Source of the DNA: Candidatus Methylacidiphilales bacterium
GTDB taxonomy: Bacteria > Verrucomicrobiota > Verrucomicrobiia > Methylacidiphilales > CAZTYG01
Assembly (NCBI GenBank): GCA_033875315.1
Contig: JANRJG010000016.1
Coordinates: 1 to 33,347 of the forward strand
Length of the DNA: 33,347 bases
Direction of reading: 5' to 3'
How positions within the stretch are numbered: the first letter of the stretch is position 1; each line of letters begins with the position of its first letter. Positions 1 to 33,347 of this stretch are shown piece after piece. A program made the position numbers and the translations under genes. A model generated the notes under the pieces. It had not been told where the DNA came from. It saw only the letters and a list, made by a program, of their open reading frames with translations, and did no database searches.

Positions 1-2
1 TT

Positions 3-125
3 CTGCGCAAAGCATCGGCCAGAACTTGGAAGGAGCTGATCTCAGCCCTCAAAGAAGCCATCGAATCCTTCACCCCGGAGCACTGTGCCAACTTCTTCTC
101 TCATGCCAACTACGAAGCTAATTAA
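3..125 (+). pseudogene. 3' end of an IS630-family transposase (cut by window edge)
   Basis: An open frame enters from the left edge and gives 40 residues before a TAA at 123-125. It ends in a helix-rich tail with SFTPEHCANFFSHANYEAN, which resembles the extreme C-terminus of IS630/Tc1-type DDE transposases (consensus of the kind FTPEECANYFRHAGY). Only the tail is visible, so the catalytic DDE residues and the integrity of the gene cannot be judged. It may be an intact gene truncated only by the window. A MITE-like inverted repeat lies 170 bases downstream, which fits an IS630-type mobile neighbourhood. The family call rests on recalled similarity of a short segment. Confidence 0.6.
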
Positions 126-491
126 GTGGAAAGTGCTCTAGTCTGTCGAGAGGGAATAAGAATGCTGGGGGATTCGTTTTCACCACAAGCACGCCAAGTC
201 CCTTGAGGACTCTGCTTCGTTCTTTCAGGGCCTGAATCCACATGCCTGGTGATTGGATGTATCAGCCCTCTGTGCCGTCTGTGTTGCAAACGCCTTATAC
301 CAAATTAAAATGACTGAGCGTCAGAATAAACGGGAGGGCGAGGCTCCTGCCGAGCCGGTTTGATGTCTCTATTCCAAGGGCGGCTCAACCCCGAAAGCTT
401 ACGGGGGAGCCAGGAGCTTCGCCCTCCCGTAAGGCACTTTTACGCCCACTCAATTCCATTTGGTATGATTCCGACTTGCGGTGAGAAAATC
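126..491. other. Gene-free stretch between transposase relic and hydrolase gene
   Basis: Apart from the inverted repeat at 295-468 I see no gene here. Bases 126-294 should contain the right end of the IS630-like element, but I could not identify its terminal repeat. A short CTGTG-rich run (about 270-285) resembles degenerate intergenic repeat text. Confidence 0.5.
295..468. repeat. MITE-like imperfect inverted repeat, about 174 bp
   Basis: The left end begins TTATACCAAATTAAAATGA. The right end, read on the other strand, begins TCATACCAAATGGAATTGA. Both arms then share GCGT and, further in, a 19-base arm (331-349 against 411-429) that matches at 18 of 19 positions and begins CGGGAGGGCGA. The arms together span roughly 55 bases each around a central loop of about 60 bases. 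No open frame of note lies inside. The perfect 8-base core TACCAAAT/ATTTGGTA is flanked by TA on the left and TG on the right, close to the TA target duplication typical of IS630/Tc1-type insertions. The element ends 23 bases from the stop codon of the adjacent hydrolase gene, and its strong hairpin could act in transcript ending. Confidence 0.75.
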
Positions 492-1565
492 TCAGCCCAA
501 TCCCGCTTCTTGATAGACCGCCTCGAGCAAGGCCCGCATACGGCCCTGGTGGGGGAGTTCGCCCGGCATGGCGTTGTAGGCGGCCGCCACCACCAGGCCC
601 GACCCGGGATCGGCAAAGGCCACCGACGATTGGTTCCCCCCGTGGCCGAAGGTGTCATGCGACGCGTAGCGCCCATACCCGTAGCTGTGCCAGGAGACGA
701 CGTCGGTCTTGGAATCGAGGATGAACCCCAGGCCGGTGCGCAGGGGGAACTTGAAGGTGTGGTCGTAAAGGCCCTCGCGCTGCGGGCCGGTCATTTCTTT
801 GACCGTCTCCGGCGACAGCACCCCACGCCCGCCTTCGAGCAGGGCTTGGTAAAACCGGGCCAGGTCGCGGGCGGTGGCGAAGGTGGTGCTGCCGGGCCAG
901 CAGGCCCGGCGGTGGGCCTCGTGGCTCCAGATGGGATGGGCCTTGAGCACGCGGTTCTCGGACAACTGCATCTGGGAAACCGGGAAACCGGGGAGATCGC
1001 GCAGGCCCAGACTGGCCGATGCCAAACCGAACGGGGCGTAGACTTCTTCCGCCAACCAATCGTCAGGCATGCGCCCGGTGACACGGCGGATCACTTCGCC
1101 CAGGATGGTCCAACTGCCGGCCGAATGGTAGCCGGCTTTTTCGCCCGGCACCCAACCGGGCTCGGGCTTGACCGCGGCCACGGCTGCCACCAGCCGGGTC
1201 CAGTCGGTTTCCATGGTCAGGTCGGCCTGGCGGAAGCCGCCGGTGTGGGTCAGGATGTGGCGCAGGGTGACGGCCTCTTTCCCGTGGACGGCAAATTCTG
1301 GGATGAAGCGCACCACGGGGTCGTCCCAAGAGAGTTGCCCGCCTTCGACCAACCGGGCCAGGCCGACGGCGGTGAAGGGTTTGCCCGAGGACATCCACAA
1401 CAGGCGCGTTTGGGGAGTGAGGGGCGATCCATCCCCGGTCTCGCCCCAGGCGACATCCAGGAGGACGTCCTCGCCCCGTTTGACATGGAGCTGGAGACCG
1501 GCATGGAGGCCGCGCTCGCGGCCGTCCTCAAAGAGCGCGCGCAGGGGGGAGGGATCGAAAACCAT
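492..1565 (-). CDS. Serine hydrolase of the beta-lactamase / class C penicillin-binding fold
   Basis: The 357-residue product has the three active-site signatures of the Beta-lactamase (PF00144) family. These are S-x-x-K at residues 59-62 (SSGK), the Y-x-S element at 146-148 (YHS), and a K/H-T/G-G type box at 308-310 (HGG). The segment LRHILTHTGGF around 101-111 is also typical of this group. Known members are esterases, D-amino peptidases or DD-carboxypeptidases, and few are true beta-lactamases. I see no clear signal peptide, so a cytoplasmic esterase or peptidase is as likely as a cell-wall enzyme. The ATG at 1565 is used because the next residues lead directly into the fold; no strong ribosome-binding site is visible. 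It is probably transcribed after the SDR gene, whose stop is 72 bases upstream across a low-complexity tract. Confidence 0.88.
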   Translation of the reverse strand: MVFDPSPLRALFEDGRERGLHAGLQLHVKRGEDVLLDVAWGETGDGSPLTPQTRLLWMSSGKPFTAVGLARLVEGGQLSWDDPVVRFIPEFAVHGKEAVTLRHILTHTGGFRQADLTMETDWTRLVAAVAAVKPEPGWVPGEKAGYHSAGSWTILGEVIRRVTGRMPDDWLAEEVYAPFGLASASLGLRDLPGFPVSQMQLSENRVLKAHPIWSHEAHRRACWPGSTTFATARDLARFYQALLEGGRGVLSPETVKEMTGPQREGLYDHTFKFPLRTGLGFILDSKTDVVSWHSYGYGRYASHDTFGHGGNQSSVAFADPGSGLVVAAAYNAMPGELPHQGRMRALLEAVYQEAGLG

Positions 1566-1570
1566 GGGGG

Positions 1571-1650
1571 AGGCTGGGAGGTAGGGAGTGGGGGAGTTGA
1601 AGGGTGGAAAGGTGGATGGGTTGATTGGACTGGCGGGCTAGGTGGATGGA
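1571..1650. repeat. Purine-rich degenerate low-complexity tract (GGTGGATGG motif)
   Basis: The + strand is almost all G, A and T, with repeated words such as GGGAG, GGTGGAAAG and two exact GGTGGATGG copies at 1611-1619 and 1641-1649, 30 bases apart. The second copy extends over the last codons of the SDR gene, whose stop is at 1638. The tract separates the SDR and hydrolase genes. Similar degenerate text is, from memory, common between genes in Verrucomicrobiota; here I can only show its composition. Confidence 0.55.
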
Positions 1651-2510
1651 TTGTTGCCTGCCTTCACAAGGGATTGGAATTGGCGTAACACCAGGGCGTC
1701 GCGCACGCGGTCGGGGAGGGAGCGCAGAAGACGCACAGCCCAAGCCTCGCGGCTGAGCATCACCCGCGCCGGGGGACGTTTCTGGTCCAGCACGCGCAGG
1801 ACGGCCCGGGTGACTTCGGCCACGGGAATGGCCTCCCGTTTGCCATCCTCGATCCGCCCGCGCATGGCGGCGAGCAAACCGGGCCCGGCCTGTTGGCGGA
1901 AGGGTTCCATGGCCCGGTCGGCCTTGTCCCAGATCGGCGTGGCCACCGGGCCGGGTTCGATCAGCGTCAACGGGATGCCATCGCCGGCCAATTCGATGCG
2001 CCAGGCATCGGCCAGGGCTTCAAGGGCGAATTTGGAAGCGGCGTAGGCGCCGATACCGGGAAGAGAGACGCGTCCGCTGACCGAGCTGATCCAGACTCCC
2101 CGTCCCCGGCGGGCACGCAGGGCGGGCAGGAGGGCCCGGGTGGTGGCGTGGGCGCCAACGGTGTTGACCTCCAATTGGCGGCGCAGGTCGGCGGGCTCGA
2201 GCCAGGCCAGGAGTCCGGGCTGGACATAACCGGCCGCATGCACCAAGGCATCGAGACCGGGTTCGCTGGGGGAGCGGGCGTGAAAATCCGCCACCATTCG
2301 TGTCGCTGAATCGGGTTCGTCGAGATCAAGGACCAATCCCCGTCCGTGGGGGGCGGCCGCGGCGGCTTCGCCCGTGCGGTAGGTGGTCCAGACCTCCCAA
2401 CCGGCGGCGGCCAGGGCGCGGGCGCAGTCGGCGCCGATGCCGCTGGAAGCCCCGGTGACGAGGGCGCGGCGGGCGGGCGGGGGATTCGGCTGGATCACAG
2501 CGGGCAGCAT
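1638..2510 (-). CDS. SDR-family NAD(P)-dependent oxidoreductase
   Basis: This is a classical short-chain dehydrogenase/reductase. It has the nucleotide-binding TGASSGIG motif at about residues 19-26, an HAAG version of the NNAG motif, a catalytic serine in the strand WISSVSG, the YAASK catalytic Tyr/Lys pair and the usual EPGPVATP segment after it. The substrate cannot be read from the sequence. The chosen ATG at 2510 is preceded by AGGAAAGG with about 10 bases spacing. An in-frame TTG at 2534 would add eight residues and also has a purine run close by. The gene is divergent from the small secreted-protein gene at 2558, with a 47-base gap that must hold both promoters. The C-terminus runs into the purine-rich repeat tract. 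Confidence 0.9.
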   Translation of the reverse strand: MLPAVIQPNPPPARRALVTGASSGIGADCARALAAAGWEVWTTYRTGEAAAAAPHGRGLVLDLDEPDSATRMVADFHARSPSEPGLDALVHAAGYVQPGLLAWLEPADLRRQLEVNTVGAHATTRALLPALRARRGRGVWISSVSGRVSLPGIGAYAASKFALEALADAWRIELAGDGIPLTLIEPGPVATPIWDKADRAMEPFRQQAGPGLLAAMRGRIEDGKREAIPVAEVTRAVLRVLDQKRPPARVMLSREAWAVRLLRSLPDRVRDALVLRQFQSLVKAGNNPST

Positions 2511-2557
2511 CGGGCTTTTGCCTTTCCTGTGCAACTTTCCCCTTTAAAAGAGGTTTT

Positions 2558-3094
2558 ATGGACATGATGCCGACTTCGATTCTTGGGGCTGTCGTTTTCG
2601 TTTTTCTGGGGGGCGCGTTGGTTCCCCTTTTGCCTGCGGCCGAAATCCAAGACGTCCGCTACGCCGAGCTCAAAATCAACACGGAAGCATACAAAAACAA
2701 ACATGTGGTGTATGAAGCCCCCTACCTTGGCATCGTCCCCAATCTTCCGCATTACGTGGTAGCCTCGGGCTTTGACATGGACAAAAACTCCCTCCTGACC
2801 GTGGGAAGCCTCCATTTGCCCGTCGTCGCGGAAAAATCCGATGCCATCAATGGGGTGTTGGTGGGCCTGCGCAAGGGGGATGTGGTGCGCGTGACCGGGC
2901 GGGTGCGGGAATTCCGGGCCACCCCGGGCAACCGCCGCAATTCGCCCTATTACCTCGAGTTGGACGAGCTGGTCTTTGTCCGCAAGGCCCGGCAGGGCGA
3001 AGTCGCGGTTCTGGATGAAAATGCCGAATCCGTTTCAGAAACCAACCAAGGCCAGGAAGAGGAAGCGGGCCGAAAAAACCGTCGCAAAAATTGA
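2558..3094 (+). CDS. Secreted or periplasmic protein of unknown function, possible OB-type fold
   Basis: The 178-residue product starts with a hydrophobic stretch (residues 5-26) ending in LPAAE, a good signal peptide with likely cleavage near residue 28. The mature part contains GLRKGDVVRVTGRVREF followed by YYLELDELV, a beta-rich pattern like that of OB-fold proteins that measure or bind small ligands. The last 25 residues are strongly charged (EEE, then RKNRRKN) and probably disordered. AGAGG sits just before the ATG, and two further ATG codons follow within four residues. I do not recognise a named family. The OB-fold reading is an inference from strand pattern only. Confidence 0.72.
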   Translation: MDMMPTSILGAVVFVFLGGALVPLLPAAEIQDVRYAELKINTEAYKNKHVVYEAPYLGIVPNLPHYVVASGFDMDKNSLLTVGSLHLPVVAEKSDAINGVLVGLRKGDVVRVTGRVREFRATPGNRRNSPYYLELDELVFVRKARQGEVAVLDENAESVSETNQGQEEEAGRKNRRKN

Positions 3095-3374
3095 GTCCAT
3101 CCCTTGGCACTTACGGATCCCGTTTTCTCGCTTCCAGGAGCCCAGAGGACACCAAGGTAGAAAGGAATGCTGAGGCTCATTCTTCTGGTCACCGTTGGAT
3201 GAAATCCCATTTCTCCCCCATCCGCTACGTTTCTACTCGGCGTCTCTGCGACTCTGCGCGATTTCTGCCGTATCGATCCGGATAGGCTATAAGTCCGGTT
3301 TGCAGGCTTGGGCCTAGGCTTGAGGCTTGAATCTGCAGGGTGGGGGGTATACAGTTTGGCCAAGCCGGTCATCT
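3095..3374. other. Intergenic region carrying degenerate CTCTGCG repeat text
   Basis: No convincing gene is seen. Bases 3232-3260 read as GGCGTCTCTGCGACTCTGCG with flanks, a word pattern (CTCTGCG repeated) that recurs in inverted orientation at 5291-5313. No clear terminator or promoter could be fixed. Confidence 0.5.
3232..3260. repeat. Degenerate intergenic repeat, GTCTCTGCGACTCTGCG type
   Basis: Two tandem CTCTGCG-like words occur here. The reverse complement (GCGCAGAGTCGCAGAGA) aligns with GCGCGGAGCCGCAGAGA at 5292-5308 with two substitutions in 17 bases. The two copies lie in opposite orientation on either side of the glycine-zipper and TPR gene pair. Confidence 0.5.
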
Positions 3375-4685
3375 ATGGAAAACCCATCCCTACCGCCTGT
3401 CCCTCCCCCGCCCGCGCATTCCCCATCGCCCAAGCCCTCGGACAAAACCCCTTGGATCATCGGTGGGGTGATTGGTTTGGGTGTGGCGGTGCTCGGCTTC
3501 CTGCTCCTGTTGCTGGTGGGTGGCCTGGTCTTTTTCTTTGTCACCCGTTCGCCCGGCCCGGTAGCGGTTTCGTCCGCGAATGCGAACCCCCCGGCCGCCA
3601 TACCACAACCACAATCCCAGCCGGTCTCCGGGACGCCCCTGGCCGCCCCGACATTCGAGGCCTGGCAGAAGGCGTTGGAGCAGGTCGGTTCGACCGAGGT
3701 GCCCGCCCCACCCGTCGAGGGAAGTGCTCCCGGCCTGTGGGACAAATGGTTTTCCCTCCCTTCCGAACGCACGATCGCGGCGGACTTTTCCCGCAGTCTG
3801 CCCGCGGGGTGGTCGTTGGAGGGTTTTGACACGGTGGCCTGGGCGGCCAAGCCCGACGGACTCCAGGTGACCTACCGCGTCCGCCTGCGGGGCAACTCCA
3901 CCTTGCTGGCCGTGCCGGTGGTGTCGCTGCTTCCCGACAAAGACGCCAGCGGACCGTTGCGCAAATGGACCCCGTTGTTGATCGGTGCCCCCGGCCTGCC
4001 CGCGGGTCTGGGTTACGCCACCACCGAAGCCCGCCCCGTCATCCAGGCCGGTGAGGTCCGGGAGCTGTATTGGACCGTGCGACGCCTGATCAAAACGGGG
4101 GGCCGTTGGTCGGCGGGTGAGGCCGATCCGATCGTCTATCTTCGCAACAACGCCTACGAGTCGCGTTTGCTGGCCCTGCCCGGACGCCGGCACGTCCTCC
4201 TCCGCACCGAGGCCGAAATCCAGGCGGCGGCGGCACAGGAAGCGGAAAGCCGGCGCCTGGCCTCCGACCGCTGGATCGACATCCAATCGCGCGTGGCTGC
4301 GTTCCGCTCGCAGGCCATGAGCGACGTGCCTTCTGCGGCGGCCGACACCCGGGGCCGGAGCGGCACCGGCACCCCGACCAAAACCGGCATCGGGGTCCTG
4401 TCCGGAGCAGCTGTCGGCGGGGGCATCGGCGCGGCCGCGGGAGACGGCGAGGGGGCGGCCATCGGTGCCGGAGCCGGGGCCCTGCTCGGCGGGATCATCG
4501 CTTACAATGTCGGTCGCAGCGATGAGAAGCGCGCGGCGGCGGCGCGCAACAGTGCCCGCCAGCAGGCGATCAACAGCGCCAACGCCCGTACCAAGGCCTA
4601 CGAGGCCCAGCTTTGCCAGGAAGCCGAAAACGAACTCAAGGCCGCGGCCGGGGCGCACAACGCCCGTTTGGTCGCCGTTCCCTGA
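3375..4685 (+). CDS. Membrane protein with proline-rich N-terminus and C-terminal glycine-zipper
   Basis: The 436-residue product has a proline-rich cytoplasmic-type leader (residues 4-26) and one strong membrane helix at about 27-57 (WIIGGVIGLGVAVLG onward). A soluble region of about 270 residues follows with no motif I recognise. Near residues 340-375 there is a glycine-zipper segment (SGAAVGGGIGAAAGDG and GAGAGALLGGIIAYNVG), then an Ala/Arg-rich helical tail. Glycine zippers occur in outer-membrane lipoproteins and channel-like peptides, where they pack or insert in membranes. The ATG at 3375 is preferred over an upstream TTG because it gives a clean proline-rich start, but no good ribosome-binding site is visible. 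It is followed after 73 bases by a TPR membrane protein and may be co-transcribed with it. Function is unknown. Confidence 0.75.
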   Translation: MENPSLPPVPPPPAHSPSPKPSDKTPWIIGGVIGLGVAVLGFLLLLLVGGLVFFFVTRSPGPVAVSSANANPPAAIPQPQSQPVSGTPLAAPTFEAWQKALEQVGSTEVPAPPVEGSAPGLWDKWFSLPSERTIAADFSRSLPAGWSLEGFDTVAWAAKPDGLQVTYRVRLRGNSTLLAVPVVSLLPDKDASGPLRKWTPLLIGAPGLPAGLGYATTEARPVIQAGEVRELYWTVRRLIKTGGRWSAGEADPIVYLRNNAYESRLLALPGRRHVLLRTEAEIQAAAAQEAESRRLASDRWIDIQSRVAAFRSQAMSDVPSAAADTRGRSGTGTPTKTGIGVLSGAAVGGGIGAAAGDGEGAAIGAGAGALLGGIIAYNVGRSDEKRAAAARNSARQQAINSANARTKAYEAQLCQEAENELKAAAGAHNARLVAVP

Positions 4686-4758
4686 TCCGGATACAACTGG
4701 TCTCCCGGCGGACGATGCGGAAGCAGGCCGCGGCAGTCGGTCTGTGCGAGGAAAATCT

Positions 4759-5283
4759 ATGAATGCGGTGCTCAAAGGGTTGGCGGTGATCGTCTTGTTG
4801 GTGGCTGGATGGTGGTTGTTCCACATCCCGGTGGATTCCGAACAGGAACCCTACCGCGCGCTGGGTTACGGAGCGGGGGGACTGGCCTGCGTGGCCGGAG
4901 CGGCGGGCTTCCTGGTCATGCCGCTCGGGCGGTGGCTGCTGGGGGTGATCGACGGCCTGTTCATGCCCGCGGGCACCTACACCCCGCCCGCCCTCTACAA
5001 ACTGCCGGAATGGTATATCGCCCAGGGCCGCTACGCCGATGCCCAGGCGGAGTATGAAAAAATCCTGAAGAACCACCCGCGTGATCCCGGGGCCCATGAA
5101 GGCATCCTCTATGTGCTTTACGTGTGCATGGGCAACATCCCCGCCGCGGAAAAGCATTTCCCAAAGGCCCTCCGCCGCACACCGGCGGACAAACGCCCGG
5201 AGTTGCAGGCCTACATGGAGGCCCTGCGCAACGGCACGGCCCAAGTGCCCCAAAGGGCGGAATTCCAGCCGGATAAAAAATAG
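4759..5283 (+). CDS. Membrane protein with TPR-like repeats
   Basis: The 174-residue product has two hydrophobic segments (about 5-20 and 36-60). A soluble tail follows in which WYIAQGRYADAQAEYEKIL, ending in a NHPRDPGAH turn, forms a clear tetratricopeptide unit. The next helices (residues 110-150) look like a second, weaker unit. TPR units mediate protein-protein contacts, so this is probably an adaptor or assembly protein at the inner membrane. GAGG with 7 bases spacing precedes the ATG. The preceding glycine-zipper gene is 73 bases away on the same strand, suggesting a functional pair. I do not recognise the family. Confidence 0.8.
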   Translation: MNAVLKGLAVIVLLVAGWWLFHIPVDSEQEPYRALGYGAGGLACVAGAAGFLVMPLGRWLLGVIDGLFMPAGTYTPPALYKLPEWYIAQGRYADAQAEYEKILKNHPRDPGAHEGILYVLYVCMGNIPAAEKHFPKALRRTPADKRPELQAYMEALRNGTAQVPQRAEFQPDKK

Positions 5284-5290
5284 TGGGTTC

Positions 5291-5392
5291 CGCGCGGAGC
5301 CGCAGAGAAGACGAAGGAAGGATGGGGCTGCTCGTTTACTCGATTCTCGCACTCGCAATCTCAATCGCATTCATTCTCGTGCCCGTTCTCTC
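5291..5392. repeat. Two juxtaposed degenerate intergenic repeats (GCAGAG type and CTCG/CTCA type)
   Basis: Bases 5292-5313 carry a GCGCGGAGCCGCAGAGA word related to the inverted copy at 3232-3260. Bases 5338-5392 are built from short words such as ACTCG, TTCTCG, CACTCG, AATCTCA and ATTCTCG, a degenerate pyrimidine-led tandem. The frame from the ATG at 5322 has a hydrophobic stretch produced by this tract, and I regard that as accidental. No other feature was found between the TPR gene and the phosphatase gene. Confidence 0.5.
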
Positions 5393-5455
5393 CATCCCGG
5401 GGTTGGGGCGCACGAGTGGCCGATCATTCAACAGACACGCCGGCTGGCGCTGGCA

Positions 5456-6958
5456 TCAGCCGGTCGGATCCGCGATCGCCCGTTCCGCGGGAAGGGTGAT
5501 TTCCGGGGCTTGGGTGTCCTCGGGATTGCGCTGCGCAATGCCATAGATTTCGGCAAAGCGCTCGAAGACCCCGGTGTTGGCCACCAGTCCGGCAAACGCT
5601 TCCTGGCCCGGACCCTGGGCCAGGCTCTGGGTCCAGTCGGAGGTGTGGGTCACGCCGGTCCAGCCGATGCCGGTCCAGTTGCCGAGGATCTGGCCGAGCA
5701 TGCCGGGGGGGTTGGCCTGCTGGCCGTCGAGTTCGCGTAGGGGCTTCTGCTGGAGCGCATCCAGAACGGCGCGGCACTCCACGGCATTGAGCCGGAAGCC
5801 GGTGCCGGCCTCCACCACCCGCCCCACCGCGGCCACATCGACCGACGGGTTGGCCCGCAATTCCTTCAGCATGCTGACGACCGAGGCGGTGGCCCTTTCC
5901 AATCGCTGGAAGCATCCGGTGCTTTCCCGGTAGCCGTGTCCCATGCCATTGAGGCCGGGATTGGCGTTGCCGTGGTCGCTGCCCACGACGATGAGGGTGT
6001 CGGGACGGCGTTCCTGGAAGGCCAGGGCCACGCCCAGGGCGTCGTCGAAGGCCAGTTGTTCCCAGAGGATGCCGGCGGCGTCGTTGACGTGGGCGGCGTG
6101 GTCCACCCGGGCACCTTCCACCATGAGGAAGAAGGGCCGGTCCTGGCGGGCCAGCAGCGAGAGCGCGGCATCGGTCATTTCCGAGAGGGAGGGCACGGTT
6201 TCCAGCAGGGCTCCGTCCTGACGGTGGTCGATGGTGTAGGGCAGGTGGTCGGCCTGGAACAGGCCCAACAGTCGCCGCGCGGTCGTGGCGGCACCGGTGC
6301 GCAAGGCCACCCGGTCGACCACGGTGGTGTAACCGAGCGCGGCCATTTCCGCCACCAGGTCGCGGCCATCCTCTTTCCGTGTTTCCGGTTGGAAATGGCG
6401 CGCACCGCCGCCGAGAAGGACATCGGGCTGGTGGCGCAGGTACTCGAGGGCGATGAGGTCTTCCTGATCGCGTTGGGGGACGCTGGCACAGAACCCGGCC
6501 GGCGTGGCGTGGGTGATGCGCGCGGTGGTGACCAGGCCGGTGGCCACCCTCCGCTCGTGCAGCAGTGGCAGGAGCGGCGTCAACCGGGTGCCGTCGCGGA
6601 ATTGGTTGATGACGCCATTCATGACCCGGCGACCGGAACCCCAGGCACTGGCGGCGGCGGCCGAGTCGGTCACGAGGGAATTCTGCGAGGCCATGTCGAA
6701 CTGCCCCAGGGTGGCTTTGCCGCCGGTCACCAGGCGGTGCCAATGGGTCCCGCGTTGGCGCACCCGTTGGGAAAAGGCCTCGGCCAGCGGCGGCACGCCC
6801 GCACTCATTCCATCGGGCACCAGGAAGATGACGCTCCGGGCCCGAGGTGGGACGGTGGAACAACCGGCCAGACCAAAGGCTCCCAGGAATCCGGTTCCCA
6901 GGCCCATTCCCACCCATTCGCGACGTGTCCACCCGTTATGATGATTCTGGCGGTTCAT
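5456..6958 (-). CDS. Alkaline phosphatase, Tat-exported lipoprotein
   Basis: The 500-residue product belongs to the classical alkaline phosphatase family (PF00245). Residues 48-51 (PDGM) hold the first metal-binding Asp, and VTDSAAAASA near 96-105 holds the phosphorylated nucleophile Ser99 after Asp98. DHAAHVND and SDHGN supply further zinc and magnesium ligands. The N-terminus has TRREWVG (residues 11-17), a twin-arginine signal, followed by a hydrophobic run and GLAGC. This suggests lipid attachment at Cys33 after Tat export. It should release phosphate from organic monoesters at the cell surface or in the periplasm. Regulation by phosphate starvation is usual for this family, but I could not find a convincing Pho box in the 166-base gap to the divergent desaturase. 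Confidence 0.92.
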   Translation of the reverse strand: MNRQNHHNGWTRREWVGMGLGTGFLGAFGLAGCSTVPPRARSVIFLVPDGMSAGVPPLAEAFSQRVRQRGTHWHRLVTGGKATLGQFDMASQNSLVTDSAAAASAWGSGRRVMNGVINQFRDGTRLTPLLPLLHERRVATGLVTTARITHATPAGFCASVPQRDQEDLIALEYLRHQPDVLLGGGARHFQPETRKEDGRDLVAEMAALGYTTVVDRVALRTGAATTARRLLGLFQADHLPYTIDHRQDGALLETVPSLSEMTDAALSLLARQDRPFFLMVEGARVDHAAHVNDAAGILWEQLAFDDALGVALAFQERRPDTLIVVGSDHGNANPGLNGMGHGYRESTGCFQRLERATASVVSMLKELRANPSVDVAAVGRVVEAGTGFRLNAVECRAVLDALQQKPLRELDGQQANPPGMLGQILGNWTGIGWTGVTHTSDWTQSLAQGPGQEAFAGLVANTGVFERFAEIYGIAQRNPEDTQAPEITLPAERAIADPTG

Positions 6959-7008
6959 GCAGGCGTAGGATCTTGGGACAGAATCATGGCATCGTCATGA
7001 CGGATACG

Positions 7009-7030
7009 CCGAACATCGGCCTGATGTCGG
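7009..7030. other. Stem-loop in the phosphatase/desaturase divergent gap
   Basis: CCG-A-ACATC, loop GGCCT, then GATGT-CGG form an eight-pair hairpin with one bulged A. It sits about 50 bases upstream of the phosphatase start and 95 upstream of the desaturase start. It could be part of either leader. No U-tract follows. Confidence 0.3.
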
Positions 7031-7085
7031 GGGGTTACGGTCTTCCTTGCAATCGGGACAGGGTCTGCCATGATATCAGCCAACT

Positions 7086-7112
7086 CTGTGGATACCCCAC
7101 AGTTCTTTAGAA
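7086..7112. promoter_or_regulatory. Candidate operator upstream of the desaturase gene
   Basis: A perfect inverted repeat CTGTGG-N5-CCACAG occupies 7086-7102. A second short palindrome, TTCT-TT-AGAA, follows at 7103-7112, 12 bases before the desaturase ATG. Dyads of this size are typical of homodimeric repressors. Fatty-acid desaturases are often under such control, but the regulator is unknown. Confidence 0.4.
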
Positions 7113-7124
7113 TCAAACCATATC

Positions 7125-8075
7125 ATGTCCCGAATTCCCTTCGAACGCGTTGAGTGGGTGACCTTTGCCTTCCTTGGCGGCACCTTCCTTCTCACCCTGA
7201 CCGGCGTACCGCTCTACATCCTCACGTACGGCCTGAGCTGGTTCCATGTGGCCCTCTTCCTGGTCATGTTCTGTGCCACCGGCCTCAGCATCACCCTGGG
7301 CTACCACCGCCTCTTCGCCCACCGCGCCTTCGAGGCCACCTGGCCGATCCGCCTCTTCACCCTGGTCTTCGGGGCCGCCGCCTTCGAAAACTCCGTCCTG
7401 GACTGGGCCTCCGACCACCGCCGCCACCACAAACACACCGACACCGACGACGATCCCTACGACGCCAGCAAGGGTTTGCTCTGGTCGCACCTCGGCTGGA
7501 TGTTGTTCAAGCTCCGCCCCCTGCCCCCCTACGACAACGTGGCCGACCTGGCCAAGGATCCCCTGGTGCGCTGGCAGCACCGCAATTGGCACCTCATCGG
7601 AGCCTTTGTCGCTTTCGTCCTCCCCACGATCATCGGCTATTTCTGGGGCGGCTGGGAATGCGCCCTGGGGGCCTTCCTGATCGGCGGCGTGGCCCGCGTG
7701 GTCGCCGTCCAGCACTCCACCTTCTGCATCAATTCCCTTTGCCACTACATCGGCGACCAACCCTACTCGACCCGTTGCAGCGCCAAGGACAGTTGGATCA
7801 TGGCCCTGGTGACCTTCGGGGAAGGCTACCACAACTACCACCACGAATTCCCCAGCGACTACCGCAACGGGGTCCGCCCCTGGCAGTTTGATCCGACCAA
7901 ATGGCTCATCTGGACCTTCTCCAAGTTGGGTCTGGTCCGCAGCCTCCGCCGCATCCCGAACAAGCGCATCCAGGCCGCCGTCGTGGCCGAACGCACCCGC
8001 ACCGCGCCCCCGGCACCCGACGAGAACAACGAAGTCCTACCGATCGGCATCCTGCCGTTCACGGTCAAAGAATGA
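7125..8075 (+). CDS. Acyl-CoA / acyl-lipid delta-9 fatty acid desaturase
   Basis: The 316-residue membrane protein carries the three histidine boxes of the di-iron desaturase family. These are HRLFAH (61-66), HRRHH (97-101) and HNYHH (236-240), which bind the catalytic irons. Four hydrophobic membrane passes are visible in two pairs, near 12-55 and 155-190. The length and the third box fit stearoyl-CoA-type desaturases that introduce a cis double bond into saturated acyl chains using oxygen and an electron donor. That implies at least partly aerobic metabolism and membrane-fluidity control. The last 39 bases overlap the convergent WbuC-type gene. A palindromic operator candidate sits just upstream, and there is no strong ribosome-binding site. 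Confidence 0.93.
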   Translation: MSRIPFERVEWVTFAFLGGTFLLTLTGVPLYILTYGLSWFHVALFLVMFCATGLSITLGYHRLFAHRAFEATWPIRLFTLVFGAAAFENSVLDWASDHRRHHKHTDTDDDPYDASKGLLWSHLGWMLFKLRPLPPYDNVADLAKDPLVRWQHRNWHLIGAFVAFVLPTIIGYFWGGWECALGAFLIGGVARVVAVQHSTFCINSLCHYIGDQPYSTRCSAKDSWIMALVTFGEGYHNYHHEFPSDYRNGVRPWQFDPTKWLIWTFSKLGLVRSLRRIPNKRIQAAVVAERTRTAPPAPDENNEVLPIGILPFTVKE

Positions 8076-8570
8076 CTCGAGGCGGCGGAGATAATCCGCC
8101 GCCGCCGGACTGTCCTCAGCGGGGGACCATGCGCCGAATTCCTTGTCGGTCGAGGGATCGTAGGGTCCCGCTTTGATTTCCAGCATGACCGAATCCGGGG
8201 CCAGGGCGACCATGGTGTGCCAGACACCGGCATCGATGTCCGCCAGGCAGGCTCCGGCCATTCCCGCTTCCAAGCGCCAACCGCGCAGGATTTCTCCCTC
8301 CGGGGAAAATTCGAACAGCCCCATGCAACCCTGGATGACGGCCACGCATTCGATCCTTCCCGGAAGCGGATGGCGGTGCGGCCGGATGTAGGAACCCGGC
8401 TGGACGAAGTTGACCATGCGCTGCACCCCCTCGGCCCGGCGGTGCATGGGCAGCATGATACGCCCGCGTCGGCCCTGCCGTGATGCCAAGACCCCTTTTT
8501 GCATCCATGCGTCATTGAGGGCAAAGACCGGTCCCTCCGGACCGGGAAGCGAGAGGGCGTCGGTGGGCAT
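8037..8570 (-). CDS. WbuC-family cupin-fold metalloprotein
   Basis: The 177-residue product matches the WbuC cupin type found in O-antigen and other surface-polysaccharide loci. The N-terminal half has NDAWMQKGVLASRQ and GRIMLPMHRRAEGVQRM. It is followed by the cupin metal site FVQPGSYIRPHRHP with IECVAVIQG, and a second cupin motif contains an AGVWHTMVAL histidine. The biochemical role of WbuC proteins is not known to me; a sugar-modifying or binding role is usually supposed from context. The ATG at 8570 is chosen over longer in-frame starts because the conserved region begins just after it. The 3' end overlaps the desaturase gene by 39 bases, tail to tail. The 5' end faces the ferredoxin-cyclase gene across 154 bases. 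Confidence 0.85.
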   Translation of the reverse strand: MPTDALSLPGPEGPVFALNDAWMQKGVLASRQGRRGRIMLPMHRRAEGVQRMVNFVQPGSYIRPHRHPLPGRIECVAVIQGCMGLFEFSPEGEILRGWRLEAGMAGACLADIDAGVWHTMVALAPDSVMLEIKAGPYDPSTDKEFGAWSPAEDSPAAADYLRRLESFFDRERQDADR

Positions 8571-8640
8571 GCCCCAACTTTGGGAGCACGGTTGGATTTC
8601 GTCAGCACCAAATCCGTTCCCGGATTGATCCACCGGCCTC

Positions 8641-8666
8641 GTCGCACAAGATCGAGTGTCGCACAA
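8641..8666. promoter_or_regulatory. Direct repeat GTCGCACAA x2 in the wbuC/cyclase divergent gap
   Basis: GTCGCACAA occurs exactly at 8641-8649 and 8658-8666, with an 8-base spacer (17 bases start to start). It lies between two divergent genes, which makes a shared regulator site possible. No matching -35/-10 pair could be fixed. Confidence 0.35.
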
Positions 8667-8724
8667 ATTCCCGCGCTGGCCTATGCTGGTGCGCGCGCCC
8701 CAACCTCCCAGGATTTTCCAACCC

Positions 8725-9648
8725 ATGCACCCGGTTCAATTTCTGCCAGACAACACCACCGCCTCCGCCCAGGGCCTGTCTGTTTTGGAAACCGCCCTTC
8801 GTCACGGGATTCCGCTGACCCATGCCTGTGGGGGCGAGGCGAAATGTTCCACCTGCCGCGTCATGATCCTTGAGGGCGGGAACCATTGCCACCCGCCCGG
8901 GCCAGCCGAAGCCGCACTCACCCAAAGACTGGGCTTTGCCGGAGACGTCCGCCTGGCTTGTCAAATCAGGCCGACCGGACCGATGACGGTCCGGCGTCTT
9001 GTTTTGGACGAAACCGATATCCGCCTGGCCACATCCCCTTTGCCTTCCGGATGGCCCGAGGCGGTGGGCGAAGAAAAACACCTGGCTGTCCTCTTCTCCG
9101 ATATCCGTGGCTTCACCCGCATGTCCCAGCGCATGCTCCCCTACGACATCGTCCATGCCCTCAACCGCCACTATGAAGCCATGGGAGCCATCCTCGGACG
9201 TCATGGGGGCATGATCAACAACATCATGGGCGACGGCCTCATGGTCCTCTTCGAGCACATGGAGAACACCGACCATCCCGCGCTCCGGGCCACCCGCGCG
9301 GCCGTGGAGATGCGCCAGGCCGTGGCCTCCTCCGGCAAACCCTATTTCGCACATGCCTACGGGGTGGAACTCGCCATCGGGGTCGGCATCGATTACGGAA
9401 GAGTCATTGCCGGCGGCATCGGACAAGCGGAAAGCCGCCGCATGACCGTCATCGGTGAAACGGTCAACACCGCCAGCCGCATCGAATCGGCCAACAAGGA
9501 AACCGGCACCACCGTGCTGGTTTCGGATGCCGTGCAGGCGGCCTGCGGACCGGCCTTCTTGTGGCGGCCCCATCCCGACACACGCCTCCCGGGGATCAAC
9601 CCCGCGGTCACCCTTTACGAGCCGCTCAGCGACAATAATCCATCGTAA
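8725..9648 (+). CDS. [2Fe-2S] ferredoxin fused to a class III adenylate/guanylate cyclase
   Basis: The 307-residue product has two domains. Residues 1-95 form a ferredoxin with Cys35, Cys41, Cys44 and Cys79 as cluster ligands; the C-x5-C-x2-C spacing is that of adrenodoxin-like rather than plant-type ferredoxins. Residues 115-300 form a class III nucleotide cyclase. Metal-binding Asp126 is in FSDIRGFT and Asp170 is in IMGDG, and the transition-state Asn and Arg are in VNTASR. The residue that is normally Lys for adenine selection is Asn166, while the partner Thr (TVIG) is kept, so the product nucleotide is uncertain. The fusion suggests redox- or iron-controlled synthesis of cAMP or cGMP in the cytoplasm. 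The ATG at 8725 is chosen because the ferredoxin strand begins immediately. The gene end overlaps the convergent GT4 gene by 34 bases. Confidence 0.88.
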   Translation: MHPVQFLPDNTTASAQGLSVLETALRHGIPLTHACGGEAKCSTCRVMILEGGNHCHPPGPAEAALTQRLGFAGDVRLACQIRPTGPMTVRRLVLDETDIRLATSPLPSGWPEAVGEEKHLAVLFSDIRGFTRMSQRMLPYDIVHALNRHYEAMGAILGRHGGMINNIMGDGLMVLFEHMENTDHPALRATRAAVEMRQAVASSGKPYFAHAYGVELAIGVGIDYGRVIAGGIGQAESRRMTVIGETVNTASRIESANKETGTTVLVSDAVQAACGPAFLWRPHPDTRLPGINPAVTLYEPLSDNNPS

Positions 9649-10727
9649 ACCGCCGCGGTGCGTTCGATCTGGCGGCGGAAAGTCAGTTCTTCCACGGCAA
9701 ATCGCCGCGCCTCCTCCGCCATCACACGGGTCGCCTCCTGGTCCCGGAATACCGCGCGGATCGCCGCCGCGAGCGCCTCGGGGTCACCGGGTTCCACCAC
9801 CCGCCCGCGAACCCCGTCCTCCACCACCTCGGTCAGTCCACCCGCGCTCGAACTCACCACCGGCGTGCCGACCAGCATGGCCTGGGGGAGCACCTGGGAC
9901 GTGGCCTCGTTCTTGAGCGAGGGCAGGACGCACACGGACATGGCTTTCATCAATTCGGGCACATCGGCGCGGTGACCCAGGAGACGCACACAGGAGGTCA
10001 GGTCCCACTCCCGGATCCATTGCTCGATGTTCTGCCGGGTCGGCCCGTCACCGACGATGAGGAAGACCATACCCGGGTCCTCGGCATGGAGCAGACGGGC
10101 GGCGCGCAGGAAGAATTCGTGGCCTTTCCAGCTGCGCAAGACCGCCACCATGCCCACCACGCGGTCGCCGGGGTGCAATCCGAGTTCCGCCCGCACGGGG
10201 GCGGCATCCACCCCGGGATGGAAGCGGGCTTCGTCCGCCCCTGCGGGAACCGAGACATGTCTTGAGGGATCGCCCGCCCCTGCGGCCAGTAGTTGCTCGC
10301 GGATGTGTCTTCCGCTGGAAATGACCCGGTCGGCCAGGACCGAGTAAACAAGCCGGGCATTGAGCCCGCCGCGGACGTGCGAGGAAAGGTGCCGACTGCG
10401 CACCACCGGAACACCGGCCAGTCGTGCGGCCATTCCCGCGCACCAGCCATCAACCGAGCTGTGGGTGTGAACGATCTGCACCCCGTGGGCGCGCAGCATG
10501 CGGCTCAGCCGCCAAGCCGTCCAGAGATCCGCGGGCCCACGGAACGGCAGATGGTCGACGGGGAATTCCAGTTTCGTGGCCTCTTCGCCGATGCGCGATC
10601 CCGCACGGCAGGCCAACCGTACGCGGTAACCCAAACGCCGGAACTCCCGCATTTCCTGGACGATGCGGATTTCCTGTCCGCCCCAGCCCATGGACCATTC
10701 CGTGTGCAATAACGATATGCCCGCCAT
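9615..10727 (-). CDS. GT4-family glycosyltransferase
   Basis: The 370-residue product is a GT-B fold retaining transferase. The N-terminal half has the acceptor-side glycine-rich entry MGWGGQEIRI and IVHTHSSVDGWCAG. The C-terminal half has VGMVAVLRSWKGHEFFL, the VGDGPTRQNIE turn and VCVLPSLKNEATSQVLPQAM, where the E-x7-E-like sugar-nucleotide site lies. TPVVSSSAGGLTEVV completes the PF00534 pattern. It probably adds a hexose to a surface glycan. The ATG at 10727 begins exactly at the first beta strand; longer in-frame starts up to 10946 would add an unconserved extension. It overlaps the cyclase gene by 34 bases at the 3' end and has nearly 800 bases of unassigned DNA upstream. Confidence 0.88.
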   Translation of the reverse strand: MAGISLLHTEWSMGWGGQEIRIVQEMREFRRLGYRVRLACRAGSRIGEEATKLEFPVDHLPFRGPADLWTAWRLSRMLRAHGVQIVHTHSSVDGWCAGMAARLAGVPVVRSRHLSSHVRGGLNARLVYSVLADRVISSGRHIREQLLAAGAGDPSRHVSVPAGADEARFHPGVDAAPVRAELGLHPGDRVVGMVAVLRSWKGHEFFLRAARLLHAEDPGMVFLIVGDGPTRQNIEQWIREWDLTSCVRLLGHRADVPELMKAMSVCVLPSLKNEATSQVLPQAMLVGTPVVSSSAGGLTEVVEDGVRGRVVEPGDPEALAAAIRAVFRDQEATRVMAEEARRFAVEELTFRRQIERTAAVYDGLLSLSGS

Positions 10728-11520
10728 CGGGATGTTCTGCCACAGGGCAGGCGGGGTGGGAAGCGCGAACGCATTCACACCCCGGCGAGCCACACCTTCA
10801 AGCGGCGCAGGTCGTCCCTGCAACCCGGAACCTTCCCCAGTGGTGCCCGAACGGATATCTTTTACCAGTAAGACCGAATAACGGAACAAGGCGGATTTCA
10901 GGATCGTCGCCTGATCCGAGTGCGTTCGCCCCACATCCCGCTTCATCTTTTTTATTGGGCATAAGGATATAATAGGGTCTTGCTAGATCTCCCGCATCAC
11001 CGGGTCGGCGACGTGGTCCCCGGTTTTTCCTCCTCCAGGCGACTGTCCCTAATGACTCCTCTCCCGCGAGAGAAAACGCACCAAATCTGTTCTTGATGGA
11101 GAAGGCGTTGCACCGGATATGAACGAACTCGGTGGTTTCGGTGCGGCCGTATGCAGGAATCGGATGGGATGAGATCAGCCAGGTGGGGCACGTCCCCCCA
11201 GCCGGCACGGCCGTGGCAGCATGATCCACCCACCTAGTGGAGCGGGAGGCTGCCGCCCCCGCCAACCTTTCTCCTTTGAAATCGAACCCGGGCCCGGTCG
11301 TCCCCGACAGCGACCAAAGTTGGGATTATACGGGACTTGTTTATCATAGGACCGGTCGACCGAAGCACGGAACTTCAAAATCGGGTTTGCCATTCCAAAC
11401 CGTGTTTCGTAGGGTATACCTTTGTGCGGTGATAAGCGCTGCACCTGATTCTTTTGTGATCCCCCTCTCTTTATTTGACTGCCGGACAGCAGTGGGCTTC
11501 ACAAGCGACTTGGCACGGTG
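10728..11520. other. Long intergenic region with several hairpins, no convincing gene
   Basis: This 790-base gap separates the divergent GT4 and ABC-exporter genes. I see no frame with protein-like composition. It holds a TATAAT at 10968-10973, a GC-rich hairpin plus T-run at 10999-11028, a perfect 10-base palindrome CACGGCCGTG at 11206-11215, and a two-level stem at 11215-11254 (GGCAGC/GCTGCC outside, CCAC-CTA-GTGG inside). The words near 11240-11258 (GGAGCGGGAGGCTGCCGCC) resemble mobile intergenic repeat text. The region is longer than the other gaps in the window. Confidence 0.45.
10999..11028 (+). terminator. Possible rho-independent terminator
   Basis: ACCGGG (10999-11004) and CCCGGT (11019-11024) form a six-pair GC-rich stem with a 14-base loop, followed directly by TTTT. 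No + strand gene ends nearby, so it would end either a short transcript from the TATAAT at 10968 or antisense transcription from far upstream. The assignment is weak. Confidence 0.3.
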
Positions 11521-13431
11521 ATGGCGCGTTCCGCACAGACCCCATTCCCGGTTGAGAAGGCCCCCTTCCGCCTGCCTCCTTATGTTGGCCTGGCCCTGAA
11601 ATACATCCGTCTCTACCAGTCGCGCTTGATCACAGGCGTCTTGCTGGCGTCCCTTTATGCCATGTTCAGTGGATTGATGGTCTTCGCCGCGAAGGATCTG
11701 GTCAACCGCGTCAGCCCTCAGCCTGAAGAGCAGAAAGTTGTTGCAGCGTCATCTTCCCTGCCCCGGCCCGCCTCGCAATTGCAGGCTTTCGGTCGTGAAA
11801 TCTACAAGCACACATCGGATTGGTTGCCGCGCAAAGGGGTACCCTTGGACTGGAAGCAGTGTGTTGGGGGATTCCTGATCCTGCCCCTCTTGGCGGTGAT
11901 ACGGGGCAGCCTCAATTATTCCAGCACCTATTACTTGAAGTGGGTCGGTACCCGGCTCATTGCCGACATGGGCTACGAAATGATGGCCCTCATCCAGCGT
12001 CTTTCCCTTGATTTCTTCAACACCACCAAACGAAGCGAAATCATCGAGCGGGTCAAGGTGGACACCAAGCAATTGTATTTTTGTATCGAGGCCAGCCTCA
12101 CCGATGCAATCAAGGAACCCCTCACCCTCTTGGCCCTCCTGGCCGCACTCATATACAGCGACCCCAGACTGACTTTTTTCGCGGTGATCTTCATGCCCAT
12201 GTGTCTGCTGCCCGCCATCATCCTCGGCCGGAAAGTGCGCCTTTCGAAGAAAAGCTTCCGTAAAGCCACCGTGGCCCAGACGGGAATATTGTTGGAAGCC
12301 CTGCAAAATGTGCGCGCTGTCAAAGCATTCGCCCTGGAAGACCAGCAACTGGAAGAATACCGCAAGTTCAACCGCAAATCCATCAGCCATGGGATGCGCG
12401 CCACGCGCGCCACTGAGTTGCTCAACCCGGTGATCGAGGTCATGTCGATGATCGGAGTAACCGGCGTGATCATGTACATCATCTGGTCGGGCTTGGAAAT
12501 GTCCGATCTGGCCGGCTTCGTCACCGCGATGATTCTCGCTTTCGGCTCGATCCGCAAGCTGGGCAACCTCCACATGCGTTACCAGGCTTCCCGCGTCAGT
12601 CTGGAGCGGTTGAGTGAAACCCTCTTGATGGAGCCCACGATCCGCGAGAAACCCGCCGCCGTTTCTCCTCCGCGTTTCGACGGGGATATCGTTTTCCAGG
12701 ACGTGTTCTTTTCATACGGAGAAAAAAATATCCTCGAGCGTATCAACCTGCGCATTCCGTTCGGACAACGCGTGGGCATCGTCGGACCCAGCGGCGGCGG
12801 GAAGAGCACACTCATCAACCTTCTCGGTCGTTTCTACGATGTCTCGTCCGGTTCGATCACGCTGGGTGGGCACGATGTTCGCGATGTCACTTTTGCCTGG
12901 CTTCGCGGGCAAATGGCCTTCGTCGGCCAGGAAACCCTTCTCTTCAATCGTTCCGTTGCGGAAAACATCGCCATGGGACGCGTGGGGGCCTCCCGCGATG
13001 AAGTGATGGAAGCCGCCCGGCTGGCCCAGGCCGATTTGTTCATACGTGAGTTACCCGATGGATACGACACCGTCATCGGCGAACAGGGTGTTCTGCTTTC
13101 CGGGGGCCAACGTCAGCGCATCTGTCTGGCCCGGGCCTTTGTCCGCAAAGCCCCCATCCTGGTGCTCGACGAGGCCACCGCTTCACTCGATTCCAAAATT
13201 GAGGCCGCAGTCCAGACTGGAATTGATTCCCTCAGCCGGGACAGCACAGTTCTCTGCGTCGCCCACCGCTTGGGAACATTGAAGCACTTTGACCGAATCA
13301 TCGTCCTGCGAGATGGGGAGATCATCCAGGATGGGACCTTTGCTGGCTTACTTCAACAAGACGGCCTCTTCGCCAACTTGGCGAGCCACCAAGGTTTGAC
13401 TGTTTCGCTCTCCCCTCCATTACATCACTAG
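11521..13431 (+). CDS. ABC exporter with fused membrane and ATPase domains, MsbA-like
   Basis: The 636-residue half-transporter has an N-terminal six-helix exporter domain (about 25-345) and a C-terminal ATPase. GPSGGGKST near 422-430 is Walker A, LSGGQRQR near 526-533 is the ABC signature, and ILVLDEATASLD near 545 is Walker B; VAHRLGTL supplies the switch His. Its layout and length are those of MsbA-type lipid or lipopolysaccharide flippases and related polysaccharide or peptide exporters, working as homodimers in the inner membrane. An unusually long soluble loop (about 62-100) follows the first helix. Neighbouring glycosyltransferases make a lipid-linked glycan the likely cargo. The ATG at 11521 is preceded in frame by GTG at 11518, and either could start. 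The ribosome-binding site is weak. Confidence 0.9.
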   Translation: MARSAQTPFPVEKAPFRLPPYVGLALKYIRLYQSRLITGVLLASLYAMFSGLMVFAAKDLVNRVSPQPEEQKVVAASSSLPRPASQLQAFGREIYKHTSDWLPRKGVPLDWKQCVGGFLILPLLAVIRGSLNYSSTYYLKWVGTRLIADMGYEMMALIQRLSLDFFNTTKRSEIIERVKVDTKQLYFCIEASLTDAIKEPLTLLALLAALIYSDPRLTFFAVIFMPMCLLPAIILGRKVRLSKKSFRKATVAQTGILLEALQNVRAVKAFALEDQQLEEYRKFNRKSISHGMRATRATELLNPVIEVMSMIGVTGVIMYIIWSGLEMSDLAGFVTAMILAFGSIRKLGNLHMRYQASRVSLERLSETLLMEPTIREKPAAVSPPRFDGDIVFQDVFFSYGEKNILERINLRIPFGQRVGIVGPSGGGKSTLINLLGRFYDVSSGSITLGGHDVRDVTFAWLRGQMAFVGQETLLFNRSVAENIAMGRVGASRDEVMEAARLAQADLFIRELPDGYDTVIGEQGVLLSGGQRQRICLARAFVRKAPILVLDEATASLDSKIEAAVQTGIDSLSRDSTVLCVAHRLGTLKHFDRIIVLRDGEIIQDGTFAGLLQQDGLFANLASHQGLTVSLSPPLHH

Positions 13432-13713
13432 TCTGTTCCACTTCTGCATGCACCAATAACGACTGATTTCAGGAGCAGTACCCGTCATTGTTTTTGCTGG
13501 CAAAGATATGACCTTCTACAAACCCAAATCCCAATTGAACTATGACTTTCTCTTGTTTTGCTGGTAAATCTTCAAACCAGAAGCCCTTCTTCTCCTTTTC
13601 TTGAAGTCGGCAATCGAAGGCTGATTTTCCCCAGGAACCGCATCGGTTTGTTTCTATCGTCATTCATTCTGTCTTATTGTCCCAACTCAAATGCCGATCA
13701 AATAAGTTTATTC
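13432..13713. other. AT-rich gap before the sulfotransferase pair
   Basis: No gene or clear terminator is seen after the exporter. Base composition shifts to AT-rich part-way through the gap, marking the left border of the atypical segment. Confidence 0.4.
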
Positions 13714-14448
13714 ATGAATAGAATGATAAAGTTTTACCCTTCTCGACTGGCGGTATATGGCAAAAACATGTTGCGTGAGGCATTGAATTGCGCCAAGAAC
13801 GGCCGAGAAGGACGCATTTACAACAACAAACGTATACTCCACGATTATAAGTGCATTTTCATTCATATTCCCAAAACGGCCGGCACCAGCGTAAGTCGCG
13901 CTCTTTTTGAGCTGCCCAAGACGATCGACACGGAGTATCCCAGGAGCATTCGCAAGTTGCGCTTTAAACATCTCAAGGCCACAGCTGTAAAGTCCTATTT
14001 GGGTGACGAAACATGGAATCGCCATTTTTCTTTTGCCTTTGTGCGCAACCCTTGGGACCTGATGGTCTCCTCATATAACTGGTGGGTGCAGAAAGCTTCT
14101 CATGATCCCACTTTTAAAGATAGAATTGGAAGCAGTGAGTGGCTATCAAATTTTGAAAGTTTTATTTTCTCTCCTTTCGGGAGATTCAAGCTCAATGAGC
14201 TGGAAGGAAACATGCTGGATTGGGTCACCGAAAATGGGGATATTATTGTTGATTACGTGGGAAAAGTTGAGACGTTTAACTCGGATTGGGCCGCTATTTG
14301 CCACAAAATAAACGCTCCCTTCCGACCCATGCCATGTCTCAACTCAACCATACGACTTGATTATCGGCAGTATTATAATTCGCGAACGCGCGCCGCGATC
14401 GCCGAGCGATTTCACAGGGAAATTGAGTTGTTTGAATACAAGTATTAA
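13714..14448 (+). CDS. Sulfotransferase-family protein (Sulfotransfer_2 type)
   Basis: The 244-residue product contains FIHIPKTAGTS near residues 49-59, the 5'-phosphosulfate loop that grips the PAPS sulfate donor. FAFVRNPWDLMVSSYNWW near 107-124 supplies the Arg and Ser that bind the donor's 3'-phosphate. This arrangement matches carbohydrate sulfotransferases of the chondroitin/heparan 2-O type, so the acceptor is probably a surface sugar. The ATG at 13714 is the first plausible start; an alternative is the ATG at 13723. No good ribosome-binding site is visible. DNA here is visibly AT-richer than the flanking genes, suggesting transfer from another genome. The next sulfotransferase gene follows after 18 bases with a strong ribosome-binding site, so the pair is probably one unit. 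Confidence 0.85.
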   Translation: MNRMIKFYPSRLAVYGKNMLREALNCAKNGREGRIYNNKRILHDYKCIFIHIPKTAGTSVSRALFELPKTIDTEYPRSIRKLRFKHLKATAVKSYLGDETWNRHFSFAFVRNPWDLMVSSYNWWVQKASHDPTFKDRIGSSEWLSNFESFIFSPFGRFKLNELEGNMLDWVTENGDIIVDYVGKVETFNSDWAAICHKINAPFRPMPCLNSTIRLDYRQYYNSRTRAAIAERFHREIELFEYKY

Positions 14449-14466
14449 CGTATCTGAAAGGAGTAT

Positions 14467-15135
14467 ATGAGCCTTGTCACCGGTCGTAAGGTATTCGGAA
14501 TTGGTTTTCAGAAGTCTGGAACTACAAGCTTGGCGCATGCAATGCGGTATTTGGGATTTCACAATATACCTGCAGTCGGTTATAGACTGGAATTTTTAGA
14601 AGGAATCTCGCGGGGTGTGCATCCTGGTGAACTTACGAAAATTTTAGAGCCCTGGAACTTTCTACGTGATAACCCATTTTTTTGGCCCAAACTGCCATCC
14701 ACGGGTGCTCCTTTTTATCAATGGGCAAATCAGCAGTACCCCGATGCCCTTTTCATTCTTACTAAACGAATTTCGGCTAGTGCTTGGCAGAGGAGTATGA
14801 TTACGCACATGGAGAGGGGTGGCCACTACCCTAAGGGACCCTTAAAAGGCTCCGATATTTACAAGAAACGTATGTTAGTATATGGCCAGGAAGCCGTTGA
14901 CTCGATGGATATTTCACTTTTTACCAAAGTATATGAGACTTACAACAAAGAGGCCAGGGACTACCTTTCTACCTTTGCAAAAGGACGCTGGATTGAACTT
15001 TGCTGGGAAGAAGGACACGGGTGGACAGAATTATGTCGATTTTTGTCTGTTCGTAAGCCTTGGTTTCGTCCCTTTCCAAGTTCCAATAAAACTAACTACG
15101 CAAAGCACAAAAAAACAATCGAAGAGGATACCTGA
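14467..15135 (+). CDS. Sulfotransferase-like protein
   Basis: The 222-residue product begins with KVFGIGFQKSGTTSLAHAM (residues 8-26). This is the P-loop-like 5'-PSB motif of the sulfotransferase superfamily, with Lys16 as the expected PAPS-sulfate contact. ALFILTKRISASAWQRS near 98-114 fits the 3'-phosphate-binding strand and helix, with Arg and Ser in place. It is closest in style to the short bacterial proteins annotated simply as sulfotransferase family proteins, whose acceptors are mostly unknown. AAGGAG with 6 bases spacing precedes the ATG, the clearest ribosome-binding site in this part of the window. The gene is AT-rich like its partner and ends inside a small hairpin (15125-15146). 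Sugar sulfation is inferred from the glycan context. Confidence 0.8.
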   Translation: MSLVTGRKVFGIGFQKSGTTSLAHAMRYLGFHNIPAVGYRLEFLEGISRGVHPGELTKILEPWNFLRDNPFFWPKLPSTGAPFYQWANQQYPDALFILTKRISASAWQRSMITHMERGGHYPKGPLKGSDIYKKRMLVYGQEAVDSMDISLFTKVYETYNKEARDYLSTFAKGRWIELCWEEGHGWTELCRFLSVRKPWFRPFPSSNKTNYAKHKKTIEEDT

Positions 15136-15146
15136 TTGGGTATCCT
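15125..15146. other. Hairpin over the stop codon of the second sulfotransferase gene
   Basis: AGGATACC (15125-15132) and GGTATCCT (15139-15146) form a perfect eight-pair stem with a six-base loop that includes the TGA stop. No T-tract follows, so it may protect the mRNA end rather than stop transcription. Confidence 0.45.
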
Positions 15147-15184
15147 GTGGCTTATCAGCCTAGAGCCATTCCGGTATTGATTGA

Positions 15185-15317
15185 AACGTGCTGAGCACCC
15201 AAGGCGGTGTGGGACCTTCCACCGTCGCCCGGCCAAGGCGGGACAATCCGGGCACGCTTGTCTTGGATCACTCCAGGAAATGCAAGCTTGCTCTGGCACC
15301 CACTTTCCAAGACGAGC
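15185..15317. other. Highly structured convergent intergenic segment
   Basis: Several nested dyads fill this short gap. GGCGGTG pairs imperfectly with CACCGTC (about 15203-15228), and GCCCGG pairs with CCGGGC just after. GCTTGTCTTGGA (15256-15267) pairs with TCCAAGACGAGC (15306-15317) over 12 positions with one G-T pair, enclosing CCAG/CTGG and the perfect palindrome GCAAGCTTGC (15282-15291). It is GC-richer than both flanks and sits where the + strand and - strand gene blocks meet. It could be a bidirectional terminator, a dispersed repeat or a small RNA. Confidence 0.4.
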
Positions 15318-15334
15318 CTTTCCAGACGTAGTGG

Positions 15335-16240
15335 TCAGGCATTTTTATCTTCATATCTAGATATGCGTGTGTTCGCTTGAGTCTGAAAAGCCAAAGAGGA
15401 GTTTGGGTCAAGAATGCGTCGCTCCCATTCCGAAAGTGGAAATCCCCCGTGTGCACCAATTACATTTTTGGGAATCTGACTCATGTCATCATTCCAATGC
15501 TTAGAGACCGGCCAATTATGCCAGATACTCAAAGAGGTCTCTAGAATTCCACTGGAATCGATGGCGGTATTCAAGGCTACCTGATCGGTGGGTGGCCACC
15601 CCTTACAGTCGACCACATCCCAATATTTTTGATAAGCACCAACCCAATAAGGCACTAATATTTTCCAAGTTTCTCGACTAGCTGCCAAAAATCCGCTATT
15701 CATGTGTTTCATTCGATAATTTCGATCCGAGAGACCCGGGAGACCGCATCGTTTTTTTAACTCTTTGATTCGACTGAATGCGCGACCAGAGCGAAAAACC
15801 CCGCAAAGTGCGCGTGATTCAAGTTCAATGACCGGGCACTGAAGGAGCATTAGGTCAGAGTCGATCATCAACACCAAGTCCGCAGTCGATCGTAAGGGGG
15901 CACTTATTTTTACCATCCGACTTTGCCAAAGTTGTCTGTAGTGCGATCTATCGCTAGCGGGAAGTTTGATACAATCGTGAACAACACCACTTTGAAGATT
16001 TCCAAAAGCTTCCCTCGGGAGATTCGTCACCAATCGCACTTCCACTTCATCTGGAAGGGCTTTTCTGGCATGGTGTGAGGCCAGTTCACCCTCTTTGGCG
16101 TAATCCTCACCCACGCAAGGAATCACGACTGCGGATTTGAGGCCGGAACCGGCAAACAGGACGCCTGTTTGGTTGCGGTTCAACCAACGTTTACAAGTGT
16201 CCCGCAGTTGAATTTTTTTATCTATCCAATCAATTCTCAT
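15335..16240 (-). CDS. Probable GT-A fold glycosyltransferase (DxD type)
   Basis: The 301-residue product has LVLMIDSDLML near residues 122-132. This is a D-x-D motif on a hydrophobic strand, as in metal-dependent nucleotide-sugar transferases. KHMNSGFLAASRETW follows, resembling the NSG element of GT8-like enzymes, and later PPTDQVALNTAI has the conserved DQ-x-x-LN pattern. The N-terminal strand SAVVIPCVGEDY fits the start of the nucleotide-binding domain. No signal peptide or membrane helix is seen. The family assignment is less sure than for its neighbours. It is the last gene of the long - strand operon, 22 bases behind a GT9 gene, and it is moderately AT-rich. The structured segment at 15185-15317 lies directly downstream. 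Confidence 0.68.
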   Translation of the reverse strand: MRIDWIDKKIQLRDTCKRWLNRNQTGVLFAGSGLKSAVVIPCVGEDYAKEGELASHHARKALPDEVEVRLVTNLPREAFGNLQSGVVHDCIKLPASDRSHYRQLWQSRMVKISAPLRSTADLVLMIDSDLMLLQCPVIELESRALCGVFRSGRAFSRIKELKKRCGLPGLSDRNYRMKHMNSGFLAASRETWKILVPYWVGAYQKYWDVVDCKGWPPTDQVALNTAIDSSGILETSLSIWHNWPVSKHWNDDMSQIPKNVIGAHGGFPLSEWERRILDPNSSLAFQTQANTRISRYEDKNA

Positions 16241-16262
16241 GATGTGCGCTGAAGATTGCGTG

Positions 16263-17330
16263 TTATTTCTGGATCACTCTTCTGACAAAATCCATCATCC
16301 GGCGGCGTTCTTCCACATTTGTTTTGTAGAGTGTTTCACAATCCGCGTTGTGCAGTGCGTCAAAAATGTAGGAGTAACGTTCTACGGGGGCTTGGGGGGA
16401 AACGATGTGATGATTGTTTCCCTGTGGTTGTTGTTCGGGCAAATAACAAGGGCCGGCGTAAAGCACCAAAGGCACGTTCCGCAGACCCGCCAGATAGGCC
16501 GGACCACTATCGGCCGATACCAGGATATCTAATTGTGAAATATTTTCCGGGAGGTCGCGCAAGGGCACCGCACCCAGCAGATTCAACACAGCAGATGCCG
16601 GTAATGCCGAATTTTGTAAAACGGAATCCAAGAAGACCTGTTCCGGCTCAGTGCCCAGGACCACGATGGAGACACCCATGGATTTCAGCCACTGGAACCA
16701 CCAGCCCCATTCTTCAACGGGGATTTGTTTGGATCCATTTCCTGTGCAAAGAGAGACACCGACCCGTGGACGTGAAGCCTGCCTCAACGGTTCCACGACC
16801 CCATCCTCGTTCCAATCAGTGAAGAGACGACCCACAGGCCTTTCCCCACCGGGGCCGTCCGCCAACTTCAAATAGGAATCAATGGTGGGCGTATGGACAT
16901 CGTGTGGCACGACCCGGTCACAGATTTTCAACAATATGCGCATCCCCCATCCCACATCGAGCGCGGAGGTTGATCCTGCACAGGCACACAGACCCCAGAA
17001 CAAATTGAGTTGGTTCGGGGTCGTTATGAAAACTCGTTCATATCCCTGACAATAGAGCTGGCAAGCCAGGCGGCATTTTTTCCAGATGTTTGCCTTATAG
17101 TCTTGTTGGAACCAGGCTTTTCGAATTCTTTGGTCCTTCGATACAAAAGGGGCATTCAACCGGTCCAAGAGGACGTCCGCTGGCGCGACTTTTTCCAGCA
17201 AAAACACCGCATTTGCATAGTCTCCTATTTTTCCCGTATGAATCAGCAGGGCCAAGCCCCCTTTTTTGCTTCTCTTTAGAAAAGGAAAAAAAAGACCGCG
17301 CAGCACTGCGTATAGTATCAGGTAGCCCAT
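16263..17330 (-). CDS. GT9-family glycosyltransferase (heptosyltransferase-like)
   Basis: The 355-residue product is GT-B fold. It starts with a short hydrophobic segment, then LALLIHTGKIGDYANAVF, the N-terminal loop of ADP-heptose transferases. The C-terminal half has PRVGVSLCTGNGSKQIPVEEW, replacing the usual H-P-G-x-K-R-W-P motif, and ILVSADSGPAYLAGLRNVPLVLYAG, the donor-site D-S-G-P-x-H-L-A-like element with Tyr for His. GT9 enzymes add heptose or related sugars to the LPS inner core. The variant motifs suggest an acceptor or donor different from standard WaaC/WaaF. It is separated by 32 bases from the upstream GT4 gene and by 22 from the downstream one. Confidence 0.82.
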   Translation of the reverse strand: MGYLILYAVLRGLFFPFLKRSKKGGLALLIHTGKIGDYANAVFLLEKVAPADVLLDRLNAPFVSKDQRIRKAWFQQDYKANIWKKCRLACQLYCQGYERVFITTPNQLNLFWGLCACAGSTSALDVGWGMRILLKICDRVVPHDVHTPTIDSYLKLADGPGGERPVGRLFTDWNEDGVVEPLRQASRPRVGVSLCTGNGSKQIPVEEWGWWFQWLKSMGVSIVVLGTEPEQVFLDSVLQNSALPASAVLNLLGAVPLRDLPENISQLDILVSADSGPAYLAGLRNVPLVLYAGPCYLPEQQPQGNNHHIVSPQAPVERYSYIFDALHNADCETLYKTNVEERRRMMDFVRRVIQK

Positions 17331-17362
17331 TATCTGATGTTACATCCTACGGCTTACATAGT

Positions 17363-18466
17363 TCACACTTTTGCGTACAATGCCTCTATTTTGTCCACTG
17401 TGGCAGGCAAAGAAAATTGGGTTTCCATATGCCTTCGGGCATTATGGGTCAATTCCATCCGCATCTTATCATCGTTTAATACTTTTTCGATGGCGGACGC
17501 ACAGGCACTTGAATCCCCGGGAACAAACATCGTGCCTGTAACACCCTCAGTAATGAGATCATGATTGCCCGGAATATCAGTGCACACCACCGGGCATGAA
17601 TGAATCATCGCTTCCATGACCACTCTGGGCGCGCAGTCCCACTTTGTGGGCAGGACCATCAAACTTGACAATTTGAAGTAGGGATGCGGGTTGTCCAAAA
17701 CTCCCATCACGTGGACGCGGTCCACCAAGCCCAATCGGGTCAACAGTTGACGGAACATTTTTTTATAATCTTCGTCGCCCTCCAGCAAATCACCGATGAT
17801 GACCAGGTCCAATAACATGCCTTTTTTATCAAGCATGTGCATAGCCTCCAGAATGACATGGGGAGATTTGCGTTCTTCCAGCCGGCCGATGAACAAAATC
17901 CAGGGCCTGGTTTGGGGAATTTTCCTGTTTACTGACTGCTCCGCCTTTTTGTGCAGGGCGGCCGCATCCAACCCCTTGAGGATCACATGGACAGGATGGG
18001 ACTTTAGTATCGTGGATTGGACGGCAAAATTTTCCTGTTCACTTGATACAACCACCAGCGCTGAGCTTAGAAATTTGATCCAAGGAAACAATCTCCGGCA
18101 ACGTTTGGCCTGCAACTCTTCCCGGGCCCACCACACTGCGGGCACCCCGCATATACGGGCGGCCATGGCCGGGTACTTGAAATAGGATGTGAGGGTATTC
18201 AAGTGGACCAGACATACACCCTCCTTTCGGATAAGTTGAATATATCCCAGGATCGTTTTCCAACCACAGAATCCTTCTTTCGGAATAATCCAGCAATTGA
18301 ATCCTTCTTTCTCAAGCCGATTTGCTACCGGGCCTCCTTCGCCACCAGCTATGGTGATGTTCCAGCCTCGCGCCCTGAGTTCATGCGCGAGATCTGCGAG
18401 ACTGGTCGGCGAACCTCCCATCTGAAACCGGTGGTTGATCATCAGCAGGTTTCGGCAATTTCTCAT
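17363..18466 (-). CDS. GT4-family glycosyltransferase
   Basis: The 367-residue product begins NLLMINHRFQMGGSPTSL, with the glycine-rich acceptor loop. It has the donor-site half with WILFIGRLEERKSPHVILEA, VIIGDLLEG and LMVLPTKWDCAPRVVMEAM, where Glu is the E-x7-E-type catalytic residue. CPVVCTDIPGNHDLI completes the GT4 pattern. The start at 18466 is well fixed: AAGAGGTGAA lies directly before the ATG, and the ATG overlaps the stop of the upstream gene as ATGA, indicating translational coupling. The gene lies in the long glycan operon. Sugar donor and acceptor cannot be told. Confidence 0.9.
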   Translation of the reverse strand: MRNCRNLLMINHRFQMGGSPTSLADLAHELRARGWNITIAGGEGGPVANRLEKEGFNCWIIPKEGFCGWKTILGYIQLIRKEGVCLVHLNTLTSYFKYPAMAARICGVPAVWWAREELQAKRCRRLFPWIKFLSSALVVVSSEQENFAVQSTILKSHPVHVILKGLDAAALHKKAEQSVNRKIPQTRPWILFIGRLEERKSPHVILEAMHMLDKKGMLLDLVIIGDLLEGDEDYKKMFRQLLTRLGLVDRVHVMGVLDNPHPYFKLSSLMVLPTKWDCAPRVVMEAMIHSCPVVCTDIPGNHDLITEGVTGTMFVPGDSSACASAIEKVLNDDKMRMELTHNARRHMETQFSLPATVDKIEALYAKV

Positions 18467-19578
18467 TTCACCTCTTCTTGAATACTTTTCAAAAACATAC
18501 GACGGAAGGCCGTCCAAGTATGATTCGCACGGGCGTCTTCCGTTGATAGCTTGCTCATTCGCCGCCACTCAGGCTCATCAGCATACAAGCGCCGCATTAA
18601 TTCTCCATTGTTTTGCTTGGCTTCTCGCTTGATATACCAGCCGGTATCCCCTTCCTTGATTTCTAATCCGGCCTCCCGGGTCGCCAGCGTGACCAAGCCA
18701 CAGGCCGCGCCTTCGATGAGGGATTTAGCCAAACCCTCCCGTCTGGAAGGGAGTATTTGCACATGGCATTGGGCCATGAGGTGTCCGACATCTTTGCGAT
18801 ATCCCATGATTTTGACCGAAGGCATGGCGGCGGCAACTGCGCGGACCCTCGTTTCCGTTTCATGGGGCAAATGGCCAACCAGCCAAAACTCCGCTTCGGG
18901 CAATGCCGCGTATCTCCAAGCTTCCAATGCTTCGATCACCCCCTTGCGCTCTCCCAACTCTCCCACCATGATGACCCTGAAGGGACGGAAGGCACGCTCC
19001 GGGCTGGTGAATTCGTCCAAATCCGCCCCTCGCCCGATGGGTATGATTTTATCGGAGGGAACCCCACATGCTTGAAATGTCCGCTCTGCTTGAGCGGACG
19101 CCACGAGTATGCGGTCCGCCAGTTCGTATTGCCGGTCGAAGTCCCGTCTCTTGAACCTGGGCCATGCATGATCGACCCAGCCCGACGCACCCGGAGGGTA
19201 ATCATGGTGCCAGCTTGGGTGATTCAGAAAACTTTTGACACCCAGGGTATGCGCGACTGGCAGGAGGGCCATTCCCTGGCGGTTCCAGCAAATGCAGGCA
19301 TCATAACGTCCTGCGTGGCGTCGAAGATGTTGTGCGGCCATGAGTGAAAAGAAACGGAATTGGGCACAGTAGTATGTTTGGGATGGCAGCCAAGAGAGGG
19401 CGTTTGCGGGTGTGTGGCGCCAGGTCAGGGGCTTGATGTTGTTTCCCTCGAAACCCCCGCGGGACATCAGGGTGACGCGGATGCGGGCTTCCGACAGCGC
19501 ACGCAATTGTTCGCGCACGACCAAGCCCAGACCTTTTTCAGAAACCTTCGAGGCAAACAAATAGAAGACCTCCCTCAT
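18463..19578 (-). CDS. GT4-family glycosyltransferase
   Basis: The 371-residue product has the N-terminal KGLGLVVREQLRAL region. The GT-B C-terminal half has FRVIMVGELGERKGVIEALEAW, FWLVGHLP, VQILPSRREGLAKSLIEGAA and LATREAGLEI, all classical GT4 signatures. Two in-frame starts compete. The ATG at 19584 overlaps the upstream stop as ATGA. The ATG at 19578 has GGAAGG at an ideal 7-base spacing, so I prefer 19578. The downstream GT4 gene starts within its stop codon (ATGA at 18463-18466). It probably extends the same oligosaccharide as its neighbours. Confidence 0.88.
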   Translation of the reverse strand: MREVFYLFASKVSEKGLGLVVREQLRALSEARIRVTLMSRGGFEGNNIKPLTWRHTPANALSWLPSQTYYCAQFRFFSLMAAQHLRRHAGRYDACICWNRQGMALLPVAHTLGVKSFLNHPSWHHDYPPGASGWVDHAWPRFKRRDFDRQYELADRILVASAQAERTFQACGVPSDKIIPIGRGADLDEFTSPERAFRPFRVIMVGELGERKGVIEALEAWRYAALPEAEFWLVGHLPHETETRVRAVAAAMPSVKIMGYRKDVGHLMAQCHVQILPSRREGLAKSLIEGAACGLVTLATREAGLEIKEGDTGWYIKREAKQNNGELMRRLYADEPEWRRMSKLSTEDARANHTWTAFRRMFLKSIQEEVK

Positions 19579-19580
19579 GA

Positions 19581-20489
19581 TCATGCCTTCCGGGATTCCG
19601 TCCCGATACGATAAGGCCACGAACGGAAATGATTGCCCTTGATCCATCTTCTGAGGTTCTGAAGATGCTTCACCAGGTTATTCGAGTAATGGTATGGAGC
19701 CCAAGCCCGCCAACCCCACGGAATGCAGTATTCCTCGTAGAGCGGGGGTCTTGATTTCGGCACCTGACACAGTTGGGTTAAAGCCTGTTCATCGAGTGGC
19801 AGGAGGTAGAATTCCTTCCTGGGCGCCATTTCTTTACGGTGTTTTCTTCCCGCATGGCGCACCGGGGCAGAGGGAACCTTTCCCACAGATGGAGCGGGCG
19901 AGGCAATCAGTTCCAAACCCTTTGCCCTCGCCTGCAAATGGTTCGCCACTTCGGATTCGGCAAACACCCATCCATTTTCGTGCATGCGGGGCACGTGGAA
20001 TACACCGGGAGCCATGAACGCACTGTTGAGTCTTTTCCAACAACCGGCTTCGGCGTTCCATTGGCTGCGCTTATGGTGGACGTGGGAAAAAATCAACCAG
20101 TCAAACCCGGGAGTCAATTCATAGGCAGACGGACAATGCTGGAAGAGCTCGTCGCACCGACTCCAGAAGGAAGGGTCATGCCAGAGAAATTGTTGGTCGT
20201 CCTGGAGGAAGTGAACGTAATCCATGCCTTCATCCAGCGCCAGCCGGTAGGACCAGGCCATGTTGGCATAGAGCCCGCCCAGGCGACGATTCCGATCATG
20301 TTCGAATTTCACCACACGCGTGTCCGCCTGCAGCGCGGCTTTGCTGAGAACATCTTTTTGCACGGGATCGTCGCTACCGTCATCCAGGATCAGCAGCGGG
20401 TTTCCCGGGGCAAACTTCCAGAAGGAACGCAGGCAGTTATCCAACAGCAACGGACGGTTGAAGGTGAAGAGGACGGTAAGTGTTTTCAC
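19581..20489 (-). CDS. GT2-like glycosyltransferase
   Basis: The 302-residue product opens with TLTVLFTFNRPLLLDNCL and then LLILDDGSDD, the nucleotide-binding strand and DDGS motif of GT2 enzymes. VHFLQDDQQFLW near 92-103 supplies the D-x-D-like metal site. The C-terminal half (KSRPPLYEEY and the Trp/Tyr-rich stretch) is unfamiliar and probably binds the acceptor. The start is a GTG at 20489 preceded by GAGG at 7 bases, which is the only start with a ribosome-binding site. A 95-base gap containing a possible 23-codon frame separates it from the GT9 gene upstream. The next gene begins within or directly after its stop. Confidence 0.8.
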   Translation of the reverse strand: MKTLTVLFTFNRPLLLDNCLRSFWKFAPGNPLLILDDGSDDPVQKDVLSKAALQADTRVVKFEHDRNRRLGGLYANMAWSYRLALDEGMDYVHFLQDDQQFLWHDPSFWSRCDELFQHCPSAYELTPGFDWLIFSHVHHKRSQWNAEAGCWKRLNSAFMAPGVFHVPRMHENGWVFAESEVANHLQARAKGLELIASPAPSVGKVPSAPVRHAGRKHRKEMAPRKEFYLLPLDEQALTQLCQVPKSRPPLYEEYCIPWGWRAWAPYHYSNNLVKHLQNLRRWIKGNHFRSWPYRIGTESRKA

Positions 20490-20498
20490 GTGATGGCC

Positions 20499-20570
20499 TC
20501 AGGGGCGTAGGGAATTCAGGTGGTCGCCGGGACAGAATTTAGGGCCATACAACGTCTTGAACATGCTCAT
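20499..20570 (-). CDS. Possible 23-residue small ORF in the GT9-GT2 gap
   Basis: An ATG at 20570 opens a frame of 23 codons (begins MSMFKTLYGPKF) ending in TGA at 20499-20501. Its stop overlaps the GAGG ribosome-binding site of the GT2 gene. It begins 15 bases after the GT9 stop and has no good ribosome-binding site of its own. If translated, terminating ribosomes could reinitiate at the GTG of the GT2 gene. It may equally be chance. Confidence 0.2.
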   Translation of the reverse strand: MSMFKTLYGPKFCPGDHLNSLRP

Positions 20571-20584
20571 CTTAATTGTCTTTT

Positions 20585-21508
20585 TTAGAAGGATTTCAGC
20601 AGGCCGTTGATCTCCTCGAGCACGGGGGGAGTCGGAATGGCTTCCATCGGGGGTCTTTTTTGCTGCAGGTAGGCCGAGGCTTGGATGAGACGACCCGAAG
20701 CGTCCGGACGGAACCAGTGCAGTGGATTGGTTGGACCAAATAGCGCCAGATAGGTGCGGTTCCACGCGGCAGCCAAATGGGCAACCGCGCCGTCCACCGT
20801 CACGACGGCTTTCGATTTTTCCACCAGCCAGAGCAATTGCTTCAAACTGGTTCTTCCGGACAAATCGACGATCGGAGCACGGACCCTCCCCACGATTTCC
20901 TGGCAATGGCCACGTTCCCACTCGGTGACACCCCCGCTGAGCACCAGTGTGCAGGCCGTGCGCTCATGAATGGAATTGAGGCAATCCACCCACCGTTCCA
21001 CGGGCCAGCATTTCTTCTTCCAGGCGGAGGTCGGGTGAACCAAAAGCCAGGGCCGGGATGGAACAGCCAATCCATCCGACCAGTTTTCCGGGGGCACCTC
21101 CAGGCGCGGAAACTCAAAGGCCATATCCCGAAGTGCCGTGACATTGCGCCAGTAGTATTGTGCACGATAACAATCGTTGGGACTGTCCTGATGGATTTCC
21201 CCGAACACCAAGGGGTGAAACCAGCGTTGTTCTTCCTTTTTGCTGAGAAGCAGCGTTTTCGCCCGGGCCCGCCAACGCCAGGCCAGCCAGGCCGCCTTTG
21301 AACCGTTCTCGAAACAGTATAGTCTATCCGTTTTTACCGAACCAGAATACTTGCGATCCACTCCGGGCATCAGCTCCATGAGTGGCGCCAGACCCGGCTT
21401 GCAAAGGAGCGAGATGTTATGTCCGCTAACCCTGGAAAGTGCCGAGAGGGTCGGCTGGAGGAGGACCAGATCCCCCAGCTGCTTGAGGAAGACAACCCCA
21501 GCCTTCAT
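20585..21508 (-). CDS. GT9-family glycosyltransferase (heptosyltransferase-like)
   Basis: The 307-residue product starts GVVFLKQLGDLVLLQPTLSAL, the GT9 N-terminal motif with the conserved G-D-L-V. The second half has WLLVHPTSAWKKKCWPVERW, close to the heptosyltransferase consensus with K-x-W-P, and KAVVTVDGAVAHLAAAW followed by ALFGPTNPLHW, the donor-nucleotide site. It probably transfers ADP-heptose or a related sugar in the inner core of an LPS-like glycan, on the cytoplasmic side of the membrane. The ATG at 21508 overlaps the stop of the GT4 gene upstream as ATGA, fixing the start and indicating translational coupling. Confidence 0.9.
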   Translation of the reverse strand: MKAGVVFLKQLGDLVLLQPTLSALSRVSGHNISLLCKPGLAPLMELMPGVDRKYSGSVKTDRLYCFENGSKAAWLAWRWRARAKTLLLSKKEEQRWFHPLVFGEIHQDSPNDCYRAQYYWRNVTALRDMAFEFPRLEVPPENWSDGLAVPSRPWLLVHPTSAWKKKCWPVERWVDCLNSIHERTACTLVLSGGVTEWERGHCQEIVGRVRAPIVDLSGRTSLKQLLWLVEKSKAVVTVDGAVAHLAAAWNRTYLALFGPTNPLHWFRPDASGRLIQASAYLQQKRPPMEAIPTPPVLEEINGLLKSF

Positions 21509-22674
21509 CGAACTCCGTTTCCGAAGGCCTCGGTGGAAAATTGTACCAGGTCACGGGCCCGGTGGACCCATTGCAAGTCACGGGCCCTCGCTTTCATTCG
21601 TTCCACGGCACGGGCATAACCCGCCCGGTCATCCAGCAAATCGGCCACTTTTCCGGCAAACTGCTCGGGGTCACTGTCAGAAAGATAAATACCCGCCTCA
21701 CCCAGCACCTCGCGGGTGGTGGCAAGATCCGTGCTGAAAGCCGGGATGCCATGTGAGAGGTAATCCAGGGCCTTCACCGGGCAAGTGAGGTGACGGTTGT
21801 AAAACGTGTCCGGCAGCATCACCACACCGACCGAGGCACGTTCGGCCAGGATACGGTGCATTTCCTTGGGCGGCAGGAATGCCCTGCTTTCCACCATTCC
21901 TCCGTAGCCGGCTTTTTGGGCGGGGCCGATCAGTTTTTCCGAGTTCTCCTTATACCCGCCCATGAACAGCGTGCGGATGTTCCTTCGTGCCAACGCCACC
22001 GCAGCCTGGGCCATGAAGGTTGAACCTTTGAATTTCTGGGTATGACCCACATACACCACCGTTCTTTGCAGCCTCTTGGCTTCGGGATCCGCGTCCGGGA
22101 AGGGTTTGGTGCCCAATGGTCGCGAGAGGGAGACAATACCGGGGAATGTTTTCTGATACAGTTTCTCCTGCTCGTGACAGATGCAGACAATTCCACTGAT
22201 CCGGGGCAGGAACACCCGCTCCATGAACTGTTCGCGGCGGTTCCTGAAGGGGACACTTCCCTCTCTCCACGACAGGTCCGCATAGTAGTCATGCAATTCG
22301 TAAAATCCACGGATCGAGGGCCGCCGGGCCAGTCGCCAAAGGTGGGGCAGGAACCCATCGTCCCGGGTGAAAACCGCAACCCGGTCTTTCCGGGACAAAT
22401 CGAGTATCAGACGTGCAGCCGCCCGGAAGATGGAGGAGCTTTCAGACAAAAAAACGACGCTTTTGCGGGCATTCCGATGTACATGAAAGGAGGGCAATGG
22501 TTCAAGTCCGTAGAAGGCGGACAAATCATCAGTCGTATCCGACGGAACGCCTTCACCGACCACAAAGTGACTTTCCAGACCAATCTGGGCAAAGCTGTGG
22601 GCATTATGGACAGCCATATGGACGATCGGTCCGGGCTTTTTCCATTCCCGTTTATTCACCCAGACAACGATCAT
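21505..22674 (-). CDS. GT4-like glycosyltransferase
   Basis: The 389-residue product has RTVVYVGHTQKFKGSTFMAQ, then IRTLFMGGYKENSEKL, VGVVMLPDTFYNRHLTCPVKALDYLSHGIPAFST and VADLLDD. These form the C-terminal donor-binding half of a GT-B enzyme of GT4 type. The N-terminal half has a hallmark ACCEPTOR-side helix around HMAVHNAHSFAQIGL. The ATG at 22674 overlaps the upstream stop as ATGA; longer in-frame starts would lie inside the upstream gene and are unlikely. It likely works in the same glycan pathway as the following GT9 gene, to which it is also ATGA-coupled. Confidence 0.85.
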   Translation of the reverse strand: MIVVWVNKREWKKPGPIVHMAVHNAHSFAQIGLESHFVVGEGVPSDTTDDLSAFYGLEPLPSFHVHRNARKSVVFLSESSSIFRAAARLILDLSRKDRVAVFTRDDGFLPHLWRLARRPSIRGFYELHDYYADLSWREGSVPFRNRREQFMERVFLPRISGIVCICHEQEKLYQKTFPGIVSLSRPLGTKPFPDADPEAKRLQRTVVYVGHTQKFKGSTFMAQAAVALARRNIRTLFMGGYKENSEKLIGPAQKAGYGGMVESRAFLPPKEMHRILAERASVGVVMLPDTFYNRHLTCPVKALDYLSHGIPAFSTDLATTREVLGEAGIYLSDSDPEQFAGKVADLLDDRAGYARAVERMKARARDLQWVHRARDLVQFSTEAFGNGVR

Positions 22675-23297
22675 CTGCTTGGCTTGTTGGGTGGATTGGA
22701 ACGGGCGGCCTTCCATTCCCGGGTCCACGCCGCGGTGTCGCGCCCATGGTCCGCTTGCAGCAATACAGAGAGGGTGCGTTCTGCTTCGAGGAATCTTGTT
22801 TCCGGGCCGTTTTTCAGGATTTCAATGCACAACGCCGCCGCATCCAGGGGGTCGCGGTTGTACACTCCGTTCAAGATGGCGTCTTGTGCGGGTGGTTGGA
22901 TGCGGGGATCTGCCATCAATCGGACAGCCTGCATCATCTGCTCATCGCTGGCCAGATTGGCCAGGTGACGGGCCGCCAGCTCTTGGATGTCGCCGGGCAA
23001 TTCTGGCAGGAGACGGAGCAACTCGGCTGCCTTGGATTCCGTGCTGCGGGATGAAACGATCAGGGCGGAGAGATCTTTCTCCTGGCGTGTGTAAAGGGAC
23101 GATGCTCCATCGTCCGCTGGTGTCACCGGGCGTGATGCGGAAACTTGCGAAGCCGGGCCAGCGGCCGGGCTGGACGATAGGAGACGGGTTTCAGAGGGAC
23201 GGGGCACCATCCACAGGACGCACGCCACAGCCGCGAGCACCAGGGGCAGGAGAATCCAGAGTTTCTCGGAAATGACTGAGAAGCCAGGTCGTCCCAC
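22671..23297 (-). CDS. Membrane-anchored alpha-helical protein of unknown function
   Basis: The 208-residue product has an N-terminal membrane helix (about residues 12-30, LWILLPLVLAAVACVLWMV), a Ser/Ala/Pro-rich linker to about 65, and then only amphipathic helices. These helices (ELLRLLPELPGDIQELAARHL, ASDEQMMQAVRLM, DPLDAAALCIEIL) are spaced like short alpha-solenoid repeats. No catalytic motif is seen. It starts with GTG at 23297, 23 bases after the delta-60 gene, without a clear ribosome-binding site, and ends in an ATGA overlap with the first glycosyltransferase. Being coupled to that gene, it may anchor or coordinate the enzymes at the inner membrane; this is an inference from position only. 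Confidence 0.7.
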   Translation of the reverse strand: MGRPGFSVISEKLWILLPLVLAAVACVLWMVPRPSETRLLSSSPAAGPASQVSASRPVTPADDGASSLYTRQEKDLSALIVSSRSTESKAAELLRLLPELPGDIQELAARHLANLASDEQMMQAVRLMADPRIQPPAQDAILNGVYNRDPLDAAALCIEILKNGPETRFLEAERTLSVLLQADHGRDTAAWTREWKAARSNPPNKPSR

Positions 23298-23320
23298 AGT
23301 TGCTTAGTTTCCGGCAAGCC

Positions 23321-26200
23321 TCAGTTGCTCACACTGCCGCCCACCAGATAGTCCTGCAGGACAGCTGAGTTGGGCATGAAGTAATTTCCGCGGAAGCGCA
23401 GACCGCCCACGGTCAGGGTGATCGTCTGGTATTTGACCTTCCGTCCATCATCAACGAACCCGCCGGTGGACAATCCGGTTTTGGAATTGAAATTGAGTGT
23501 CACGGTCTTGGGGGAAGGCAGCACGGTGGTGGATTTGAGGTTGAGGATGGAAAATCCCTGGCTGAAGGCAGCGCTGAGGCCTCCGTTGGGGGCCGTCCAT
23601 ACACCATCATCAAAGTTGAGGGTCACATTGGTGGCCGGCGCAAGGGGGATCAAGGGCGCAATGTTGTATTGTCCGCTGCCGACGACAGCGGTCAAATCGA
23701 CCACATCAAACCCGAGCACATCGGGGGTTTTGGCCAGTCCGGCCGGCTTGGTCCAAGTGAGAGCCGCCACGACGGTGTTATCGGCCGGCGCATCATCAAT
23801 GCTGAGCGTTCCAGTCAGGGATCCACCGTTTTTGTACAACGGAACCCAAAGAGGCAGGGTGGCCGGGGCCGCCACCAATTGTTTGCCATCACCCCAAAGT
23901 AAAGCGGAACCTGAGAAACGCGTTCCATCCGCCAGAACGCCGGCCAGACGGGCCTGCCCTTTGAGATCCACACCCATGGTGAAGTAGCTGAATCCCTGGG
24001 AAACCACCGGACGCGTTCCTGAGAAATTTGTGGCGGCCAGATCACCAGCGTCCGTTTGCAGAGCCACATTGTAAATACCGGCGTAGGTTGAGGCGGTGGT
24101 GGTCTTGGTCCAGCGGTTGCTCCAGGCACTGACCACGGCCGTGTTCGCCCCATCACTGAGGAGGCTGGTGCCATCGGAAAAGTTGAAATCCGTTTTGGGT
24201 GTGCCAACAGCGGGAAGTGAAATGGAATTGAGCGTCAGGACCAACGAACCCAGTCCCGCGCGGGGAATGGTGATGGTGGCGCTGCTGCCGGAGAATTGGC
24301 CGGTGAAACGATAGACCGAGGGTTTGGCCGATCCATTTCCCAAAGTGAGGGAACCTGAAACCGCCCCGAAGCGGTCCACTGTATAGGTGATCCGCCCCCC
24401 TTGGTCGTTGTTGAGGGTGGGCTCGGGGTCCACGATGCCCTCGGCATTGAACCCGGTCGAGGGAATGATGCCCAGGAAAGGATTGGAGAGGATGACGTAA
24501 GCGGTGTTGCTGGTGATCGACGAGGATGATGTTCTGACAATCACCCGGTAGGCGCCGCCGTCATTGATCCCGAGCGGGCCCAGATCCAGCGTGCTGGAGA
24601 TGGCACCGGGGATGTTCTTCCCATTTCTCTGCCACTGGAATTGAAGGGTTTCCACAGTGGGGAGGCCCAGTAGGTTGTCGGTGGCGACGACGGAAAGGGT
24701 GATGCTGTCGCCCAGGTTGGCCCCAACCGACACGGGTTGGGTGGTGATGACCGGCAACCGTCCGCCTTGAATCCGCACCACCCCCCGGGTGTTGCTGTTC
24801 TTGTAGCTGACAAAGTTGCCAAATGCGACGTAACTGCCGTCAGGGCATTCGGCCAGACCGCGTAACTTGCCCGAAGTCAGGGGAGCCGTCAGGGTGCTGA
24901 ATGTTTGGTCAAGGCTGCCATCCGATTCCAGACGTGCGATGCCATGGACGGTGATTCCATTGTAAGTCGTGAAGGTTCCGGCGATGAGGTAACGGTCGTC
25001 GGACAAGCGGATGATGGAGGTGATTTCCCCATTGGCTCCATCGGAGTTCCCGCTATTGGCTGCGGGGAAGCCGCCCACCAATCCCCCCGTATTGTCCACG
25101 CGGGCGATGCGACCTTGGGTATTGCCGTCGTAGTCGGTAAAGGCCCCCACCAAGATGATATCCGAGTCATCATCTGCCATGGCCATAGAACGCACGGCAT
25201 TGTTTGGGCCCGTGCCTTGGGCTTGGAAATTGGTGTCAATCGAGCCCCCGTAATAAGTAGTCGTCAGATCGGGTGTATTAATCGGGTCCGGCTGAAAAGA
25301 AAACGTTTCAGGAAAAACCCGCACGATGCGCGGTGCAGCAGAGCTGAACGAAAACGGAGTGACCGTATCCGGATCCGTACTCGTATCAGTGTCATTTCCC
25401 GATAAATTGCATGTGGTGAATTCACCGCATAGATAGAGTCCATCCACTGTTGACATAGCAAAGTCAATGGGACCGTTGACTTGGGCGCTCCAATCGCTGG
25501 CATCTCCACCGGAAGTGCCCGAAAACCCGTAGCCAACAGCGGTCTCGTTGATTTTGGTAAAGTCGCCATAGGAGAAAACGGTGTCTTCATCGATGGAAAG
25601 CAACCCTCGCACAGTGTTGTTGATTCCCGTTCCTGTAGGCGTGAAGTCGCTATCCAGTCCGCCATCACTGTCCAATTGCAACAGGCGGATGCGTGAGCTG
25701 ACGTTGCCAGTCCCCACTTGTCCGAAATTTTGGAAATCCCCCCCGACCAGAACCTTGAACTGGCCCACAGCTGGAGTATCACGATTCAGGACGACGGAAC
25801 GCACCACCCCGCTGAAACCCCAGGTGATTGCCTGGCCGATTGTCGTCCACCCCCCGTTGGCTTCGATGCTGGACTTTGCCTCAGGGACCAAAAACGTTTT
25901 ATCGACCTTGCCATCCGAATTCAAGCGAACCAGGTTTTTAAGAACCAATACAACGGAAGCCGACGAATTCCCGCCGATCGTCGTGGTGACCGGCACTCTG
26001 ACCACAAAATCTCCGCCCACAATCATCTTCCCGTCATTCTGGACCACCACCGTGCGGACATCGGGCTCTGTTCCACTCGTTGAACCTTTGAGGCTATCGC
26101 TTGAAAAACCAGCAACCACATCGCCTGGAAGGGCCATGACATGGTATTGGGGGACAGTCAGCAGCAAACCGACCAACCATAGCGCGGGGGAGTACTTCAT
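23321..26200 (-). CDS. Large secreted delta-60-repeat and Ig-domain surface protein
   Basis: The 959-residue product has a signal peptide (residues 1-23, cut near HVMALPG). Residues about 28-480 carry repeated delta-60 units, each with a D-x-x-F segment followed by V-R-x-x-x and then I-V-G-x-F-T; examples are DTNFQAQGTGPNNAVRSM and IILVGAFTDYDG. Such repeats probably form a beta-propeller-like or solenoid surface. Residues about 480-572 are an Ig-like domain (FQWQRNGKNIPGA, then GAYRVIVR). The rest (590-955) contains two similar beta-rich modules with GYF- and GLS-type turns that I recall as common in Verrucomicrobiota extracellular proteins. No anchor or sorting signal is seen at the C-terminus. 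AAGGA at 7 bases fixes the ATG. It heads the glycan operon, so it may be the glycosylated or glycan-bound surface partner. Confidence 0.85.
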   Translation of the reverse strand: MKYSPALWLVGLLLTVPQYHVMALPGDVVAGFSSDSLKGSTSGTEPDVRTVVVQNDGKMIVGGDFVVRVPVTTTIGGNSSASVVLVLKNLVRLNSDGKVDKTFLVPEAKSSIEANGGWTTIGQAITWGFSGVVRSVVLNRDTPAVGQFKVLVGGDFQNFGQVGTGNVSSRIRLLQLDSDGGLDSDFTPTGTGINNTVRGLLSIDEDTVFSYGDFTKINETAVGYGFSGTSGGDASDWSAQVNGPIDFAMSTVDGLYLCGEFTTCNLSGNDTDTSTDPDTVTPFSFSSAAPRIVRVFPETFSFQPDPINTPDLTTTYYGGSIDTNFQAQGTGPNNAVRSMAMADDDSDIILVGAFTDYDGNTQGRIARVDNTGGLVGGFPAANSGNSDGANGEITSIIRLSDDRYLIAGTFTTYNGITVHGIARLESDGSLDQTFSTLTAPLTSGKLRGLAECPDGSYVAFGNFVSYKNSNTRGVVRIQGGRLPVITTQPVSVGANLGDSITLSVVATDNLLGLPTVETLQFQWQRNGKNIPGAISSTLDLGPLGINDGGAYRVIVRTSSSSITSNTAYVILSNPFLGIIPSTGFNAEGIVDPEPTLNNDQGGRITYTVDRFGAVSGSLTLGNGSAKPSVYRFTGQFSGSSATITIPRAGLGSLVLTLNSISLPAVGTPKTDFNFSDGTSLLSDGANTAVVSAWSNRWTKTTTASTYAGIYNVALQTDAGDLAATNFSGTRPVVSQGFSYFTMGVDLKGQARLAGVLADGTRFSGSALLWGDGKQLVAAPATLPLWVPLYKNGGSLTGTLSIDDAPADNTVVAALTWTKPAGLAKTPDVLGFDVVDLTAVVGSGQYNIAPLIPLAPATNVTLNFDDGVWTAPNGGLSAAFSQGFSILNLKSTTVLPSPKTVTLNFNSKTGLSTGGFVDDGRKVKYQTITLTVGGLRFRGNYFMPNSAVLQDYLVGGSVSN

Positions 26201-26394
26201 AGGTGTTTCCTTGGGAAATGTGTTTCTAACCTACTGAGAATGGCGACTTTTACAAGAAAAACTAGTAAATTCTACCCTGTGGTTCCGGGCTTCGGGTTCT
26301 GCTTTTTCCGCATAGCCGCCTTTCTGCGCTGGCAAGACCGCCCGTTTCTGGGTTACGTTGACCCGTTCTTTGGTACTTCACACTTTATGCAGCC
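26201..26394. promoter_or_regulatory. Divergent promoter region for the surface-protein operon and DegT gene
   Basis: This 194-base gap must hold promoters for the long - strand operon and for the + strand aminotransferase operon. A TTGTAA (- strand) and a TTGACC (+ strand) are present as -35 candidates, but matching -10 boxes are poor. No dyad of note is seen. Confidence 0.4.
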
Positions 26395-27573
26395 ATGATC
26401 TCGCACATTCCCCAATTTGACGCCACCCGCGACGACAAACCCTTCAAGGACACCCTAAAGGCCAAGGCGGCCGAGGTCATTGAAAGCGGGGTCTTCATCC
26501 TCGGGCCGGAAGTGGCCGCCTTTGAAAAAGAGGTCGCGACATACTTGGGTGTCAAACACGCTTGGGCGGTTTCTTCCGGGACGGACGCCCTGGTCCTCGC
26601 ACTCATGGCCCTGGACATCGGCCCGGGCGACGAAGTCATCTGCCCGACTTACACCTTCTTTGCCACGGCAGGCAGTGTGGCCCGGCTCGGTGCGACCCCG
26701 GTCTTTGTCGACAGCAGCCCCTGCTGTTTCAATATCGCCATGGAAGGCATCCGCCGGGCCATCAGTCCGCGCACCAAGGCCATCATGCCGGTCCATCTTT
26801 TCGGTCAATGTGCGGACATGGGGCTCATCCTGTCCCTGGCTGCGGAGAAAGGGATTGCCGTGGTCGAGGATGCCGCCCAGGCCATTGGCGCCACCTATCA
26901 AGGAAAGAAAGCCGGCTCCTTGGGTGACATCGGATGCTTTTCTTTCTACCCGACGAAGACACTGGGTGGATTTGGCGAGGGCGGGCTTGTCACCACCCAA
27001 CGCGACGACCTGGCCGAGCGCATGCGCGTCCTGCGCAACCACGGCATGGCCCAGACCTACGAGCACCTCGAAGTCGGAGGCAATTTCCGCATGCATGCCC
27101 TGCAAGGCGCCCTTCTCCGCCTGCGTTTGCCCCGCCTGCCCGGCCTCATCGCCGCGCGACGCCGTCATGCCCAGCATTACCTCGAGGGTTTCACCAGCAA
27201 GGGTCTCGGCGCCTATCCTGTCGATGCCTGCGCGTGCGCGTCACCGATGGGTTCCGAAGCCTCCTCCCAGTGCCCTCTGCTGCTCCCCTTCACCTGCAAC
27301 GACCCGCACACCTTCAATCAATTCTGCCTGCGCGTCACCGGGGGCAAACGTGATGCCCTCAAGGCCCATTTGGCCGGAAAAGGCATCGGCACCGGGATCT
27401 ATTACCCCAAGCCCCTGCACCGACAACCCTGCTTTGAAAAACTGGGGCCGGCCGGATTCTTCCCCAACGCCGAGACCTTTTCCCGCGAAGCCTTGGCCCT
27501 GCCGATGTTCGCCGAGTTGCGCGACGAAGAGGTGCAGGCGGTCCTGGAAGCCATTTACTCCTTCTACCATTGA
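26395..27573 (+). CDS. DegT/DnrJ/EryC1/StrS-family sugar aminotransferase
   Basis: The 392-residue PLP enzyme has the full pattern of the family. AWAVSSGTDALVLAL holds the phosphate-binding turn, PTYTFFATAGSVARLGA follows, VVEDAAQAIGATY has the Asp that contacts the pyridine nitrogen, and FSFYPTKTLGGFGEGG has the Schiff-base Lys188. It transfers an amino group, usually from glutamate, to a nucleotide-linked keto-sugar such as a 3- or 4-keto-6-deoxyhexose, in the cytoplasm. This supplies an amino sugar for the surface glycan. No clear ribosome-binding site precedes the ATG at 26395. A GT4 gene follows after 18 bases and is probably co-transcribed. Confidence 0.93.
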   Translation: MISHIPQFDATRDDKPFKDTLKAKAAEVIESGVFILGPEVAAFEKEVATYLGVKHAWAVSSGTDALVLALMALDIGPGDEVICPTYTFFATAGSVARLGATPVFVDSSPCCFNIAMEGIRRAISPRTKAIMPVHLFGQCADMGLILSLAAEKGIAVVEDAAQAIGATYQGKKAGSLGDIGCFSFYPTKTLGGFGEGGLVTTQRDDLAERMRVLRNHGMAQTYEHLEVGGNFRMHALQGALLRLRLPRLPGLIAARRRHAQHYLEGFTSKGLGAYPVDACACASPMGSEASSQCPLLLPFTCNDPHTFNQFCLRVTGGKRDALKAHLAGKGIGTGIYYPKPLHRQPCFEKLGPAGFFPNAETFSREALALPMFAELRDEEVQAVLEAIYSFYH

Positions 27574-27591
27574 TTTTTCCAGGCTTCGTTT

Positions 27592-28659
27592 ATGCGCATC
27601 GCTTTCGTCCGTCGGAACTGGTCGCCCACGGGCGGGGCGGAGAACTACCTGAAGCGGTTGGCCGGCTCCCTCAGCCAGGCCGGGCACGAGTGTCATCTGC
27701 TCTGCGAATCCTGGGACGACGAGGCCCGGGACATGTTCCGCTTGGTCGAACGGTTTCCGGTCGATTCGAGCACGGCCATGAAGCCGAGGCGCTTTGCCGA
27801 TGCGGTCAATGTCCGGCTGGGCAGTGTGGGCGAAATCGGTTTCCATGTCGTTTTCAGCCTGGAACGGGGCGTGCGTGCCCACATCTACCGGGCCGGTGAC
27901 GGGGTCCACCGCGAGTGGTTGCGACGCCGCCAGGCCGCGCGTCCGTTGACCGGTTTTTTCCGCAACCGCTTCAATCCCAAGAACCGCGTGGTTTGTGCGC
28001 TGGAACGGGTCACCTTCCACCCGAAGAACACCCGCCGGGTCATCGCCAACTCCGAAATGGTCCGCTCCGACATCCTCCGGCATTTTGACTACCCGGCCGA
28101 GCGGATCCGCTTGGTCCGCAATGGGGTCGATCATGCCCGTTTCGGCGGTGGCGACCGGGCAGCAGGGCGCCGCGCCATGGAATGGGACGACGAGGAATAC
28201 GTCGTCCTGCTGGTCGGGGCCGGAGCGGAGCGCAAGGGCCATGTCCAGGCCCAGGAGGCGGCCCGCCGGGCCGGGGCCGATGTGCGCATGGTCATCATTG
28301 ACTCCCCCCCGCCCTGCCCACTACCCGATCTTTACGCAGCCGCGGATGTCTTTCTCCTGCCCACTTGGTATGACCCGTTTGCCAACGTGACCCTGGAAGC
28401 ACTCGCCGCCGGTCTGCCCGTCATCACCACCACTGCCAATGGCGGTTCGGAGATCATCCAGAATGGCCGGGAAGGGTTTGTCGTCGGCCAGGCGGGCGAC
28501 GTCCGCGAAACGGCCCATTTGATCCGGTTGTTGCGTGATGAGTCCCTGCGACTGCAAATGGGCCGGGCGGCGCGCAAGACCGCTGCCACCCACACCCAGG
28601 AACGCAACGTCCGTGAAACACTGGACGTGATCCACGAAGTGGCTTCGGCCAAGGGTTAG
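27592..28659 (+). CDS. GT4-family glycosyltransferase
   Basis: The 355-residue product begins MRIAFVRRNWSPTGGAENYL, with the glycine-rich acceptor loop of LPS-core-type GT4 enzymes (WaaG-like). IYRAGDGVHREWL and VIANSEMVRSDIL fit the middle region. The donor half has VVLLVGAGAERKGH, DLYAAADVFLLPTWYDPFANVTLEALAAGLPV and TTANGGSEII; the Glu in VTLEAL is the usual catalytic-site residue. It may add glucose or another hexose to a lipid-A core, but the substrate is not certain. It lies 18 bases after the aminotransferase gene. Its stop is six bases from the convergent frr stop. Confidence 0.9.
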   Translation: MRIAFVRRNWSPTGGAENYLKRLAGSLSQAGHECHLLCESWDDEARDMFRLVERFPVDSSTAMKPRRFADAVNVRLGSVGEIGFHVVFSLERGVRAHIYRAGDGVHREWLRRRQAARPLTGFFRNRFNPKNRVVCALERVTFHPKNTRRVIANSEMVRSDILRHFDYPAERIRLVRNGVDHARFGGGDRAAGRRAMEWDDEEYVVLLVGAGAERKGHVQAQEAARRAGADVRMVIIDSPPPCPLPDLYAAADVFLLPTWYDPFANVTLEALAAGLPVITTTANGGSEIIQNGREGFVVGQAGDVRETAHLIRLLRDESLRLQMGRAARKTAATHTQERNVRETLDVIHEVASAKG

Positions 28660-28665
28660 GAACCC

Positions 28666-29229
28666 TCAGATCTTCAGCAACTCGGCTTCTTTGGACTCCA
28701 GCATCTTGTCAATTTTGCCGGTGTAGTCATCGGTCAGCTTCTGGATGTCTTTTTCCGCCACCTTGACGTCGTCTTCGGTCAGGTCGCCGTCCTTTTGCAT
28801 CTTCTTGACCGCTTCCATGGCTTCACGGCGGTTGTGGCGGATGGCGATGCGTCCGTCCTCGGAAATCTTCTTCACCACCTTGATCAGGTCACGGCGCCGC
28901 TCCTCGGAAAGTTCGGGGATAGGGATGCGGATGATCTTGCCATCGACCTGCGGGGTGACACCGAGGTTGGAAACCTCCAGGGCTTTGCGGATGGGGTCGA
29001 CGTTCGAACCATCCCAGGGCTGGATGACGATCAGTCGCGGTTCCGGGCAGGTGATGCCGGCCAATTCTCGCATCTGCATGGTGGTGCCGTAACAATCCAC
29101 GCGGATGGAATCGACCAATTGGGGGGCGGCCTTGCCCGTGCGCACGGCAGAAAAATCGTCCTGGACCTTTTTGACGGTCTTCTCCATGTGTTCTTCGCAA
29201 TCCATCAGAACTTCATCAGCGGCGGCCAT
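28666..29229 (-). CDS. frr: Ribosome recycling factor
   Basis: The 187-residue product matches RRF over its full length (usual length about 185). It has the helix MEKTVKKVQDDFSAVRTGKA, the conserved DCYGTTMQMRELAGITCPEPR beta hairpin, PWDGSNVDPIRKAL and IRIPIPELSEERRRDL, and IAIRHNRREAMEAVKK, whose basic residues contact rRNA. With EF-G it splits post-termination ribosomes in the cytoplasm. It is an essential housekeeping gene. It lies 48 bases behind pyrH, the usual order in bacteria, though here without rpsB-tsf upstream in the window. The start at 29229 is preceded by a short purine run (AAGAAG). Confidence 0.97.
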   Translation of the reverse strand: MAAADEVLMDCEEHMEKTVKKVQDDFSAVRTGKAAPQLVDSIRVDCYGTTMQMRELAGITCPEPRLIVIQPWDGSNVDPIRKALEVSNLGVTPQVDGKIIRIPIPELSEERRRDLIKVVKKISEDGRIAIRHNRREAMEAVKKMQKDGDLTEDDVKVAEKDIQKLTDDYTGKIDKMLESKEAELLKI

Positions 29230-29277
29230 ACGTGTCTTCTTTAGGGGTGGGGGGTTCGGCGGAGGGGGGAGTGAAGT

Positions 29278-30027
<750 letters not shown>

Positions 30028-30038
30028 TCACGTTTCTG

Positions 30039-30833
30039 TCAAGCGGAGGTTTTGGAAGGATTCTCCGGGGTCCCGGGCAGGCCGGAAGCCAGCCGGGCCT
30101 GGTAGTTGTCTGCACGGCGATAGGCCATCACTCCGATCCCCAGATGGAAATTTTCATGTCCGCCGTCGTGCCAGAAATGTTCCCGGGCCGGCCAGCACCA
30201 TTTCCACTCCCACTCCCATTGCATCCAGGACTGCCAACTCATCCCCCCAGCCTCCTGCTGTCCCAGATGGGTGCGCCAAACAGGGTCACGGAGCCAGTCC
30301 TTCAGTCGTGCCCGGAAGCCCCTGCTTTCAAGCCTGTTCCCTGATGATCCTGGCATCACCACTCGGTTGGCCCGGGGGTTGCGGCAAAAGAATAGCACCG
30401 GTTTTCCATCCACCGAACCCCTGCCCACCACGTGGAAACCGGCACGGACATAGAGCCGCTGCGCCGGGCGTTCCTCCTCGCGATCGCCGGAATACAGGCG
30501 GATTTTTCGCTGGCCCAAAACCTCGAGCATGCGGCAGGTCTGTGCCAGCAGGGCGGTGCCATGGCCTTGGTGGCGGTGCGCGGGACGGATGCCAAACCAA
30601 CCGACCCAGATTTCCCGGCCCAAACTTCCGGGCGGGTAGTGGCCGGTGATCCCCACCACATCACCGTCCATTTTCGCCAGATAGTAGGCAAAATTCGGAT
30701 GCCCTTTTCGAATCGAGTCGCGGTAGGCATTTTCGGGCCAGAATCCGTCGGCATGGATTTCATAGGGAAAGATTTCCCGCGCGGCTGCGATTGCCTGGCC
30801 AACATTTTCCGTGGTGACCTTTTCAAGCTTCAT
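30039..30833 (-). CDS. GNAT-family N-acetyltransferase with unusual Trp-rich C-terminal tail
   Basis: The first 155 of 264 residues form a GNAT domain: VVGITGHYPPG as the central strand, WFGIRPAHRHQGHGTALLAQ with the Q-x-x-G-x-G acetyl-CoA loop, and RLYVRAGFHVVGRG as the final strand. The acceptor is unknown; an amino sugar is one option given the neighbours. Beyond residue 165 the sequence is unfamiliar and contains eight Trp residues between 200 and 221, alternating with charged residues (WEWEWKW). The stretch is encoded by repeated CCACTCCC-like DNA. The ATG at 30833 overlaps the upstream GT4 stop as ATGA, so the start is well fixed. Confidence 0.82.
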   Translation of the reverse strand: MKLEKVTTENVGQAIAAAREIFPYEIHADGFWPENAYRDSIRKGHPNFAYYLAKMDGDVVGITGHYPPGSLGREIWVGWFGIRPAHRHQGHGTALLAQTCRMLEVLGQRKIRLYSGDREEERPAQRLYVRAGFHVVGRGSVDGKPVLFFCRNPRANRVVMPGSSGNRLESRGFRARLKDWLRDPVWRTHLGQQEAGGMSWQSWMQWEWEWKWCWPAREHFWHDGGHENFHLGIGVMAYRRADNYQARLASGLPGTPENPSKTSA

Positions 30834-32047
30834 GGCGCAAGGGCGGGCGATGCCGGAGAGAGAGAGCCCGGGGAGACCACGGCCCGGTACACGTGGCGGT
30901 GGCGTTCGGCCACCCGGGACCAGGCATTGGCGTCGACATAGGCAAAAGCCGCTGCAACCAAGGCGTGCCGGATTACCGGGTGCGCTTCCAGGTGTTTGAT
31001 TTCTCCGGCCAATTCTGTGGGTGATTCGGGAGACACCAAACGCAGGGCGCGGGATTCGCCTTCAATCTCCTCGAAAGTAGGGATGCGGCTCGCGATCACC
31101 GGAACCCCGGACGCCAGGGCGGAACCGATGGCGGCCGATCCAGAATAGGGGACGTTGCGATAGGGGGCCAGACAGTAAGAGGCCGCTTCTTGGTAACGGA
31201 GGAAATCGGCGGGAGGGGCATAGCCCGTGATCCTGACCCTTGGCTTCAACGCCGGATGCCGGCGCAGCAGGCTCAGCAACCGGTCGAATGTCGGATCATG
31301 GACAGCTTGCGGGTGCGTTCCCCCGACCAGTGCCAGATGGAAGTGGGGCGGCAGGTGCAAGAGGGATTCCAGGGCGGTTTCCGTTCCTTTGTAGGGGGAT
31401 ATAAAACCGAAGAGGGCCAGCAGCCGGGTGCCCGGCCCGTATCCCAGGGCGGCTAGTGCCTGTTCTCGGGATGACGGATCTTGGGGCCGCACGTCACGCG
31501 GAATACCCAGCGGCAGCCGGGTGACACGTCCCGGGGGCACTCCCTGGCGGATGAAGCGTTCGCGGGTGTGCGTGGTGTGCACGATGGAATGGCATCCGGG
31601 ATCGTCGCGTAGTCGGCGGATCACCTGCTTTTGCCAGGCCCGTTCCACCGGATAGCCCGTGGGCACGACGCGCCGCAGCAACGGGACTGGACCGGGTGGT
31701 TGGGAATGGAAGGTGATGACCAACGGGCATCCCGCCAGGCGCAGACGCTTCACAAGCCTGCCCAGGTGGGTGATGCCGGTCTCTTCTTTCATCCCCTTGT
31801 ACAAAAAAAAGGAATACTCATGTTGGATGTGGACCACGTCAAAATCCCGGCTTCGGCGGACGATGGCGTCCTCTTTACCGACTAGTTGATCCGGTGTGAG
31901 GTCGCCACAGTTCGCGGGACCGATGGGCTCGACCACCACCCGGTCGCCGGATTGTCCGAGGGCCGAAGTCAAACTCGTGGTGTAGGCGGCGATGCCGCAC
32001 GGCACCTGCCAACTGCTCAGCATGTAGATGGAAAGAGGGGGGGCCAT
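30830..32047 (-). CDS. GT4-family glycosyltransferase
   Basis: The 405-residue product starts LSIYMLSSWQVPCGIAAY, the acceptor loop. VVHIQHEYSFFLYKGM follows, a pattern seen in mannosyltransferase-type GT4 enzymes. The second half has LLALFGFISPYKGTETALE, FHLALVGGTHP, and SYCLAPYRNVPYSGSAAIGSALASGVPVIAS as the donor-binding segment. Next to gmd, a GDP-mannose- or GDP-6-deoxysugar-dependent reaction is likely but not proven. The ATG at 32047 overlaps the gmd stop as TGATG, and the end overlaps the GNAT gene as ATGA. The three are clearly one translational unit. Confidence 0.88.
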   Translation of the reverse strand: MAPPLSIYMLSSWQVPCGIAAYTTSLTSALGQSGDRVVVEPIGPANCGDLTPDQLVGKEDAIVRRSRDFDVVHIQHEYSFFLYKGMKEETGITHLGRLVKRLRLAGCPLVITFHSQPPGPVPLLRRVVPTGYPVERAWQKQVIRRLRDDPGCHSIVHTTHTRERFIRQGVPPGRVTRLPLGIPRDVRPQDPSSREQALAALGYGPGTRLLALFGFISPYKGTETALESLLHLPPHFHLALVGGTHPQAVHDPTFDRLLSLLRRHPALKPRVRITGYAPPADFLRYQEAASYCLAPYRNVPYSGSAAIGSALASGVPVIASRIPTFEEIEGESRALRLVSPESPTELAGEIKHLEAHPVIRHALVAAAFAYVDANAWSRVAERHRHVYRAVVSPGSLSPASPALAP

Positions 32048-33030
32048 CAGCCGAGGACGGTGGTGCCGTCATGCCGGTCCAGGTGCAGTCGTTGGATCAA
32101 GTCGTCCAACATGACCGTGGGCGACCAACCCAATTTTTCACGGGCGAGCGTGGCGTCGCCAAAATTGATGTCGATGTCCGTGGGCCGGACCAGGGCTTGG
32201 TTGAAGACCACATGTTTCGCCCAATCGAGCTGGTGGCAGGCGAACACTTTTTCCACGAAGCACTGGAGCGAATGGTGCTGACCGGTGGCGATGATGAAAT
32301 CCCTGGGCTCGTCTTGCTGGAGCATGAGCCACATGGCTTCCACATACTCCGGGGCCCATCCCCAGTCCCGTCGCATGCTGGTCCGCCCCAACTCCACGTG
32401 TTCCATCCGTCCCTCGCGGATGGCCGCGGCGGCCGACACGATCTTCCGGGTGACAAAATGGAGGGGCCGGAGGGGTGATTCGTGGTTGAAGAGGATGCCG
32501 GTGCAGCAGAAGAGCCCGTAGGCTTCCCGGTAATGCGCCACCGCGTGGTGTGCGGCCACCTTGGCGATGGCATAAGGACTGCGGGGGTGGAACGGCGTAT
32601 CTTCACGGGCCGGCACCTCCGTGTTGCCAAAGACCTCACTCGATCCGGCATTGTAAAAGCGGCACGCTCCCCCCGCCCGCCTCAACGCTTCCAGAAGATG
32701 GAGGGTGGCGACGGCAATGCTCTGGTGGGCTTCCACCGGGTCGCTGAAAGAATGACCCACCGACGTTTGGCCTGAGAGATGATAGACTTCATCGGGCCGC
32801 ACTTCCTTCAAGAAGCCGGCACAGCGGGACGTATCGTCCAGCGTCAGAGTGTGGAGGTGGAGCCTGGATAAAATCCCCAGCCTCCTGGCATTGGCAAAGG
32901 CCTGCGTGCGGTGGTTGCGCGAAATGCCGTGGACTTCATATCCCTTCTCCAAGAGCAGGCGGGCCAGATAAGAACCATCCTGGCCTGATATTCCGGCGAT
33001 GAGGGCACGTTTCAGCATGGAATGTTTCAT
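32047..33030 (-). CDS. gmd: GDP-mannose 4,6-dehydratase
   Basis: The 327-residue product has the Rossmann motif ALIAGISGQDGSYLARLLL, the Gmd-specific EVYHLSGQTSVGHSF, the SSEVFG segment with the catalytic Ser/Thr and YAIAK with the catalytic Tyr/Lys pair. ILFNHESPLRP and MRRDWGWAPEYVEAMW are also typical Gmd sequences. It converts GDP-mannose into GDP-4-keto-6-deoxymannose, the precursor of GDP-fucose, GDP-rhamnose or GDP-perosamine. No reductase or Per-type gene is adjacent, although the DegT aminotransferase 5 kb away could use such a keto-sugar. The ATG at 33030 is chosen; 33018 is an alternative four codons in. Neither has a strong ribosome-binding site. Confidence 0.94.
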   Translation of the reverse strand: MKHSMLKRALIAGISGQDGSYLARLLLEKGYEVHGISRNHRTQAFANARRLGILSRLHLHTLTLDDTSRCAGFLKEVRPDEVYHLSGQTSVGHSFSDPVEAHQSIAVATLHLLEALRRAGGACRFYNAGSSEVFGNTEVPAREDTPFHPRSPYAIAKVAAHHAVAHYREAYGLFCCTGILFNHESPLRPLHFVTRKIVSAAAAIREGRMEHVELGRTSMRRDWGWAPEYVEAMWLMLQQDEPRDFIIATGQHHSLQCFVEKVFACHQLDWAKHVVFNQALVRPTDIDINFGDATLAREKLGWSPTVMLDDLIQRLHLDRHDGTTVLG

Positions 33031-33172
33031 GTAAGGCACCGAAACTCGGGGCGACAATCCCAATGTTGTGCACTCTCTTTGGCTCACACTTTCGATCACT
33101 CATTGACATAAGACCAAACCAAATGCAGTAGAAGGAATTTGAATGCTAAGAGCCTATCCGGATAACCCGCGT
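33031..33172. promoter_or_regulatory. gmd upstream region
   Basis: The region is AT-rich compared with what follows and should contain the promoter of the gmd operon on the - strand. No convincing -35/-10 pair was fixed. Composition changes sharply to GC-rich at about 33160. Confidence 0.3.
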
Positions 33173-33228
33173 GACCCGCGCTGTCGCGTGACCGCGTGGG
33201 AGCGGTACGCGACCTTACGCGGGGGGTC
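33173..33228. other. Long GC-rich nested stem-loop
   Basis: GACCC-GCG, CT, GTCGCGT, G, ACCGC, a six-base loop, GCGGT, ACGCGAC, CTTA, CGC, GGG bulge and GGGTC pair as 20 base pairs in a 56-base structure. Arms are exact within each block. It is too strong to be accidental and lacks a T-run, so it is not a simple terminator. Confidence 0.6.
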
Positions 33229-33231
33229 AAT

Positions 33232-33347
33232 AAGCCGTCCGGCGAGGCGCGAGAAGGGAGCAGGTATGAAATATACCCGTGACCGACGAGCAACGAAGCG
33301 GGGCGGCTTTTTGGCCCCAGCCCGGAGGGTGATGGCGGCACCTGCCC
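33232..33347. ncRNA. Candidate structured RNA or mobile-element end, cut by window edge
   Basis: After the long stem-loop, the + strand shows AAGCCG (33232-33237) against CGGCTT (33304-33309), a GGTAT-GAAAT-ATACC hairpin (33263-33277), a GGGGC/GCCCC hairpin (33300-33318), and GCAGGT (33260-33265) against ACCTGC (33340-33345). The last closes the segment exactly at the window edge. Some of these helices compete, as in switch-like or multi-branch RNAs. No plausible protein frame is present. It could be a guide-type RNA of an IscB-like element, an intron end, or another structured repeat; none can be shown here. Confidence 0.35.

Follow-up and report, generated by a model that had tools for sequence, protein, structure and literature searches.

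The window analysed here, the whole stretch of 33,347 nucleotides, is one complete contig (C16) of a 3.15-Mb draft genome in 42 contigs, and its right edge carries a strongly folded non-coding sequence. What kind of genetic object ends there, and why it folds so well, are the questions raised by this locus. A sequence-only reading had compared the stretch 33173-33347 with the ends of mobile elements associated with guide RNAs, with intron ends and with large regulatory RNAs.

The repeat at the contig end

The strong folding is real. At -94.1 kcal/mol, the plus strand of 33173-33347 is far more stable than its shuffled versions (mean -73.8 kcal/mol; z -4.79; 0 of 200 dinucleotide shuffles as stable), and the minus strand is weaker (-77.1 kcal/mol, z -2.3). 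The nested stem-loop described at the 33173 side, to which 20 pairs had been attributed, is present with 17 pairs in the minimum-energy fold. It depends on an insertion of about 39 nt (the extra hairpin in Table 1) that is absent from most sibling copies and found in a minority, namely those of the window, C25 and C9 and both copies of C22. The helix proposed between GCAGGT (33260) and ACCTGC (33340) is probably no native pairing, since in full-length siblings ACCTGCCC pairs with GGGCAGGT, which lies past the contig end. The element itself starts at 33150 instead of 33173, and the right edge of the window reflects a break in the assembly: C16 ends within a multicopy repeat, as judged from a blastn search of the genome with the final 248 bases of the window, which gave 41 matches, many of them at contig ends. 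By our own count, about 26 of the 84 contig ends of the draft fall inside the element; in practice, such elements break assemblies.

Copies of the repeat are located on at least 20 contigs. Full copies (for instance C8:1183-1467 and C3:183107-183386; C22:1-261 runs from the inside to the right end) are 280-285 bp long, non-coding, bounded by terminal inverted repeats (TIRs) at both ends and flanked by a TNA target duplication; no open reading frame (ORF) is found in them, and the right TIR is reached within about 285 bp of the left end. The left TIR has 37 matches in the genome with two or fewer mismatches, and its right-hand partner in full copies is CACGGGGGTTATCCGGATAGGCTC. The earlier suggestion of a mobile-element end is borne out. 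Past the contig end of the window, siblings in C8, C3, C21 and C22 continue with the complementary arm of a second hairpin, B, and the right TIR. The covariance model R1 matches hairpin A of the window with 73.6 bits (E 6.7e-18), and it matches hairpin B on the opposite strand in the loci L014 and L021.

Table 1. Features of the element copy at the right edge of the window
Feature	Position	Strand	Basis
TAA, target site beside the left end (TNA-type duplication)	33147-33149		sequence
Left TIR GAGCCTATCCGGATAACCCGCGTG	33150-33173	+	recurs at element ends genome-wide
Extra hairpin of about 39 nt TCGCGTGACCGCGTGGGAGCGGTACGCGACCTTACGCGG	33184-33222		copy comparison and fold
Hairpin A: covarying outer stem, conserved G.A-rich helix, covarying inner stem	33231-33313	+	covariance model R1 and covariation
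Conserved G.A helix, 5' strand GCGAGGCGCGAGAAGGGAGC	33242-33261	+	near-invariant columns, alignment A1
Conserved G.A helix, 3' strand GTGACCGACGAGCAACGAAGC	33279-33299	+	near-invariant columns, alignment A1
Second half, left arm (hairpin B, related motif on the minus strand); remainder past the contig end	33327-33347	+	sibling copies

Two TIR types, GAGCCTATCCGGATAA and AGAAGTCATCTCAAAAATAGG, enclose the same core in this genome. An IS5-family insertion sequence at C9:137997-138867 is bounded by the TIR GAGCCTATCCGAATAAC, which differs from the TIR of the element by one mismatch in 16 bases. Two overlapping ORFs in it specify a transposase of the IS4/IS5 family (PF13340 DUF4096, E 3.3e-21; PF01609/PF13586), and its ends do not carry the hairpin. 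This insertion sequence corresponds to TIR type 1 only; no partner for the second type was found in this draft genome, and a TIR search in an elusimicrobial genome returned short elements only. Among 116 elements, 28 show exact 3-bp repeats at their boundaries, all of them TNA, while shuffled partners gave a mean of 5.2 and a maximum of 13; many other elements have CTAG at both ends, so that the duplication is ambiguous there. Four tiny palindromes AGAGCCTATCCGGATAGGCTCT (G000:C4:57793, C30:11273, C38:239884 and C41:68223, two of them with one or two changes) have the two TIRs joined directly to each other, which looks like a deletion of the core between the ATCCGGAT palindromes that both TIRs contain.

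A short, non-coding, TIR-bounded element with a TNA duplication and, for TIR type 1, a related autonomous insertion sequence has the characters of a miniature inverted-repeat transposable element (MITE) of the IS5 superfamily. Because the TIRs are nearly the same, the most suitable reading of the short element is that of a MITE which the C9 insertion sequence or a relative of it moves, and a transposase of the C9 type would mobilize it in trans. We therefore consider it likely that the element is a non-autonomous transposable element with ends of the IS5-family type and a deeply conserved hairpin module.

The conserved G.A hairpin

The core hairpin has the form GCRAGGCGCGAGGAGGGAGC-stem-GTGACCGACGAGCAACGMMGC, with tandem G.A mismatches at regular spacing. 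The GCRAGGCGCGAGGAGGGAGC and GTGACCGACGAGCAACGMMGC strands, near-invariant in alignment A1 between the two stems, align as a continuous helix of G-C pairs with tandem G.A/A.G mismatches and one G.T in between; full elements (z -7.9 and -11.5) repeat this alternation of pairs and tandem G.A mismatches in their minimum-energy RNA fold. The inner and outer Watson-Crick stems, on the contrary, are almost free in sequence yet remain paired. Across 62 aligned motifs, double-sided changes occur at 19 of 25 pairs, 88.6% of the cells are paired against 66.3% after shuffling, double-change cells number 334 against 121 (0 of 500 shuffles), and the covariation score is 0.516 against 0.142. When the partners are slid by one base, pairing falls to 31%. 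Up to six pair types are found per position of the variable stems, and compensating changes are already visible between the two core subfamilies of this genome, for example from GTGATG/CATCAC to GTTGCG/CGCAAC. It is important to note that the search pattern preset part of the near-invariant strands; positions outside it (GC.AGGC, ..GC) are conserved too, and pattern-free model searches recovered relatives down to 28 bits.

The structure is strand-specific: in 56 of 60 motifs with RNA parameters, and in 53 of 60 with DNA parameters, the A strand gives a better fold than the complementary strand. The mismatches of the stems do not separate the two nucleic acids, since G.T exceeds A.C by only 55 to 37 (p 0.076). 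A coding reading was discarded: the conserved AGGAGGG and GTG resemble a ribosome site and a start codon, but the reading frame is lost beyond the motif. Resemblances to kink-turns, put-like antiterminators and hammerheads were weighed and not adopted.

Each MITE is usually regarded as the decayed derivative of a single insertion sequence. In the present elements the constant part is the internal hairpin and not the ends, since TIRs vary between and within genomes around a constant core, and the mismatched strands stay near-invariant between freely changing stems.

Distribution, architecture and orientation

The fold is conserved far beyond this genome. The core occurs nearly unchanged in short elements of Verrucomicrobiota, Acidobacteriota, Myxococcota, Actinomycetota, Elusimicrobiota and Sphingomonadales, in at least six phyla. 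A blastn search of 60 relatives found it in several families of the order of the window, within short elements bearing other TIRs. The pattern GCGAGGASNGAGC-N5..34-GTGACCGACGAGCAACG, run against the genome collection, gave among the matches listed Acidimicrobiia, Myxococcota, Acidobacteriota, Verrucomicrobiota, Elusimicrobiota, Eremiobacterota, Sphingomonadales and Aureimonas isolates, together with one Thermodesulfobacteriota bin and a few bins with seemingly wrong labels. Some public labels are indeed doubtful: a 'Bacteroidetes' bin (L126/L042) holds the same locus as a genome of the order of the window, and contigs of 'Bacillus sp. 2B10' carry sphingomonad-like copies (L126/L042 with L137, L141 and L145 form the doubtful set). 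For the main groups, contamination is argued against by the high copy numbers in single genomes (83, 76, 74, 58, 47 and 36 model matches). The motif is present in 21 of 289 sampled genomes of the phylum of the window and in 46 of 250 genomes of the family of Sphingomonas CFBP 13720; phage, viral, plasmid and E. coli collections gave no motif match.

Elsewhere the elements fall into size classes of about 161 bp, with one hairpin, and about 267-276 bp, with hairpin A and a related hairpin B on the opposite strand; in the latter class the distance from the start of A to the end of B is 182-190 nt (19 elements). An apparent smaller form of about 105 bp, judged by eye, is found in the acidobacterial metagenome-assembled genome ERR599097_bin.40 (L117, L119), where its ends GGTTTC/GAAACC directly prolong the outer stem and where the model has 47 matches. 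Beyond the core, single-hairpin elements have a further conserved internal loop, GAGGCGCCCG..CGGGATGNATCG, which is common to elements of Actinomycetota, Myxococcota and Acidobacteriota (L099, L104, L108, L134 and others). Single-linkage clustering of the TIRs yielded 29 groups, an upper figure because some ends are shortened. In an elusimicrobial genome, an element remnant of about 90 bp (L542, G349:C22:80802, approximately 1501-1592) lies between the stop codon of secY and the start of adk, in an essential operon, and insertion in operons is thus tolerated.

With respect to flanking genes called by codon usage, the orientation of the hairpin is unbiased (left side 54 to 45, right side 47 to 52), and a role adjusted to the transcripts of the host is thereby made less likely. 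A strand bias of 39:12 obtained by crude ORF calling was an artefact, gone with codon-usage gene calling and probably caused by stop codons that the element adds on one strand; insertion at stop codons, which had looked frequent, is accounted for by a TAG arising at the edge of the element. Regarding replication as judged by GC skew, 77 of 116 elements of a first set have their A strand on the C-rich side, a significant bias. It is also significant in 24 further single-hairpin copies (L233-L260, L508-L529), mostly from Verrucomicrobiota with two from other groups, of which 18 have the conserved strand on the C-rich, lagging-sense side. The bias is absent in 60 copies of Sphingomonadaceae and in 20 myxobacterial copies of one genome; being mixed across sets, replication-strand orientation is a lead rather than a result.

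Role of the hairpin and comparison with known systems

A hairpin with near-invariant mismatched strands between freely changing stems, in at least six phyla and without a matching family in Rfam, points to a specific partner or activity. According to the mechanism proposed here, an IS5-family transposase would act in trans on the TIRs and insert the element at TNA, while the G.A hairpin would be a folded single strand, either DNA at the fork or RNA, that serves the spread of the element itself. The hairpin would contact a factor common to distant bacteria, so that elements with one and the same core but different TIR types could make use of different IS5-family transposases. It is conceivable, and we advance it tentatively, that the G.A hairpin represents a distinct kind of functional structure, a folded single-stranded DNA or RNA read by machinery common to distant bacteria, which lets a lineage without transposase swap TIRs and parasitise successive IS5-family transposases across phyla. 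As to the acting molecule, single-stranded DNA is a tentative choice, slightly favoured over RNA, which is somewhat doubtful. A strand-specific structure in the service of the element's own spread may best describe the hairpin. It would be worthwhile to identify a factor so conserved that it reads the hairpin in all these hosts; at about 55 nt, the motif is small and can readily be mutated.

Alternatively, the hairpin might be an RNA device in read-through transcripts, acting on RNA polymerase by pausing or antitermination or on the transcript by protection or processing, with the result that the host tolerates the insertions. The better folding of the conserved strand as RNA (56/60), the remnant between secY and adk, and the fact that double elements present a G.A hairpin first to a polymerase arriving from either side agree with such a device; nonetheless, the hairpin has no orientation bias with respect to flanking genes, no linked gene class and no match in Rfam, and this explanation appears rather unlikely. 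The stretch might also be a large regulatory RNA, as had been suggested, but no linkage to a gene was seen. Somewhat less probable than the RNA device is that these are ordinary MITEs with a functionless hairpin, the core being shared by descent and by horizontal spread of one successful element. Strong folds are expected of such elements, which are short and palindromic with long inverted repeats, and IS-derived elements are known to spread between distant bacteria. However, the stems have changed almost completely while remaining paired and the mismatched G.A strands are near-invariant, the reverse of what drift or recent spread gives, and the TIRs differ between carriers.

The end of a guide-RNA element, of an IS200/IS605 element or of an intron, as first proposed from the RNA-like fold at a mobile-element end, is highly improbable, because full siblings end in a TIR some 285 bp from their start with no ORF, neither IscB nor TnpB nor another nuclease, because the ends and the duplication are of the DDE type, and because Rfam 15 returned no match over the stretch, either at the gathering score or at E up to 10, none elsewhere in the window and only a tRNA in 19 motif-bearing loci, with no HEARO or intron. 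IS200/IS605 elements have subterminal hairpins and produce no duplication, whereas here TIRs and a TNA-type duplication are found, as in the IS5-family (DDE) insertion sequence of the same genome. The lack of an ORF in full copies and of a match in Rfam also tells against an IscB/TnpB guide-RNA element of the IS607 type. HEARO, the omega RNA of IscB, is alike in being a structured nucleic acid at the end of a mobile element, and unlike in its Rfam family and its accompanying IscB gene, of which the copies described here have no counterpart.

REP and BIME sequences are palindromes of 20-40 bp, tagged by GTAG or CGTC, whose stems measure 5-13 bp; the GTAG class is moved by tyrosine transposases and the CGTC class has no dedicated transposase (PMC3733652). 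They share with the present elements a high copy number, a palindromic nature, a presence in many phyla and a frequent arrangement in inverted pairs, but an identity with them is ruled out by the size of the elements (about 100-285 bp, with an 80-nt G.A-mismatch hairpin), most of which have TIRs and TNA duplications (definition in PMC3733652). Closer are the prokaryotic MITEs derived from IS5-family insertion sequences, which have been reviewed together with Chunjie of Geobacter uraniireducens (PMC10969869): they are likewise shorter than 500 bp, multicopy and without ORF, with TIRs, a target duplication, a stable fold and a partner insertion sequence acting in trans, and Chunjie sits in an operon, as the elusimicrobial remnant does (PMC10969869). 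The MITE is thus of a known kind, while its hairpin module, extending across TIR types and phyla, appears to be undescribed in the searchable literature; neither the motif string nor a description of the hairpin was found in the largely open-access literature searched. To our knowledge, each described MITE family has a single type of TIR and is confined to one species or group, whereas here one hairpin core is common to many TIR types across phyla.
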